DNA of 64,000 bases from contig CALDUT010000005.1 in the NCBI GenBank assembly GCA_937924775.1, positions 1 to 64,000 of the forward strand, in the 5' to 3' direction. A model generated the notes under the pieces. The model did not search any database and was not told the DNA's origin. It worked only from the letters and a program-made list of their open reading frames with translations. The stretch comes from an uncultured Gemmata sp. (GTDB taxonomy: Bacteria; Planctomycetota; Planctomycetia; Gemmatales; Gemmataceae). Of the stretch, positions 1-64,000 are shown piece after piece; position 1 is the stretch's first letter, and each line of letters opens with the position of its first letter. The position numbers and the translations under genes are program-made.

Positions 1-16
1 ACCCCATTGCGTACCA

Positions 17-778
17 CTTTCCACGGCTTCACCGCCGTGGCCGAATTGAAGCTGGTGCAGCACGTCTTTGGCCATCAGCACATCGGCCGGCTTTCCACGG
101 CTTCACCGCCGTGGCCGAATTGAAGCCACTCAAGACGGAACTAACCAAGTTCGGGACGTCACTTTCCACGGCTTCACCGCCGTGGCCGAATTGAAGCACC
201 ACGCTGGCGACGGCCACGGCGATCGCCATGACTTTCCACGGCTTCACCGCCGTGGCCGAATTGAAGCTTACAATTGGCCGACGCAGCCGAAGACCGTGTG
301 CGGCCCTTTCCACGGCTTCACCGCCGTGGCCGAATTGAAGCGACTTAATAGCCTCTTTCGATGCCAGGTAGCGATCCGCCCTTTCCACGGCTTCACCGCC
401 GTGGCCGAATTGAAGCCGGCAACAACTTATCGATTATCAAACACAAGTTCAATCTTTCCACGGCTTCACCGCCGTGGCCGAATTGAAGCTCGCATGCTGA
501 CCGCCAGTCAGTCAGTCAGCGCTTACTTTCCACGGCTTCACCGCCGTGGCCGAATTGAAGCGATCATCAAATTGAAAGGCATACGTTCTAACGCGAAGCT
601 TTCCACGGCTTCACCGCCGTGGCCGAATTGAAGCACCAGCATGGAGAAAATCCAGGTGGTCCGTCTTACTTTCCACGGCTTCACCGCCGTGGCCGAATTG
701 AAGCGCGGCATCGGGGCTGGGGTGTTTTGTCAACGGACGACTCTTTCCACGGCTTCACCGCCGTGGCCGAATTGAAGC
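17..778 (+). CRISPR. CRISPR array, 11 repeats of 36 bases, trailer end
   Basis: Eleven identical 36-base repeats start at 17, 91, 162, 232, 306, 381, 454, 526, 599, 669 and 743. The spacers between them are 34 to 39 bases and all differ. Bases 1-16 look like the tail of one more spacer, so the array continues beyond the left edge. Each repeat holds a perfect 7-base stem (CCACGGC/GCCGTGG) around the loop TTCACC and ends in ATTGAAGC. That end resembles the 8-nucleotide 5' tag (ATTGAAAC type) of crRNAs processed by Cas6, so I infer transcription left to right with the leader outside the window. No cas1, cas2 or cas6 is visible. The nearest effector is the broken Cmr operon 11 kb away. Confidence 0.98.
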
Positions 779-811
779 GACGCATGCAGCGGTTTAAACG
801 AGTGTGCCGGC

Positions 812-833
812 AGGAGTTGAAGTCCCTCCAGCA
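812..833 (+). repeat. 22-base inverted repeat, left copy
   Basis: These 22 bases are the exact reverse complement of 2005-2026. The right copy encodes the last residues of the ferredoxin-kinase (REELKSLQHA). This copy lies 33 bases after the last CRISPR repeat and immediately before the transposase relic. I read it as a duplicated scrap of the kinase 3' end moved during an insertion-sequence event. Confidence 0.85.
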
Positions 834-842
834 CTGGTCCGT

Positions 843-1583
843 TTGAGCTACTCTCTGGCGGCGTCCCCGGTTGCTTCGAACGACCTGGCGTTGATTGAGC
901 ATCTTGGACCGATGGTCCTTCGATCGTCTGGGGTTAGAGAGTCGCCAGCGGCCCCGTCTGTTGAGTTTGCCAAGTGTGTCAGTGAACCACCGGAAGCAGG
1001 TACAGCATCTGATGCGAATGCTGGATCTGGAGTGCGTGTTTCCCAAGCCGCTATGCACAGCGGCCTCGCGATGTCCCAAGAAATACCCGTAGTTCCTGAC
1101 AGGGGTGAGAGTTGACCGACCGTGTCGAATTGGGAGTGCTTACATACCGTATGTTCCGATGCCTTGGGGGTTCATGGATTTGGCCGCAACGATCAACTGG
1201 TTCAGCGGGCGTGGTCAGTTGGCGGTTGCCAAACCGTCTGGAGGATGAGTTTGGTTCGGCGATGCGAGAGGAGTCGTTGACGAAAGGCAGTCAGAATATT
1301 TTTCAACATGGACCAGGGCGTGCAGTTCACGTTGGGTGGGGATGAGCCGTTTGGAATCGGCGGGTGGGCGTGTGCACAGGGATGGGGGGGTCGGTGCCAC
1401 GACAACCTCGTTGTGGAGCGTCTGTGGCGAAGCGGGGAGTATGAGCGTTTGGACCCGCTGCGTTGCAGCAGCGGGTGTGAGTTGGAGGCGGGTCTGAAGA
1501 AGTACTTTGTGTGGTACATTGAGTTTCGTCCACAGCAATCGCTGCAGTATCGGGTGTCGGCGAGCGTGCATGCCGGTGCGTGA
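843..1583 (+). pseudogene. Decayed IS3-family transposase (OrfB-like)
   Basis: Fragments in different frames line up in order with an IS3-type OrfB integrase. They are a helix-turn-helix piece around 985-1045 (HLMRMLDLECVFPKP), a short linker (TGVRVDRP, about 1095-1120), FMDLAATINWFSG and VSWRLPNRLEDEFG (about 1165-1255), and DQGVQFT then DNLVVERLWRS and FRPQQSLQYR (about 1310-1550). At least three frame changes and a TAG near 1089 break the gene. The first catalytic Asp is not recognisable, while the second Asp (DQG) and the Glu (VERLWRS) remain. No clear terminal inverted repeats of the element were identified. It is an inactive remnant. Confidence 0.8.
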
Positions 1584-1726
1584 TTTGGGGTGTCGCCATC
1601 CTGGATCACGGGGTGAGAGGACGATGTCATCCGGAATCACAGGAGTAAAGGAAGTTTTTCACAGACGATTTTTGAGTCTTGCCAATGGAGATCACTCAAA
1701 TCTAGAACCGTTGCTAGCAAGTACTG

Positions 1727-1909
1727 TCACGGCAGATCGAGCGGGATGTCCTGCCACCGGGTGACCGAACGCAACAGCCACAGGAGGTCTTTGAGCCTGC
1801 CAGTCGTCGCCACGAGCAGACGCTTGGGCGAGGGTGGGTGTTCAGGCATGTGCCAGGCGATCTGTTCACACGTCTCGTCGGTCACAACGCGCTTGCTCGT
1901 TCTCCGCAA
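1727..1909 (-). pseudogene. IS5-type transposase N-terminal fragment
   Basis: The 60-residue reading frame has the pattern of the N-terminal domain of IS5/IS4-type transposases (DUF4096-like). VTDETCEQIAWHMPEH corresponds to the usual LTDEQWxxLxPLLP start, and LLWLLRSVTRWQDIP corresponds to the usual ILWVLRTGAPWRDLP. Nothing after about residue 60 continues the domain, and no DDE catalytic part is present. It lies in opposite orientation to the IS3 relic and just downstream of the ferredoxin-kinase gene. It is a dead fragment, and family assignment below IS5-like is not possible from this length. Confidence 0.6.
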
Positions 1910-1985
1910 TATTCAGCTCCTCACGACGATCAGTAAACCACCTTGCCCGAGTCAGACAAAACCAGTCTTGAAACAGTCTCAAACA

Positions 1986-3656
1986 TCATATGCAAGGCAG
2001 CGCATGCTGGAGGGACTTCAACTCCTCTCGCAAATCGCTATAGTCCTGGTACCGATCGGTGGGGGATTTGGCCATCATGGTTTGAATGATTGTGGATAAC
2101 TCGTGCGGGGCATCCGGCACCAGCTCATGCAAAATCGGCGGCGGCTGTTGAAGATGTTTGAAGACGACCTCCGCTGTGGAGCGACCTAGGAACGGGAGTC
2201 GACCAGCGATGAGATGGAATATTGTTGCACCCAGGGAGTAAATATCGGCCCGGTGATCGCCGATACCGCCGTTCAACACTTCGGGGGCTATGTAGCCAAC
2301 CGTTCCGGCGATCGGCCCCGATGTGCGATCGGAGGCATTAGCATTCAATGCGGGCTGATGGAGCGTGGCCAGTCCAAGATCAACCAGCTTACAAGTACCA
2401 TCACGACTTACCAAGATATTTCCCGGCTTAACGTCCCGGTGAATAATTCCCATCTTGTAGGCGGCCTCGAGCCCCGCGATTACATCCAAGACAATTTGCA
2501 AAGCCCGCGGCGACGCCACCCGTCCACTCTGTTTAATTAAATCTGCAGCCGTCAAACCATCGACAAATTCCATCACTACATAAGGTCGAGTCGGATGATC
2601 CTCAAAGTCGAGAACACGGACAATATTGGGATGGGACAATTGGGCCAGTAATTGAGCTTCTTGGGCGAGACGTTCCAAGGAAGCGGGTGAAACTTCCCCA
2701 GAATCGGTACGGAGGAATTTGACAGCCACAAGTGTCTTGAGCTTAGTATGTAAGGCGCGGTAAACTACACCCGCTCCCCCTTTGCCCACCATCTCCAGTA
2801 AGAGATATTTATCGATCTGAGAGCCGGGTTGAAATGGCGTGGCGGGAGCAGGGGGGGCTGGCACTTCGGCGCGAGACGCGGGTATCGGCGGAGCCGAGTT
2901 TCGGGTTTCTGATCCGGTTGTTGGTACCACCGAAGCACCAAAGAGATTTTGCGTCGGGGTGGTGCTCGGTGGGACCGAGCGCGTGTTGGATGGCATGCCT
3001 GGGGATGGCCCGGAGGTTGGGGGGAATGGCTGTGGTAGCTGAGGCGGAGGTGTCGAGGTGCCGAGCAGTCGCGAGTCGAGTGTGGTGCGATGAAGGAACT
3101 GTGTTGTACCGCTGAGATTGGGTCGGATGGACACACCACTGGCCGTAAAACTCGGTCGTTGACAGAGATTAGAATGTGTGGAATCGCTGTTGGATTCACG
3201 CAAACGTTTGACTTCCTGCTCTAAGCTACGTGATTGCTCCAGCATGGTTCGCGTGATAATTTTCCCCTTGGGAATGAGAATTACACCCGTGATGGGGTGA
3301 AGAATATTCTCAGGGGCGCGGGTGCCCAGTAGAGATAGCAGGTCGTCGGCCTTCTCGATGTACATGCCTTCAGGCACAACCACTTCAACCCCATCCCCAT
3401 AAACCGCCGTTTGACAGGCCAATCGGCTGTCGGGTCCGGAGTCCGCTACCAGTGCCAAAGTTCGGCGTTCTTTGGGCGAGATAGGAGATAACTGATCCAT
3501 CCCGCAGCGGATGCGAACATGACAAGTGGAGCAAATACCTTTACCGCCACACGACATCAAGATCTTCAAGTCTTTTGCCAGCAGTGCAGACAGTAGAGGT
3601 GCGCCAGTAGTCACCAAAGCCGATTCGCCGATCGGCTGAATCGTTAGCTTTTTCAT
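1986..3656 (-). CDS. [2Fe-2S] ferredoxin fused to Ser/Thr protein kinase
   Basis: This 556-residue protein starts at ATG 3656 behind a GAGGTG ribosome site. An in-frame TTG at 3686 is less likely. Residues 1-95 are a plant-type [2Fe-2S] ferredoxin with Cys36, Cys42, Cys45 and Cys81 (SCGGKGICSTCHV, RLACQ). Residues about 108-155 repeat a C-terminal extension also found on the free ferredoxin of this cluster (HPITGVILIPKGKIITRT). A Pro/Ser/Thr-rich linker of about 100 residues follows. Residues about 274-545 are a Hanks-type kinase with GKGGAGVVY, the VAVK lysine, HRDVKPGN, DLG in place of DFG, and a GYIAPE activation segment. A redox centre joined to a kinase suggests phosphorylation governed by electron supply, which is inference. 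The last codons form one arm of a 22-base inverted repeat. Confidence 0.9.
   Translation of the reverse strand: MKKLTIQPIGESALVTTGAPLLSALLAKDLKILMSCGGKGICSTCHVRIRCGMDQLSPISPKERRTLALVADSGPDSRLACQTAVYGDGVEVVVPEGMYIEKADDLLSLLGTRAPENILHPITGVILIPKGKIITRTMLEQSRSLEQEVKRLRESNSDSTHSNLCQRPSFTASGVSIRPNLSGTTQFLHRTTLDSRLLGTSTPPPQLPQPFPPTSGPSPGMPSNTRSVPPSTTPTQNLFGASVVPTTGSETRNSAPPIPASRAEVPAPPAPATPFQPGSQIDKYLLLEMVGKGGAGVVYRALHTKLKTLVAVKFLRTDSGEVSPASLERLAQEAQLLAQLSHPNIVRVLDFEDHPTRPYVVMEFVDGLTAADLIKQSGRVASPRALQIVLDVIAGLEAAYKMGIIHRDVKPGNILVSRDGTCKLVDLGLATLHQPALNANASDRTSGPIAGTVGYIAPEVLNGGIGDHRADIYSLGATIFHLIAGRLPFLGRSTAEVVFKHLQQPPPILHELVPDAPHELSTIIQTMMAKSPTDRYQDYSDLREELKSLQHALPCI
2005..2026 (-). repeat. 22-base inverted repeat, right copy (kinase 3' end)
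   Basis: This is the exact reverse complement of 812-833. It encodes the C-terminal ELKSLQH of the ferredoxin-kinase. Kinases of this type normally end with a helix of this kind, so this is probably the original copy. Confidence 0.85.
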
Positions 3657-3682
3657 GTTCACACCTCGGCACGAAGGATAAT

Positions 3683-4318
3683 TCAAACACTGATCGATCT
3701 TTCTTGAGCTATCTCTTGAGGTAGTGTGCTGATATCTCGATAGAGGCTGTGGAGGTTTTCGAATGTGATCACTGCTGCTGCGACGATGGAATTAGGATTT
3801 TGCAAACGAGTTGCCAAGTTCGACAGAGCCAAACCCACGGCCCGCCATGTCTGGGCCGGGTCGGGGCCGTTGTCCAGGTGATAATCAAGGCCCACCCCCA
3901 TTTGGAGTGGCAAATCCAAGGCTTTCGCCAATGGGGCCGCGAGAAATCGCGATCCCTGCCGGGAGCCTTCCAAGACATAACCAGCTCCGGCCCACGCCAT
4001 GGGTTCCTGGAGAGCATCGATTTGGGAAATCCATTCCTCAACCCAACCGGGTCGGTCGTTCAGTTCAACCCCCAAGCACTCGAGGTCCCGAGCTAATGCC
4101 GCAGCGCGGCTTGGGCACTGTGGCCAGAGGGTTCGCAACGCGGGGCAAGCATTCAAAATCCTCTCATACGACTGATGGATATGAAGAAGGGCTTGCAACA
4201 GCACGGTGTATTCCCGCCGGGAGATTTGTCCGGTGAGCATTCTGCGACTGAAAGGCAACTTCTCGATCCGCCGATGAATGTCAGCCGTCGCTTCACGCAA
4301 TCGATTCAGAATTTCCAT
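3683..4318 (-). CDS. Heme oxygenase (biliverdin-forming, HemeO superfamily)
   Basis: This 211-residue protein has the start typical of bacterial heme oxygenases, LREATADIHRRIE, where His15 fits the proximal heme ligand. It also has a YVLEGSRQGS segment (residues 114-123) resembling the distal-helix glycine motif of BphO-type enzymes. The predicted reaction is oxidative opening of heme to biliverdin, Fe2+ and CO, using ferredoxin or another electron donor. The start overlaps the end of the upstream globin gene by 13 bases, so the two are translationally coupled. The ferredoxin of the same cluster is the obvious candidate donor, by inference. Length is normal for the family. No phytochrome gene is nearby, unlike many bphO loci. 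Confidence 0.85.
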   Translation of the reverse strand: MEILNRLREATADIHRRIEKLPFSRRMLTGQISRREYTVLLQALLHIHQSYERILNACPALRTLWPQCPSRAAALARDLECLGVELNDRPGWVEEWISQIDALQEPMAWAGAGYVLEGSRQGSRFLAAPLAKALDLPLQMGVGLDYHLDNGPDPAQTWRAVGLALSNLATRLQNPNSIVAAAVITFENLHSLYRDISTLPQEIAQERSISV

Positions 4319-4845
4319 GATTCGGCTCCATGCGACGACGAGACCGGGACTCGCTCACCGACTTCGTCGCGAGCAGGCACAGGAATACGGGTGAGATAAT
4401 CGGCCACATGCTCGGCATGCGGACGCATGAGCGCAAAACTCTCTTCCGACAAAGCGGCCTTCATCTCATCGAGCCAAAAGCCGTAACTGTCCTTGAGCAA
4501 CTGGGGCGTGAGATGGACCGCCTTCATGATCGTGCGGAACCATTCCGTGAACATTTCATCCAAGGTTTCATGCTCTCCCAGGAACATGGCATTGGCCGTG
4601 AGGTTGGTGATCATTCCCAAATCTCGTTGGGTTTTCTCATACCCATTTTGATGGAAGCGAGCCATTTGGGGATACATGGTGCGGATCCGCGCCACTGTGC
4701 GCTCGACGATTTTGCCCACATTTCGACGCACTTCTTCAAGGGCGGCCCGCCGTGCTTTGACCGTTGACAGGTAACTTTCGATCTCAGCACGTTCTTGAGG
4801 CGTCAAGTATGGTGCCTTCGATTGCAGGATGATTTTGCAGATCAT
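4306..4845 (-). CDS. Phycobiliprotein-like globin, subunit 1
   Basis: This 179-residue, all-helical protein aligns by eye to phycobiliproteins (phycobilisome family). KTQRDLGMITN matches the ACLRDxxxxLR stretch, and NAMFLGEHETLDE matches YALLAGDASVLDD, followed by the helix VHLTPQLLKDSYGFWLDEMK. The cysteine that binds the bilin covalently (Cys82/84 of phycocyanin) is Thr72 here. The neighbouring Arg74 and Asp75, which contact propionate and pyrrole nitrogens in real phycobiliproteins, are kept. Its place between a second such protein and a heme oxygenase fits what I recall as bilin biosynthesis-associated globins (BBAGs). Binding of a noncovalent bilin or heme is inference. The ribosome site GGAGGT precedes ATG 4845. 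Confidence 0.75.
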   Translation of the reverse strand: MICKIILQSKAPYLTPQERAEIESYLSTVKARRAALEEVRRNVGKIVERTVARIRTMYPQMARFHQNGYEKTQRDLGMITNLTANAMFLGEHETLDEMFTEWFRTIMKAVHLTPQLLKDSYGFWLDEMKAALSEESFALMRPHAEHVADYLTRIPVPARDEVGERVPVSSSHGAESWKF

Positions 4846-4869
4846 GATGATAGACCTCCACGATCAGTT

Positions 4870-5352
4870 TCAGACGGTCAGTGTTTTGGGACTTCGGGTG
4901 AGAGCATCGAGAAGCTCTTCATAAGCCGGCTCCAACGTTTCCCAGGCTGAACGCGGAAGGGAGCTTTGAAGGATCTCGCGGAGGCTGAGGTAAGCGTCAC
5001 GAATTTCTTGCAAGTCGATGTTGGCTGCGGTGGCCACGTCGAGGACATGATCAATCCAACGGTAACGCAGCAATCGCAGATCATCCGCCAGAACTGCGCG
5101 ATTGACACAGCGAAGGCTCTCGACAATGTCTTGGATGAAGCGTCGCGAGTAGAGACTCCGATCGGGATAGCGCTTGGACAATTCGGTCTGCAGTGACTTC
5201 ACGAGGGTCGGTTCCAAACGCTCCAGCTCTTCGCTCAACTTCAAGCGAGCCGGCATGGAGGCGTAATAGGTCATGATCCGCGTGAGATCCGCCTCATTGA
5301 AAAGAGCTTCGTTAGTCGTGCGAATGATGTCGGTCAGCCAGGTATTCATCAT
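4870..5352 (-). CDS. Phycobiliprotein-like globin, subunit 2
   Basis: This 160-residue helical protein is a second phycobiliprotein-like globin. RRFIQDIVESLRCVNRAVLA aligns without gaps to the phycocyanin beta segment around Cys82, ACLRDxEIILRYVTYALLAGD. The attachment cysteine is replaced by Phe72, Arg84 by Gln74, and the conserved Asp is kept as Asp75. A cysteine (Cys82 here) sits ten residues later on the same helix. The gene starts inside the stop of the upstream V4R gene (4-base overlap) and is followed 24 bases later by subunit 1. The pair may form an alpha/beta-like heterodimer, by analogy only. GAGGAG precedes the double ATG. Confidence 0.7.
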   Translation of the reverse strand: MMNTWLTDIIRTTNEALFNEADLTRIMTYYASMPARLKLSEELERLEPTLVKSLQTELSKRYPDRSLYSRRFIQDIVESLRCVNRAVLADDLRLLRYRWIDHVLDVATAANIDLQEIRDAYLSLREILQSSLPRSAWETLEPAYEELLDALTRSPKTLTV

Positions 5353-6098
5353 GGGGACATCTCCTCGGACTGAGCTTGCGCACCGACAAGATTCTCGGTT
5401 TCAGTATTTGAAGTTTCTGCTATGGAGCCGTTGGAGAGACTGTTGTGTTGGGCCAGGTGGCGAAGAATCGCCTTATGGCTTGGCATTTGCGAAGCTTCGT
5501 TGATCCATTCCTCCAGCTCGGCTACGACAGAACCGGGACCAATCAAGAAACGACTCCGATCAGCCCCCAGGCTTGGACATTCGGTCTGCACGGCATCCAA
5601 CGGCTTTCCGGTCAGATGCGCCAGCACAGCCCCTAGCATCCCGGCCATGAGGAGGTCTGAGGTTCGGTCCGACTCCCGGATCAACGCGGGAAGCAGTGGA
5701 TTTCGGACCTCCGCGAGAACAAACTCTGCATGCTCCAGAACCGTCGCAAAACTCAGATGGCCATAGCCATGAGCTCGAAAAGCCTCAGCCAAGCATGTCC
5801 GAATGATTGGTTCGGGTAACTCCTTGAAGGGGGTCTGATAAAACGATGACAGTTCTCGTTCCAGACGCTTGGCGAATTGCGTCCCCCAGCGTCGGCCAGT
5901 GGATTTCATAATTTGCCGGTAGCTTCCGCCACACTCATAGATGAGGGCATCCCGGAACCCGATCAAAAACTCGCTCGGCAAAGTGATAATCCGGCACCCG
6001 GTTGGGGTTTTGGTGACACCTTTGGTGACGTCAGTGCGGAAGAATTCGGGATCCGCAAAAAAGTTCCCCTTAAAACGGAGGGGGGCTTGAGAGGCCAT
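5349..6098 (-). CDS. V4R-domain protein 1
   Basis: This 249-residue protein is read as a V4R (4-vinyl reductase-like) domain protein. It shows FLIGFRDALIYECGGSYRQI, then RRWGTQFAKRLE, FRAHGYGHL and HAEFVLAEVRNPLL. It closes the domain with ECPSLGADRSRFLIG, the usual CxxxGxxxCxF end in which the second cysteine is Ser. The V4R family is named after a bacteriochlorophyll 4-vinyl reductase candidate, and members are thought to bind small hydrophobic ligands. The last 50 residues are a Ser/Asn/Glu-rich tail. It overlaps the downstream globin gene by 4 bases. A role in bilin binding or conversion is plausible from context but unproven. An AGGAG site precedes ATG 6098. Confidence 0.65.
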   Translation of the reverse strand: MASQAPLRFKGNFFADPEFFRTDVTKGVTKTPTGCRIITLPSEFLIGFRDALIYECGGSYRQIMKSTGRRWGTQFAKRLERELSSFYQTPFKELPEPIIRTCLAEAFRAHGYGHLSFATVLEHAEFVLAEVRNPLLPALIRESDRTSDLLMAGMLGAVLAHLTGKPLDAVQTECPSLGADRSRFLIGPGSVVAELEEWINEASQMPSHKAILRHLAQHNSLSNGSIAETSNTETENLVGAQAQSEEMSP

Positions 6099-6117
6099 GA
6101 GAATCTCCTAAAAGGTT

Positions 6118-6921
6118 TTACAAATGTGATAATTTTTTCATAATGTCCCGGGCTGTGGCACCTTCCGACCGCCAGAAAGCTGCCGCATTCACTCGCTCGT
6201 AATCCGACACCACGAATCGGCAGTGATCATCACCCGTGGCATAGCATTGCATCTCGACGCTACCCAAACTGCGTCGTGCCAAAACACTGAAGACTGCGGC
6301 GAAGAGACCGGCATAGAAGTAACAAACCACTGCACCGATGTCGCCGATCGATTGAGCAACCGCGGATTCATACAATTCGATATACAACAGACCTTTGTCG
6401 CGTTGCCGGAAATCATACCGCCATGTGCCCCATCCCTGAATCGTCAACGGCCACCACCATTGCTCCATAAGAAAATCGACTCGCATCCGATCCAGTTCCG
6501 CTTCGAATTCTGCGCGCATTCGCGGCAAGAAACATTTCATATCCTGCATGCCCCACTGGAAGCCGCACTTATACATAATCTCACGGGCCGCATTTTGCCC
6601 GACTTGATCCTCCAGGGAACCTAGCACCGCCACAAGAAAGTCCTCGGTGACACGCATGATGCGCTGTCCATAAGGATTGGTGAGCATGCCCCGGTCGAAG
6701 TCATGGTGGTAAAATTCGCGGTCGTGATAATGGTTATGGAGGTGAGGTTGTACCCCCAGTTTTGGAATGATCTGTTTGTGGATCGTTCCGTCTGATAGGC
6801 CCGGCCGCTTAAGAAGATTCATCGCTCGGGTATCACCTTTTTCTTCCCAAACCAATTGCAAGGTTTGTTCGGAGGGACGATCCAGCGGCGCTGTGAAATC
6901 TTCTTGCAATTTGGCAATCAT
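6118..6921 (-). CDS. V4R-domain protein 2 with His-rich N-terminus
   Basis: This 267-residue protein has a clear V4R domain in its C-terminal half. It shows YKCGFQWGMQDMK, then VELYESxxA-like IELYESAVAQSIG, a FAAVFSVLARRSLG helix, and MQCYATGDDHCRFVV with both domain cysteines present. Before the domain lies a striking histidine cluster, residues 60-73, with His60, 62, 64, 66, 72 and 73 (PHLHNHYHDREFYHHDF). That cluster could bind a metal, heme or linear tetrapyrrole. The gene lies between the ferredoxin and V4R protein 1 with short gaps (26 and 19 bases), so all are probably on one transcript. Function is unknown, and ligand binding is inference from the family. Confidence 0.7.
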   Translation of the reverse strand: MIAKLQEDFTAPLDRPSEQTLQLVWEEKGDTRAMNLLKRPGLSDGTIHKQIIPKLGVQPHLHNHYHDREFYHHDFDRGMLTNPYGQRIMRVTEDFLVAVLGSLEDQVGQNAAREIMYKCGFQWGMQDMKCFLPRMRAEFEAELDRMRVDFLMEQWWWPLTIQGWGTWRYDFRQRDKGLLYIELYESAVAQSIGDIGAVVCYFYAGLFAAVFSVLARRSLGSVEMQCYATGDDHCRFVVSDYERVNAAAFWRSEGATARDIMKKLSHL

Positions 6922-6947
6922 GATAAAACTCCATAACTTGAAGTTGG

Positions 6948-7421
6948 TTACTCTTGCGATTCTCGGAGACTGCGGAGTTCGTTCACAGCGGCAGCGAATT
7001 CCGTGAATATGGTCCGCGTGATCAGCTTACCCTTCGGGATCAAGAGCCGACCGGTGATAGGATGCAGATAGTCGAAAGCGGCTTTGGTACCGATTTTGCC
7101 TTCGATGTCCTCATAACTTTGGACGTAGAAACCAATGGGAATCTCGATGACGGCTCCATTGCGTTCAACGTGAGCCTGACAGGCCAACCGACTGTCCGCA
7201 TCAGCGGTCGCAATCATCCCCAAGGTCCGCTCTTCTCGAGGAGTCCGGGGAGTCAGACAATCGGCCCCTTGGCGAACGTGAACATGGCAAGTCGCGCACA
7301 GACCTTTGCCACCACATGCCATATCCAGTCGCAAGTCGCGGGCCAAAAGACCACGAATGACTGTGGAACCCGTCGTAACATCCAGATCGCCACCAATCGG
7401 AACGAGGGTCAGAGTCTTCAC
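6948..7421 (-). CDS. [2Fe-2S] ferredoxin with C-terminal extension
   Basis: This 157-residue protein starts at GTG 7421 behind GAGGAG. Residues 1-95 form a plant-type [2Fe-2S] ferredoxin with Cys36, Cys42, Cys45 and Cys81, exactly the spacing in the ferredoxin-kinase of the same cluster. Residues about 108-150 form an extra segment (DYLHPITGRLLIPKGKLITR) shared with that fusion, so the two ferredoxins are paralogues. Its likely job is electron delivery to the heme oxygenase or to the V4R proteins, because cyanobacterial-type heme oxygenases use ferredoxin. That partner assignment is inference. It follows the histidine kinase-like gene by 17 bases. Confidence 0.9.
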   Translation of the reverse strand: MKTLTLVPIGGDLDVTTGSTVIRGLLARDLRLDMACGGKGLCATCHVHVRQGADCLTPRTPREERTLGMIATADADSRLACQAHVERNGAVIEIPIGFYVQSYEDIEGKIGTKAAFDYLHPITGRLLIPKGKLITRTIFTEFAAAVNELRSLRESQE

Positions 7422-7438
7422 AGATGTTTCTCCTCAAA

Positions 7439-9142
7439 TCAGGCTGCACCCAGTTTCCAACCAATCACTAACTCTTCGATCGGAGTCAGATCAGCATGGT
7501 CGGATGTGAGTCTGGGTATAGCATGCTTCGTGATTCGAGCTGCTAATCGAACGCGAATGAAGAGCTTACCGCTGGGTGAGGTCGCGAAGTCGATGTGGCC
7601 CCCCATCTTCTCCGCAAGCTGCCGGGCCAGGATTAAGCCTGGAATAAAACCACGGGAGTTGGATTTGAGGAAGCTCGGCAAATCCGAACCTCCGAATGGA
7701 CAAGCTAACTGGTCGATCTCGTCCGGACTGAGAGCCGGGCCGGCATCATAGATCTTGAATTCCAATTGTTCCGCATTTCCACTCTCGCTCGCAGCCAAGC
7801 GGTTGAGGTGGATGCCGATTACACCTTGTTCCGTGGCTTCCGTGGAGTGAAGGAGAATGCCTAGGAACAGAGTTTTGATCCACTCCTCGTCGGCATAGAT
7901 CCATCCCCCCTGATCGGTGATGTTGACTGTCAGGTTTCGGGCTTTCAATTTGGCGGACATTTGATCAATTGCAGCACGAATGGGCTCCACTGCCAACAAT
8001 TCCGATTCCATGGGCTCGGGAAGTTGACCAGCCAGCGCTTGATTGAGCCAGCGGAGGCTCCGGAGATAGGCTTCTAAGTGGCTGGTGGATTGACGGATCG
8101 CGGTGATACGCGGGATCATCACGGCGCGGCCTGAAGATTGCTTGGCATCAGAAGCTAACAGTCGGGTGCAGGCCAGAATGGCATCGACCGTTTCACCGCC
8201 AGCACGGACAAAAGAATCCCAACTAGCTCGCAGCGTCAACTCTCGCGTCTGAACGCGATCTAACTCGAGTCGATGAACTTCCTCCGTCAGATCGCGGGCG
8301 ACGATGTAAACTGACTTGTCTGATGATCCGCTGAGTTGTTTGGCACACAGTGCGACACGTGTCAGTCCGTCAGGCCGTTTCAGCTCGGTGATGACCTCTT
8401 TGGCGTCGTTGTTCTGCAGCCATTGGGTAATGCCAGCGGAATCGAGGATGGGCCGTCCCCAGGGATCGGTCTCATGGGCCGGCTTGGCGATGAGCGTAGG
8501 AAGTGGTTTGCGGGCCGTTTGCGCCGAAGTTTGGCCCAATAATTTCTCGGCGGCAGTATTGAGATATCGCAGCGTTCCGTTCGTATCCACAGCCATGATG
8601 GGCGTGGGCAGTTCCTGAACGATTCGAACTACGATTGCCAGTCGCTGACGAATAACTCCTATTTTTTTGGCTGCGTCCTGGAAGGTGACGTGGATTTCCC
8701 GAACCTCGTCCACAGCCGCCCGATCACTGGGCAGATCGGGAATAGCAACTCCGTCACTGAGTTTCCCAAGGTTGGAGTGAACGTTTTCGAGGACAAGACG
8801 GCAACGATCAACCGAGTCTTTGTAGCGTTTTTCGCAATCCGCGATCGCTCGGGATATGTGACTGATCTCGTCGTTATGAGTAGTGAAAGCCTCGAAAGCC
8901 GAAACATCCGACGGACTCTGTTGGCAGGTATGGGCCAATTGAGCCAGTCGCTGAGTCAGTAATCGCGTCGTAGCCGCACAAGCTCCCGAGGAAATCACTC
9001 CAGCGATCACCAGAGGTATCAGACTCTCAGGGCTTGCTAAAACGCTAAGTGATACCAGAGCGGTCACTCCGCCGACCGCAAGCGGGATCAAGCTGGATAG
9101 CAGAAGACGGCTTTGCAGGCTCTGTGAAGCGAATGCTTTCAT
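7439..9142 (-). CDS. Degenerate membrane histidine kinase-like protein
   Basis: This 567-residue protein has two N-terminal membrane helices (about residues 12-35 and 40-60), a HAMP-like linker, and a PAS domain starting near ELPTPIMAVDTNGTLRYLN. The C-terminal half resembles a HATPase. The expected H-box is missing its histidine (the region reads RASWDSFVRAGGETVDAIL). The N-box is eroded (LFLGILLHSTEAT), the G1 box reads DAGPALS, and the G2 box is GFIPGLILARQLAEKMGG. It therefore looks like a pseudo-kinase that may sense or scaffold rather than autophosphorylate. No response regulator lies nearby. A GAGG site precedes ATG 9142. Confidence 0.75.
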   Translation of the reverse strand: MKAFASQSLQSRLLLSSLIPLAVGGVTALVSLSVLASPESLIPLVIAGVISSGACAATTRLLTQRLAQLAHTCQQSPSDVSAFEAFTTHNDEISHISRAIADCEKRYKDSVDRCRLVLENVHSNLGKLSDGVAIPDLPSDRAAVDEVREIHVTFQDAAKKIGVIRQRLAIVVRIVQELPTPIMAVDTNGTLRYLNTAAEKLLGQTSAQTARKPLPTLIAKPAHETDPWGRPILDSAGITQWLQNNDAKEVITELKRPDGLTRVALCAKQLSGSSDKSVYIVARDLTEEVHRLELDRVQTRELTLRASWDSFVRAGGETVDAILACTRLLASDAKQSSGRAVMIPRITAIRQSTSHLEAYLRSLRWLNQALAGQLPEPMESELLAVEPIRAAIDQMSAKLKARNLTVNITDQGGWIYADEEWIKTLFLGILLHSTEATEQGVIGIHLNRLAASESGNAEQLEFKIYDAGPALSPDEIDQLACPFGGSDLPSFLKSNSRGFIPGLILARQLAEKMGGHIDFATSPSGKLFIRVRLAARITKHAIPRLTSDHADLTPIEELVIGWKLGAA

Positions 9143-9325
9143 AGAACAATCCTCGAGGTTGTCTCAAATTCAGGCGGATGGTCGTTGTGATCGTTCTCCG
9201 TATCAGTTGAAGTAATATTGTTTGATCGATGGCGTCTGATCGGACAAATATTCCAAACCATCAATGATCGACTTGCCGTCGATTTAGGGTCCTAGGTATC
9301 TGGTCTCCGTGATCAGAGGGTTTTA

Positions 9326-10459
9326 CTATCGTTGGGGTTTCGCGAACTGTCTGAGATCATTCAAAATTTCGTCATAACTGTCCGGTCGCAGATGAGGCTC
9401 TTTGGCCACCATCCGCAAGATGAGACCTGACATCGCGGCGGGAGCATCCGGAACAAACCAATGCGGGGGATCCAAGTGCAATTTCAGGTGTTCCTCAAGG
9501 CAGAGCGAACGCGATGCGCCTAAGACAGGTTGTACACCTGTTAGCATCTGGTACATCGTGAGCCCCAAGGAGTAGATGTCAGAGCGATAGTCGCCAGCAC
9601 CATGGAAACATTCGGGAGCCAAGTAAGGCCAACTTCCAAAAACGTGGTCGGGCAGCAAATGACTCGCTTTGAGGGGCCGTGCGACACCAAAGTCCGCGAT
9701 GACCACGCGCCGTTCGCGTGTTAACAACAGATTGCTGGGTTTAATGTCACCATGGATGAATCCCGCGCGATAGGCGGCACGCAGGCCACGAACTGTGTCG
9801 CAGGTGATCGAAACAATCTGACGCCAAGGGAGCCGACCCCGCCGCTGCAGCCATCGCAAGACACTACCCCCGGGAAGGTATTGGCTGACCAGAAAAGGAC
9901 TGTCATTATTGAGGTTAGCATCCCAAAGACGTAACACGTTCGTGTGGTGAATGAGGGCCAACGTATTCGCTTCATTGCGGATTAGGTCTGGAGAAGAACC
10001 AGGATTTGCGACTTTGATGGCAACGGGACAATCCCAATCGGGATGTCGTGATCGATAAACATTTGCGTTCCGTCCACGGCGAATAATACCTTCGACACGA
10101 TAACGACCGAAAGACTCCGGTTTCGTCAACCCCGCAGGCGCATCGCACCGGGAGTCACGCTTCGCATCATCTTTGGTAGCGATATTGGCTTTGACGCGAA
10201 CTTGATCGCGCGGCAGGAGTTGTCGCAAATCTCGTGGATCGAGTTGCCCATTCAAAATGAGGAGTATCGCCCGCGCAGCAATTCGATCCACCAACCCAGC
10301 CTGAACGAGATCCTGAAGCTGGGAGACCAAACTCATAGGGCAGCTAGAATCCGAGCTCAGTAAGGCCGACAGGTTCTTCCAATCAATTTGGCCTGATGTA
10401 CGCAAGTCTCGATAGATCTCAACGTGAGGCATCCGAACGGCTTTTACGACACTTCCCAT
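9326..10459 (-). CDS. Ser/Thr protein kinase of the bilin cluster
   Basis: The protein is 377 residues from ATG 10459, which has GGGAG at good spacing. An in-frame GTG at 10471 is also possible. Residues about 1-110 are an unassigned N-terminal region with repeated Leu-rich helices. Residues about 115-370 are a Hanks-type kinase with a weakened glycine loop (IIRRGRNANVYRS), VAIKVA lysine, HGDIKPSNLL in which the Arg of HRD is Gly, ADFGVA, and YLAPE. No membrane segment is seen. It is the first gene of the cluster, separated by 183 bases from the histidine kinase-like gene. With the ferredoxin-kinase it gives the locus two Ser/Thr kinases, one at each end. Confidence 0.85.
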   Translation of the reverse strand: MGSVVKAVRMPHVEIYRDLRTSGQIDWKNLSALLSSDSSCPMSLVSQLQDLVQAGLVDRIAARAILLILNGQLDPRDLRQLLPRDQVRVKANIATKDDAKRDSRCDAPAGLTKPESFGRYRVEGIIRRGRNANVYRSRHPDWDCPVAIKVANPGSSPDLIRNEANTLALIHHTNVLRLWDANLNNDSPFLVSQYLPGGSVLRWLQRRGRLPWRQIVSITCDTVRGLRAAYRAGFIHGDIKPSNLLLTRERRVVIADFGVARPLKASHLLPDHVFGSWPYLAPECFHGAGDYRSDIYSLGLTMYQMLTGVQPVLGASRSLCLEEHLKLHLDPPHWFVPDAPAAMSGLILRMVAKEPHLRPDSYDEILNDLRQFAKPQR

Positions 10460-11240
10460 CTTAACTCCCACACATTGTGCACTTCATGGCATGCGTTGAT
10501 TTTTTCGACAATTCCGTCCAGGAACGTGTCTATAGCCGAGCAGAATTAACATCGCCCCACTTCTCATCTAGGACAGGTTGATGAGTGTAGCAAGGAAAAT
10601 ACTGTATGTGGTTGGTTATTTTGCTGTCTTCTATTTCACGATCTATCGAAAATTCTTTCCCGATAAAAATGCCAGACCTTCCTGAATCTGTGAGCATCAT
10701 CGATAAACAAAAGTTGGCAAGCGGCTCTCATTCGATGAGGAGAGTAAATAGCTGACGTTTGTTCTAAAAAACGTGAGATAATACATGTCCTCTCGTTGTC
10801 GGTGAAATTTTCTGCTCGTTGGGAATTTTTTCAGTCCGGAGTCTCTTCAGAAAACTCTTCAGAGGATATCTAGAAGTTGCCTCTCTTCGGGATCCGCCGC
10901 CTATCTGATGATTCCTCCTCACATCCTTCTCTACTTCACACCATGTGCATGAAGGATCAGAGTAATCCCGATATACGAACATCACATCGGAATTTTTCCC
11001 GTTCTATCGGTCGATGGGGGTTACTGTCGAAATGTGCTTCTTTGGATCGAGTGTGACGAAAGAATTACTCTCAATCGCTGCCTCTGTGTTTGGCTGACAG
11101 AGGGTCGTCATGGAGAACATGCTAGAACTTTGGGAGCAATGCTCCTCGGTGAGATTACCGAGAAACCATCACCGAGGAAGTGATTTGTCGTGTGATCATT
11201 CGATGATTGGCTCTGATCCCCAAGCCAACACAGGACAAAA
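10460..11240. other. AT-rich stretch without a recognisable gene
   Basis: Short reading frames here (73 residues at 10764-10985 minus, 78 at 11110-11346 plus) have no family-like features and no convincing ribosome sites. Part of the stretch is clearly AT-rich for this genome. The line at 10621-10680 holds only 22 G or C of 60. It must contain the promoter of the minus-strand cluster, but I could not define -35/-10 boxes. A small RNA gene is possible but nothing specific supports it. Confidence 0.5.
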
Positions 11241-11273
11241 GGAGGATGGCCATGAACCGACGGGCCATCCTCC
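11241..11273 (-). terminator. Rho-independent terminator-like hairpin
   Basis: An 11-base perfect stem (GGAGGATGGCC/GGCCATCCTCC) surrounds an 11-base loop. On the minus strand it is followed directly by TTTTG, the arrangement of an intrinsic terminator. It lies about 130 bases past the stop of the minus-strand gene 11406-11750, which it would terminate. Confidence 0.55.
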
Positions 11274-11405
11274 GCGCCGGGTGCGGTCTGAGGGTAGTCG
11301 AAACATCGGGAGCGTATTTTCGGTAATCCCCAGAGGCTGGTCGTGAGTCGACTCCAGCCCCGGCGACCGCCTGACGCTTCGCCTACGATTAAGACAAAGC
11401 CCGAA

Positions 11406-11750
11406 TCACTTATCCTTACCTAGGAGTATTTCCTCAAGACGTTTTTTCTGTTCGGGGGTGAGAACAGCGCGTTCTTCCTTAGCACGGGCCGCTTTGAGTT
11501 CCTTGATTTTCGCCTCGAGAGCATCGATTTCCTTATTGTATTTTGCTTGAATTTTATAAATCTCTTGTCGTTGTGCTTCGGTTAGGCCCAATTTGCCCCA
11601 ATTTGGCGGCAATACACCCTTGTACTTCAGGGGGGGCTCTTCCTTCGCCGGATTTTTGGGGTCATTCTGGGGTGGGTTGTCTTGACCGATGGTGCTGGTA
11701 GTAAGGACCAGTAATAGTGGCAACAGAGCCAGTGATCCTACGCGAATCAT
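11406..11750 (-). CDS. Small secreted Spy/CpxP-like helical protein
   Basis: This 114-residue protein has a signal peptide (residues 1-22, hydrophobic core LALLPLLLVL) and a Pro/Asn/Lys-rich linker. The C-terminal helical part has GLTEAQRQEIYKIQAKYNK, then a charged coiled-coil stretch and VLTPEQKKRLEEIL. The LTxxQ and LTPEQ pair is typical of Spy/CpxP-type periplasmic proteins common in planctomycetes. Its role, possibly as an envelope chaperone or metal/stress sensor, is not evident from the sequence. It is transcribed alone, away from the Cmr operon end, and a terminator-like hairpin follows. Confidence 0.7.
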   Translation of the reverse strand: MIRVGSLALLPLLLVLTTSTIGQDNPPQNDPKNPAKEEPPLKYKGVLPPNWGKLGLTEAQRQEIYKIQAKYNKEIDALEAKIKELKAARAKEERAVLTPEQKKRLEEILLGKDK

Positions 11751-11986
11751 AGCGACCTCTCAGCGCTCAAAAAAAGGAGCATATGGTTCGAGAACCTCGT
11801 CAATATCATAATCGCATTGTTATTCGTGCAAGTAAAAAAACTTTCTGGTCCAATTTTCTCCAGTCCGTTTCCGAAGGGCTATTGGTGTTGTCGATCAAGA
11901 CCTCTGGGAGGAAGGAGAATGTGCAGGATTGTCTTGGGAAAGTGTTTTCCGACGGAGTTTGCCTGCTAGCGTGCTATTCTCAACAA

Positions 11987-13034
11987 TTAGTGCGGCCACC
12001 GGTAGCGGATCTTGTTTTCGCCGATGTCGATGACTTCGAGAGACACGCGTTGGCCGGGTTGAGGCGGGGCCGGGGGAGAACCTTCGATCGGGCCCGAAAG
12101 CTCTTTTCCACCACGCAATTGAATCTTGGCCCGCCACGGTTTGTACTTCTTAGAAGCTTCCAACACGGTGGCTTCGATCCATGAACCGACCGACGGTAAA
12201 CCCAACGCCGACGCCGAGAAGGGTTTGCAACGCTTGGTCGCATCGGTTTCTTTCATCCGGCCGTAGCCACTGGAAGTTTTTCCTCCAAGGCCCCCAGTCC
12301 GCGAGAGCGATGAGTAGGAGTTCGCACGCCAATTCTGTCCAAGCGACGGATTTTTCGTAATCTCCTGGTCCATGCCACGAAATCGCGACGCGGAACGCAC
12401 CGACCACCGAGAGAAACGGTACCGGGATTGGGCTATCGAAATCAGTCGGTGGGATGGTTCCTTCCAGCCACATGTGGGTGGTGGGGGCACATCACGTCGA
12501 GTTGGAGCGGTTCCGATTCGCTCTCGGGAACAAACCAACCGTCGTGGAAGATCAGGCAACCGCTGTCCTTGGTCGTGCCAAAGAGCAACTGGTGATAGTC
12601 GCTGCCTTTGCGAAACTGCTCCACAGTTTCACTCCAGACACGGTGGCAGTAATGAGCCGCAAGTCCCTTCAGGGCCGAGCCGGGCAGAACGGGCAGGTCG
12701 TAGGTAAGATGCAGTGTGATCCCGGTTTCCAGCACATTTTCTGACCCCAATCCGACGATGAGGCGGCTGGTCGTTGTGACGGTCGCCGCCGCCGTCAATT
12801 CCGGGAGCAAGGTTTGCCAACGATCGTAAGCGGCTTTGTAGAGTTTCGCGGCATCGGGTTGTTTTACAGCGTGGATGGCGGCCTGTAGAAGAGCCTGCCG
12901 CTGTTCCGGATCACCTTGAGCCGCCGTGGCCGGTTGGTGTAAGTAGCGTTGTAGCAGCAACCCGGGGTGGCTATCGCGTTGCCCGCGATTGGTCATCACA
13001 CAATCGAGAGCTTTTCGGGCTGCGGATTGCTCAT
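11987..13034 (-). pseudogene. cmr6: Broken type III-B effector gene cmr6
   Basis: Cmr6 is a Cas7-like RAMP subunit of the Cmr complex. The reading frame is split. The N-terminal part (HPGLLLQRYL, then RLIVGLGSENVLETGITLH and GSALKGLAAHYC) runs to 12442. The middle (PPTDFDSPIPVPFLSVVGAF) is in another frame from about 12473, and the glycine motif GGKTSSGYGRMK plus a roughly 65-residue C-terminal tail is in a third frame from about 12290. The second shift is explained by one extra G in a G run (GACTGGGGGCCTT would read DWGLGGKTS with four G). An ATG at 13034 overlaps the cmr5 stop but leads into stops after 12 codons, so a third indel near the start is likely, or the start is ATG 12996. As it stands it cannot make a full protein. 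Confidence 0.88.
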
Positions 13035-13414
13035 GTTTCGTCCTCTGCCGCGTTGTCCTTCTCATTAAAAGCTTCAGCATACCGTTTGATCCAGCTAGCG
13101 GCCAAAAGCGCGTTCCGGCTCAGCCGCAAGTAGCTGCTGAGGGCTTCAGAGCGGGATCAATCGGCCAAATCCTCAGCCGTGGTCGCACCACAGCACCGGG
13201 CCTCGTGGAGAACCGTGGTCAGATCGGTGAGATAGTCGTCTTCCTTCTTGGCTTGAGCGAAAGCGATCGCTTGGGCCAAGCCGCAGGTGTGGATGAGTGC
13301 GGGAAACTTCTTGGCAAATGTCGTGTACTGTTCGAAGTTACAACGGCTGTCGTCCTTGCGGGCTTTCACCGCGGGAAACGCTGCATGGGCCAAGCGTTGG
13401 CTGAGTGTTTCCAT
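13031..13414 (-). pseudogene. cmr5: cmr5 with in-frame stop
   Basis: Cmr5 is the small helical subunit of the III-B complex. The first 85 residues (METLSQRLAHAAFPAV, CGLAQAIAFAQAKK) end at a TGA at 13159-13157. The same frame then continues for about 41 more codons with the expected C-terminus (SSYLRLSRNALLAASWIKRY) to a TGA at 13033-13031. A CGA to TGA change is a simple explanation. The start overlaps the cmr4 stop as TAATG, and the stop overlaps the cmr6 ATG, the coupling expected in an intact ancestor. Confidence 0.88.
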
Positions 13415-14307
13415 TATTGTACCTCCGGGAAAGCACAGCGAACTTGTCCGCGACCGACGGTCGCTTGGCCCCCAATTTGTAACATCAAAGGATCTTTGGC
13501 GAAGTGATCGAGCAAGCCATGGGGGGTGATGTCGTCACCATTTTTTCCAAAGACACGGTCGCATTGGATCAACACCATCAGGATGGTCTCCGCCGGGAGC
13601 GATTCTTTGGTCCAGTGAGCATTTTTGGCCACGGTTTTGGTGTTGTCGTCGATGCGTACCCGCGTGTGGACTTCCGTACCGGTTTCACACAGGTAATCGA
13701 AGGCAAGGTCCGGCAGAACAACGAAGCGTTTCTGGAATTCGGACTTCCACGGGTCATTGGGACCAAAGACCCACTGGCCGATTCATTCAGCCCAGTGCTT
13801 GGCGTCGGGGTTGTCCGTACCGGCAAAGTCCAAGTCTTCGAGGAAGACTTTACCGTTTTCGATCAGCACGTTCCCTGTGACGTAACATTGCCCATCCATG
13901 GCGATGGCTGGGACCGGGGGCAATTCGGTGATTCCGGCCAATGTCAGGGTTCGCCGCAGCATCTGGAGGCATAAGGGCGAGGTGGTCCAGGCGAAGGTTC
14001 CGCGAAAGCTGCGGACCGGAAGGCAAACGAGTCGAGCATCGGTCGGCATGAGGGCCCCGGAATTGGCCTCGTTGTCGGCAGTTCCCGTCAGACCAAAGGC
14101 CGTTTTCAGGAGAGGGTCGTTCTTGCGATTCTCTACGGTGGCGCGGAAATGATCCGCCCAAACACCTTTGAAACTGGAGCCACGGATGATTGGCCAGTTC
14201 GTCACCGCGTCGCGGTCGATGGGCAAGTCGATGTAGCCGACGCCGCGGCCGATGCCCGCGTGCGTGGGGCTGAGACAGTGTAGCCAATAAAGCCGAGTCT
14301 TGGGCAT
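13414..14307 (-). pseudogene. cmr4: cmr4 with in-frame stop
   Basis: Cmr4 is the backbone Cas7-like subunit that cleaves target RNA. The N-terminal 174 residues show YWLHCLSPTHAGIGRGVGYI, the ligand-facing DLPIDRDAVTNWPIIRGSSFKG, and LVCLPVRSFRGTFAWTTSP. A TGA at 13785-13783 interrupts the gene. In the same frame it continues IGQWVFGP, ...VHTRVRIDDNTKTVAKN, WTKESLPAETI and LMLQIGGQATVGRGQVRCAF, ending at the normal position. Only this one lesion was found, so the gene is otherwise well preserved. This points to recent inactivation. Confidence 0.9.
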
Positions 14308-14325
14308 GGGACAATTCCTCCCGGG

Positions 14326-15503
14326 TTACCAAGTTCCCCAAAGTGCGAGGCCAAAACCATCGCGTTGGTCCTGGGGGTGATCACTGATAGATCGCAGCCA
14401 GAGATTGCTCAAGTGGCTAGCTGCGCCTTTTTCACATTCGAAGAAGTCCACACTCCCGGCGGGGACCATCCGCCGGATAGGTTTGGGGCCGCGCGGTGGG
14501 GCGAGTGACCAACCGGAGATGGCTTTCCACGGCCCGATACAGACCCCGATCAATCGGAGCCTGAACTCCTTGAGAGGACCGTGGACCAAGTCGGGTTTCT
14601 AACCCTGCTGGAAGATGGCGGGTGTAGCCAGAATGAGGCGGACGTGGGTGGTGTTGGCTAAGGCTGTGTGGATAGCTTCCGGGCACTGCCAGCCCTGAAT
14701 GGGTTGCTGGCACGTTTTCCAGTGAACCAGTCGACGCTCACCACCTAAACTAAAGGGTGCCAGATCGCCCAATGCGACGGCAGAGCTAACCGCGAGTTGG
14801 CGGCCAGGGTGATTTGGACCGACAACGTGACCTCGACGAAAAGCTCCCCAAATGACATTCGGCGATGATTCGCTGATTGGCTGTGCCGTGGTAAGTGGGT
14901 GACATGTAGGTTGTCCGAGGTGAAGATGAGGCTTTCAGCGGCCGCGCCGCGGTGAGCATCCAAAGCCACATGGTCGCGAAGGGCTCGAAGGGCGGAATTG
15001 AGGAAGCCCGTGCTGAGCCAATTCGGCGGATATTCGACGTGCTGACCGGTGAGCCAATCGGTGTATTTCTCGAGTAGCCACCACGCCGGCGGTATTGCGG
15101 CCTTGAAGTCGTCCGCTGCTTGTTGGGCAGTGAGCATGATGGGTTGGAGGCCGTCGGGTAGATCGGTGCCATCGTCGGGAGAAAGGCCTTGAGGAGCGGC
15201 ACGGAAAATTCTTTTGGTTTCGTTGTGCCAAACTCCATCGAGCGGGGCTGGAAGGTAGAGCTGGCCATTGTGGGTGGGGAATAGCCCGGCGACCGCGACT
15301 TCGGTCAGCAACCGTTGAGGAATCTCTCCGGTGAAGTCGAGACCTTCAATCGATTTCACCGATGCCGTACGGAACGAACCGGCCACCACCGAGGGCAGGG
15401 GCCAAGGCAGTCCGCGCATCCGGTTCCCTTGGCCCACGCCGAAGGGGCGGCCTTCACGCGCGATCAACGGATCATGAGCCGTAAGCTCCAACAGGGCATT
15501 CAT
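14326..15503 (-). pseudogene. cmr3: cmr3 with frameshift and in-frame stop
   Basis: Cmr3 is the Cas5-like subunit that holds the crRNA 5' tag. The N-terminal 250 residues are typical (AHDPLIAREGRPFGVGQGNR, LPWPLPSVVAGSFRTA, DGLQPIMLTA). A frame change around 14760-14810 moves the continuation (LAPFSLGGERRLVHWKTC, WQCPEAIHTALANTTHVRLI, LATPAIFQQG) into another frame. A TAG at 14601-14599 then stands where family members usually have Trp (QQG-W-KPDLV). The C-terminus PIRRMVPAGSVDFFE and RDGFGLALWGTW is intact in that second frame. Two independent lesions mean no functional Cmr3. Confidence 0.9.
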
Positions 15504-15510
15504 GCGCGAC

Positions 15511-17244
15511 CTACTCCACTGACAGTTTTGGTAGTTCCTGTGGTTGGCGTTGAGCTTGGGCGAAGACCTCGGCCAAGAGACGCGCGATCAACAGATTGTC
15601 GCAGAAGGCCTGTGGATCCTTAACGGTTTTACATTGTCGCACGATATTGCGAACGTGGGCCATGTAGCGGCGGCCTGTTGGGGTTGTTTGTCGGCGATGA
15701 TGCGGAGAGCGTCGTGTTGCAGAGCCTCGCGACGCTGGTCGTCGGGCCAATCGGAAGCCTCATAGAGGTCGATCAATTTCCCCAAATCATAAGACAATTG
15801 GCCAGGAAGAGCTTCTAATTGGATCAATTCGGCATAAAGTGTGAGGCGTTTTTCAGGCTGCGTGTCCCATCGCGCGGCCGTGCGGATGGGGGTATCATTG
15901 CGTTTGTGGAGATGAACTGCGAGTGCGTCCGTGCCCTCGACATTCTTTGCGGCCTTTTTCGCGGTGCGGCCGTATTCCAATAAGTCTTCGAGGTTCTCCA
16001 GGAAATGCCCGATGGCAAGACCGATGGATAATGTTGGCGTTTTCTCTGGCACTTCTGGTTGGAGGCACTCGAGAAACCGATCCCGCAATTCCCGGGCGCA
16101 GGGCAAACAACGATCCACGGGGAGGAAGGCGAGTACGTCATCCCTCCCGGCATAGACCAAAACGCCGTGGTGATCGCGGACAATCTGGCGGGCCTGCTCC
16201 GCGAAACCCGATAGAGCATGCGAAAAAGCCCGGCTGGCAGCTGCATCCGGCAGGTTCGAGATCGCCGCGCCTATCTTATCCCCGTTGGCCACCAGAACGG
16301 CCAAGTATGGCAGCGGTTCGGGAAGCTTTCTTAAGGTGTTTTGCAGGTCCGCGATCCACGCGTGGTCGTTGTCACCTATTTCTTCTTCCCATTCGTGATG
16401 CCGCGTGACGTAAACCGCCGTGCCTTCATATTCATAGGGGAAGTCTTGGAATTGGGGAAAGTCTTCGGAATGCAATCGGTGGAGTACACTTGGGGGTATC
16501 TGTTGACAGCGGTTTTCCACTTCCGCAAATTCCGGTCAGTTTTTATGCCCACGCACCCAAGGGTCGGCAGCGATCCGGGATACGGAGGGATAGGGCCGGT
16601 GGCCTTCTGCGATACGTTTGACCAAGCTAACCACATCCAATTGTTCGCCATCACGAATCCGCAAGCGGGCCCGGAGATTGTTGGCTGGGGATGCCCTCGC
16701 CGGATCGGCGAGTACAGACTCCCGTTGCTCATCCAGTGAGGATTTCGGCACTCCGACGCGGCCTTTGACCGGTAAAAAATTCCGGCAGTTCTTACGGCCC
16801 GCCAAAAGACGCATGAGTTTTTTGCGGTCGGATGAATAATCGCTTGATTGTTTCACCCAAGCGGCGTAGAATTCAATGATTTTCCGCCTGATCGTCCCAA
16901 ATCTCTTGGCGGATAACATCGCGAGCGACCTCCCAAGCATCTTTCGCGAACTCCAGCCAACGATCCATGGCCACTTTTCGCGCGGACTGGGCGATTTTGG
17001 ATGGTTCCCCCTCTGGCAACTCCGCGAGGATGACATTGGCGACGTTGACAGTCTCACGACCCGGGGTCAGGTCGATTTCCGGATGCGGGAAGATGAGCCG
17101 ACCCCCCGCGTCGCTCACAGATTTCGCTGCGGCTTTGCTGACTTCAGATAGTAAGTAGGAGCCGAACCATAGGTCGCGAGTTCGCCGAGCGGCCGCGATG
17201 AATTCCTGCACAGGACCGATCGAAAGAGCGAGCAAATGCGCCAT
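15511..17244 (-). pseudogene. cmr2: Broken cas10 (cmr2) with GRDD palm motif
   Basis: Cmr2/Cas10 is the large subunit that makes cyclic oligoadenylate and carries the palm polymerase domain. The gene has no HD domain at its start and opens with LALSIGPVQEFIAAARRTRD. One extra A in AAAA near 16880 shifts the frame before IIEFYAAWV. A TGA at 16538-16536 then interrupts the second piece (LMRLLAGRKNCRNFLPVKGR, PSVSRIAADPWVRG). The third piece (from 16535) holds LAVLVANGDKIGAAIS and YAGRDDVLAFLPVD. A further shift near 15670 is needed to reach LLIARLLAEVFAQAQ. The catalytic GGDD reads GRDD (16148-16137, GGG to AGG), so cOA synthesis would be doubtful even without the stops. Confidence 0.92.
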
Positions 17245-18566
17245 CAGCGGACGTCCTCGAAACCTTGCGATTGGGCATAAGCCAAAAACCCTTCGATAGC
17301 TGAACCGCTTGTCGCGCGTCCCTGGAGGGGTGATTTGGGATAGTTGGCCAGTTGTGGGTCGCGGATGCGGGACGTTCGCGGTAATGGCGGGGATTGATGA
17401 TCCTTTCGTAAATCGACTGCTGTTAAGGGGGGCGTTTTCAAGCGAACAATCGCTGGCACAAACTGGTCATTCTGCAACGCCACCGCTTTGAGGATCAGGG
17501 GGCTGGCCATGCGCTCACGCTGGCCCTCCGGCCCACCCCCGGGGTAGAGTACTGTGTCCGGGGGATCATCCCGATCTTTGAAGTGGAAAACGATTGGCAA
17601 CCCCAATTCCGCACGGGGGAAGGCATCGTCCGGAATGTCAGGTATTCGCGAGTGGCGCGAACACCGCCGGCCTGTGATGCGTCGAATCGACTCGGGCTCC
17701 GGCCATCGCGACCGACCCGGTTGCTGCGGTGATGAGCCTGGATTGCGGCCTACGTCAACACCTTGGCGAAAGATTTGAAGCACCCTGATGACCGAATCCC
17801 AGGCATTGATCGCATTAGAAGTTTGCTGACCCAAGAGAAACGCTTCCGCGAACGTTGGCCATTCTCGACAGTCGGTATCTTTCAGGTAGGGCCTCACACG
17901 GGTTGCTAAATCGTTCCGGTCCTTCGCGATCTATTGTTGCCATTTGATGGCCCCGCAGCCGCGGCGGGTGCGGCTGCCGAGCCCACCGAAATTCACCCAG
18001 GCCCAGAGGGCCGGTTCCACGTCGCGGGCAAAGTCGATAATCTTGTCGGGAGTTATAATTAGCCGAAATTTTGCTGTCTGGATGTACAAAGCCGGTTCAA
18101 CTCGGGGACCTTCGCGGTTGGCGGACTGGCCTTGAAATGGGAACAGTGCGTAGGGCAGGGCCGTATTTTGAAATGGGCTTTCCCAGACGATTCGTTCTTT
18201 GCCCGTGGGATTACTGCCAAATTTCGCGCACGGGCGGGGTTCACTGGCTGCACCGAGCATCTCCACCCGCACTTGTATACGGCTGGCCTGTTCCGTACTG
18301 CCCCAGATCGCGCTTTGGGCGTCGCGAAGCTGCTGACGAGTTGTAAATTGGGCTCCCACCGTGGCCCGCCACCAGAACTGTAACTGACCGCGGATTGCCG
18401 TAGGACGGATAGGAAAACGCGGGTCGGTTTCTCCTGGAACGACCCCGCCACCGAAAAGCGGCGTGATCAGCTGAATATCGTAACACCTTTCGTTTTTGGA
18501 TGTTACGACAGGTTTGGGAGGGCAAGCCGGGAGGTCGTCCGCTCGTGGCATAGCTGGTATCCTCAT
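17244..18566 (-). pseudogene. cmr1: cmr1 with in-frame TAG
   Basis: Cmr1 is the outer RAMP subunit of the III-B complex. From ATG 18566 (or 18551) the N-terminal RAMP domain is complete: LPACPPKP, YDIQLITPLFGGGVVPGETD, RGQLQFWWRATVG, and the glycine motif GGLGSRTRRGCGAIKW. A TAG at 17933-17931 follows. The same frame continues immediately as IAKDRNDLATRVRPYLKDTD and through the C-terminal domain (AELGLPIVFHFKD, ERMASPLILKAVAL) to a TGA overlapping the cmr2 ATG. The lesion falls between the two domains, so two half-proteins could in principle be made. The condition of the rest of the operon argues for simple decay. Confidence 0.9.
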
Positions 18567-18881
18567 TTGCGCATGCGGACCAAGGGCATTTTTTTTAATA
18601 AATCTAAGAGGAGTGCGTCCAAATGGGCAATCCAGTGACACAATTACCAAATGTTCTTATTCTTATGGCTCCCGACGGAAATCGTTTCACACTCAAAAGT
18701 CAAGTCCGACAAAAAAGCGGAAGACCAGATCAGTTATGTAAAACCGCGGCCATCGCTATGATCCGTCGCACAGGATGCAAATCCCCCCAAGAATCGGAAA
18801 ACAAAATCCGTCAGAGCGTTGATTGTTGGTCTGTCCGGTTGCGCGGCTGATGGGATTCTGCTTTTCGGGAGCGTGAGTGTG
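18567..18881. other. Divergent intergenic region between cmr1 and the sigma gene
   Basis: This 315-base region must hold the promoter of the minus-strand Cmr operon and that of the plus-strand sigma factor. A 75-residue plus-strand frame (18623-18850) has a fair GAGGAG site before its ATG but no recognisable domain, and it runs close to the sigma start. I treat it as doubtful. No clear promoter boxes or repeats were identified. Confidence 0.45.
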
Positions 18882-19460
18882 ATGCCAAATAGCAGCCAAC
18901 CGCCAACTCCCGAAGCGGACCGGATCGTCGCCGAAGTACTCGCCGGCAACACGCAGGCGTTTGCGGAAATCGTCCGCATGTACCAAGAATGCGTTTGGCG
19001 TATCGCGGCGACCTTGCTTCGCGATCGTGATGCGACCGAAAACCTTGTGCAGCAAGTGTTTGTGGATGCCTATTTTCATCTGGACCAATACGCCCTCGGG
19101 ACGGATTTTGGGGCGTGGATTCGCACCGTCGCGCGCAATCGCCTCCGCAAGGAAATTCGCTCCTCGATCCGCGACGATCGCCGTTTGGCCACCTATCGCG
19201 AACGCCTTGCTGAACGACTCCGCGCTGAAGCCACCGGCGGGCGCAACGACACCGAGGCGTTTCAACAGGCCCTGCAAAGCTGCCGGGAACGTCTCCCCCC
19301 CCGCGACGCCATGCTTTTGCGCCTGCGCTATGAAGAAGGTTTATCCTTTGAACGCATCGCACAATCCAACGGACAAACTCCGGATGCCGTCCAACGGATG
19401 ATTTCGCGAATCCGCTGCCGACTGCGCGAATGTATCGAGCAAAAGCTGACCAAAAATTGA
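18882..19460 (+). CDS. ECF-type RNA polymerase sigma factor
   Basis: The protein is 192 residues from ATG 18882, and an upstream in-frame start at 18819 would add 21 residues. Region 2 is visible as FAEIVRMYQECVWRIAATLL, RDRDATENLVQQVFVDAY and DFGAWIRTVARNRLRKE. Region 4 is visible as LPPRDAMLLRLRYEEGLS with the recognition helix region PDAVQRMISRIRCRLRE. It directs RNA polymerase to a small regulon. The next gene, 7 bases downstream, encodes a FecR-like membrane protein, the usual position of a planctomycete ECF partner. It diverges from the dead Cmr operon. Confidence 0.92.
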   Translation: MPNSSQPPTPEADRIVAEVLAGNTQAFAEIVRMYQECVWRIAATLLRDRDATENLVQQVFVDAYFHLDQYALGTDFGAWIRTVARNRLRKEIRSSIRDDRRLATYRERLAERLRAEATGGRNDTEAFQQALQSCRERLPPRDAMLLRLRYEEGLSFERIAQSNGQTPDAVQRMISRIRCRLRECIEQKLTKN

Positions 19461-19467
19461 ACACTCC

Positions 19468-21345
19468 ATGAACCGCATCGCCGAGCTAACGACGCAACTT
19501 CTCGACGGCACCCTTACCGACGCCGCCGGCCAAGAACTCGACACTCTCTTGGCCAGCGACCCCCAAGCTGAAGCGCAATTCCTTATGTTTCTTGAACTTG
19601 AAGCAGAATTGCGCGGGTTGCGCCGCGGCTGGGACCTCAGCGCATCCACCCTGCAGGCCATCGAGAAAGAACAAGCGGAGCGGACCGCCCAAGCGGTTCT
19701 GCAACAAATTGCGACGACGGCCCCGCCGGCTTGGGTACGGTTTCGCCCCCCCCTCGCCTCACCGCGGGCTTGCTCCCCCCGCAATTACCGCTGGCTGGTC
19801 GCGGGGCTGATGACCTGTGCTGCCGCAATGGTTGTTGCCGTTGGGCTGGTCGAACGCTCCCCCCGGGCCATACCGCTGGCATCGGGTAGCGAATTCACTT
19901 CGGCGAAGTTGATTCACAAAAGTGGGTCTGTGGAGGTGGTTTCACCATCTGGAGAAGTCCTGGCTGCAGAAGAAGGGCACGAACTCCCCCCCGGCTTCAC
20001 CTTGCGCACGGTCGGTGATGACAGCCTCGCTATACTTGAGTTGCTGTACGACCAAACCCGTGTCGAAATTGAATCGGACACCCTTGTTCGCTTCACCGCC
20101 GAAGCCAACGGGTCTCTGCGGCAGCCGCGCTTCTACCTCGCCTCGGGCCAACTCTCGGCCACTGTCCCGCCGCGGGTCAATAAAGAACCGTTGATCGTTT
20201 CCACGAGTGTCGCGGAAGTATTGGCTCGGAACGGCAATTTCATCGTCTCGTCGGCCAGTCCGGAATCGGCGCGGGTCGATATTAAGCACGGCGATGTGCA
20301 ACTGCTGCGACCGGTTTCCACAAGACCGACCACGTTGGCCAGTGGGAAAGCCGCGGTTGTCTTTGCGGGCGTCGAGGGTCTCGATATTGAACGTATCCTC
20401 TCGGTCGATCGCCAGCCACTGTGGACTGGACCGCCGGCCGTAAATATCCGCGATGTGACGTTCTCCCCGACGGGCGATGAGGTATGGGTCGCCAATGCCC
20501 GCATGTTCGCCCGTTGGAATGCGAATGGCAAACTGAGCGAATCGAGCTTCTACCCGCGACGATCGAACGATGGCTTAGCGACGTTTTCCCGCGACAAGCG
20601 CTTCCTACTGACTCTTCGTGGCGAACGGGATGATTGTGTCCTGGTCCGCACACTTCCGGACGGTGGCGAACACATGGCGATCAATGCTCGTCCAGCCGAT
20701 GCCAAATCGTGGGTCGTGGCCCCTGATGCCGCATGGCTCGCCGTGGTCGATCCGCGACCCCAGCATCGCCGCGTCACGGTGGTGGATAGCGTCAGCGGCG
20801 ACCAACGGTTTGTGCGGGCCTACGATGATCATCTGATTACTGCTCTGGCGGCCTCGCCTAATGGCCGTTCTCTCGCCCTCGGCCTCAGTTCCAATGCCCG
20901 CACGGTCAGTAACCGGGTGGCCTTGCTCGATAGCCAAACAGGTGAACAACGCTTCGCGCTGTCTGTCATCAAACGGCCCATCACTACCCTCACCTATTCC
21001 GCCGATAGTCATTACCTTGCGGTCGGCTTCAATGGCACGATTCAGGTGTGGGATTTACGGCTGCGAGAACTGCAACGCACGATCAGTGGGTTTGAACGCG
21101 CCATCACTTGCTTGGCATTCTCACCGGATGGTTCGCGTCTCGCCGCGGGTACCTCAGATGGCCACGTTTGGGTGTGGGAAACCGCGACGGGTCGTCACAT
21201 CCAACTGCTCGAATTGGGCAGCCGCGGGGTGCGAGCGGTTGTTTTCAGCTCCGATGGTCAACAATTGGTCACCTTGGCGAACAACGCGCCCATCGCGGTG
21301 TGGAAAATCTCGGATCCTCGGCCGCAATCAGCGGAAATTCACTAA
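19468..21345 (+). CDS. FecR-domain and WD40-repeat membrane protein
   Basis: This 625-residue protein has an N-terminal cytoplasmic helical region (residues 1-80) and one membrane helix near residues 108-126 (WLVAGLMTCAAAMVVAVGLV). A FecR-like domain (about 145-285) follows, with SGSVEVVSPSGEVLAAEEGH and FYLASGQLSATVP. The C-terminal half contains WD40/beta-propeller repeats such as VRDVTFSP-like IRDVTFSPTGDEVWVAN, ITCLAFSPDGSRLAAGTSDG and VRAVVFSSDGQQLVTLAN. Together with the preceding ECF sigma gene it forms a putative sigma/anti-sigma pair in which an external propeller senses a signal. The anti-sigma role is inference from neighbourhood. Confidence 0.85.
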   Translation: MNRIAELTTQLLDGTLTDAAGQELDTLLASDPQAEAQFLMFLELEAELRGLRRGWDLSASTLQAIEKEQAERTAQAVLQQIATTAPPAWVRFRPPLASPRACSPRNYRWLVAGLMTCAAAMVVAVGLVERSPRAIPLASGSEFTSAKLIHKSGSVEVVSPSGEVLAAEEGHELPPGFTLRTVGDDSLAILELLYDQTRVEIESDTLVRFTAEANGSLRQPRFYLASGQLSATVPPRVNKEPLIVSTSVAEVLARNGNFIVSSASPESARVDIKHGDVQLLRPVSTRPTTLASGKAAVVFAGVEGLDIERILSVDRQPLWTGPPAVNIRDVTFSPTGDEVWVANARMFARWNANGKLSESSFYPRRSNDGLATFSRDKRFLLTLRGERDDCVLVRTLPDGGEHMAINARPADAKSWVVAPDAAWLAVVDPRPQHRRVTVVDSVSGDQRFVRAYDDHLITALAASPNGRSLALGLSSNARTVSNRVALLDSQTGEQRFALSVIKRPITTLTYSADSHYLAVGFNGTIQVWDLRLRELQRTISGFERAITCLAFSPDGSRLAAGTSDGHVWVWETATGRHIQLLELGSRGVRAVVFSSDGQQLVTLANNAPIAVWKISDPRPQSAEIH

Positions 21346-21436
21346 CGGCATTTCTTCCTTCCCCAAACGGTGGCCTCGCGGGGATAATGACTGTAGCTAG
21401 TGAGAAACCAAGCTGCACTCGGCCCCGTGATGAATC

Positions 21437-22357
21437 ATGACATACTTCAGTTTCTTGCTCGGGTTTCTGGCGACTCTACTGGTGGTTGTGAAGACACAGC
21501 CCACTCCACCCGAAAAAGCGGCTCCCTCCGCTAGGGACATCTACGCCCGCGATAATCTTGTGGCTTGGTGCATCGTCCCGTTTGATGCCAAGAAACGCAC
21601 TCCCGCCCAACGGGTCGCTATGTTGCAAAAATTGGGCTTCAAAAAATACGCCTACGATTGGCGCAGCGAACATCTCCCGACGTTCGAAGAAGAAATCCGC
21701 TTGTTGAAAGAAGCCAAAATCGAACTGACCGCGGTATGGTTCCCCCCGCAACTTAACAAAGACGCGGAATTGATTCTGGCCACCATCAAAAAATATGACC
21801 TGAAACCGCAACTGTGGGTCACCTTGAGTGACCCCACCGGGACCACACCCATGGAGAAAGTCGCGGTCGCCGCCAAGATCATCGAACCGATTGCCACAGA
21901 AGCGGCTAAGATTGGCTGTAGTGTGGGTTTGTACAATCATGGCGGTTGGTTTGGCGAACCGGAAAATCAAATCGCCATCATCGAGTTGCTGAAATTGAAG
22001 AATATCGGCATTGTTTACAATCTTCATCACGGTCATGAACAATTCGATCGCTTCCCAGAAATTCTCAAGAAGATTCACCCGTATCTGTATGCCATCAACA
22101 TCAACGGGTGCGTGAAGGATGGTCACAAAATCGGGAAAAAAATCCTGCCTGTGGGTAGCGGGGAGCTCGACCTCAAATTCCTTTCGGCCATCCGCGACAT
22201 CGGGTACATGGGACCGATTGGGATCTTGGGGCACACCCAAGACGATGTAGCCGAGCGGCTGGCCGACAATCTCGACGGCTTGGCGTGGTTGCTACCACAA
22301 CTTAACGGCAAGCCTGCCGGGGAAAAACCGAAATACCGCACGCTGCCCCAAAATTGA
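21437..22357 (+). CDS. Secreted sugar phosphate isomerase/epimerase-like TIM barrel
   Basis: This 306-residue protein has an N-terminal hydrophobic signal (FSFLLGFLATLLVVV). The body is a xylose isomerase-like TIM barrel: AQRVAMLQKLGFKKYAYDWR, LKEAKIELTAVWFPP, and IGCSVGLYNHGGWFGEPEN. The metal-site region reads IGIVYNLHHGHEQFDRF, and GSGELDLKFL follows. Such proteins act on sugars or inositols, and the substrate cannot be told. Planctomycetes carry many paralogues. It stands convergent to the amidase gene, with 133 bases between. Confidence 0.8.
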   Translation: MTYFSFLLGFLATLLVVVKTQPTPPEKAAPSARDIYARDNLVAWCIVPFDAKKRTPAQRVAMLQKLGFKKYAYDWRSEHLPTFEEEIRLLKEAKIELTAVWFPPQLNKDAELILATIKKYDLKPQLWVTLSDPTGTTPMEKVAVAAKIIEPIATEAAKIGCSVGLYNHGGWFGEPENQIAIIELLKLKNIGIVYNLHHGHEQFDRFPEILKKIHPYLYAININGCVKDGHKIGKKILPVGSGELDLKFLSAIRDIGYMGPIGILGHTQDDVAERLADNLDGLAWLLPQLNGKPAGEKPKYRTLPQN

Positions 22358-22490
22358 TAATGTGAACAGGTATGACATTCTGTCAGTCTAACTGCTCGCT
22401 TATTCAAAATCTGAACATACCAGCCCGAGGCACCTTGAAGAGAGTATCCGTTGGACTCAGAAGTCCGCGGGATTCCCCAATTCAATTGCT

Positions 22491-23381
22491 CTAACGATCA
22501 TCATCGACCACACGCTTGGTGATGTGGCCGTAGGCATCGATGCGGCGGTCCCGGAAAAACGGCCAGTTCCGCCGCACGTCCTCCATCAACCGGCGATCGC
22601 AGGTTACAAGGAGAATTTCCGCCTTCTGGTCGCTAGCTTCGGCCAGAATCCGACCAAACGGGTCGCACACAAATGAACGCCCCCAGAATTCCAATCCCTC
22701 GCCCACAATCACCTCACGGCCGACGCGATTAACCGCGCAAACGTAGGTTCCATTGGCAATCGCGTGCCCGATCATACTGTGCTTCCAAGCCTGATGTTGG
22801 GCGTCTCCGAACTCGGCTTTCTCCTTGGGATGCCAGCCGATCGCGGTGGGGTAGAAGATCACCTCCGCGCCCTGCAACGCGGTCAGCCGGGCGGCCTCAG
22901 GATACCATTGGTCCCAACAGATGAGCGTGCCGATCTTCGCCGCTGGTGTCGAAAACACCTTGAAACCCAGATCGCCGGGGGTAAAGTAAAACTTCTCCAG
23001 ATACAGCGGATCGTCCGGGATGTGCATTTTGCGATAAATGCCCAGCAGTTGCCCGGTGGCATCATGAACCGTGGCCGTATTGTGGTAGACACCCGGCATG
23101 CGTTTCTCGAACAAAGAACCAATGACCACTACCTTGTTCGCTTGAGCAGCGGCCCGAAGCCGGGCCTCACTGGGGCCAGGAATCGGTTCGGCCCAGTCAA
23201 AATACGCGGCATCTTCTTTTTGGCAGAAGTAATAGCCCGTGAACAACTCCGGCAGGCAGACAATATCTGCCCCGCGCTGGGCCGCTTCGGCAATCGCGGC
23301 TTCCGCTTGGGCCAGATTTTCTTCGCGGTCGGCATGAATTTGCATCTGAATCGCGGCGATGGTGAAGGTCGGTTTCGTCAT
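22491..23381 (-). CDS. aguB: N-carbamoylputrescine amidase
   Basis: This 296-residue member of the carbon-nitrogen hydrolase (nitrilase) family carries the catalytic triad Glu (CLPELFTGYYFC), Lys (YRKMHIPDDPLYLEKFYFTP) and Cys (IGTLICWDQWYPEAAR). PTAIGWHPKEK and WGRSFVCDPFGRIL are typical of AguB. It hydrolyses N-carbamoylputrescine to putrescine, CO2 and ammonia in the agmatine route of polyamine synthesis. No agmatine deiminase gene is in the window. The length is that of the family. Confidence 0.92.
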   Translation of the reverse strand: MTKPTFTIAAIQMQIHADREENLAQAEAAIAEAAQRGADIVCLPELFTGYYFCQKEDAAYFDWAEPIPGPSEARLRAAAQANKVVVIGSLFEKRMPGVYHNTATVHDATGQLLGIYRKMHIPDDPLYLEKFYFTPGDLGFKVFSTPAAKIGTLICWDQWYPEAARLTALQGAEVIFYPTAIGWHPKEKAEFGDAQHQAWKHSMIGHAIANGTYVCAVNRVGREVIVGEGLEFWGRSFVCDPFGRILAEASDQKAEILLVTCDRRLMEDVRRNWPFFRDRRIDAYGHITKRVVDDDR

Positions 23382-23493
23382 CGGTCCTTCGTCCTTGCTA
23401 CTTGGTGAGAGGCTTGGAGTGTGTTATACCGATCCCAACGGTAACTATCTCTTCTCATGAGCCGTTGATCGGCTGACCCAGGACTAGCGAGCG

Positions 23494-25440
23494 ATGAGCG
23501 ACAAAACCATTACCAGTGTGCTGAAAGAAACTCGCCTCTTTCCTCCGCCGCGCGAATTCGTGGCCCAAGCCCATATCAACGCGACCGAACGCGACCGCCT
23601 GGCCGAGTGGGCCAAACTCGATCCCAATGGGTTTTGGGCCGAACAGGCCAAGTCGCTCCATTGGTTCAAGCCGTGGCATCAGGTTTTGGATTGGAGCCAA
23701 GCCCCGCACGCGAAGTGGTTTGCCGGCGGGCAGATCAACGCCAGCTACAATTGCCTCGACCGGCATCTGGCGACCCGGGGGAACAAAGCCGCGATCATCT
23801 GGGAGGGGGAACCGGGCGATACCCGCACACTCACCTACCATCACTTGCACCACGAGGTGTGCCGTTTCGCAAATGGCCTCAAAGCCTTGGGTATCGGTAA
23901 AGGCGATCGCGTCACCATTTACATGCCGATGATCCCCGAAGCCGCCATCGCTATGCTCGCTTGTGCTCGCATCGGGGCGACGCATTCCGTCATTTTCGGC
24001 GGATTCTCCGCGGATGCGGTCGCGGATCGCAACAACGATGCTCAGAGTAAACTCATCATCACAGCCGATGGTGGGTGGCGACGTGGGAAGGTGATTCCGC
24101 TAAAGGCAAACGTGGATGAAGCGTTGGCCAAGTCGCCTTCAGTTCAGAAGTGTATTGTCTTCAACCGGTGCAATGTCGCGGTCGATATGAAGCCCGATCG
24201 CGATATTTGGTGGCACGACCTGGTGGCCGACATGAGCGCTGATTGCCCGGCGGAGCCGCTCGATAGCGAACACCCGCTCTTCATTCTCTACACCAGCGGC
24301 AGTACCGGAAAACCCAAAGGCGTGTTGCACACCACCGGCGGCTATCTCCTCGGAACTTCTCTGACCCACAAATGGGTTTTCGACATTAAGGACGACGACA
24401 TCTACTGGTGTACCGCGGATGTTGGCTGGGTGACCGGGCACAGCTACATCGTGTATGGACCGCTGGCAAATGGCACGACGGTGGTGATGTACGAAGGAGC
24501 CCCCAATCATCCCCAGGAAGACCGTTTCTGGGAAATCATCGAAAAATACCGCGTTACAGTATTTTACACAGCCCCCACGGCGATTCGGGCGTTTATCAAA
24601 TGGGGCGAACACCATCCGAAAGCCCATAACCTCAGCTCCCTGCGACTACTCGGCACCGTGGGAGAACCCATCAATCCGGAGGCGTGGATGTGGTATCACA
24701 CGCACATTGGTGGCGGCCGCTGCCCGATTGTCGATACCTGGTGGCAGACTGAAACCGGGGCGATCATGATTGCCCCGCTGCCGGGGGCGGTCGCCACGAA
24801 ACCGGGCAGTGCCACCAAACCGCTGCCGGGAATCATCGCTGATGTGGTCGATAAGCAGGGCCACTCGGTTCCGCCAAATGTCGGTGGCTTCCTGGTCATC
24901 AAACGGCCTTGGCCCAGCATGATGCGCACCATCTTCGGCGATGATGAACGCTTCAAACAAACCTATTGGAGTCACTTCCCGGGTATCTACTTCACCGCCG
25001 ATGGGGCCCGTATGGATGAAGACGGCTACATCTGGGTGATGGGCCGGGTCGATGATGTTCTCAACGTCAGCGGGCACCGGCTCAGCACGATGGAGATTGA
25101 AAGCGCGCTGGTTCATCATCCGAAAGTTGCGGAGGCGGCCGTGGTGGGCCGCCCGGACGATCTGAAAGGAGAGGCCATCTGCTGCTTCGTGACTCTCAAA
25201 CAGGGTCACGCACCCAGTGAGGAGCTGAAAAACGAACTCCAAGCTCACGTCGTCCACAACATCGGGGCGTTGGCCCGCCCGGACGACATTCGCTTCACCG
25301 ATGCGCTTCCGAAAACCCGTAGCGGCAAAATTATGCGGCGATTGCTCCGCGATATTGCCGCAGGTCGCCAATCCACCGGCGACACCACCACACTGGAAGA
25401 TTACAGCGTGCTGGCGAAACTTCGCGAGGAAGAAGAATAG
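23494..25440 (+). CDS. acs: Acetyl-CoA synthetase
   Basis: This 648-residue AMP-forming acetate-CoA ligase has the P-loop-like [20 protein letters not shown], the acetate pocket region [20 protein letters not shown], and [13 protein letters not shown]. It also has [20 protein letters not shown] and the C-terminal catalytic lysine in [16 protein letters not shown], which is the acetylation site in characterised Acs enzymes. It converts acetate, ATP and CoA to acetyl-CoA. The gene follows the divergent amidase gene and is followed closely by a dehydrogenase gene. Confidence 0.97.
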
Positions 25441-25466
25441 GTAGCCCATTGTTTAGAAAGATCATC

Positions 25467-26219
25467 ATGAATCCGATGAAAACCGCGATCGTGACCGGGG
25501 CCGGTTCTGGCATCGGTCGCGCCTCGGCGGTGGCTCTGGCCCGCGATGGCTGGTCGGTCGTACTGGCCGGTCGGCGGGCCGAGACACTCGCCGCGACCGC
25601 GGCCCTCGTTCCGCCCGAAGCGTCAGTGTTGTGTGTCCCAGCCGATGTGACGGACGAAGATTCGGTTCGCACGCTCTTCGAGAAAACCGTTGACCACTTC
25701 GGGCGGGTCGATTTGCTCTTCAACAACGTCGGGGTCGGCTCGCCTCCGGTGCCGTTGGAGGAATTCAGCCTGGAAAAGTGGCGGAAAATTGTTGACGTCA
25801 ACCTGACTGGCGCCTTTCTCTGCCTGCGTGAGGCGTTTCGCGTCATGAAGTCGCAGACGCCACGCGGTGGGCGGATCATCAACAATGGCTCGATATCAGC
25901 CCACGTTCCGCGGTTGCGTTCGGGACCATACACGGCCACCAAACACGCTATCAGCGGTTTGACGAAATCCGCGGCTCTCGATGGCCGGGAATTCGACATC
26001 GCCTGCGGGCAAATCGACATCGGCAACGCGGCGACCGACATGACCGCGAAGATGAACGAGGGTGTTCTCCAAGCCGATGGTCGCATCGCCGTTGAACCGA
26101 CGATCGACGTGGACTGCGTGGCCCGGGCCGTGGTGTACATGGCCGGCCTGCCGCTGGAGGCCAACGTACTTTTCATGACTGTTATGGCGACGAAAATGCC
26201 TTATGTAGGCCGTGGCTAA
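25467..26219 (+). CDS. Short-chain dehydrogenase/reductase
   Basis: The protein is 250 residues from ATG 25467, and ATG 25449 or 25476 are alternatives. It is a classical SDR with the nucleotide motif [14 protein letters not shown], the catalytic Ser in [11 protein letters not shown], and YTATK holding Tyr and Lys. An Arg pair after the glycine motif (LAGRRAETL) suggests NADP preference. The substrate is unknown. It begins 26 bases after acs and may be cotranscribed. Confidence 0.88.
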
Positions 26220-26229
26220 GAGGCGGCTA

Positions 26230-27627
26230 TCACTTCAGGATGCCTTGAACCACCTCGCCGTAGACGTCGGTGAGGCGGAAGTCGCGCCCCGCGTGCCGGT
26301 AAGTGAGCTTTTCGTGGTCGAGCCCTAGCTGGTGCAGGATGGTGGCGTGGAAATCGTGGACGTGTACTTTGTTTTCGGCCACCGTGGCGGAAATATCGTC
26401 GGTTTTTCCGTAGGCAATTCCACCTTGGAAGCCGCCGCCGGCGACCCATGAGGCAAAGCACGCCGGGTGGTGGCCGCGGCCTTGGGGGCCATCTTGCCCC
26501 GGAGTACGACCAAATTCCGTGGTCCAAACCACAATTGTTTCCTCGAGCATGCCGCGGTGCTTGAGGTCATGCAGTAACCCTGCGATCGGTTGATCGATCT
26601 TCTTGGCCAACGGTTCGTATTGCGCCATATCGGAGTGAGAATCCCAGTTGTTGGACGAGCTGCTATCGATCAGTTCGATGAAGCGGACACCGCGTTCGGC
26701 AAGCCGCCGGGCAATCAGGCATTGCCATCCGAAGCTTTCCGTATCGCCTTTTTTCACCCCGTAAAGCCGTAGGGTGGCTTCGGTTTCTCGGGAAGTGTCA
26801 AAGGCTTCCGGGGCCTCGAACTGCATCTGAAACGCGGTTTCAAAGGTACGCATCCGTGCGGCGAGTTGATCGTCGTAACCACGCTGTTGCAGGTGTTTTT
26901 TGTTGAGGGCAGCGGCGAAGCCCAGTTCAAGCTTCTGCAAGTCGGCGGTGTCGGCTTGCCGCTTCACATTCGGTACGGGGTCCTTGCCCGGGATGACGCG
27001 GGTGCCTTGGTGGTACGCGGGCAGAAAGTCGTTATCGAAAATTTGCGTGCCGGCATAGGGTAGATGAGGAGCGATGACCACAAACGAGGGCAAATTGCGG
27101 TTCTCGGTACCTAGCCCGTAGCTGATCCAACTACCGATGCTCGGGCGAGCCGCGAAAAACGACCCAGTATGAATCGCCAGGGTCGCTTGGAAGTGTTCGT
27201 TGTTATCGGTCGTCATCGAACGAATGAGGCAGATGTCGTCCATCCGCTCGCGGATATGCGGGAACAGATCACTCACTTCCGTACCACATCGACCGCCGGG
27301 TTTGAACGCCCAACGCGGTTTCAGCAACGGTCGCTGTTCGAGCGACAGCCCACCGCCGACACCAAGCGTTTTCCCATCGGCAGCAAAGAGTTTGGGTTTC
27401 GGGTCGAAGGTGTCCATTTGCGAGACACCCCCGGTAGAGAAGAGCCAGATCACCCGCTTGGCTTTCGCTTCAAAATGCGGTTTTTTGGGGGCGAGCGGGT
27501 CGGCCGAGCGGTTCGGTTCCGTGGCCCCCGCCGCATTCAGCAGGTCCGAAAGAATCGCTGGGAACAGCGACACCCCGAGCATCGAGCGAATCGCCACACG
27601 ACGGTTGGGCAGGGTACGCCACGACAT
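26230..27627 (-). CDS. DUF1501 family protein
   Basis: This 465-residue DUF1501 protein has the sulfatase-like features of the family: VIWLFSTGGVSQMDTFDPKP near the start, TGSFFAARPSIGSWISYGLG, SFVVIAPHLPYAGTQIF, and EETIVVWTTEFGRTPGQDG with GRGHHPACF near the end. The N-terminus carries a twin-arginine-like stretch (NRRVAIRSMLGVSLFPAIL), fitting export. In Planctomycetes these genes pair with DUF1549/DUF1553 genes, as with the next gene 141 bases away on the same strand. The function is unproven, though a role in breakdown of complex polysaccharides has been proposed for the pair. Confidence 0.93.
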   Translation of the reverse strand: MSWRTLPNRRVAIRSMLGVSLFPAILSDLLNAAGATEPNRSADPLAPKKPHFEAKAKRVIWLFSTGGVSQMDTFDPKPKLFAADGKTLGVGGGLSLEQRPLLKPRWAFKPGGRCGTEVSDLFPHIRERMDDICLIRSMTTDNNEHFQATLAIHTGSFFAARPSIGSWISYGLGTENRNLPSFVVIAPHLPYAGTQIFDNDFLPAYHQGTRVIPGKDPVPNVKRQADTADLQKLELGFAAALNKKHLQQRGYDDQLAARMRTFETAFQMQFEAPEAFDTSRETEATLRLYGVKKGDTESFGWQCLIARRLAERGVRFIELIDSSSSNNWDSHSDMAQYEPLAKKIDQPIAGLLHDLKHRGMLEETIVVWTTEFGRTPGQDGPQGRGHHPACFASWVAGGGFQGGIAYGKTDDISATVAENKVHVHDFHATILHQLGLDHEKLTYRHAGRDFRLTDVYGEVVQGILK

Positions 27628-27768
27628 GCTTCAAATCCCCGAAGGTACAAGTTTCGCGGTTACTGAGTATCAACCACGGTGTGATACGAAGACCCAGGAT
27701 AGCGTCTCCGGTGGTTCCAAGGCGATAAATTGAAGGCTCCGGGGCGAGGGGGCACCGTTCACGCCGAG

Positions 27769-30255
27769 TCAGTCGATGTAAATGAATTCGTTACTCAAGA
27801 ACATGGCTCGCGTGAGGCTTTGCCACGCCTTGACCAGAATTTGGTCAGCCGGTGTCCCGTTCTTCATTAATTGGTGCTGGACCGCGGCGAGATATTCACG
27901 CGTGGCGCGAATGTCTTCGTCCGAAGGTAATCGCCCGTAGAGCAGTTCGTAGGCCCGTTGGATGCGGGCGGTGTCGTTTTCGGCCGCGCTGAGGATACGC
28001 TCGGTGAACCCTTTGGCTTGGGTGTGAACAAACGGATCATTCATCAGATACAGGGCTTGCAGCGGGGTGGTGCTGGTGCTGCGGCGTTCGGTACTAGCGT
28101 TGGTATCGGCTCCGTCGAACAAGCCGAAGAAGGGGTGGCGTTGCAACCGCTGCGTCATCACATACACGCTGCGTTTGTTGGTTTCATAAACGGCTTTGAA
28201 GGGGTTGTGTTGGGTGAAGTTCCACGTTCGCGGATCTGGGAAGGGGTGAGGACCGCCCGGTTCCCGGTCGAGTTGACCGCTGACGGCCAAGAGAGTGTCG
28301 CGAAGGCTTTCGGCATCCAACCGCCGCCTATTGAACTTCCACAGGTAGTCGTTGGTTGGGTCGATGCGGGCGTTGGCCGGGTTATCGGTACTGGCTTGTT
28401 GGTACGTTCGCGACAGCATGATCAGCCGGTGCATGGCTTTGATGCTCCACCGACGCTCCACAAACTCGCTGGCCAGCCAATCGAGCAGCTCCGGGTGTGT
28501 AGGCGGTAAACCCAGAACCCCGAAGTTGTTCGAAGTGGGAACGATTCCTTGGCCAAAGTGGTACTGCCAAATGCGGTTGACCATGACGCGAGCCGTCAGC
28601 GGGTTCTTCGGATCGGCGAGCCAATTCGCTAAGTGGAGCCGGCCGCTGCCCTTTTCCGTTTCCGGAAGTCGGTGGCCGCCGAGAACCTCGGGGAAGCCTC
28701 GTGGAACTTCCGGCCCCAGCCGCTCAGGATCGCCTTTGATGTGAACGCACGCGTTGCCAACCCGTTTTCTGCCTTCGTTTTTACCCTCAGTCACAGCGTA
28801 GGCGGTTTCATAGGGCCGCGGCGTTCGCGCGAAATCCTCACTCTCCTTCTGTGCGGCCTTAATTTTCTGCTTATAGCTAAGGATTTGCTTGTTGAGTTCG
28901 GCAATTACGGCTTTCTTCTCATCGTCGTTCGCGATTTTTTCCGCTTCGATCAACTTCTTCTCCGCCGCCTTCTTTTCGGCATCCAGTTGTTTGACACGAG
29001 CATCCAGTTCTTGTTGCTTAGCTGCCCGTTCTTTGTCGATGGTTGCAACCACGTCTGGTGGTGCCAGGGGGACGAAATCCCGTTGGACTTTATCCAATTC
29101 GATGCCGGGTCGCGGATAACGAGTGCTGCTGAAGAAGCCGTAGAGGGCGTAATAGTCGTGCTGTGTCAGGGGATCGAATTTGTGATCGTGGCAGCGGCAG
29201 CAGTGAATCGTGAGGGCGAGGAAGGTACGACCGAGGTTGTCGATCTGGTCTTCATATGTCAGATGCCATGGGTAGCGGGCATCTTCGTACGAGCCGAAGC
29301 GTTTTGTGTTAGCCAGATAGCCGGTGGCAATGATTTTCGCATAGCGGTCGGGTTCATCGGTGTAGGGCAGCAAATCGCCAGCGATTTGCTGGCGAATGAA
29401 TTCGTCGTAGGGCAGATCACGGTTGAAAGCGTCGATAATCCAGTTGCGGTATTTGTACATCTGCGGGATGGGGTAATCCGAGTTGTCGCCAGCGGTATCA
29501 GCATAGCGGATAACATCCATCCAGTGTCGGCCCCAGCGTTCACCATAAGCCGGGGAGGCTAAGAGCCGATCGACGACTTTGGCGAAGGCGTCCGGGGCCT
29601 CGTCTTTCAAAAAAGCCTCGATTTCTTCGGGGGTCGGTGGTAGGCCGGTCAGGTCGTAGGTCGCTCGCCGCAGGAGGGTGCGTTTGTCAGCGGGTAGGGA
29701 GGGTGTCAGTCCCTTTTCGCGGAGCTTGGCTTCGATGAAGTTGTCGATCGGGTTGATATGCCCACCATTGGTTACTGCCGGACGAATTACTGGTTTGAAT
29801 GACCAAAACTGCTTCGCTTGCTCCAAACTCATGCGACCGGTACTGACCGCGCTTCCATCCCGCGGATCGGGCGCACCCATCTTCACCCACGTTTCAAAGT
29901 CAGCAATCACTTCTGCCGGGAGCTTCTCCTGGGGAGGCATCGCCTCGGCCCCGTCTGCGTGACGGAGGGATTGGATCAATAGGCTTTTGGCAGGATTACC
30001 GGGCACAATCGCTGGGCCACTTACGCCGCCGCGACGCATCCCGTCGCGGCTGTCGAGCCGCAGTTCACCTTTCAGTTTCTTCGCTTCCGCGCTGTGGCAG
30101 GCGTAGCAATGTTTCACCAAGACCGGGCGGATTTTCTTTTCGAAAAATTCTACGCCTTCGGCGTCGGTCGTCCGTTGCGGAAGCGGCTTTTCTTGGGCCT
30201 TCGCCCAGGCGGCAGATACCACCAGAAACACCACAGCGAAGCGAGTCGGGATCAT
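27769..30255 (-). CDS. PSCyt1-DUF1549-DUF1553 protein
   Basis: This 828-residue exported protein has a signal peptide ([16 protein letters not shown]). A planctomycete cytochrome c-like PSCyt1 domain follows with the heme site CYACH and the later MPPQEKLP. The DUF1549 domain contains [15 protein letters not shown] and [21 protein letters not shown] charged coiled-coil insertion lies around residues 400-480 ([18 protein letters not shown]), and the C-terminal DUF1553 domain has [20 protein letters not shown] and [14 protein letters not shown]. It lies upstream of the DUF1501 gene on the same strand. Heme binding is predicted and the biological role is unknown. Confidence 0.93.
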
Positions 30256-30431
30256 GGGTGCGATTCCGGGAGGGCATGCCAGTTATTCCCCTCTGACATC
30301 TTAACGGACTTTTTACCCAACGGGAAGCCGGTATGTGCAACGCCCTTCCGATACCGCTTACCTGAGGAATTGTCTTGGCGAAAACTGACTGGATCAGCAG
30401 GATAATACTCATCTGAGGGGAGCTATCGTAC

Positions 30432-31109
30432 ATGAGTAAGACCATCGTCATCACTGGGGCCACACGCGGGCTGGGGCGGGCACTCGTTGCGGAGTTCGCA
30501 GCCGCCGGGCATACCGTGATCGGATGTGGACGAAACTCCGCGCATGTCCAAAAACTGTGCAGTCAATACCCGCGACCGCACCACTTCGCGGTCGTTGATG
30601 TGGCCGATGCCGCCGCCGTCGAGGCTTGGGCCCGGCAGGTCTTGCAGGAGTATTCGCCCCCCGATTTGCTCATCAACAACGCCGCGTTGATGAACACGCC
30701 GGCACCACTGTGGGAAAATCCCCTGGAGGAATTTTCAGCGGTGATTGATGTGAACATCAAAGGAGTCTTCCATGTGATTCGGGCCTTTGTTCCGGCAATG
30801 GTGAAACGGAAACGCGGGGTGATCGTCAACCTTTCGAGCGGCTGGGGGCGGAGTACCTCGCCCGAGGTGGCCCCGTACTGTGCCACCAAATACGCCATCG
30901 AAGGCTTAACGCTCGCGTTAGCTCAGGAATTACCCGTCGGAATGGCTGCGATTCCGCTCAATCCGGGTATCATCGATACCGACATGCTCCGCCAGGCATG
31001 GGCCGACGGAGCCAGCCGTTTCCCCAAACCGGAACAGTGGGCTCAGAAAGCCGCCCCGTTTTTGCTCGCCCTCGGGGCCCAAGAGAATGGCCGCTCGCTG
31101 ACCGTTTAG
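30432..31109 (+). CDS. Short-chain dehydrogenase/reductase
   Basis: This 225-residue classical SDR has TGATRGLGRALVAEFA for cofactor binding, DVADAAAVEAWA, NNAA, and the catalytic Ser in NLSSGWGRSTS. YCATK holds Tyr and Lys, and NPGIIDTDML follows. The substrate is unknown. A GGGGAGC site lies before ATG 30432. It diverges from the DUF1549 gene and is followed 73 bases later by the next plus-strand gene. Confidence 0.88.
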   Translation: MSKTIVITGATRGLGRALVAEFAAAGHTVIGCGRNSAHVQKLCSQYPRPHHFAVVDVADAAAVEAWARQVLQEYSPPDLLINNAALMNTPAPLWENPLEEFSAVIDVNIKGVFHVIRAFVPAMVKRKRGVIVNLSSGWGRSTSPEVAPYCATKYAIEGLTLALAQELPVGMAAIPLNPGIIDTDMLRQAWADGASRFPKPEQWAQKAAPFLLALGAQENGRSLTV

Positions 31110-31182
31110 CGGAAGATTCCGAAGGGTTCGTCGGCCGAGGGTGATCCCCACACGGAACAGTTATCGTTGGAGAAGAAAATTC

Positions 31183-32358
31183 ATGCCGCTCAAGAAAGTG
31201 GCCGCGATTGCCACAGAATATCGCCGGTGGTCGCACGCCGATGTGATTCTCCGCAACCTACTCGACGGTTACCCCGACGGGCAGAGACCCAATCTCGAAC
31301 TCGTGTCGCTCTACACCGATCAGGTGCCCAAAAACGATATGAGCCGGGAGTTGGCGAAAAAGCATGGTTTCCGTCTGTGTGACACTATTGCCGAGGCCCT
31401 CACGCTCGGGGGTAAAACCCTCGCGGTCGACGGAGTACTATCGATCGGCGAACATGGTGATTACCCCGATAACGAAATCGGTCAGAAACTGTACCCGCGA
31501 CGGCGATTCTTTGCGGAAATCTGTACAGTTTTTGAACAATCTCGGAAATCCGCTCCGGTTTTTAATGATAAGCACCTCGCGGCCACCTGGGAAGACGCAT
31601 ATTGGATGTACGAACGGGCCGCGAAACTGATGGTCCCGCTGTTGGCGGGTTCCTCCATCCCCGTGACCTGGCGCAAGCCCCATCTGGTGTTGCCCAAGGA
31701 TTGTGAACTCGTGGGGGCCATTCAGATCGGTTATGGCCCGCTCGAAGGTTATGGTTTCCATGCTCTGGAAGGCTTGCAGTGTATGGTCGAACGGCGGCGG
31801 GGAGGGGAAACCGGTGTTAGGGCCGTCACCTGTCACACCGGCTCCGCCATGTGGGATTGTTTGGACAAACACAATTGGACGGCGGCGGTGCTCGAAGCAG
31901 CGTTGAAGCGGATCCCGGCCCACGCCAAGTCCGACATTCGGGAAGCGACTGTGAAAGCGAAAGACGCCGCCACCTTCGAGATCGAATACCGCGACGGCTT
32001 GCGGGCGTTTGTGGTGATGCCCAATCCGTGGGTGTATGAAGGCGACGGGGGAGCGTTCGTTTTTTCAGGGCTCCGCCACGGGCAAAAAGAACCCGACGCC
32101 TGCCAGTTCTACTTGCAACAACCCGATCCCTTCGCCCACTTTGCCGAGCTAACCAAAGCCATCGACGCGCTCATCACCACTGGCCATGCTCCCTATCCGG
32201 TCGAGCGTACGCTTCTCACAACGGGTATTCTCGATGCCGCCATGAACAGTCGTCATCGTTCTGGGCGGCGTATCGAAACACCCCATCTCAAAATCTCCTA
32301 CAAACCCAGCGCGTGGGGGCCGGCGACCGGAGAGATCCCCCGACCGCGTAAGAAATGA
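31183..32358 (+). CDS. Conserved planctomycete protein, Rossmann-like, unknown function
   Basis: The protein is 391 residues from ATG 31183 (an upstream in-frame ATG at 31141 is possible). The N-terminus KKVAAIATEYRRWSHADVI resembles the first strand and helix of a Gfo/Idh/MocA-like fold. YTDQVPKNDMSRELAKKHGF and VDGVLSIGEHGDYPDNEIGQ follow. No signal peptide is seen. I recognise the pattern from planctomycete genomes as an uncharacterised family, and no catalytic residues can be assigned. Confidence 0.7.
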   Translation: MPLKKVAAIATEYRRWSHADVILRNLLDGYPDGQRPNLELVSLYTDQVPKNDMSRELAKKHGFRLCDTIAEALTLGGKTLAVDGVLSIGEHGDYPDNEIGQKLYPRRRFFAEICTVFEQSRKSAPVFNDKHLAATWEDAYWMYERAAKLMVPLLAGSSIPVTWRKPHLVLPKDCELVGAIQIGYGPLEGYGFHALEGLQCMVERRRGGETGVRAVTCHTGSAMWDCLDKHNWTAAVLEAALKRIPAHAKSDIREATVKAKDAATFEIEYRDGLRAFVVMPNPWVYEGDGGAFVFSGLRHGQKEPDACQFYLQQPDPFAHFAELTKAIDALITTGHAPYPVERTLLTTGILDAAMNSRHRSGRRIETPHLKISYKPSAWGPATGEIPRPRKK

Positions 32359-32430
32359 GGGTTCGGAAACCGTTCTGAGTTCTTTCACCAGTGTTGAGTC
32401 GCTCGACTTTCCCAGAATTCACCTTGGACA

Positions 32431-33687
32431 TTATTCGTGGATGATGCGAACCACCCCTTTACGCCACAGTTCATCGATGAGTTTCTTCATTTCCGCCTCA
32501 GTGAGGGCTTCATTGAGTTTGTCGCGGATTTTGGCTTGGACTTTGTGGTCGAAAGGCAAAAGACCGGCGTAGTCGCGTTCGACCACTTTGACGATGTGAT
32601 AGCCGGTGGGGGTGGTGATGATGTCGCTGATTTGTCCCGGTTTCAGCGACCAGACCGTCGGGGCGACATCGGCGGGGAGAATTTCGCCCTCTTTTTCTCC
32701 CAACCCGAAGCCGCCTTGCCCCGCGGCACTGCCGTTATCGTACTTCTTCGATAATTCTGCGAAATCCGCACCCTTGCGGGCTGCCTGGAGAATGGCTTCG
32801 GCGTGTTGGTAAGCCACCTGAGGCGATGGATGCCGCGATAGCGAAATGAAGATGTGCTGCCATTTCACCCGATCTGGCACACGGAATTCATCTGTGTGTT
32901 GATCGTAGTAGTTGCGGATTTCCGCCAAACTGACCCGGCGACCTTTTTCCTTGAGCATGCTTTGAATGAATTGCTGGGCCATGAACTGCCGTTCGAGCTG
33001 TCGGCGTAATACCGGCAAGGTGAGAGCTTGAATCCGTAGCCATGTGGCGAATTCTTCGTCAGATTCCAGTTTGAACATCCGGCGAATTTCGCGAATCTGC
33101 CGGTCGGTGGCTTCTACCGCGGCCTCGCGGAGTTCATCCAGAACCTGAGTTTTGCCCACTTTGCGTAATTTGGTTGAGAGTTCGTCGAGAATCAGTTCAC
33201 GTTCAATCAGCCGGCGGAGCGATTGGTTGTACAATTCCCGCAGTTTGGCTTCGCGGGCTGGTCCATCGAGCAGTGCCAATTCCCGATACTGCTGCCACAC
33301 CGATTCCATCACTTCTTTGTCGGTGATGACGTTGTTTTGGCCAACCACCGCCACAACTCGGACCCGGGGTGTACTGTTTTTGATCAGCTCGGCAGCGGTG
33401 TCGATGCTCTTCAAACCACTGAAACTCGCCGGAACGACCTCCCTGGACTTTGTGGGTGACACGGGTTGGCCCATCACCACGGTTGTTGCGTCAAGACTTC
33501 CAGCGGAGGGTGGGCTGGGTACCTGCGGCGGCTGCCCGTTTGGCGGTGGAGGCGGTACAGGAGCCCAGGGGTCGCTTGGTATCTGCCCCCGCGAGTGGAG
33601 AGCGTGCGAATCCGCTTGGCAGCCGGTGATGGCTGCAACGGCCAGAATTAACACCGGCCAACGGCGCCGCGGCTTCGTGGCATCCAT
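32431..33687 (-). CDS. Parvulin-type peptidyl-prolyl isomerase, lipoprotein
   Basis: The protein is 418 residues from ATG 33687, with a lipoprotein signal ending in VAAITGC. A Pro-rich stretch follows (APVPPPPPNGQPPQVPSPPS). A SurA-like chaperone region is helical (EVMESVWQQYRELALL, IERELILDELSTKLRK). The parvulin domain carries VKWQHIFISLSRHPSPQVAY, FAELSKKYDNGSAAGQGGFG and KPGQISDIITTPTGYHIVKV. It likely helps fold envelope proteins. A second PpiC-type gene lies 2 kb away at 35767. Confidence 0.88.
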   Translation of the reverse strand: MDATKPRRRWPVLILAVAAITGCQADSHALHSRGQIPSDPWAPVPPPPPNGQPPQVPSPPSAGSLDATTVVMGQPVSPTKSREVVPASFSGLKSIDTAAELIKNSTPRVRVVAVVGQNNVITDKEVMESVWQQYRELALLDGPAREAKLRELYNQSLRRLIERELILDELSTKLRKVGKTQVLDELREAAVEATDRQIREIRRMFKLESDEEFATWLRIQALTLPVLRRQLERQFMAQQFIQSMLKEKGRRVSLAEIRNYYDQHTDEFRVPDRVKWQHIFISLSRHPSPQVAYQHAEAILQAARKGADFAELSKKYDNGSAAGQGGFGLGEKEGEILPADVAPTVWSLKPGQISDIITTPTGYHIVKVVERDYAGLLPFDHKVQAKIRDKLNEALTEAEMKKLIDELWRKGVVRIIHE

Positions 33688-33915
33688 GCCTACCCTCACA
33701 CGCGAAATCAAACAGGTGTGGCTGCGAGGCTATATCGTCGCGGCTCCCAACGTGCAAGATCGGACAACCACCAGGGAGTTGAAAGTCAGGGCCCAAACGC
33801 GGCGATCCGAGGGGGTTGCTCGGTTTTCCATCCCTTTGCGAGATGCGTTGACACGACCGCCTGGTTGTGTATTACTCTGGCGCCTACAACCGACATTCAC
33901 CAACCCCCCGCACGG

Positions 33916-34557
33916 ATGCAAACTGGGTATCGATGGTTTTTGGGCACGTTCGTTGTGGCGGTCGTTTTCGGCCCGCCCGTGGCCCTCTATCGCGCCCAAT
34001 ACATTCACACCAAACGCTTCCGCGAGGTCGAACCGGGGCGATTCTACCGCTCGGGACAGATGACCGAAGCCGGATTTCGCGAGATTATCACACGATTCGG
34101 CATCAAAACCGTCGTCAATCTGCAACACGAAGAACCGGATCCGCTACTGATCGACCACTGGTTAGGCCAACCCACCATCCGCGAAAGCGAATTGTGCCAG
34201 CACTTGGGCGTCCGGTATGTTCTGCTCACCCCCGACATTCTCCCCCCGGGGAATACCGTGGACCGCGAACCCCCGGTCGTGTGGGAATGGCTCCAGATTC
34301 TCGACGACGAAGCCAACTACCCGCTGTTGGTTCACTGCAAGGCCGGATTGCACCGGACAGGGCGGCTGACAGCGATTTACCGGATGGAATACCACGGCTG
34401 GTCGGTGGCCGAAGCGATCCGCGAACTGCGCGATAACGGCTATGGGTTTAGCGCGGCCACCGATCGCGATGACTTCATCATCCAATTCATTCAGAACTAC
34501 AAGCCACGCGGGCGAGTCCATTCGCGAACTCACGCTACCGGAGGCTCGCAACCATGA
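33916..34557 (+). CDS. Tyrosine/dual-specificity phosphatase-like protein
   Basis: The protein is 213 residues from ATG 33916. A longer frame from 33718 has no family-like residues. One N-terminal membrane helix (WFLGTFVVAVVFGPPVALY) precedes a phosphatase domain: VEPGRFYRSGQM, FGIKTVVNLQHEEPDP, and the signature LLVHCKAGLHRTGRLTAIYR, a CX5R loop with Cys and Arg in place. It probably dephosphorylates proteins at the membrane. The stop overlaps the start of the LptF/G-type permease gene by 4 bases, so the two are made together. Confidence 0.88.
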   Translation: MQTGYRWFLGTFVVAVVFGPPVALYRAQYIHTKRFREVEPGRFYRSGQMTEAGFREIITRFGIKTVVNLQHEEPDPLLIDHWLGQPTIRESELCQHLGVRYVLLTPDILPPGNTVDREPPVVWEWLQILDDEANYPLLVHCKAGLHRTGRLTAIYRMEYHGWSVAEAIRELRDNGYGFSAATDRDDFIIQFIQNYKPRGRVHSRTHATGGSQP

Positions 34558-35654
34558 TCACCACCGTGGACCGGATGTTTTTGTGGACATTCTTCCGATC
34601 GTTCTTCATCGTTCTCGTGAGCATCTTGTCGTTATTTATTGTGATCGATTTATTTACACATCTCGACGATTTTGTGAGTAAAGCGGGGGGGGTCCAAGCC
34701 TCCCTGCAACGGATCACCACCTACTACATGAACCGCATTCCCGAATGGTTCGACTTGCTTGGCAATTTCATCACACTGATCGCCGCGGCCTTCAGCGTAT
34801 CGTGGATTCAACGCAACAATGAGTTGTTGCCACTTCTGTCCGCGGGAATTCCCACACGGCGGGCCGTTCGTCCAATCCTGATTGGGGCAGCTCTGACACT
34901 GACATTAGGGCCTTTGAATCAGCAATACGTCATTCCCGAAATCGCAGATGAATTAATGAAACAACGCGATGACCCCGAGGGGGAACGGGCTCAGGTGCTG
35001 ATGGGGGCTTACGACCGCAGCGGTATCCACATCGAAGGTTATGCCGGGTATCGTAAAGATAAAAAAGTCAGCCGGATGAGTATTACATTCCCCGAAACTT
35101 CACCCAGCGGCATGATTCACATGACCGCTCAAGAAGCTTTCTATGTGCCCAAAAGTGAGAACCCGCTTTCGGGCGGCTGGATGCTGGTAGGTACCAATCC
35201 GCTGTCCTTCGAGGGCCCCCTGCCGACCAACCTGGTGGCTCTGGGTACTGGGCGGTTTTTCTTGAAAGTGGAAGACGCCGACTATGACGCGGTGTGCCGC
35301 GGCGGATCGTGGTACGTTCACGCGTCGACCACGGAGCTGCGCGAAATGCTGGTCGATCCCGAACCGCGCCGCCGGGGCAAAATGGCCGTGTTGTTTCATA
35401 CTCGCATCACCCGGCCGTTGGTTGGAGCTCTGATGGTGTTGTTGGGCGTTTCGGTGATTTTGTGGAACCCCAATCGCCATGTGTTTATCAGCGCCGGGTT
35501 GTGCCTGGCCGTGGCCGCGGCTTTGGGGTTGTTCACGTTATTGTCGAAATATTTGGGCGATCAGGATATTTTGTCGGCTCCGTTGGCGGCGTGGTTGCCG
35601 GTGATTGTCTTCGGCCCCCCGGCCCTCGTCGCGTTCGATTCGATTCACACCTAG
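34554..35654 (+). CDS. LptF/LptG family permease
   Basis: This 366-residue protein is a YjgP/YjgQ (LptF/G) family membrane protein. N-terminal helices include FRSFFIVLVSILSLFIVIDL and FDLLGNFITLIAAAFSVSWI, with the typical NNELLPLLSAGI and RRAVRPILIGAAL. A soluble periplasmic middle follows, then C-terminal helices (RPLVGALMVLLGVSVILW, HVFISAGLCLAVAAALGLF). In other bacteria the LptBFG transporter moves lipopolysaccharide to the outer membrane. It overlaps the phosphatase gene. Confidence 0.88.
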   Translation: MITTVDRMFLWTFFRSFFIVLVSILSLFIVIDLFTHLDDFVSKAGGVQASLQRITTYYMNRIPEWFDLLGNFITLIAAAFSVSWIQRNNELLPLLSAGIPTRRAVRPILIGAALTLTLGPLNQQYVIPEIADELMKQRDDPEGERAQVLMGAYDRSGIHIEGYAGYRKDKKVSRMSITFPETSPSGMIHMTAQEAFYVPKSENPLSGGWMLVGTNPLSFEGPLPTNLVALGTGRFFLKVEDADYDAVCRGGSWYVHASTTELREMLVDPEPRRRGKMAVLFHTRITRPLVGALMVLLGVSVILWNPNRHVFISAGLCLAVAAALGLFTLLSKYLGDQDILSAPLAAWLPVIVFGPPALVAFDSIHT

Positions 35655-35766
35655 GTTCTCTTGACACAGTCGCGAGAGTCGCTATCACCAGCGACCTTTG
35701 ATACGGGTGGCTCGTGCGCTCATGGGGGATGAACCGGCTGCCCGCACCGCATGGAGGAATGCCGTT

Positions 35767-36822
35767 ATGCGAAAATTCAGTCGCGGGGTTGCGGCCCTGA
35801 TTCTCGGTTCGGCTTTGGCCGCGACGCTCCACGCCCAACAGCCCGCGCCGCCCGTTCCGCCGGCCGCCGCTGAAACCCGTCCCACAGGAAACGCGGCCAT
35901 CGTCAATGGTCAGCCCATTCCCGAAGTGGCTGTTTATCGGGCCCTGCGGCAATTCCCAGAACAGCACAAGGAGATGGCCCGCAAGGAAATCCTGGCGCAT
36001 CTCATCGAAAATGCCTTGATCGACCAGTACCTCAAAGCCATCAACATCACCGTGGAGGAAAAAGAGGTCGATAAAATCATTGACGACCTGAAAAAAGAAC
36101 TGGCGCAAGTGAAAAAAGACTACCTCAAAGAACTCGAGGCGATGATGCTCACGGAACAGGAGTTTCGGACCGAAGTCGCAGCGCAAATGAAGTGGGAGAA
36201 GTTCGTGGAAAAGCAAGGAACCGATGCGGAACTGAAAAAACTCTTTGACAGCAACCCGGATGTCTTCGATGGCACCATGGTTCGGGCCCGGCACATTCTG
36301 ATGACACCGGGTAACGACGAAGCCAAACAAAAAGAAGCGGCCGGCAAGCTCCGGGGTATCAAACAAGTCATCGAGCAAGAAGCAGCCAAGGCTGTCGCGG
36401 CGCTGCCAGCCACGGCGACTGCTCTGGAAAAAGAACAAGCTCGAGCCAACAAGATCGATGAATTGTTTGCCGCCTATGCCAAAGAATACTCGGTTTGCCC
36501 CTCGAAGAAGGATGGTGGTGATCTCAACTTCTTCCCGCGGGCCGGGGCGATGGTGGAACCGTTTGCTAAGGCTGCGTTCGCCCTCAAACCCTACGAAATG
36601 AGCGATGTGGTCGCGACGGAATTTGGCTATCACCTCATTCTGGTCACCAATCGTCGCCAGGGGACGCCCAAAAAATTCGAAGATGTGAAAGAAGATGTTC
36701 GCATGTTGTACGCCATGCGCTTGCGAGAAGCCGTCGTGGCACAAATGAAGCCCAAAGCGCAAATTACCATCACCCCACCCAATCCGCCGGCGCAGCCCGC
36801 CAATTTTCCGGCCCCCAAATAA
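35767..36822 (+). CDS. Secreted parvulin-type peptidyl-prolyl isomerase
   Basis: The protein is 351 residues from ATG 35767, with a signal peptide (GVAALILGSALAATLHAQ). A helical SurA-like N-domain follows (NAAIVNGQPIPEVAVYRALR, NALIDQYLKAINITVEEKEV). The parvulin domain has VRARHILMTPGNDEA, AKEYSVCPSKKDGGDLNFFP, MVEPFAKAAFALKPYEMSDV and EFGYHLILVTNRRQ. It isomerises prolyl bonds and assists folding outside the cytoplasm. A Lys/Glu-rich insertion sits inside the parvulin domain (residues about 180-225). Confidence 0.9.
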   Translation: MRKFSRGVAALILGSALAATLHAQQPAPPVPPAAAETRPTGNAAIVNGQPIPEVAVYRALRQFPEQHKEMARKEILAHLIENALIDQYLKAINITVEEKEVDKIIDDLKKELAQVKKDYLKELEAMMLTEQEFRTEVAAQMKWEKFVEKQGTDAELKKLFDSNPDVFDGTMVRARHILMTPGNDEAKQKEAAGKLRGIKQVIEQEAAKAVAALPATATALEKEQARANKIDELFAAYAKEYSVCPSKKDGGDLNFFPRAGAMVEPFAKAAFALKPYEMSDVVATEFGYHLILVTNRRQGTPKKFEDVKEDVRMLYAMRLREAVVAQMKPKAQITITPPNPPAQPANFPAPK

Positions 36823-36906
36823 CACAGTCTGATGGTATTCGCCTACAATAGCCCCGGGCTCGCGGAAAGTACCCTCCGCGAGCCTTGCACCTTCCAACGA
36901 TGTCGC

Positions 36907-37332
36907 ATGTATACCGTTCTTTTGCTCATTGCATCTAATACTTTCATGACCATTGCATGGTATGGGCATCTCAAGTATAAAGAGAAGCCGCTGTATGCCG
37001 CCATTCTCGTCAGCTGGCTGATAGCATTGCCAGAATATGCATTGCAAGTGCCGGCCAACCGCTTGGGCCACAAAACCTTCACCGCCACACAATTGAAAGT
37101 GATGCAGGAGGCGATTTCGCTGAGCGTATTTCTCGTATTTGCGTGGCTGTATTTTGGCGAAGCTCCAACGTGGCGGGCGGCGGTGGCCTTCGTACTCATC
37201 ACGATAGCCGTGGCCTTGATCCGGGCGGATGGATCGGCGGAAAAGCCCCAGCTGCAGCGGCTGCAGGCCGGGTCCGCCGCATGGAACCGGGCGGTCGTCC
37301 AGTCTGTTCAAAAAGTGGACAAGTGTTCCTAA
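36907..37332 (+). CDS. DUF486 family membrane protein
   Basis: The protein is 141 residues from ATG 36907. It has four membrane helices (YTVLLLIASNTFMTIAWYGH, LYAAILVSWLIALPEYALQV, EAISLSVFLVFAWLYFGEAP, and AAVAFVLITIAVALI), with the DUF486 signature NRLGHKTFTATQLKVMQE. The family is related to small drug/metabolite transporters and has no established function. The last 35 residues form a short charged tail. Confidence 0.88.
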   Translation: MYTVLLLIASNTFMTIAWYGHLKYKEKPLYAAILVSWLIALPEYALQVPANRLGHKTFTATQLKVMQEAISLSVFLVFAWLYFGEAPTWRAAVAFVLITIAVALIRADGSAEKPQLQRLQAGSAAWNRAVVQSVQKVDKCS

Positions 37333-37337
37333 GTTCC

Positions 37338-38399
37338 TCAGCGGATGGATCGATACTGCCGGAGGGCTTCGAGAGTCCGCCGCATGTCAGGTGGGAAGGG
37401 GGCCTCCGCTTCAATCCACTGCCCAGTGCGGGGATGGCGAAACCGCAAGCGGTAAGCATGAAGAGCCTGCCGATGGATGAGAACGTCCTCTGGGTTGGTA
37501 ACACCTTTTTGGCTCGACGTAATATCGGTCAGCCGCAGTTGCGATCGGCCGCTGTAAAGCTTGTCGGCCAGTACCGGGCAGCCCACATGCAAGAGGTGAA
37601 CGCGAATCTGATGGGTGCGGCCTGTGCGCGGTTGTACTTTGACCAAACTAAAACCGCGGAAGCGTTCGAGAACCTCGTAATAACTCAACGCCGGCTTGGC
37701 GTCCAGATCGTTGGAAACGATCATCCGTAAGCGGTCGTGGGGGTGCATTTTAATGGCCCCCTCGATGTAGTCGGAATCCCGGGGCAGTTCGCCTTGGGTG
37801 ATGGCGACGTATTCCTTGAACACTTGGCGTGTTTCGAATTGCATCGCCAATTCGCGGTGAGTGAGATCGTCTTTAGCAATGAGAATGACCCCGCTGGTGT
37901 CTTTGTCGAGCCGGTGAACGATCCCGGCCCGCATCGGGCCATTGTCAGTACTCAAGTGTTCCCGGAAATGCCACTGCAGGGCATTGACAAGCGTTCCCGA
38001 CCAGTTCCCCTTGGCCGGGTGAACCACCATATCGTAAGGTTTATTCACAACCGCCAGCCAATCATCCTGGTAGAGAATATCCAGCGGAATGTCTTCGGGC
38101 ACTGGGATAGCATGGGCGGGTTCCGGCATTTCGACGTGCAAACGGTCGTTGCGGCGAACCTTATAGCTGGGTTTGGTGACCGCTTTCCCATTGACAAGAA
38201 CTAACCCCGCTTCGATGGCCCGCTGCACTTCCGAGCGGCTAAAGTCCGCCCCCAAATGAAGCAGTACATACTGATCCAGCCGCATGCCCTCCGATTTCAC
38301 CATCACAATCAGATCCAGCGGCTCGCGCAGGCGAACGCTGGAGACCTTCGGCAGCGGTTCAGAGGGCAAATCGTCGTCGTAGTCCAACTCGTCCGGCAT
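37338..38399 (-). CDS. rluD: RluD-type 23S rRNA pseudouridine synthase
   Basis: This 353-residue protein has an S4 RNA-binding domain (MRLDQYVLLHLGADFSRSEV, VLVNGKAVTKPSYKVRRND). It is followed by the RluA-type catalytic domain with AVVNKPYDMVVHPAKGNWSG and the catalytic Asp in VHRLDKDTSGVILIAK. RTGRTHQIRVHLLHVGCPVL and IHRQALHAYRLRFRHP complete it. It isomerises uridines in 23S rRNA, by analogy those of helix 69. Length and architecture match RluD. It is convergent with the DUF486 gene. Confidence 0.92.
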   Translation of the reverse strand: MPDELDYDDDLPSEPLPKVSSVRLREPLDLIVMVKSEGMRLDQYVLLHLGADFSRSEVQRAIEAGLVLVNGKAVTKPSYKVRRNDRLHVEMPEPAHAIPVPEDIPLDILYQDDWLAVVNKPYDMVVHPAKGNWSGTLVNALQWHFREHLSTDNGPMRAGIVHRLDKDTSGVILIAKDDLTHRELAMQFETRQVFKEYVAITQGELPRDSDYIEGAIKMHPHDRLRMIVSNDLDAKPALSYYEVLERFRGFSLVKVQPRTGRTHQIRVHLLHVGCPVLADKLYSGRSQLRLTDITSSQKGVTNPEDVLIHRQALHAYRLRFRHPRTGQWIEAEAPFPPDMRRTLEALRQYRSIR

Positions 38400-38638
38400 A
38401 GGGTTGCGATCGGTTCACGGAGAACGCTAACTCCGGTGGAGACAAACGCCATCCCCAGAGGAACCAAAAACGTGTTCTTCACCATTTTACCAATCGCGAC
38501 TCGATCACACCGGCGGCCGATGGAGAAGTTGCGAGCATCCGGTTGGAACATGAGTGGTCGAGCACCGCCACCCATCACAGTCGCCGGTGGGGGTATCGCC
38601 GGTATCCACCCCGTCGATCCGATCTCCAGGTAGGGGAT

Positions 38639-39388
38639 TCAGGGTTGCGGAGGCGGGGCGTCGAGACTGGGCAACGTGGGCATCACATACACACTCGCCT
38701 GGAGTGTGATCACTTGCTGCCGGGTGTTCTGGTTTTTGAGGGTTTCAGAGAGCTTTTTGGCATCTTGACCCCAAGGAGTGTCGGGTGCGGCCTCGGCGAG
38801 TTTATCGAGCCATTCAATGGCTTTGGCCGGGTCGCCGCGGAATTGCTCCAGTTGGCCTTCTTTCGGCATGCCGATGAGAACCGCTTCAGCTTTGGCACAG
38901 GCCATCAAGCATTCCACCTTGGCCACGGAATCATCAGAAAATTGATCAACAAGCTGATGAAAGGCTTCCCGGGCCTTCTCAATATTCTCAATTGCCGATT
39001 TGCGGGTGTTGGGATCGGGGGAACCGAGTAAGGCGATGCCGTCTTCGCCCAACTGCCGGCGCGCGATCTCGAGGCGGGCAAGCCGGGCCTGGAGGGTGTC
39101 CGAATTTTTCTCCGCGTATTCGCTCAATTCCGCGAGGGAACTCAGACCATCCCACTCGGCCCATTTGGCCGAATTTGCGCCTTTTCGCTCGTAATACAGC
39201 CAAATGCCGAAGGCCGAGCCGGCGACCAGAATGAGAAGCAGCGCCATGATCGGATAACTGAGCAATTGTCCACTTTTGAAGCGATCCCACGCGCTGGCCA
39301 GCCACCGGGCCAAGGCCGTGGGTTCTTGGCGAGCTTCAGTGGGATCGTGATGGGGCGGCGTGGGGGCCGGCTTCTGTTCCGTACTCAT
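38639..39388 (-). CDS. Membrane-anchored helical repeat protein
   Basis: This 249-residue protein has a Pro-rich cytoplasmic start, one membrane helix (YPIMALLLILVAGSAFGIWLY, residues about 45-65) and a helical region resembling tetratricopeptide repeats (SLAELSEYAEKNSDTLQARL, AREAFHQLVDQFSDDSVAKV). The topology resembles YfgM-type proteins. No catalytic motif is visible. The 239 bases between it and rluD hold no recognisable gene. Confidence 0.7.
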   Translation of the reverse strand: MSTEQKPAPTPPHHDPTEARQEPTALARWLASAWDRFKSGQLLSYPIMALLLILVAGSAFGIWLYYERKGANSAKWAEWDGLSSLAELSEYAEKNSDTLQARLARLEIARRQLGEDGIALLGSPDPNTRKSAIENIEKAREAFHQLVDQFSDDSVAKVECLMACAKAEAVLIGMPKEGQLEQFRGDPAKAIEWLDKLAEAAPDTPWGQDAKKLSETLKNQNTRQQVITLQASVYVMPTLPSLDAPPPQP

Positions 39389-39589
39389 GAGACGCTCTAA
39401 TCAGGCGTTACAATCGTTGCAAGCGCTACGATTGGCGGTTGGTTCTGATGATATGTTTTGGGGGAAGCGAGGTCAACGGAACCGCGGTTTGGCGAGTCAG
39501 CGCACCTTGAACCTGGCGTGTTGTCTGAGGTTTCACGCCACCGATTTCGCTACAATACTATCATTCATCAGTCTTCTGAGGATTTTTCT

Positions 39590-40510
39590 ATGTTGTGCCG
39601 GTTGATTCGCAGCATACGGGCGGGATTGTCGAAAACCCGCGGCGCTTTTACCGGCATGATCGACCTCCTCCGGGGTAAGGGTAAGGTCGATCAAGCCTTC
39701 CTCGATGAACTCGAAAAACGGCTTTATTTGGCCGATGTGGGTACGCCAGCCACCCAAACGATCGTGGACCGGGTTCGCCAAGCCTTCCGCGACAAAGAAA
39801 TTACCGGCGAAGTCGAGGCTTTCGTCAAACGGCAGTTGCGGGAATTGCTATCCGATGCCAGCCCAGGGCTGAAATACCAGCCGCACGGACCAACAGTGGT
39901 GATGGTTGCGGGTGTCAACGGCTCTGGAAAAACTACCTCTATTGCCAAACTCGCCAAAGCCATTCAGTCGGAGGGCAAAAAAGTCGCGGTCGCTGCCTGC
40001 GACACGTTCCGAGCCGCGGCTGTGGAGCAGTTGACCGTGTGGGCCAACCGGCTGGGCTGCGACATCATCAAACAGGGGCAAGGGGCACAACCCGCCGCCG
40101 TGGCCCACGACGCCTGCGAAGCCGCCAAAGCCCGCGGATATGACGTCCTGATTGTCGATACTGCGGGTCGGCTTCATACGCAAATCCATCTGATGAAAGA
40201 ACTTGAGAAAATTTATACTGTTGTTGGCCGGCAGATTCCCGGAGCCCCGCACGAAGTGTTACTCGTTCTTGATGCCACCACCGGCCAAAACGCGGTTGCC
40301 CAAGCCGAACAGTTCACCAAGTCGGTCAAATGCACCGGGATCATTCTGACGAAGCTCGATGGCACAGCCAAAGGCGGAGCGATCTTCGCCATCAAACAGA
40401 AACTGGGCCTGCCCGTGAAATTTGTCGGTGTTGGTGAACAGCTCGAGGATTTGGAGCCATTCAACCCCGACGCATTTGTCGAGGCCCTCTTCGAGAAGGA
40501 GGCGGGGTGA
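39590..40510 (+). CDS. ftsY: Signal recognition particle receptor FtsY
   Basis: The protein is 306 residues from ATG 39590, behind CTGAGGA. A longer frame from 39458 has no ribosome site. It holds the four-helix N-domain (VDQAFLDELEKRLYLADVG) and the GTPase G-domain: G1 GVNGSGKTTSIAKLAK, DTFRAAAVEQLTVWANR, G3 DTAGRLHTQ, G4 TKLDGTAKGG, and GVGEQLEDLEPFNPDAFV at the end. It docks the signal recognition particle at the membrane. The acidic A-domain of long FtsY proteins is missing, as in many bacteria. Confidence 0.96.
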   Translation: MLCRLIRSIRAGLSKTRGAFTGMIDLLRGKGKVDQAFLDELEKRLYLADVGTPATQTIVDRVRQAFRDKEITGEVEAFVKRQLRELLSDASPGLKYQPHGPTVVMVAGVNGSGKTTSIAKLAKAIQSEGKKVAVAACDTFRAAAVEQLTVWANRLGCDIIKQGQGAQPAAVAHDACEAAKARGYDVLIVDTAGRLHTQIHLMKELEKIYTVVGRQIPGAPHEVLLVLDATTGQNAVAQAEQFTKSVKCTGIILTKLDGTAKGGAIFAIKQKLGLPVKFVGVGEQLEDLEPFNPDAFVEALFEKEAG

Positions 40511-40986
40511 TGGCCCGCATACGCGGTTTGGGCTTCGCGATGGTGGTTCTCCTCAGCGGCTGGGGGCTTTCCCAGGTCCAATCCCAACCCTTGAAGCCGA
40601 AACTCTCCACGCGGCTAGAACCGGTCGCAGAAACCAAATTGTTGATGGAAGGCATCGCCGACCCTAACGCACGCGGTTTAGCCCGACTGTTGGCCGACAA
40701 GCCGCGGGAGGCTGAAGCCTGGGTCTTCGTTCGCGGGCAATCGCTGTTGTTAGCCGAATTGGGGAATTTGCTGCTGCTTCGCCCGCCGAAAACCCGTGCA
40801 GCGGAGGATGCGTGGATGGCCCACGCGGCAGAACTGCGGGGATACGCAACCACCCTCGCCCGGGCGGCCGCGGCCAAAGATTACCTCGCGGCCCGCAGCG
40901 CATTGGCCGATGTCGCCAATACCTGCAATCGCTGCCACCAAACGTTCCGAGTCGCCATCCGGGTGGATCCGTTTGCCGAAGATTAA
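40510..40986 (+). CDS. Small secreted c-type cytochrome-like protein
   Basis: The protein is 158 residues from ATG 40510, which overlaps the ftsY stop (TGATG). A signal peptide (LGFAMVVLLSGWGLSQVQSQ) precedes a helical body with a C-terminal heme-binding CNRCH motif (residues about 140-144) followed by QTFRV. The position of CxxCH near the end of an all-helical protein resembles cytochrome c'-type folds. The partner is unknown, and cotranscription with ftsY looks accidental in function. Confidence 0.75.
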   Translation: MARIRGLGFAMVVLLSGWGLSQVQSQPLKPKLSTRLEPVAETKLLMEGIADPNARGLARLLADKPREAEAWVFVRGQSLLLAELGNLLLLRPPKTRAAEDAWMAHAAELRGYATTLARAAAAKDYLAARSALADVANTCNRCHQTFRVAIRVDPFAED

Positions 40987-41161
40987 CTGTGTACATCACT
41001 CTGTGTTTCGAACAACGTCAGCAACTCGATTGACCCATCGTCAGAATACGGCTCCGGCAGATTCTGGTGCGAAGAATGAGAGTAGCGCGTGAGTGTCGAA
41101 ACTTTGGCGACCAGAAAGTGAACACCGCGGACCATTGACGGTCTCTTGCGCGCGGGATACT

Positions 41162-42073
41162 ATGGCTTCTTCTTTCTCATTCTTCGAGTCTCTCGTTGGG
41201 CCGTCGCAGATGGCCGAATTCACGTTTTCACTCCCAGCGTTTGCGGCTGCTGTGGATCGAGTCGCGAACCATCGGCACCACCCCGTGATCGTCAAACTCG
41301 GCGGTAGCGCCATGGAAGACCCGGCAGCGACGGAAACGTGCCTCCATTCTCTGGCCACGTTGCACAAATTGGGCGTTCCGCTGGTGGTGGTTCACGGTGG
41401 TGGGAAACCGATCGACCGAGCCATGGCTCAAGCCGGGTTGGTGCCGCGGAAAGTCGCCGGTCGCCGCTACACCGATGACGCCACCCTCAACATCGTGGTA
41501 CGGGTACTGAAGGACGAAATCAACACCGGTTTGGTGGCACAACTGCAATCGCGGGACGTCCCGGCGCTAGGCGCGTGCGAAGTGTTACGCGGGGAACATT
41601 GGCGGCTACCTAACCCCGATGGTCCCCCCCTCGATTTGGGCCGCGTAGGCCGAATTGCTGCCGTTGACATCGCCACGTTGAGACGCTCTTTGGATGATGG
41701 CCAGCTACCGGTTATTCCTTCGATTGCTCGCGATGCGGAAGGGCAGTGGCTGAATATCAACGCTGATACGGTGGCCGCAGCCGTCGCCGGAGCTTTGCAA
41801 ACCCGCCAGGCCATCTTCCTCACCGACACGCCGGGAGTTTTGCGTGACCGGACCAACCCCGATTCCCTCATCCCTTCTCTCCAGGAGCAAGAGGCTCGGG
41901 AACTGATGGCTCAAGGAGTTATCGAAGGCGGCATGATACCCAAAGTCGAAGCTTGTTTAGAAGCTCTCGAAGCCGGCGCGCGATCAGCGTTGATTCTCGA
42001 TGGCCGCGTAGCTTATGGGTTATTGGCTGTATTTCTCCAGGACACATTCCCCGGAACGGTGATCCACCGATGA
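41162..42073 (+). CDS. argB: Acetylglutamate kinase
   Basis: The protein is 303 residues from ATG 41162, and ATG 41210 would also give a complete domain. The amino-acid kinase fold shows IVKLGGSAME, the glycine loop VVVHGGGKPIDRAM, GRRYTDDATLNIV, WLNINADTVAAAVAGAL, FLTDTPGVL and GVIEGGMIPKVEACLEAL. It phosphorylates N-acetylglutamate in arginine synthesis. argD and argF follow on the same strand, forming an arginine cluster. Confidence 0.93.
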   Translation: MASSFSFFESLVGPSQMAEFTFSLPAFAAAVDRVANHRHHPVIVKLGGSAMEDPAATETCLHSLATLHKLGVPLVVVHGGGKPIDRAMAQAGLVPRKVAGRRYTDDATLNIVVRVLKDEINTGLVAQLQSRDVPALGACEVLRGEHWRLPNPDGPPLDLGRVGRIAAVDIATLRRSLDDGQLPVIPSIARDAEGQWLNINADTVAAAVAGALQTRQAIFLTDTPGVLRDRTNPDSLIPSLQEQEARELMAQGVIEGGMIPKVEACLEALEAGARSALILDGRVAYGLLAVFLQDTFPGTVIHR

Positions 42074-42208
42074 GCGAGGTTGAAAGACCATGAGGCGAAG
42101 CCCTCCAGCCAAATCGTTGAAGAGATGTTAGCCGATTGATCTCATAAAATCCTCATAATCGTGGCGGAAGTGGCATCCACCCCAACCGCCTCAACCCCTA
42201 ACTAAGCG

Positions 42209-43432
42209 ATGTTTTCAGCAATGATGGCTACCGAAACTCTTTCCAGTGAACAGGTTATTGCCTTAGCGAAGCAATACCTCATCGGCAACTACACTCGCTA
42301 CCCGGTGTGCCTGGTTCGCGGCAGTGGCTCATGGGTGTGGGACGCGGAAGGCAACCGCTACTTGGACTTTTTCCCCGGTTGGGGTTGCGGCTTGATCGGC
42401 CATTGTCCGCCCCGGGTCGTCCAAGCGGTCCAAGAGCAAGTGGCGACGCTCATTCATGTGCCGAACACCTGGTACACCGAGCCGCAAGTGCTTCTGGCCA
42501 AAGAGTTAGGGGAACGGACCGGCTTTGGCGGTATGGCCTTTTTCTGCAACAGCGGCACCGAGGCCAATGAAGCCGCGATCAAACTCGCCCGGCTCAACGG
42601 CAAGCCCAAGGGCAAGTACAAAGTCGTCACCCTCACTGGGAGCTTCCACGGCCGGACCATGGGCGCGTTGACAGCCACGGCGCAACCCAAATACCACGCG
42701 GGAGTTGAGCCGATGCTACCCGGTTTCAACTACGCCACCTACGGCGATCTGGACGCTGTGGCCAAAGCAATCGATGGTGAAACCTGTGCCATCCTACTAG
42801 AACCAATTCAGGGGGAAGGGGGGGTGAACATCCCGCCGCCGGGATTCCTCGAAGGAATTCGTGAGTTATGCGACAAGCACGGCCTGCTGATGATTCTCGA
42901 CGAAGTGCAAACCGGCATGGGCCGCACCGGCCAATGGTACGCCTACCAGAACTGGGCGATTCAGCCCGATATCGTCACGCTCGCAAAAGCTCTGGCCGGC
43001 GGTGTGGCCATGGGCGGATTGGTTGCCAAACCCGAGGTCGCCGAAAAACTCAAACCCGGGACACACGCGGCCACCTTCGGCGGTAACCCCATCGCCGCAC
43101 GCGCGGCTCTGGCCACGATCGAAACCATTGAACAGGACGGTTTACTCGAACGCGCCCGGCATATCGGTGCCATCTTCCAACACCGTTTCACCGCCTTGCA
43201 ACAACACTGCCCGATCATCTCGGCGGTCCGCATCTGCGGAGCCATGATCGGTGTGGAACTCAAAATCGACGGTACCCCCGTGGTGCAGGAGTGCCTGCGG
43301 AAAGGACTGCTCATCAACTGCACTCAGCAAACCGTCCTCCGGCTTCTGCCGGCCCTCAACATCATCGACGAAGAAATCGACGAAGGCTGCAACATCCTCG
43401 CTGATGTGTTGCAGAACCTCCGATCGTCTTGA
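42209..43432 (+). CDS. argD: Acetylornithine aminotransferase
   Basis: This 407-residue class III PLP aminotransferase has DAEGNRYLDFFPGWGCGLIG, FFCNSGTEANEAAIKLAR, GSFHGRTMGALTATAQPKYH, and EPIQGEGGVNIPP. LILDEVQTGMGRTGQWYAYQ-type sequence follows, and the PLP-binding Lys lies in IVTLAKALAGG. It transaminates N-acetylglutamate semialdehyde with glutamate. Start codons at 42209, 42221 and 42224 are all possible. The end overlaps the long argF frame but not the likely argF start. Confidence 0.95.
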   Translation: MFSAMMATETLSSEQVIALAKQYLIGNYTRYPVCLVRGSGSWVWDAEGNRYLDFFPGWGCGLIGHCPPRVVQAVQEQVATLIHVPNTWYTEPQVLLAKELGERTGFGGMAFFCNSGTEANEAAIKLARLNGKPKGKYKVVTLTGSFHGRTMGALTATAQPKYHAGVEPMLPGFNYATYGDLDAVAKAIDGETCAILLEPIQGEGGVNIPPPGFLEGIRELCDKHGLLMILDEVQTGMGRTGQWYAYQNWAIQPDIVTLAKALAGGVAMGGLVAKPEVAEKLKPGTHAATFGGNPIAARAALATIETIEQDGLLERARHIGAIFQHRFTALQQHCPIISAVRICGAMIGVELKIDGTPVVQECLRKGLLINCTQQTVLRLLPALNIIDEEIDEGCNILADVLQNLRSS

Positions 43433-43518
43433 CGGAGTTCATCCCGCGACAATTGAACGCCCCCGGGCGAGCCACCGGCTCCATCATTCTGATGGCTGAT
43501 AAAATTTTGGCGGCTATC

Positions 43519-44430
43519 ATGAAGCACTTCCTGAATCTCATTGACCTGACGCGGGACGAGTTGCATCTGCTCTTGAACAACGCGGCCCGACACAAAGCCG
43601 CGCACACCAAGGGGGAAGGTACCCGCCTGTTGGCTGGCCGGGTGGTGGCGTTGATCTTTGAAAAACCCTCTCTGCGGACTCGGGTGAGTTTCGAAAGCGG
43701 AGTCGCACAGTTGGGGGGAACGAGTTTGTATCTGCCCGGCAATGAAGTGGGTCTCGGTTGGCGGGAAACACTAGCAGATTTTGCCCGCACTATCAGTCAT
43801 TATGTGGATTTGCTAGTACTGCGGGTTTATCAACATGCCACATTGGAAGGCTTGGCCCGCCATGCGAGTATTCCGATTATCAACGGCTTATCCGATTGGT
43901 CGCATCCGTGCCAAGGTTTGGCCGACTTGCTGACCGTTCGCGAACTTTTTGGCAGCGAAAAAGGCCGTACGGTCGCCTTTGTCGGCGATGGTAACAACGT
44001 GGCCCGCTCTCTGGCGGTGGGGTGTGGGAAATTGGGGATGAACTTCATTCTGGCCTGTCCAGACGGGTACGGATTTGATGAGAAGTTCAAAGCGGACTAC
44101 TGCCGCTGGGTGTCTCCCCACTTCCCCAAGGAGGTCCACAATCCGGCGGTGGCCGTAAAGAAAGCCGATGTGATTTACACCGACGTTTGGACGAGCATGG
44201 GTCAAGAAGCCGAACGCGAAGAACGCCTCCGCCGTTTCGCGGGGTTTCAGGTCAATAGTAAACTTCTGGCTAAAGCGCCCAAACATGTCAAAGTGTTACA
44301 TTGCCTGCCTGCGCACCGGGGGGAGGAAATCACCGACGAAGTCCTCGACGGGCCCGCGTGTGCCGCGTTCCAACAGGCCGCCAACCGCCTGCATGCTCAG
44401 AAGGCCATCATGGAGTGGTTGTTGACATAA
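43519..44430 (+). CDS. argF: Ornithine carbamoyltransferase
   Basis: The protein is 303 residues from ATG 43519 (MKHFLNLIDLTRDEL). The carbamoyl phosphate site is FEKPSLRTRVSFE, and the second signature region is NGLSDWSHPCQGLADLLTV. The ornithine site is KVLHCLPAHRGEEITDEVL. It makes citrulline from ornithine and carbamoyl phosphate. A longer frame from 43429 overlaps argD and lacks family residues. It completes the argB-argD-argF run. Confidence 0.95.
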   Translation: MKHFLNLIDLTRDELHLLLNNAARHKAAHTKGEGTRLLAGRVVALIFEKPSLRTRVSFESGVAQLGGTSLYLPGNEVGLGWRETLADFARTISHYVDLLVLRVYQHATLEGLARHASIPIINGLSDWSHPCQGLADLLTVRELFGSEKGRTVAFVGDGNNVARSLAVGCGKLGMNFILACPDGYGFDEKFKADYCRWVSPHFPKEVHNPAVAVKKADVIYTDVWTSMGQEAEREERLRRFAGFQVNSKLLAKAPKHVKVLHCLPAHRGEEITDEVLDGPACAAFQQAANRLHAQKAIMEWLLT

Positions 44431-44531
44431 CTTCATGCCAGAAAACAACTTGCTGAAAATTTTGGCCATAATTGATGCGACGGCCGAGGTTTTTCAAACA
44501 GTCGAATCACTGAGTGAATGAGAGTGCCATC

Positions 44532-45266
44532 ATGCCTCGTCCCAACCAACGTGCGGCCCATCAACTTCGGGAATTGAGCTTTCTCCGCGGCTATACCCGG
44601 ACGGCCCCCGGTTCTGTCCTGGTGCAGATGGGACGTACAACTGTTCTCTGCACCTGCTGTGTCGAACCCAAAGTCCCGGACTTTTTGGCCGGTCAGGGAA
44701 GCGGTTGGCTCACCGCCGAATATGGCATGCTCCCCGGCTCGACGACCACCCGCAAACCCCGGGACCGAGCCGGGAAAATCGACGGCCGCACGGTTGAAAT
44801 CCAGCGGCTGATCGGCCGTAGCCTGCGTGCGGTCGTGAACTTGCGTCAATTGGGCGAACGAACGTTATGGATCGATTGCGATGTTCTCGAAGCCGATGGC
44901 GGTACCCGCACTGCGAGTATCACGGGGGCTTTTGTCGCCGTGGTCGATGCCGTTCGCTCACTGGGGGATCAACTGGCGGTACCCATTTCTCAGGTGTTCT
45001 CGGATAGTGTTGCCGCGGTCAGCGTGGGTGTGGTGGAGGGGGAAGAGCGCTTGGATTTGGAATATGTCGAAGATAGTGCAGCCGAAGTGGACTTGAACTT
45101 GGTAATGACCGGCCACGGGCGGATCATCGAAGTTCAAGGCAGCGGCGAAGAGGCGACGTTCACCCGGCAGCAGTTGGATACTCTCATCGACCTTGGCGAA
45201 GCCGGGATTCGCTTCATCACGCTTAAGCAAAAGGAGGCCTTGGGAGAGGCTTGGCCCTTCGCCTGA
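44532..45266 (+). CDS. rph: Ribonuclease PH
   Basis: The protein is 244 residues from ATG 44532. It is a 3'-5' phosphorolytic RNase with [79 protein letters not shown] and [20 protein letters not shown]. It trims tRNA 3' ends. Length is typical. It follows argF by about 100 bases. Confidence 0.96.
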
Positions 45267-45331
45267 TGGGGAACGACAGACACTGGCCGCCTCCCGGTTA
45301 TGCCAAGGGGCGTAAGCCCCCAGGCGATGGC

Positions 45332-46138
45332 TTAACGACGAACGTTGTACATGAGCTGGCCCTCACACACCACGGCATATTCGGGTTGAGCCATCGCATC
45401 AGTTGGTTCGAGCTGAACCACGCGGGCATCGTGCAGCCGTCGTAATCCATGATGAAACTCGGGCAGCGTCAACGCGGGGAATACCTCCCGCAGGGCCGCG
45501 AACAGTTCCGGCAGCGGACAACTGGCCCCGGACAAGCCCAGCCCCGTTCGCTGGTCGAGGTAATCGAGGGCTTGGCTGGCCCACGGGACAACCTGTTGCA
45601 GTGGTTCTGCGACCAACGGTAGTGTCTGGTTCATCTCGGCCCGGCGTAAAGCCGCTTCACAGCGCCGGGCGAGTTCATCGAGCCGGGTGAGTAGAGCGTT
45701 GGCTCGGACCTCGAAGCTGGCTGCGATCGCCGCCAGTTCCTGCTTCGCCTCCGCCATCCATTGGGGAACGCCGGTCTGGGAGGTTTGCAGAACGTCCTTC
45801 AGTTCCCTCAGGATGGAGCGTAAGGAATCATGGTCATGAACGTAGCGAACAGCCTTGGGGGTCGCCCGTACCCATTCGGTGATGAGTTTGCCTTTCACCT
45901 CGGTGCGGGTGGTTTCGAGTAACCCGTCGCGCAGGGCTTCGAGGGCCGCGTCGCCGGCGGGCCCACTACGGGCCGGGAATAGACCGGGAATCTTACCCAT
46001 GCGAAACAAGCGGTGTTCCCCGGGCGACGCCAGAGCGATTTTCAGAGCTTCGAGCAAATATTCCGCCCGCCGGGGATCGGTCACGGCAACAAAGCCGTTG
46101 GGAGCGGGCATGTCCGAAGTCGGTGGTAGGGCTTCCAT
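45332..46138 (-). CDS. Unknown conserved-looking protein
   Basis: The protein is 268 residues from ATG 46138. I do not recognise a family. An N-terminal mixed region (TDPRRAEYLLEALKIALASP) is followed by a long helical stretch (about residues 100-185, EAKQELAAIAASFEVRANAL and LLTRLDELARRCEAALRRAE). A C-terminal part (FHHGLRRLHDARVVQLEPTD, YAVVCEGQLMYNVRR) could be a winged-helix fold. No signal peptide or membrane helix is present. It is divergent from trpS. Confidence 0.6.
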   Translation of the reverse strand: MEALPPTSDMPAPNGFVAVTDPRRAEYLLEALKIALASPGEHRLFRMGKIPGLFPARSGPAGDAALEALRDGLLETTRTEVKGKLITEWVRATPKAVRYVHDHDSLRSILRELKDVLQTSQTGVPQWMAEAKQELAAIAASFEVRANALLTRLDELARRCEAALRRAEMNQTLPLVAEPLQQVVPWASQALDYLDQRTGLGLSGASCPLPELFAALREVFPALTLPEFHHGLRRLHDARVVQLEPTDAMAQPEYAVVCEGQLMYNVRR

Positions 46139-46235
46139 GCTATCACCTGTAGTCTGGCTGCACGCCGCTTGTAATCTAACCGTGTAATCTAACCGTGTCG
46201 GGGGAGTGACGAAAAGCCCGGGTTGAGGAGCCAAC

Positions 46236-47327
46236 GTGGTGAGCCTGACAACAAGCGGCGAACGACCGAGAATTTTAAGCGGTGTTCAACCCTCCGGGAA
46301 ACTGCATCTGGGCAACTACTTTGGGGCCATCAAACAGCATATTGAACGCCAAGAAACGGGGGAATGTTTCTACTTCATCGCGGATTACCATGCCCTGACG
46401 TCGCTCAAAGAAGCCGAAGCCCGCGAAGCCGGTTTGGCGGCAAAGAATAAGGCCATCACGCCGCGGCCCGCGAAGCACATTCTCGCCGAGAACGTCCGCG
46501 ATGTGGCCCTTGACTACCTCGCTTTGGGTTTAGATCCCCAAAAAGCCACGTTCTTCCGGCAATCCGATGTTCCCGAAGTGTGCGAATTGGCGTGGATTCT
46601 CTCGAATGTCATCGGTGTGGCGCATTTGGAACGGGCCCACTCTTACAAAGACAAAGTGGCGAAGGGATTGTCGCCCAACGTGGGGTTGTTGACCTATCCC
46701 ATCCTGATGGCGGCCGACATTCTCATTTATCGATCCCATTTCGTCCCGGTGGGCAAAGATCAAGAGCAGCACTTGGAAATGACCCGCGACATCGCTGGGG
46801 CGTTCAATCACTCCTTTGAGGAAATCTTCCCATTGCCAGAAGCCGTATATAACGAATCGGCGGTCGTTCCGGGCACCGATGGCCAAAAAATGAGCAAAAG
46901 TTACGGCAATACCATCGAAATTTTCGCTGAAGGCAAAGCGCTGGAAACAGCCGTCAAACGGGTGGTGACCGATTCCACCCCGGTCGATGCCCCGAAAAAC
47001 CCGGAAACCTGTAACGCCTTCGCTCTCTACAAACTCTTCGCCACCGCGGCCGAACAAGCGGAATTGGCCGACCTTTACCGCCATCCGATGAAAAATGCCG
47101 AGCGACGCGGCGGGCGGCCCTTCGGCTATGGCGATGCGAAAGCCCTGCTGTTGAACAAAATCGACCAGTATTTCGCCGCCGCCCGACAACGCCGGAAACA
47201 ACTCGAACGCGACCCAGGCTACGTCGAGGAAGTTCTGGCCCAGGGAGCCAAACGGGCCCGTGCCGTGGCGCAAATCACTCTGCAATTGGTCCGCCAAGCG
47301 GTCGGGATTCACGCCCGGCCCGTCTGA
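46236..47327 (+). CDS. trpS: Tryptophanyl-tRNA synthetase
   Basis: This 363-residue class I aminoacyl-tRNA synthetase starts at GTG 46236 (or the next GTG) with GAGGAG just upstream. The HIGH-like motif is GVQPSGKLHLGNYFGAIKQH and the KMSKS motif is DGQKMSKSYGNTI. FYFIADYHALTSLK, PILMAADILIYRSHFVPVGK and DQEQHLEMTRDIA are also typical. It charges tRNA-Trp. Confidence 0.96.
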   Translation: MVSLTTSGERPRILSGVQPSGKLHLGNYFGAIKQHIERQETGECFYFIADYHALTSLKEAEAREAGLAAKNKAITPRPAKHILAENVRDVALDYLALGLDPQKATFFRQSDVPEVCELAWILSNVIGVAHLERAHSYKDKVAKGLSPNVGLLTYPILMAADILIYRSHFVPVGKDQEQHLEMTRDIAGAFNHSFEEIFPLPEAVYNESAVVPGTDGQKMSKSYGNTIEIFAEGKALETAVKRVVTDSTPVDAPKNPETCNAFALYKLFATAAEQAELADLYRHPMKNAERRGGRPFGYGDAKALLLNKIDQYFAAARQRRKQLERDPGYVEEVLAQGAKRARAVAQITLQLVRQAVGIHARPV

Positions 47328-47532
47328 CCGCCGACCACAGAAAGTTGTGGGTTAACTGCCGCCAACCCCGGGAGCAACCCACGTCAGTTTCTTGTGTCCA
47401 TGTCGCGACTGAAGACAAATCGCTGCCGGTGGCGGTTCGGCACTTCTTTGGTCCGGGATGAATTTTTTGATGTGGTCTCAATTGGAACTAGGAAGTCCTG
47501 CCCGCGAGGCCTTTCGCGGTCCGCGACCCGGA

Positions 47533-47558
47533 TTTATGACCTAACTTTTTATGACCTA
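47533..47558 (+). repeat. Short direct repeat upstream of a kinase gene
   Basis: TTTATGACCTA occurs twice, at 47533-47543 and 47548-47558, a 15-base period, 29 bases before the kinase start. Tandem sites like this can be operator half-sites, but no regulator is identified. The rest of the 259-base gap after trpS shows nothing else. Confidence 0.4.
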
Positions 47559-47586
47559 CCTTTCAGCAAACGGTTGATCGGATGGG

Positions 47587-50367
47587 GTGAACCTTAACTT
47601 TGCGCCCCCCGCCACGCTCGCAGCGAGGGTGCCTACTGTGGCTATCGTCTGTCCTTATTGTGGTCATCGGCTGAGTATTAAATCGCAGCGTCTTGGACAG
47701 TATCGGCCCAAGTGCCCTCACTGTGCCCAACCCTTTCTTCTTATCATCTCGGACGATTCAACGGCCCGCTATCAGGTTCGCGTCCTACCTTCGGACACGC
47801 AGGTTCACGATCCCAAAGTGCCGCTCTCCACGTCACAAGCACAATTTACCCTGTCTGAGGATCGGCCAGTGGCCGCGTCAGCCTTCCCACTATCCAAACC
47901 GCCCGTCCAGTTGGGGGAATCGCACGTTTTTGGGTTGGCTCGAACGAATCTCGAGTTAGCGAACAGTTGGGGTTCGCACGGGCTGCCGCCATCGGGGGGA
48001 GAGTTGTTGGGATCGGGGGAAGAGTCGTTGGCTTCCCGGGGAACTGTACTGGCGCCCGCGAGTATTCGCGGCTATCTCATCGAGCGGGAAATTGGCCGTG
48101 GGGGCATGGGTACGGTATATCTCGCCAAGCAATTGTCGCTCGATCGGCCAGTGGCGTTGAAGGTGATGAGCAAAAAGTGGGCGAGCGATCCGGTGTTCGT
48201 CGCCCGCTTCACGCGCGAAGCCTTTGCCGCGGCGCAGCTGTCACACCCAAACATTGTCCAAATTCACGACATTGGGGAATTCGACGGGGCCCGTTTTTTC
48301 AGCATGGAGTACGTTCGTGGGCAGTCGCTGGCGGAAATCGTGAAAAAACATGGCAAGCTCGATCCGGAAATCGCCGTGGGGTATGTTTTGCAAGCGGCCC
48401 GGGGGCTGAAACACGCCCACGACCGCGGCATGATTCATCGCGATGTCAAGCCCGATAATCTGCTTTTGGATGAACACGGGTTGATCAAAGTGGCGGATTT
48501 AGGCCTCGTCAAAACGCCCACACTCAGCCCCGACGAGGATCAGCTTTCCGGGATTTCTTCCCGCAGGGGGTTGATGTCGCTGCCCCCAGAGATGACCGGG
48601 GCCAAAATCGCCCTGGGAACTCCGGCGTACATGTCGCCCGAACAGTGCCGCGATGCGTCCCGCGTCGATCACCGCGCCGACATTTACTCCTTGGGCTGCA
48701 CGTTGTATGTGCTGGTCACCGGGCGGCCGCCTTTTGACGGAACCACTGCGGTCGAACTGATGTCCAAGCATGCTTACGATCCCCTCGTGCCTCCCGAGCA
48801 GATCGTCAGCCGCGTGCCGAAGGAAGTTTCGGCCATCATTCAGCGGATGATGGCGAAAGACCCCAACGACCGTTACCAAGACATGGGAGAAGTGATTCGC
48901 ACTCTCGAGGGGTGGTTGGGTGTTCATCACACGGGCAAGTGTACCCCCCCCGAGGAACAAATCACCCGTCTGGAGGGATATGTTCATCAGTTCAATCACT
49001 GTATGCCCGTGATTCTCCGCAACCGGTTGATCTCCGGATTCTTTGGTACGATTGCCCTCGCCGCGGTATTGCTTGCTTTTTTTGGGAAGTTGGCGTGGGC
49101 CTTTGGTTTTTTTGGCCTGGCACTCGAAACAACCCTGGCGTACTTCTTTGTCGATGGGATCACCCGGCGTGGTCACCTGTTTACTTGTACGCGACGGTTC
49201 ATCGCAGGCCTGCATTGGGGCGATCTCATCATGATCATCGCCAGTTTCGCGATGTTTTGCTTGCTGTTGGCCGTGCTGAATGTTTTTTGGATGTGGGTGG
49301 GGTTCGGTATTATTGGCGTGGGTCTGGCGTTGGTGTTGCGCTATGCTGTGGATCGCCCCGTTCACGAGCAACGCCGCCGGGTGATCGAGGCCTGTGAGCG
49401 ACAGTTGCGACGCATGCGCTTACAAGGTTGGGATGAAGACGATATTCGCTTGTTTGTGGCCAAGTTCGCCGGGCGGAATTGGGAAGAATTCTTTGAAGTT
49501 CTCTTTGGTTATGATGCCAAGCTCGTCGCCCGGGGCGTTCTGCAACGCGGTGGGGTCGGTGGTGTCCGCGAAAAGCATGCCGCGTGGCGGGAACCACTGA
49601 TTGCCTGGATGGATGCTGCGGAGAAAGCCCGCAAAGAAACCCGGCAACGGAAATTGTTAGCAGAAGTGGAAAAAGCCAAGCTCCTGGCGACGGGGGCCAG
49701 CCGCCACAGGGCCGAGAATCTAGCCCAAGCCGCGGCCGCAGCCATGGTTCGGGCTGCCGATGTCCTCCGCCAGGCCGAAGCAAATCGCGCCGGTGCCAAC
49801 CGCTCGACCGGTCATGCCGGGACCAATGTGCAAGCCGTCTATCAGGCTGCGGAGCATCCCAACGATTTCGTTTTCATCCCGGCGGCCAAACCCGATCCAT
49901 TGGGCCGGTTCATGAACCTGTTTGTCGGTCCACATGTGCGGGCAGTAGCGGCCGCTCTACTCCTGGCCGCGTGTGCCCTGTGGGTTCATCAGAATCGGTT
50001 ATGGCCCGGCACTGAGCTGCAAAACCAAGCGCTGCAAGCACTTGAGACACGCGACGTGGGCCAACTACAGCAACACGCCGCTTGGCACGTCCAGCGACCC
50101 ACGGCCCCCCTGACTCTCCCGGGGGTTCCCGAATCGGCGATAGGGTGGATCGATAGCTTCAACGTCGGTATCGCGGGGTTGCTGTTGTTGGGGTCGCTGT
50201 GTTTTCGGGGCAACCTGATGGGGGTTTTCGCGCTCGTGGGGGCCGCGGTGATTGTGGTCGGGCATCATGGGGGAATTCGCCCCGTCGAACCGCTGCGGGA
50301 CTATCACGTCTCTTTGATTGTAGGCACGGTGCTGACGATGGTCGGGTTCCGCCTGGGGATGCGTTAG
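47587..50367 (+). CDS. Large membrane Ser/Thr protein kinase
   Basis: The protein is 926 residues from GTG 47587, and GTG 47638 is an alternative. A zinc-ribbon-like start has CPYCGHRL and CPHCAQ (residues about 22-47). A linker precedes a Hanks-type kinase (about 160-450) with IGRGGMGTVYLAKQ, VALKVMSKK, MIHRDVKPDN, DLG in place of DFG, a 30-residue insertion before LGTPAYMSPEQC, and RYQDMGEV. Several membrane helices follow (TIALAAVLLAFFGKLAWAFG, IMIIASFAMFCLLLAVLNVF), then an Ala/Arg-rich coiled-coil region. Two or three more helices stand at the C-terminus. Substrates are unknown. Confidence 0.9.
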   Translation: MNLNFAPPATLAARVPTVAIVCPYCGHRLSIKSQRLGQYRPKCPHCAQPFLLIISDDSTARYQVRVLPSDTQVHDPKVPLSTSQAQFTLSEDRPVAASAFPLSKPPVQLGESHVFGLARTNLELANSWGSHGLPPSGGELLGSGEESLASRGTVLAPASIRGYLIEREIGRGGMGTVYLAKQLSLDRPVALKVMSKKWASDPVFVARFTREAFAAAQLSHPNIVQIHDIGEFDGARFFSMEYVRGQSLAEIVKKHGKLDPEIAVGYVLQAARGLKHAHDRGMIHRDVKPDNLLLDEHGLIKVADLGLVKTPTLSPDEDQLSGISSRRGLMSLPPEMTGAKIALGTPAYMSPEQCRDASRVDHRADIYSLGCTLYVLVTGRPPFDGTTAVELMSKHAYDPLVPPEQIVSRVPKEVSAIIQRMMAKDPNDRYQDMGEVIRTLEGWLGVHHTGKCTPPEEQITRLEGYVHQFNHCMPVILRNRLISGFFGTIALAAVLLAFFGKLAWAFGFFGLALETTLAYFFVDGITRRGHLFTCTRRFIAGLHWGDLIMIIASFAMFCLLLAVLNVFWMWVGFGIIGVGLALVLRYAVDRPVHEQRRRVIEACERQLRRMRLQGWDEDDIRLFVAKFAGRNWEEFFEVLFGYDAKLVARGVLQRGGVGGVREKHAAWREPLIAWMDAAEKARKETRQRKLLAEVEKAKLLATGASRHRAENLAQAAAAAMVRAADVLRQAEANRAGANRSTGHAGTNVQAVYQAAEHPNDFVFIPAAKPDPLGRFMNLFVGPHVRAVAAALLLAACALWVHQNRLWPGTELQNQALQALETRDVGQLQQHAAWHVQRPTAPLTLPGVPESAIGWIDSFNVGIAGLLLLGSLCFRGNLMGVFALVGAAVIVVGHHGGIRPVEPLRDYHVSLIVGTVLTMVGFRLGMR

Positions 50368-50511
50368 CGGGGAACAACACCCAGCGAACTTCAGCTTCAC
50401 CAAAACTCAGAATGACGACGTTTCCAAAAGATTCTCTCATCTTTGGAAACAATCACGCACACAGTACCGTGATGCCTGAAACAAACAACCTCACCAACCC
50501 ATGGCAACAGC

Positions 50512-51663
50512 TTACCCAAGGACTCTGGCGGTTGTGCGGCTGAGTTGGTCGAGTTGATACGCTTCGTCCAATAATTCTTTGGCTTGTTCGTGGCGATTTT
50601 CGCGTAACGCCTTGTCTGCCAAGGAGATATATTCAATCAAGCGAGGCGTATAGGGCACGGCTCCACCGGGTGGGGGGGGAGCTGGAACTAATCGTGTGAC
50701 GATCGCGTGAATCAATTCGGCAATATTCTGTCCGGTTTTGGCGGAAAGATCGATCGAGGGGGCCGGCCCTAGAGGCGGTGATGCGGTCAGCAAATCGACT
50801 TTATTCCGAACCCAGATCCATTCACCCACCAGCGGTGGCACCGCGGCGACGGTTTCCAGGTCCGGCTCTAGAGCTTCCGAACTCGTTGCATCGGTTACCC
50901 ATACGATGGCATCGGCATGCTGGAGCCGTTGTCGCGTTTGTTCGATACCAGCAGCTTCCAAACCGCTGGCGTCGCGCAAACCCGCGGTATCGAAGAGTTC
51001 CACCGGCCAACCGTCGAAGGCGGTACGGATGCTGACCGCATCGCGTGTGGTCCCAGGCACTTCCGATACCACCATGCGTTGATACCCGATAAGGGCATTG
51101 ACCAGCGAACTTTTCCCGGCATTGGGCGGTCCCGCAATGACCACTTGCCACGGCTCGACTAAATGTCGGCCCACCCGTTGGCCCCATTCGGCCAGCCGCT
51201 TTAGGGCTGATACCGTCTGTTCAGGGTTCGTTTCGAGGGTGGCACGAATGCGGCGAAGTTCCTCCGCCAAGGCCCCGTGCCATTGATCGAGCAAGATACT
51301 CGCCGTTCGCAGGGTGGGGGCCTGTTGGAGCCGGTAGAGGCAAAGGTTGGGGTCGTCCATCTCCGATGCGAGGGAGGAGTGGGGACATGTGTTCAAAAAT
51401 TGGTCCATGATTCTCTGAACAATGCGGTGGCCACCGTGGCAGTGGATTTCGACCCGGTCGGTCGCGGTCGCGGCCAGGACAACTTCATCTCCGGCTAATG
51501 TTCCCACCCAGAAGCGGTGAATCGTGGGTTGTTCGGGCAACGGTTGACCGTAGGGGTGGAAACATTGCCGGGCCACTTCCCAGGCCCACGGACCCCGGGC
51601 CTCAATCACGGCAATCGCTCCCGTGCCGGGGGGAGTCAGCCGCGTTACCACCACGCCGGTCAT
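50512..51663 (-). CDS. MnmE-like (TrmE-type) GTPase, divergent and truncated
   Basis: The protein is 383 residues from ATG 51663, which overlaps the coaX stop by 4 bases. The longer open frame upstream is a shadow of coaX. The N-terminus resembles the TrmE N-domain (TRLTPPGTGAIAVIEARGP, VEIHCHGGHRIV) but lacks much of the helical part. The GTPase domain is complete: GPPNAGKSSLVNALIG, PGTTRD, DTAGLRDASG, NKVD and SAKTG. It ends without the C-terminal CxGK motif needed by MnmE for tRNA wobble-uridine modification. It may therefore do something else or be a planctomycete-specific variant. Confidence 0.82.
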   Translation of the reverse strand: MTGVVVTRLTPPGTGAIAVIEARGPWAWEVARQCFHPYGQPLPEQPTIHRFWVGTLAGDEVVLAATATDRVEIHCHGGHRIVQRIMDQFLNTCPHSSLASEMDDPNLCLYRLQQAPTLRTASILLDQWHGALAEELRRIRATLETNPEQTVSALKRLAEWGQRVGRHLVEPWQVVIAGPPNAGKSSLVNALIGYQRMVVSEVPGTTRDAVSIRTAFDGWPVELFDTAGLRDASGLEAAGIEQTRQRLQHADAIVWVTDATSSEALEPDLETVAAVPPLVGEWIWVRNKVDLLTASPPLGPAPSIDLSAKTGQNIAELIHAIVTRLVPAPPPPGGAVPYTPRLIEYISLADKALRENRHEQAKELLDEAYQLDQLSRTTARVLG

Positions 51664-52424
51664 GGTAACCCCTCCGCAGCAATGCGGATGCCTTCGAGCG
51701 TGAGGGCGGGAACTCGATGAACCGCGGCGACCTGCGGGGGATGGTACCCGTCGAGAAGCCCAGCGCCGCCACCGGTGAGATACAGCCCCACGGGTGTGGG
51801 ATACACCTCCACCAGTTGCTTCACCAAGTGATCGACCCCGCCCCAAAGTGCGGCATGGATGCCGTGGCGGATGGCGCTGACAGTGGATGGTCCGGGCCAC
51901 GGATCGCGAGGCTGTTCCATCAGGTCGACTAGCGGCAGTTTTGCGGTGAAGGCCTGCAACGCCCGGCCCATGAGTCGCGGCCCGGGAAAAATGGCCCCGC
52001 CCTGAAACATCCCTTGGGCATCCACGAAATTGACCGTGACCGCCGTGCCAACATCGACGGTGATCGCCGCGGTGCCATTCGGGGCCATAGCTCGGGCCGC
52101 AAGACAACCCAGGAGGCGATCCAGGCCGACGGCGTGGGGTTCTGCCACATTCAGCCGGATCGGCAAGAGAGTGTGATGATCGAAAACGAGGAGGCGGTGG
52201 GGCGGCGGAAGCCACGCCAAGAACCGCTGTAAGGCCTGGGGATGAACACTGGCCACCGCCCAGTGCCGCGGCTCGGCCGTAGGCGGGTCCAGTTGTGCGA
52301 ATGCATCGTTCCAGGGAGTGGTTTCGTCCAACGGCAAGCGCAGAATTTTCACAACACGGTGGTGACGACAAATGCCCCATTTCATCCGAGAATTGCCGAT
52401 ATCGACCACCACATCGGGGGTCAC
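51660..52424 (-). CDS. coaX: Type III pantothenate kinase
   Basis: This 254-residue ASKHA-fold protein has the phosphate motif VDIGNSRMKWG, the substrate region VGLDRLLGCLAA, and ITVDVGTAVTVNFVDAQGMF. GGAIFPGPRLMGRALQAFTA and YLTGGGAGLL complete it. It phosphorylates pantothenate, the first step to coenzyme A. It overlaps obg upstream and the MnmE-like gene downstream by 4 bases each, so the three are translationally coupled. Confidence 0.93.
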   Translation of the reverse strand: MTPDVVVDIGNSRMKWGICRHHRVVKILRLPLDETTPWNDAFAQLDPPTAEPRHWAVASVHPQALQRFLAWLPPPHRLLVFDHHTLLPIRLNVAEPHAVGLDRLLGCLAARAMAPNGTAAITVDVGTAVTVNFVDAQGMFQGGAIFPGPRLMGRALQAFTAKLPLVDLMEQPRDPWPGPSTVSAIRHGIHAALWGGVDHLVKQLVEVYPTPVGLYLTGGGAGLLDGYHPPQVAAVHRVPALTLEGIRIAAEGLP

Positions 52425-53539
52425 GACGATTCCTCCAAGGGGGGCGTGATGTGCGCAACCGGCGTGGTTTGGAATTGGCTGGTGCGAATGGCCGGTTGTG
52501 TGGCCAATTCGACCTGTCGAGGCCGCTGGGCGGTGGCCATCTCCTCCTGCTTGATTTCGGTGAGCATCTGCGCCACGTGGCCCACCAGCCGGTGCAAGCC
52601 TTCCCCGGTGACAGCCGAAATCAGGAGGACGTCACGGCCAATCTCGGCGACCAGTCGGTCACGGACTTGTTCCGCCCCGGTCAGTTCGGCTTTGCTAACA
52701 CACACGATCTCGGGTTTCGTATCGAGGGGCACGATATAATCACGCAATTCATTGCGAATGGCGTGGTAGTTATGAACCGGGTCGCTCCCGTCGCTGGGAA
52801 ACGGTTCGACCAAATGGATGAGAACCCGCGTTCGCTCGACATGCCGCAGAAACTCGTGCCCGAGGCCCACTCCTTGGGCCGCACCTTCGATCAGCCCGGG
52901 CAGATCGGCCAAAACAAAGCCGCCGTCGCCGAGAGTGACGATGCCCAGGTTGGGGTGTTTGGTGGTGAATGGGTAGGGGGCGATTTCCGGCGTGGCCCGG
53001 CTTAAGCGAGACAGGAGCGTCGATTTGCCGGCATTGGGGAAGCCGACTAAACCGGCATCGGCAATCACCTTCAGTTCGAGCGTGATCCACCGTTCCTCGC
53101 CCGGTTCGCCCGGCTCGAACTCCCGGGGTGTGCGATTGGTAGCGCTTTTGAAATGCACATTTCCGCGGCCACCTTTTCCACCTTTGGCGACAATCACTTC
53201 GTCCCCAGGTTCGACCAAGTCTTTGAGGAGATGGCCGCGGTCGCGGTCGCGGACGATGGTTCCCGGGGGCACCAGCAGAATGACGTCGTCCGCGTTTTTG
53301 CCCGCGCATTTGGCGCTTTGCCCCGGCTCGCCGTTCTTGGCTTTCCAATGCTTTTTCATTGTTAAACCGGCCAGATTGTCCGCGTTGACATCGACGCGGA
53401 CAATCACCGATCCGCCGTCGCCGCCGTCGCCGCCATCCGGCCCGCCCCGGGGAACGTACTTCTCCCGGCGGAAGGTTGCGGCTCCCCGCCCCCCGTCACC
53501 ACCTTTGACATACAATTCGACGCGATCTACAAACATCAT
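52421..53539 (-). CDS. obg: Obg family GTPase
   Basis: This 372-residue protein has the glycine-rich Obg fold at the N-terminus (DRVELYVKGGDGGRGAATFR, KYVPRGGPDGGDGG). The GTPase domain follows, with GFPNAGKSTLLSRLS, YPFTTKHPNLGIV, DLPGLIEGAAQGVGLGHEFL, and the G4 region IVCVSKAEL, a KAEL form in place of NKxD. The C-terminal extension has about 35 residues. It is a ribosome-associated GTPase involved in 50S assembly and stress response. First gene of the obg-coaX-GTPase operon; starts at 53539 or 53536. Confidence 0.94.
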   Translation of the reverse strand: MMFVDRVELYVKGGDGGRGAATFRREKYVPRGGPDGGDGGDGGSVIVRVDVNADNLAGLTMKKHWKAKNGEPGQSAKCAGKNADDVILLVPPGTIVRDRDRGHLLKDLVEPGDEVIVAKGGKGGRGNVHFKSATNRTPREFEPGEPGEERWITLELKVIADAGLVGFPNAGKSTLLSRLSRATPEIAPYPFTTKHPNLGIVTLGDGGFVLADLPGLIEGAAQGVGLGHEFLRHVERTRVLIHLVEPFPSDGSDPVHNYHAIRNELRDYIVPLDTKPEIVCVSKAELTGAEQVRDRLVAEIGRDVLLISAVTGEGLHRLVGHVAQMLTEIKQEEMATAQRPRQVELATQPAIRTSQFQTTPVAHITPPLEESS

Positions 53540-53616
53540 TGATCTCGCGAACGCTAAACAACGCTAGGGGCAACGACTGTCATCAGTCGCCTGCTTACCC
53601 ATCGACTATTATACAG

Positions 53617-55443
53617 TCACATTCGCTCGATCACCTGGATGCCGAGTAACTCCAGCGATTGTTGAATGGTACGAGCCACCAAATCGACGAGCAACAGACG
53701 GCTTTCGCGGAGTTCTGGGGTTTCAGCTTTCAGGACGGGGCAGTTTTCGAAAAAGACGCTATAGCTTTTGGCCAATTCCCACAAATACACGGTAATCAGG
53801 TGCGGGTAGTATTCCGCCGCAGCATTCTCGACGGCTTCGGGGAAACGCAACAGTTGCAGAGCCAACGCGCGTTCGGCGGGGTGAGCGAGTATCACTGCCG
53901 GTGGCTGGCTGCGGAAGCGACTGGGGTCGATGTGCCCTTCGCGGAAGATCCCGCAGCAGCGGGCATATGCGTATTGCATGTAGGCGGCGGTGTTACCGAC
54001 CGTGGCGGTCATTTTATCGAGATCGAAAACGTAGTCGGTGGTCCGGTTTTGGCAGAGGTCCGCGTATTTGACGGCTCCAACGCCCACGACTTCCGCGATT
54101 GTGCGTTTTTCCGCGTCGGTGGCTTCGTAAACCTTGTGCCCGTGGGCGCGGCGTTCAGTGACCCCAGCTTCATATTTCTGAAGGCTGAGGGCGGCGGCTT
54201 CATCCAGCAGTTCCATCAACTCCAAGGTGCCGCCTTTGCGGGTGGCGAACATTTTGCGGTCGGGCCCGAGCATCGAGCCGAAGTGAATGTGCTGAAAGTC
54301 GATGTCAGTATAACCCCAGCGCCGGGCCTGGGCGAAAAGGGTCTTGAAGTGCAGGGCTTGGGGCGCACCGACGACATAGAGGATGGCCTGCGGGCGAAAC
54401 TGCTCGGCCCGATACTGGATCGTGGCCAAATCGCTGGTCATGTAGGTGAAAGCCCCGTCGCGTTTGCGAATGATCGCCGGCGGATCTTCCTTCTTCTGCT
54501 CTTCCGGAGTTTGGGGGATGATCCCCTTAGCGTTGGGGATCACAATGGCCCCTTGGCTTTCGAAAGCGATTTTTTGGGCGAGCATTTCTTCGACCACTCC
54601 CGGTAGCATCGGGTGGTAGAAGCTTTCTCCGAGTTGGTAGTTGAACGGCAAGATGCCCAGCCGCTCATAAATGGGGCGGAGCATTTCCATACACGCGGGC
54701 ATGAACGACTTCCACAGCGTCACATTTTCTGGATCGCCTGCGTGGAGTTTGGCGGTTTCCTCGCGGCAGGCAGCCATGATGGGGTTGTCGGTGGCTGCGT
54801 CTTCCTCTTCGCCTTCGGCCAACTGGGCCAAATGGCGGACATGGACGTAGAGCCGCAACAATTCCCGTACTGGGTCGGCCTGGAAGGCGGCATCGTCGCG
54901 GAAATGCTTGTAGCCATAAAGCAAAATGCCGAATTGCGTGCCCCAATCGCCGAGGTGATTGTCGGTAATGACCGTGTGGCCCAAAAAGCGGAGAATCCGT
55001 GTGATGGCATCGCCAATAATGGTACTGCGGAGATGGCCCACATGGAGGGGTTTGGCGACGTTGGGGGAGCTGTAGTCGATGACGAAGGTTTTGGGGTGCG
55101 CCACCAGGGCCACCCCGAGCTGGGGGTCGGTCGCGATCTGACGCAGGGTTTGCGCCAGAAATTCGGGTTTGAAGCGGAGGTTGATGAAGCCCGGTCCGGC
55201 GATGGTGGGAGTTTCGAGCCTGTCGTTAACCGGTAGAGAGGCTACAAGTTGCTGAGCGACCTGGGACGGCTTGAGACCAACCACTTTGCTAAGGGCCATC
55301 GCACAATTGGCCTGGTAGTCGCCATGTTCAGGGTTCGTGGTGGGTTTGATAGCCGCTAAATAGTCGGGCACCTGGGCTGGATCGGGGACAATCGCGGTCA
55401 GTGCCGGTCGAAACAGGGAGCGGATTTCCGTCAGGAGGTTCAT
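53617..55443 (-). CDS. argS: Arginyl-tRNA synthetase
   Basis: This 608-residue class I synthetase has the N-terminal Add-1-like domain (EHGDYQANCAMALSKVVGLK), and its HIGH motif is PNVAKPLHVGHLRSTIIGDA. It also shows DWGTQFGILLYGYKHF, YMTSDLATIQYRAEQFRPQA, MFATRKGGTLELMELLDEA and the C-terminal DALR domain (YMQYAYARCCGIFREG, YLWELAKSYSVFFENCPV). It charges tRNA-Arg. Standard length. ATG 55443 is the only good start. Confidence 0.96.
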   Translation of the reverse strand: MNLLTEIRSLFRPALTAIVPDPAQVPDYLAAIKPTTNPEHGDYQANCAMALSKVVGLKPSQVAQQLVASLPVNDRLETPTIAGPGFINLRFKPEFLAQTLRQIATDPQLGVALVAHPKTFVIDYSSPNVAKPLHVGHLRSTIIGDAITRILRFLGHTVITDNHLGDWGTQFGILLYGYKHFRDDAAFQADPVRELLRLYVHVRHLAQLAEGEEEDAATDNPIMAACREETAKLHAGDPENVTLWKSFMPACMEMLRPIYERLGILPFNYQLGESFYHPMLPGVVEEMLAQKIAFESQGAIVIPNAKGIIPQTPEEQKKEDPPAIIRKRDGAFTYMTSDLATIQYRAEQFRPQAILYVVGAPQALHFKTLFAQARRWGYTDIDFQHIHFGSMLGPDRKMFATRKGGTLELMELLDEAAALSLQKYEAGVTERRAHGHKVYEATDAEKRTIAEVVGVGAVKYADLCQNRTTDYVFDLDKMTATVGNTAAYMQYAYARCCGIFREGHIDPSRFRSQPPAVILAHPAERALALQLLRFPEAVENAAAEYYPHLITVYLWELAKSYSVFFENCPVLKAETPELRESRLLLVDLVARTIQQSLELLGIQVIERM

Positions 55444-55632
55444 AGAGCGTTACTCGGTCGTCGCGGGACAATGCCGCTGTTCATCATCACCGGATTGATT
55501 GTATGGCTTTGGGAACCCTCCCGGGGGAGTTTGTGAGCTACTAGGCCAACGAGTCCTGAGATTGATTTCATCGCAAAGTGGGAATTTTCTGAAGGTGATG
55601 TATTCTGGGAGGAGGAACTGAAAAGCGATAAT

Positions 55633-55671
55633 CGGCCACAGCCACCGCCGGATGGAGCGGTGGCTTGGCCG
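55633..55671 (-). terminator. Strong hairpin downstream of rsfS
   Basis: CGGCCA-c-AGCCACCGC pairs with GCGGTGGCT-TGGCCG, a 15-base-pair stem with one bulge and an 8-base loop. On the minus strand it lies about 50 bases after the rsfS stop, with CTTTTCAG a few bases further on. I read it as the terminator of the rsfS transcript, although the T run is weak. The rest of the 274-base gap shows nothing else. Confidence 0.5.
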
Positions 55672-55717
55672 ACGGCATCGTTTGAGGAATAAAACTCCCT
55701 AGTTGGCAGCGGGAGTG

Positions 55718-56131
55718 CTATTCGTCATCATGTTCCCAGTCCACCCGTTGGGCATCCGCCCAAAGCTCTTCGAGTTTATAGTATTCCCGGGTGTCCGGGT
55801 CGAACACGTGAACCAAAATGTCCCCATAATCTTGCACGATCCACTTACTCGCCTCATAACCTTCAATGCTCAAGCGAAAGTCGCCTTCGGCCCGTAGAGC
55901 GGCATCGGTTTCTTCCGCGAGCGTGTGGATTTGGCGTCGGCTGGTGCCGGTGGCGAGAATGAAGTAGTCGAACAAGGGAGTACACGACCGCATGTCGAGT
56001 ACGAGGATGTCGCGGCCCTTGTTTTCCGCAGCGACACGAGCGGCAAGGCACGCTCGGTAGCGAGCGCTACGAAGAGGGGCCGGGGAAGAGATGGGCACCG
56101 TGTTCACCGTGTTCAGCATAGCGGTGTTCAA
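55718..56131 (-). CDS. rsfS: Ribosome silencing factor RsfS
   Basis: This 137-residue RsfS/DUF143 protein has NKGRDILVLDMRSCTPLFDY, FILATGTSRRQIHTLAEET, EGYEASKWIVQDYGDILVHV and FDPDTREYYKLEELWADA. It binds ribosomal protein uL14 and blocks subunit joining under starvation. The first 25 residues are non-conserved. A later start at ATG 56116 is possible. Confidence 0.92.
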   Translation of the reverse strand: MNTAMLNTVNTVPISSPAPLRSARYRACLAARVAAENKGRDILVLDMRSCTPLFDYFILATGTSRRQIHTLAEETDAALRAEGDFRLSIEGYEASKWIVQDYGDILVHVFDPDTREYYKLEELWADAQRVDWEHDDE

Positions 56132-56512
56132 GTCGCCTCCTTCAGGGCATGGAGATGGCCTCCGGAGGCGGTGGATACCGCGGAACAGGTGTGTAGGTCA
56201 CCAGTATCGTGGGTGTGCCTCCGTGGTCGCCGCGCGACCAAGCCATGCCGACCGATTGTAGTACGGAACGTCCGTACCTTCTACTCTTATCATCCGCGGA
56301 ATTTTGGATTCCGTCAAGAAATATAGCCGCGATTTCAAGAATTTCGTATGATTTCCAGATGTTCCACTCGCTGCAGACGTCAAGCGAGGTGAACGTGGGG
56401 CGAACTTTTCCATGACGACCGTTCGCCGACCCATCCGGTGGTTGGGGATAGCGTTGATGCCCAAACGGGGTTCTTTGTCGTATGCTGTTCTCATCCCCGA
56501 GTCGTAATCCTG

Positions 56513-57535
56513 ATGGAATCACTGTCCATGCCACGTGTCTTGGTGGCCCCCGCGCCGTTACGGGAAATCGAGTTTGTCTACGGTCCGATTCTGCGCGAAG
56601 CCGGTTTGACCATCGAATATCCGCCGCGGAACGATTGTCGCACCGAGTTGCAGATGAGCGAAGCTGAGCTGCTGGTCCAGTTGCCTGGATGTGTGGCTTC
56701 ATTAGCCGGCAGTGAACCCTACACCCGGGCAGTGATCGAAAAAGCGGCGGCGGCGGGGTTAAAAGTCATCGCCCGGGCCGGTGTGGGTTATGACGCGGTG
56801 GATCTAGCGGCGGCCACCGATTGTGGGGTGGTGGTCTGCTACGCCCCCGGGACCAATCAGGAGGCGGTCGCGGAACATACCTTCATGCTCATGTTGGGGC
56901 TGGTTCGTAAACTGCGTGAGCAGGATACCGAAATCCGCCGCGGGCTCTGGCCCCGCCGTGCTGTCGGGCATCTTCGCGGTAAAACCTTAGGTATTATTGG
57001 TTTAGGGCGAATCGGCAAAGCCGTGGCCCAAAGGGCCATTCCGTTTGGTCTCCGAGTGATCGCAACCGACATTGCCCCGGATGAGGTGTTTGCGAAACAC
57101 TATGGGATAACGTTCGTGCCGCTGGAGGAACTATTACGAACAGCCGATATTGTCACACTCCATGTTCCCAAAACTCCCTTAACCCGGAATCTGATCCATC
57201 GCGATACATTGGCCCTCATGAAACCGACGGCGTATCTCATCAACACCTCCCGCGGTGGGGTCGTGAAGGAGAGCGATCTTTATGAAGCCCTGACGGCCCA
57301 ACGCATTGCCGGGGCCGGGCTGGATGTTTACGAAACTGAACCGCCTGGGGACAATCCGTTGTTTCAGCTCGATAATATTCTGGTAACCGCCCATACTGCG
57401 GGTGTGGACGAACGCTCACGGCAAGAAATGGCCCGTGTACCGGCTCAAGCCATCGTCCAACTCCTGGCGGGGCAGTGGCCTGCGGAATGGATTGTCAACC
57501 CCCAAGTTCGGGAGAAATTCTTTTCCCGCTACTAA
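56513..57535 (+). CDS. D-2-hydroxyacid dehydrogenase, phosphoglycerate dehydrogenase-like
   Basis: The protein is 340 residues from ATG 56513, and ATG 56528 is an alternative. It has a split catalytic domain and a Rossmann domain with LGIIGLGRIGKAVAQRAIPF. The family residues Arg (LINTSRGGVVKES), Glu (YETEPPGDNP) and His (VTAHTAGVDERSRQEMAR) are present. LKVIARAGVGYDAVDLAAAT is also typical. There is no C-terminal ACT domain, so if it is a SerA type it is a short form, and other 2-hydroxyacid substrates are equally possible. Confidence 0.9.
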   Translation: MESLSMPRVLVAPAPLREIEFVYGPILREAGLTIEYPPRNDCRTELQMSEAELLVQLPGCVASLAGSEPYTRAVIEKAAAAGLKVIARAGVGYDAVDLAAATDCGVVVCYAPGTNQEAVAEHTFMLMLGLVRKLREQDTEIRRGLWPRRAVGHLRGKTLGIIGLGRIGKAVAQRAIPFGLRVIATDIAPDEVFAKHYGITFVPLEELLRTADIVTLHVPKTPLTRNLIHRDTLALMKPTAYLINTSRGGVVKESDLYEALTAQRIAGAGLDVYETEPPGDNPLFQLDNILVTAHTAGVDERSRQEMARVPAQAIVQLLAGQWPAEWIVNPQVREKFFSRY

Positions 57536-57562
57536 CTGACTTTCTGAGGGCCTCGGTCGCCA

Positions 57563-58498
57563 ATGTCGGATGTAATCGAAATCGACCGATTGGTCGTGCG
57601 CTATCGCGGCAAAACCGCACTCGATGGCCTTTCCCTGAAGGTTCCTCAGGGTGCAGTCTATGCCTTTTTGGGGGATAATGGGGCGGGCAAAACCACCACG
57701 ATGAAGGTTCTCACCGGGTTGGTCCCGCCGGAAAGCGGCCGGGCCCGCATTTTGGGGCTGGATTGTTGGGGCCGAGCCACAGAATTGCGGCATCGCGTGG
57801 GTTACATGCCCGAACGGCCCCGTTTCTACGATTGGATGACCATCGGTGAGATCGGTTGGTTCACCGCGGCGTTCCACAAACCCGGCTTTCTTGCTCGCTA
57901 CCGCGAATGGGCCGAACGCTTGGGCCTCGATCTGACCAAACGACTCAAAGATCTTTCCAAAGGAGGCTATGCCCGGGTCGGTTTGGCTTTGGCCTTGGCC
58001 CCCAATCCGGAGGTGTTACTGCTCGACGAACCCACGTCCGGTCTCGACCTCCTCACCCGCCGGGAATTCCTCGCCAGTCTGGCCGATTTGGCGTCCGCGG
58101 GGCGTACCATCTTCATCACCAGCCACTCCATCGCTGAGCTTGAACGGGCCTGCACACATGTGGGCCTGCTGCGTGATGGGCAGATGATATTGTCGGCAAC
58201 GCTCGAAGAAGTGCGGAAAAAAATCCGCCGGGTCAGCCTACGCTTTACCGATGCTCCCCCGGATACGGCCAGATTGGGAACCGTGCTGGAAAAAAACGGT
58301 ACGGGCCGCTTCTGGCAAGTACTGCTCCAAGACCCGGACCCGGAAGCTCTCGCTGCCCTCCGCCGCCGCTCCGACCTCACCGACTTTGAGGATGTTCCCG
58401 TGTCGCTGGAAGAGGTTTACGCAGGTTTGATGGCCCGTCCGCGGAATGCCAGCGAAAATGGGTCGCTGCCACCGTTGGTACGCAAAGTCGAGGGGTAG
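57563..58498 (+). CDS. ABC transporter ATP-binding protein
   Basis: This 311-residue ATPase has Walker A GDNGAGKTTTMKVL and a Q-loop region VGYMPERPRFYDWM. The signature LSKGGYARVGLALAL is non-canonical (SKGGY in place of SGGQ), as is common in ABC-2 type exporters. Walker B is VLLLDEPTSGLD and the H-loop is ITSHSIAELE. It pairs with the permease gene that starts 122 bases downstream. Confidence 0.94.
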   Translation: MSDVIEIDRLVVRYRGKTALDGLSLKVPQGAVYAFLGDNGAGKTTTMKVLTGLVPPESGRARILGLDCWGRATELRHRVGYMPERPRFYDWMTIGEIGWFTAAFHKPGFLARYREWAERLGLDLTKRLKDLSKGGYARVGLALALAPNPEVLLLDEPTSGLDLLTRREFLASLADLASAGRTIFITSHSIAELERACTHVGLLRDGQMILSATLEEVRKKIRRVSLRFTDAPPDTARLGTVLEKNGTGRFWQVLLQDPDPEALAALRRRSDLTDFEDVPVSLEEVYAGLMARPRNASENGSLPPLVRKVEG

Positions 58499-58620
58499 CT
58501 GGACTCGCGGTCCGCAGTACGCATTCGTCGTGGCAGAGTGCCCACCAGATGCGACAACTCCACCCTCCGCGTTTCCGGCGGCACAATGGCCATTTCATAT
58601 CTCGATCGTGAGGAATTGAC

Positions 58621-61600
58621 GTGATCCGGGCGATGATTTGGAAAGAATTGTGTGAGCAAGGCCTGATCATATTCATGTTAGCAGCCTTAGGAAGTGGGTT
58701 ATTGATCGCAGCCGCGATGTTCGCTGATCCGCCCTCGCCCACGGCGTCGCCTGGAGATGTTATTGCCGCGTTGGGTATGGGCAAACTCCTGATGGTCATG
58801 CTGATCGTCACTGCGGGGATGGTGTGTGGGGGGGTGCTTTTCGCCGCTGAACGAGAATCCGGTACGATGCCCTTTCTCGATGCCTTGCCCTGTCCGCGTC
58901 GTGGGCTGTGGTGGGCGAAAGTTGTAGCGGGTCTGGTCTTGATCACGATGGAGGGGTCATTGCTGGCCGCGATCGCTTTGCTGGCCGGCATCGTCGATGC
59001 TATGGATGTGGGCCGTTTGGTAATTTACGCGATGATGGCCTTTGCCTGGGGTGTTTTCGGCTCCACCCACGCCCGGACCACCCTTGGCGCGGTGGGATTG
59101 GGCATTCCCGCAGCGACCTTGGCCACCTTCGTGTTTCTTTTCCCCATCACTTTGTTGTTCTCCCCCACCGGCAATGGGGTCCACCGCACTTTGGGGTGGC
59201 TGCTGTTTGAAATCCTGATGGTGATAACCCCGCTAGGACTGTCACTGTGGTGGTTCACCGCGCCGGACCGACAACGGCTGGCCAATGAAAGCGAACGCCC
59301 CGGCCAAGGGTTGATCCACGAGTTGCCGGTGTCGTCTCGCGCGGCCGGTTGGGGGCTTTCCGCGACCGCTTGGTTGGCGTATCGGCAGCTCCGCGGACCG
59401 ATATTGGTTTTGTCCCTGTTCGCTCTACTGTTCGGTTTCGGTTTTTTCGTTCCGGGAATTCGCCCGGTGTTTGTTTGGCCACCCGTGGCGTTGATTGCAG
59501 GGGTGATTGTCGGAGTGATGGTTTTTGGCGATGAACAATCGAACCGTCTGCAAGCATTTTGGGGGGAGTTCCGCTTGCCCCTCGGTCGGACCTGGGGGGT
59601 GAAGATCGCGGTGGCTGGCAGTGGCTTGGTGTTGCTGTTGGTCGTGTTGGCCTTGCCGCTATTTGTGCGTTCGCAAATCCAATCCGGGAGTTACGCGTAC
59701 CATGCCTCGGTACTCTCGAAAATGTTCCAAAGCCGGCTCTTTGATGAATTGGGTTGGTTTCGGTGGAAGTATTTGGTGGTCCCGGCGGTGTATGGTTTTG
59801 TTTTTGGCCATGTGTGCGGGTTATTGTTTCGCAAAATGGTGGTGGCCTGCGGTGTGGCAGCGATGCTGAGCGGGGTTGTCGCGGCCTTGTGGATCCCTTC
59901 GTTGCTGGCTGGTGGGGTAAAAAATTGGCAACTGTGGTCACCGGCTTTTGTGATACTTTTGGCGGGGCGTTGGCTCCTGCGGCCGTGGAGTGCCGAACGG
60001 CTCTTGAATCGGGGATCCCAGTGGCGGCTCGGAGTCACAGCGGCCGTGGCCTTGATCACCCTGACTGGGGCCTTGCTCTTTCGTGTTTGGGAGATTCCCG
60101 ACGACCCGCAAGGGGAAGATGATCTCGCCTTTGTTGCCTCTCTTCCATCCTACGATGCAAACCTCGGCGGGCGCGAATTCCGTGTCGCGGCGGAACGCTT
60201 CAATCGCGTGGTCGCCGCCATGCCCGACATCAAATTGCCCAAGGACAACCAACACCGTTTACGGATGGAAGATCGGCTGGATGCCCTCATTCGCATGGAT
60301 TGGGACCGGCCGGAACCAGAACTCATCGATTGGCTAGAGCGCGTCTATGCGGCTCCCCCGACCATGGCGGCGGAAGAACCGTGGCACCGCCTCGCCGCCA
60401 CCGCGGCGGAACATCCCATTGGCTGCTACGATCATCCGTTGCTGGTCAACACGATGGCCACCACCGTGATGGCCATGGAAAACGCCCGTAAGATGGCTCT
60501 TGCGCTTCTGTTACGCGGATTACAGCAGCAGTCGCAGGGTGGGGATTCCGCGGCGTTTGTTCCGGCGTTACAGATAGTGTTAAAACTCTGTCAGAACATC
60601 CGTTACGGGGGGGGGGCCATCGCCCTCGATGCCAGCATGGAAATCGAACGCCGCGCCCTTGATGCGGCTGATGTTTGGCTGATGCAACTGCCCAGCGGCT
60701 ATCCGCATCCAATTCAGGACGTGGTACACATTCTCACCGCCCACGACGACCCCCAGCCCTTCAACCCACGGCCCCATATCCTCGCCGATCGCTATGTGAT
60801 GCGGGAGATGACGGCGGCCCCGGGGCAAATGCTCTTCCCCAACACCAGCAACGCCTCCCGTGAGGACAACAATCCCGAAGGGGAACTGCTGGCCTTTGCG
60901 TGGGCAGTGCCTTGGGAACGGGAACGTACACGTCGGCTGATAGGCCTGCCGCTGGATTTTCCCCGCGAACGCTATATCAGCTTCGCAATCGGGCGGCCCG
61001 GTATCACCCAGCTTTTCGCCCGTATCCGGGGCATCCTCGATGCCGAAGAGCGCGAAATGTACATTCGCACGCTCCGGCGGGCCACCCTTCTCAAATTCGC
61101 CCTACGCGCTTATCACGAAATCCACGGGACATTCCCACCGGAGCTGGATCAATTGGTGGCTGCTGGCATTCTTGGGACACTTCCAGCCGATCCGTTCCGC
61201 GACGGTCACACTTTCGGATATCGCATCTCGCCCGGGGAGCGGCTCCGCGGACCGGGCCGCTTCGGACCGATGGGCCGGCCTGAACTGTTCACCGAAATGG
61301 CTATCGAACCGGGGCGCGTTCTCCTGTGGAGTGTAGGCGTTGATGGCATCGATCAGGGCGGCAAGTCGCTGCCGGGGGCCTCCCGAACCGAAGACATTGT
61401 CTTTCTGTTGCCACCGGACGACTACAAACGTTCTGCGAACAACCTACGGCAGATCGGCCATGCCTTCCACAAAGCGGCCAAGTCGCCGACTCAAGCGTTT
61501 CCCGGGGATATTGCCGATGCCCAGGGCAGGCCACTGCTGAGTTGGCGTGTGGCTCTCCTACCCCATCTGGGTTATGATAAGTTATACGAGCAATTCCGGC

Positions 61601-62031
61601 TGGATGAACCGTGGGACAGCCCCCACAACCGGACACTCATTCCCCAGATGCCGGCGATCTACCACCCGGGGCGAGGCGAGGGCCGATGGGGTGAAACCGT
61701 CTACCAGCGTTTCCGGGGGCCGCGAACTGCTCACGATCCCGCAGCCCAGACCCATCCCCCGACCATCCCCGATGGAGCTGATAACACCTTGCTGGTGTGC
61801 GAAGCCCGAACCCCTGTAATTTGGACCCAGCCCGCGGATATTCCGTACGATCCCGATCAGGCGTTGCCAGCGCTTGGGGGGATTTTCGACGATGGGGATT
61901 TCCACGTTTTGGTGTGTGATGGCGCGGTGTATCGCCTGCGCCGCGATGCTAGCGAAGAGGAAGTGAAAAAACTGATTGTCACCAACGATGGCAAGAAGGT
62001 CGATTTTGAAAAAATTCTCCGCCACCCCTGA
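58621..62031 (+). CDS. ABC-2 type permease fused to a DUF1559-like C-terminus
   Basis: The protein is 1136 residues from GTG 58621. The N-terminal half (to about residue 485) has about a dozen membrane helices of an ABC-2 permease, starting IRAMIWKELCEQGLIIFMLA, with GGVLFAAERESGTMPFLDAL typical of the family. A soluble middle (about 500-900) has no recognised domain. Residues about 945-1110 resemble DUF1559: RSANNLRQIGHAFHKAA, LLSWRVALLPHLGYDKLYEQ, WDSPHNRTLIPQMP, TIPDGADNTLLVCEA, and the closing FHVLVCDGAVYRL. DUF1559 proteins usually have a pilin-like start, so joining its tail to a permease is unusual. Confidence 0.85.
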   Translation: MIRAMIWKELCEQGLIIFMLAALGSGLLIAAAMFADPPSPTASPGDVIAALGMGKLLMVMLIVTAGMVCGGVLFAAERESGTMPFLDALPCPRRGLWWAKVVAGLVLITMEGSLLAAIALLAGIVDAMDVGRLVIYAMMAFAWGVFGSTHARTTLGAVGLGIPAATLATFVFLFPITLLFSPTGNGVHRTLGWLLFEILMVITPLGLSLWWFTAPDRQRLANESERPGQGLIHELPVSSRAAGWGLSATAWLAYRQLRGPILVLSLFALLFGFGFFVPGIRPVFVWPPVALIAGVIVGVMVFGDEQSNRLQAFWGEFRLPLGRTWGVKIAVAGSGLVLLLVVLALPLFVRSQIQSGSYAYHASVLSKMFQSRLFDELGWFRWKYLVVPAVYGFVFGHVCGLLFRKMVVACGVAAMLSGVVAALWIPSLLAGGVKNWQLWSPAFVILLAGRWLLRPWSAERLLNRGSQWRLGVTAAVALITLTGALLFRVWEIPDDPQGEDDLAFVASLPSYDANLGGREFRVAAERFNRVVAAMPDIKLPKDNQHRLRMEDRLDALIRMDWDRPEPELIDWLERVYAAPPTMAAEEPWHRLAATAAEHPIGCYDHPLLVNTMATTVMAMENARKMALALLLRGLQQQSQGGDSAAFVPALQIVLKLCQNIRYGGGAIALDASMEIERRALDAADVWLMQLPSGYPHPIQDVVHILTAHDDPQPFNPRPHILADRYVMREMTAAPGQMLFPNTSNASREDNNPEGELLAFAWAVPWERERTRRLIGLPLDFPRERYISFAIGRPGITQLFARIRGILDAEEREMYIRTLRRATLLKFALRAYHEIHGTFPPELDQLVAAGILGTLPADPFRDGHTFGYRISPGERLRGPGRFGPMGRPELFTEMAIEPGRVLLWSVGVDGIDQGGKSLPGASRTEDIVFLLPPDDYKRSANNLRQIGHAFHKAAKSPTQAFPGDIADAQGRPLLSWRVALLPHLGYDKLYEQFRLDEPWDSPHNRTLIPQMPAIYHPGRGEGRWGETVYQRFRGPRTAHDPAAQTHPPTIPDGADNTLLVCEARTPVIWTQPADIPYDPDQALPALGGIFDDGDFHVLVCDGAVYRLRRDASEEEVKKLIVTNDGKKVDFEKILRHP

Positions 62032-62128
62032 TGGCCATTGCCTCGATGCAAGCGTGAGAGCTCACCTCCCTGGTCAATTCCGGGATTCTGTGAGGTGAAT
62101 TCACGGCGGCTGCATTGGCAGGCAGACG

Positions 62129-64000
62129 TCACGGAATCAGGATGAATTCCTTGGTGTTGAAGAGGACATGGGCCAAATCCGCCCAGGCCTGAGGATGATC
62201 GGCCCGGCCGTACTCTGCGGCTTGGGCCGCGAGGAAATCGCGAGTCAGAGTCAGCTCTTCCGTGGTCGGCGGGCGGCCCAACGCGGCTTCGTACATTCTC
62301 TGCACGCGGCGTTCGGGCGTTTCCTCCTTGGCCGCCAAAATGCGGTTAGCCCACAACTCCGCCTGTTGCCGCACAAACGGGTTGTTGAGCATCACCAAAG
62401 CCTGAGCCGGAACGTTCGACACCGTTCGCCGACCAATCGTCGTAAAGGGTGTGGGGTAGTCGAATGCGGTGAACATAGGATTGAGGAAGTTCCGCCGGAC
62501 TTGCAAGTAGATACTGCGGCGGCCGTGACCGTCGAGCGGGCCACTGGCGGGCCGTCCACGTCCCACTTGGTGGCTCGTCAAGTAGGGTAACACTCCCGGG
62601 CCTTCCTGGGTACGATCCAAACGCCCACTGACGGCCAACATTGCGTCGCGAATCACTTCGGCCTCCAACCGTTTGACATTCTGCCGATGGAGTAAGCGGT
62701 TCTGCGGATCGGCGACCTGCGCTCGGGTCGCGAGTTCGACAGGGGGTACCGAGGATTGACGGTACGCCGCGGACAACACCATCAGCCGGTGCAGAGCTTT
62801 CAACGACCATTGCTTCGCCATCAGCTCGCTGGCCAACCAATCGAGCAACTCCGGGTGCGTGGGCGGCTGACCCTGATGGCCGAAATCGTCCGGGGTGCGA
62901 ACAAGCCCCTCGCCAAAGTGATGCTTCCACAAACGATTGACGATCACCCGGGCCACCAATGGGTTTTGCGGGTCGATAACGGTCTGTGCCAATTCCCACC
63001 GCCCACTGCCGGTGGTGGAAAAGGGGGGATACCCAAAGACGGTGAGCGTGCCCCGGGGAACTTCGTCGCCCAACGACCGATGATGACCGCGAATGAACAC
63101 CCGTTGGTTGATCCCCGTACCCTCACGCATGGTCGGAGCACGGACCGGCGCTGGGATTTTTGCTTCCAGCTCCTGGATGCGTTGGATGAGAGCTTGAATC
63201 TCGTCAGCGGTTGCGTTGGGGAGGGTCGGTAGCAGCACTTTCCCACCGGGTTCCGATCGCGGCGGCGTATCCGTGAACCATGCTTCGCGGATGGCCACCC
63301 AACCCGGCCCATCATCAAGCAATTCTAAATACGCGGATTCGCCGGTCCACATCCGCAAGTCAAAGGTCATCCACCGAAGCTCCTCCCCATGATGGATGGC
63401 TTGGGCTAACCCGCCATAGATGGGATTTTGAATCAATTGCAGGCCATTGAGAATGACGCGGGCCCGCCCGTGCCGACCCGCAACGCGAATGGCCAAATAT
63501 GGTTGCGTGATGGTGAATGTCGGCGAACGCAGCTCGCCACTGAGCTTCTCGACTTCGCGGCCCGAATGCGGGAAACCCGGTCCAGCACCGTCGCGAAACG
63601 CCAAACCGCTGGTGTCCCACCGGGTGCGCCAATCTGGGTCAAAGGTTTCCCACGCCACGGCTTTCTCGCTGGGTGCCCGCGGAACCGAAACCAGCGTCGG
63701 GCTCGCAGGAGGAGCCAGCTGGGCGAGTTTGGTACGCAATTCGCGCAGCTCATCCAGCTGACGAATAACCGGGGCCGGGTCGCTGACATCGGTATGGTTG
63801 TAGCGGGAACTCGCGAGAATCCCAAAGAGGGCGTAATAGTCCTTGGTGCTGATCGGATCGAACTTATGGTCGTGGCAACGGGCACAGGCGAGGGTCAGGC
63901 CGAAAATGGCTTTTCCAAAAACGTCGATCTGATTGTCGATACGGTCGGCATATTCGGCCCGAGAATCCACCGGCGAATGTTTCGCCTCTCCCAACCACCA
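62129..64000 (-). CDS. DUF1549/DUF1553 protein, N-terminus cut by window edge
   Basis: The gene enters from the right edge, so at least its cytochrome-like start is missing. In the visible 621 or more residues, the DUF1549 end has [21 protein letters not shown] beta-rich insertion follows (about residues 110-250). The DUF1553 domain shows [52 protein letters not shown] and NVPAQALVMLNNPFVRQQAE. It is a paralogue of 27769-30255 with the same overall plan. A DUF1501 gene would be expected nearby outside the window. Confidence 0.92.
   Translation of the reverse strand, partial: WWLGEAKHSPVDSRAEYADRIDNQIDVFGKAIFGLTLACARCHDHKFDPISTKDYYALFGILASSRYNHTDVSDPAPVIRQLDELRELRTKLAQLAPPASPTLVSVPRAPSEKAVAWETFDPDWRTRWDTSGLAFRDGAGPGFPHSGREVEKLSGELRSPTFTITQPYLAIRVAGRHGRARVILNGLQLIQNPIYGGLAQAIHHGEELRWMTFDLRMWTGESAYLELLDDGPGWVAIREAWFTDTPPRSEPGGKVLLPTLPNATADEIQALIQRIQELEAKIPAPVRAPTMREGTGINQRVFIRGHHRSLGDEVPRGTLTVFGYPPFSTTGSGRWELAQTVIDPQNPLVARVIVNRLWKHHFGEGLVRTPDDFGHQGQPPTHPELLDWLASELMAKQWSLKALHRLMVLSAAYRQSSVPPVELATRAQVADPQNRLLHRQNVKRLEAEVIRDAMLAVSGRLDRTQEGPGVLPYLTSHQVGRGRPASGPLDGHGRRSIYLQVRRNFLNPMFTAFDYPTPFTTIGRRTVSNVPAQALVMLNNPFVRQQAELWANRILAAKEETPERRVQRMYEAALGRPPTTEELTLTRDFLAAQAAEYGRADHPQAWADLAHVLFNTKEFILIP

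Follow-up and report, generated by a model that had tools for sequence, protein, structure and literature searches.

The window analysed here, a stretch of 64,000 nucleotides from an uncultured Gemmata sp. (genome G000), carries an operon of nine genes which all run in the same direction on the minus strand, from position 10471 to 1986 (Table 1). The genes are arranged in the order STPK2, sensor-like histidine kinase, free ferredoxin, V4Ra, V4Rb, BBAG2, BBAG1, heme oxygenase and ferredoxin-kinase fusion. The first gap measures 183 bp, the following ones are at most 26 bp wide throughout, and two pairs of genes overlap. The fusion gene is the last of the operon and lies 26 bp behind the heme oxygenase gene. 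As a gene neighbourhood, the link to heme oxygenase claimed in a first-pass annotation of this DNA was confirmed, the adjoining gene matching PF01126.

Table 1 Features of the bilin operon in the window
Feature	Position	Strand	Basis
Ferredoxin-kinase fusion, 556 aa	1986..3656	-	Open frame and Pfam
Ferredoxin domain with conserved C-terminal extension (HPI.G.ILIPKGKIITR), residues 1-140	3237..3656	-	Pfam, alignments
P/S/T-rich linker, residues 141-275	2832..3236	-	Alignment of nine fusions; AF2 pLDDT <50 over 159-258
Hanks-type Ser/Thr kinase domain, residues 276-556 and stop, family K1	1986..2831	-	Pfam, trees, AF2
Heme oxygenase	3683..4318	-	PF01126, E 2.5e-12
BBAG1, phycobiliprotein-like globin	4306..4845	-	PF00502
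BBAG2, phycobiliprotein-like globin	4870..5352	-	PF00502
V4R protein V4Rb	5349..6098	-	Pfam 24.5 bits, under cut-off 31; homology and position
V4R protein V4Ra	6118..6921	-	PF02830, 56.3 bits
Free [2Fe-2S] ferredoxin, same family as fused domain	6948..7421	-	Pfam, alignments, tree
PAS and HATPase sensor protein, histidine-kinase-like, without conserved H-box His	7439..9142	-	Pfam, alignment
STPK2, second Ser/Thr kinase of the operon, family K1	9326..10471	-	Pfam, trees

The operon is located between a CRISPR-like array (17-790; 11 copies with a common 36-nt core, spacing 70-75 bp) and type III-B-like genes (12442-14307), two of the RAMP superfamily and one Cmr5. For the sensor-like protein, an alignment of 12 homologues contained no position with an invariant histidine, and by eye the N-box asparagine seems to be replaced by histidine or phenylalanine. 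Judged by these residues, the protein is perhaps a pseudo-kinase sensor.

The reading frame of the fusion is open throughout from the ATG at 3656 to the stop at 1986, with GAGGTG just 5' of the ATG. Pfam detected Fer2 at residues 5-85 (E 4.2e-08, 33.5 bits, cut-off 21) and Pkinase PF00069 at residues 286-536 (E 4.9e-48, 164.2 bits, cut-off 31.7). The ferredoxin cysteines Cys36, Cys42, Cys45 and Cys81 show the spacing C-x5-C-x2-C-x35-C, by which the domain is assigned to the ISC/adrenodoxin-like [2Fe-2S] type. By sequence, ferredoxin 1i7h and putidaredoxins are among the best relatives with a solved structure; none of the 21 PDB sequences matching this part bears a kinase name. For the kinase part, PknB was nearest by sequence among the solved structures listed (60/291). 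The Hanks-type hallmarks (Lys, HRD, DxG, APE and the distal Arg) are present, with DLG replacing DFG. The C-terminal half thus has the residues of a complete Hanks kinase core and is a putative protein kinase. That one polypeptide contains both a complete [2Fe-2S] site and a complete kinase core, as the first-pass annotation had stated, was borne out. AF2 modelled the kinase mostly with pLDDT above 90. The ferredoxin block reached pLDDT 26-65 and is unreliable in this model, because the underlying alignment held just proteins of the window and kinases of the contig collection.

The occurrence of the fusion was examined in 95 genomes of the same family, with the cluster ferredoxin called at E <= 1e-25. 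This ferredoxin was present in 17 genomes. Eight of the 17 contain the intact fusion, in nine copies and six genera: G000 itself, G009, G014, G078, G019 (twice), G027, G062 and G069. The same domain pair therefore exists in further genomes. Free ferredoxin copies only were found in eight of the 17. The nine-gene order of the window recurs in G009, G014 and G078, and also in G017 with split genes. In G019, one fusion closes a shorter cluster. The second is paired with a sensor-like gene only (L103:7394-10612 for the pair); it lies away from the bilin cluster, and no heme oxygenase was detected in the retrieved stretch around it.

In principle, two genes could have been joined by misassembly or by the loss of a stop codon. 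Such an artefact is seemingly hinted at by G017 (L099:7040-9497), where the two halves of the protein are encoded in different reading frames that overlap, and where the heme oxygenase gene is split likewise; by sequence, this copy appears to consist of disrupted genes or sequence errors. However, the fusion is intact nine times in eight genomes and six genera, including two copies within the single-contig genome G019. A joining artefact is consequently extremely improbable, and no frameshift explains the fusion.

Outside the family, every ferredoxin copy found was free (planctomycetes, Myxococcota, Acidobacteriota and Acaryochloris). Free copies were detected at two loci of other planctomycetes (G049, G179), in five of 329 Myxococcota genomes (the phylum of L019, Kofleriaceae) and in three of 347 Acidobacteriota genomes (the phylum of L018, Granulicella). 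The ferredoxin frames of these two phyla comprise 131-202 aa, one of them at a contig end. Acaryochloris has four copies over two plasmids: in Acaryochloris marina MBIC10699 (L183, L184), two plasmids typed as conjugative carry the BBAG clusters, and near each cluster lies a second ferredoxin copy. A scan of the contig collection with the whole protein gave 35 loci, all of them matches to the linker or kinase and none in the ferredoxin part; several of these loci supplied background kinases. Viral contigs scanned with the ferredoxin alignment contained no relative.

For the clusters proposed to be ancestral to phycobiliproteins, we know of no established function in non-photosynthetic bacteria. 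A BBAG cluster is described as heme oxygenase, an Fe-S protein, two V4R proteins, one or two bilin-binding globins and a ferredoxin-dependent bilin reductase (FDBR), and the cyanobacterial clusters are inferred to descend from such pre-type clusters (Rockwell, Martin and Lagarias 2023, PMC10151467). The window resembles the pre-1 and pre-3 clusters described there in its heme oxygenase, Fe-S protein, two V4R proteins and two globins. In contrast to them, it adds two kinases, the sensor-like protein and a second ferredoxin, and its cluster has no FDBR. The bilin reductase family PF05996 had no match in the whole genome of the window, and it was present in nine of the 19 cluster-bearing genomes searched. 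Among the fusion genomes, G027, G062 and G069 contain FDBR and the other five do not. Hence, the fusion is not tied to this enzyme. The CXRD cysteine is kept in some BBAGs only (PMC10151467). An alignment read by eye showed no such cysteine at that place in either globin of the window (4306-5352), so bilin binding by these globins, if any, would not proceed via this link. In photocobilins a bilin-binding globin is joined to a B12 domain; these proteins are reported to bind biliverdin independently of a cysteine link and to regulate enzymes by protein contacts (PMC10979010). Thus, the globins of the window are still possible sensors.

The first-pass annotation regarded the free ferredoxin of the operon as a close paralogue of the fused domain. 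Both have the same four cysteines, but these were found in all 45 aligned cluster ferredoxins and do not single out this pair. The identity between the two is 48%, compared with 53-71% between the fused domain and the fused domains of other genomes. With free ferredoxins from clusters of other layout it amounts to 45-62%, and to at least 55% for seven of ten. In the ferredoxin trees, calculated without outgroup rows, six fused domains and that of G017 form one clade (98/91; 98/93 in the second tree), which excludes the free paralogues encoded in the same clusters. The kinship thus holds for the family and the cysteines, whereas the closeness does not. The fused domains of G027 and G062, and that of G069, branch apart from the main fused clade. 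The tree requires two changes for the fusion; a single fused clade was not rejected (p-AU 0.459), and a single origin of the fusion would be compatible with it.

A C-terminal extension is common to the fused domain and the free cluster ferredoxins of four phyla. With two of the four Acaryochloris copies, the fused domain shares 51-52% identity over 140-146 aa. As this identity reaches through the extension, the fused domain is placed by sequence in the Fd5-type family of BBAG-cluster Fe-S proteins. The cyanobacterial members are described as derived from pre-PcyA-associated ones (Rockwell et al. 2023, PMC10151467). All 45 aligned cluster ferredoxins have serine or threonine at positions 44, 57 and 135, and 44 of them have it at position 137.

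The whole fusion protein as query gave 63 matches in its own genome, nearly all of them kinases. By a rough Poisson estimate, a Ser/Thr kinase is met by chance in about 6% of 5-kb and about 11-12% of 10-kb stretches of this kinase-rich genome. Adjacency alone was therefore not accepted as evidence, and trees were used. For them, 36 own-genome matches were chosen; six long-branch rows among these 36, as well as L034 (a stop) and the short partial matches of L211, L208 and L212, were then omitted. A clade of 27 rows, termed K1 (98/88; L112_13163 omitted from the count), comprises STPK2, the fused kinases and the separate kinases located within or next to related clusters. The separate K1 gene of related clusters lies upstream of heme oxygenase. 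The own-genome kinase L150 is a near relative of K1; the remaining sampled own-genome kinases fall elsewhere.

These results bear on the idea that the fusion serves mainly to carry electrons to heme oxygenase and that its kinase is a co-expressed passenger with unrelated targets. The position of the gene 26 bp behind heme oxygenase would suit this idea, as would the lack of a bilin reductase match in the genome, since no such enzyme was found there to use the ferredoxin. But the same operon already encodes a free ferredoxin, and the fused kinase is a member of a family associated with these clusters and distinct from nearly all sampled kinases of its own genome. Furthermore, the second fusion of G019 lies beside a sensor-like gene, away from the cluster, and without heme oxygenase in the retrieved stretch. 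We consider a role mainly as electron carrier unlikely.

A second family of cluster kinases, K2, occurs mostly beside V4Rb in Planctomycetota, Myxococcota and Acidobacteriota (L208-L217, L095, L102, L104-L110). At seven of the ten Myxococcota and Acidobacteriota loci (L208-L217), the kinase domain starts 24-174 bp past the V4Rb frame. It starts about 0.8 kb from V4Rb in L209 and lies about 1.4 kb away, split over two frames, in L208; in L211 the kinase adjoins the ferredoxin rather than V4Rb. Eight of nine planctomycete K2 genes follow V4Rb. The K2 gene of L105 (G026) occurs with cluster ferredoxin, heme oxygenase and a K1 gene, and neither V4R nor BBAG was found there. No K2 was found beside V4Rb in L112 or in the cluster of the window, whose kinases belong to K1. 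No kinase was found near the two Acaryochloris clusters, and the retrieved stretches of the three Acidobacteriota loci contained no heme oxygenase.

Eighteen K2 kinases formed one clade among 88 kinases (99/99), a tree from which L213_3733, L215 and L098_2761 were also omitted; L213_3733, a second kinase gene, does not group with K2. The same 18 formed one clade (100/100) among 64 kinases, where the 46 non-K2 rows were 20 Myxococcota kinases from outside the clusters, chosen among the best K2-profile matches, 10 own-genome, 12 background and four K1 kinases. With the K2 profile at 1e-62, and with no more than 28 first-look candidates per genome scored, at least nine places were detected in seven of the 95 family genomes, and none among the candidates of the other 88. 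Seven of the nine had been in the profile; the other two are G069:C188, in a cluster, and G035:C684, a contig where the match lies beside PF00502 matches. In Myxococcota, at 1e-52 and with six to eight first-look candidates scored per genome, at least 311 of 329 genomes gave a match. Among the matches listed, only the four members that had been used in the profile stood out (264-329 bits). The cluster member G772:C58, on which the profile had not been trained, scored 217 bits and lies within the Myxococcota background (up to 222 bits), as do the best matches of G828 and G726 (about 1e-59). Thus, in this phylum K2 is separated by trees and not by the profile.

For the function of the fusion, we favour, at about an even chance, the reading that it represents, in a single chain, the partnership between ferredoxin and kinase of bilin (BBAG) clusters. 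Observed are the domain architecture and its conservation, together with gene order and family relationships. In this partnership the fused ferredoxin would keep its usual partners, heme oxygenase, V4R proteins and globins, and would bring the kinase to the cluster proteins on a flexible tether. The kinase may then phosphorylate the tethered ferredoxin, neighbouring cluster proteins or both, comparable to the reported need for SpkG in the phosphorylation of Fd5 in Synechocystis. Phosphorylation could tune the electron supply to heme breakdown, or report the state of the bilin-globin complex. The redox state may bias the tethered kinase, but switching by redox would not be required. Against this reading speak the eight family genomes that have free ferredoxin copies only and the two Acaryochloris clusters, near which no kinase was found.

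In all nine fusions the ferredoxin part has 140 aa. The linker varies between 79 and 168 aa, is poorly conserved and consists of P, S, T, G and A to 45-67%. This combination indicates two modules on a tether. The main rival is a redox-gated kinase, switched by the oxidation state or the presence of the [2Fe-2S] cluster, which would sense the flow of electrons, oxygen or the iron status in the surroundings of heme oxygenase. For such a gate speaks that the four cysteines are unchanged in nine of nine fusions, together with the precedents of PknG, where a rubredoxin-like domain affects kinase activity (PMC8546545), and of a Fer2-nucleotide cyclase (L192). The kinase residues K313, E333, H406-R407-D408, K410, N413, D426, G428, E459, D471 and R535 are equally invariant. 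On the other hand, a linker with two-fold variation in length and poor conservation is unlike a fixed gate, and the alignment revealed no change special to the fused ferredoxin copies in comparison with the free ones. By its sequence, the variable linker would suit tethering at least as well as gating. Redox gating is possible, but we consider it rather unlikely, and the tethered partnership is retained as the preferred reading.

A kinase joined to the cluster's own ferredoxin in one bacterial family, and frequent, little-noticed kinase companions of BBAG clusters, suggest that these clusters be viewed as signalling systems. The wider finding, a cluster-associated kinase family across three phyla, is the one likeliest to surprise specialists. 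A more general proposal is that BBAG clusters are sensory systems for light, heme or redox with kinase output, that a dedicated kinase (K2 or ferredoxin-fused K1) belongs to their ancestral core in at least three phyla, and that in some planctomycetes the Fe-S protein is the gate of the kinase. As a whole, this proposal is speculative and probably does not hold. If true, bilin-globin or heme oxygenase electron flow would be read out directly as Ser/Thr phosphorylation. Genes adjoining the Synechocystis cluster were set aside for want of conservation evidence, and in the main text of that paper the word kinase occurs once, within a reference (PMC10151467). The clade of cluster kinases in three phyla and the fusion in one family supply such evidence.

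Among the matches listed from open-licence papers, neither a ferredoxin-kinase fusion, nor a kinase of a BBAG cluster, nor the K2 family was found. The main text of a survey of planctomycete kinases contains no match to Fer2, 2Fe-2S or iron-sulfur (PMC11032199). Another planctomycete genome encodes Fer2 fused to a nucleotide cyclase (L192:1429-2409). Like the fusion of the window, it joins a ferredoxin domain to a signalling output, so this combination recurs; unlike it, the output is a cyclase and the protein matches the cluster-ferredoxin profile at 1-88 of 154, without the extension. To our knowledge, no other kinase with an iron-site domain comes closer as a precedent than PknG. The actinobacterial protein likewise combines an iron-site domain of the electron-carrier type with a Ser/Thr kinase in one chain (PMC8546545). 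Catalysis by PknG is lowered by a rubredoxin-like domain adjacent to the kinase core, and disturbance of the metal site is reported to alter activity (PMC8546545). In contrast to PknG with rubredoxin and TPRs, the fusion has a [2Fe-2S] domain and no rubredoxin or TPR match in Pfam, and it is not of the PknG type.

The closest known system is found in Synechocystis. There, spkG (slr0152) is the last gene of slr0144-slr0152, and phosphorylation of Fd5 (slr0148) was reported to be lost in the spkG mutant (PMC11863333; PMC10651672); the catalytic activity of SpkG itself is described as biochemically unverified (PMC11863333). Fd5 is a [2Fe-2S] ferredoxin closer to bacterial than to plant types (PMC7363133). 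The first-pass interpretation, which rightly recognised the fusion and its heme oxygenase neighbourhood, had overlooked this pair as well as the bilin/BBAG cluster and its frequent kinase companions. Its claim of a new type of signalling protein is too strong, given a pair already reported in trans and the iron-site precedent of PknG. Since K1 and K2 are different kinase families, SpkG is regarded as an analogue in role, with orthology to either family only putative. In both organisms one operon encodes the ferredoxin of a BBAG cluster together with a Ser/Thr kinase, as two separate proteins in Synechocystis and as one chain in the window. With Fd5 phosphorylation lost in the absence of SpkG and an Fd5-type domain in the fusion, the latter resembles Fd5 and SpkG merged into a single polypeptide. 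This genuine and conserved fusion is a variant of a partnership already known.
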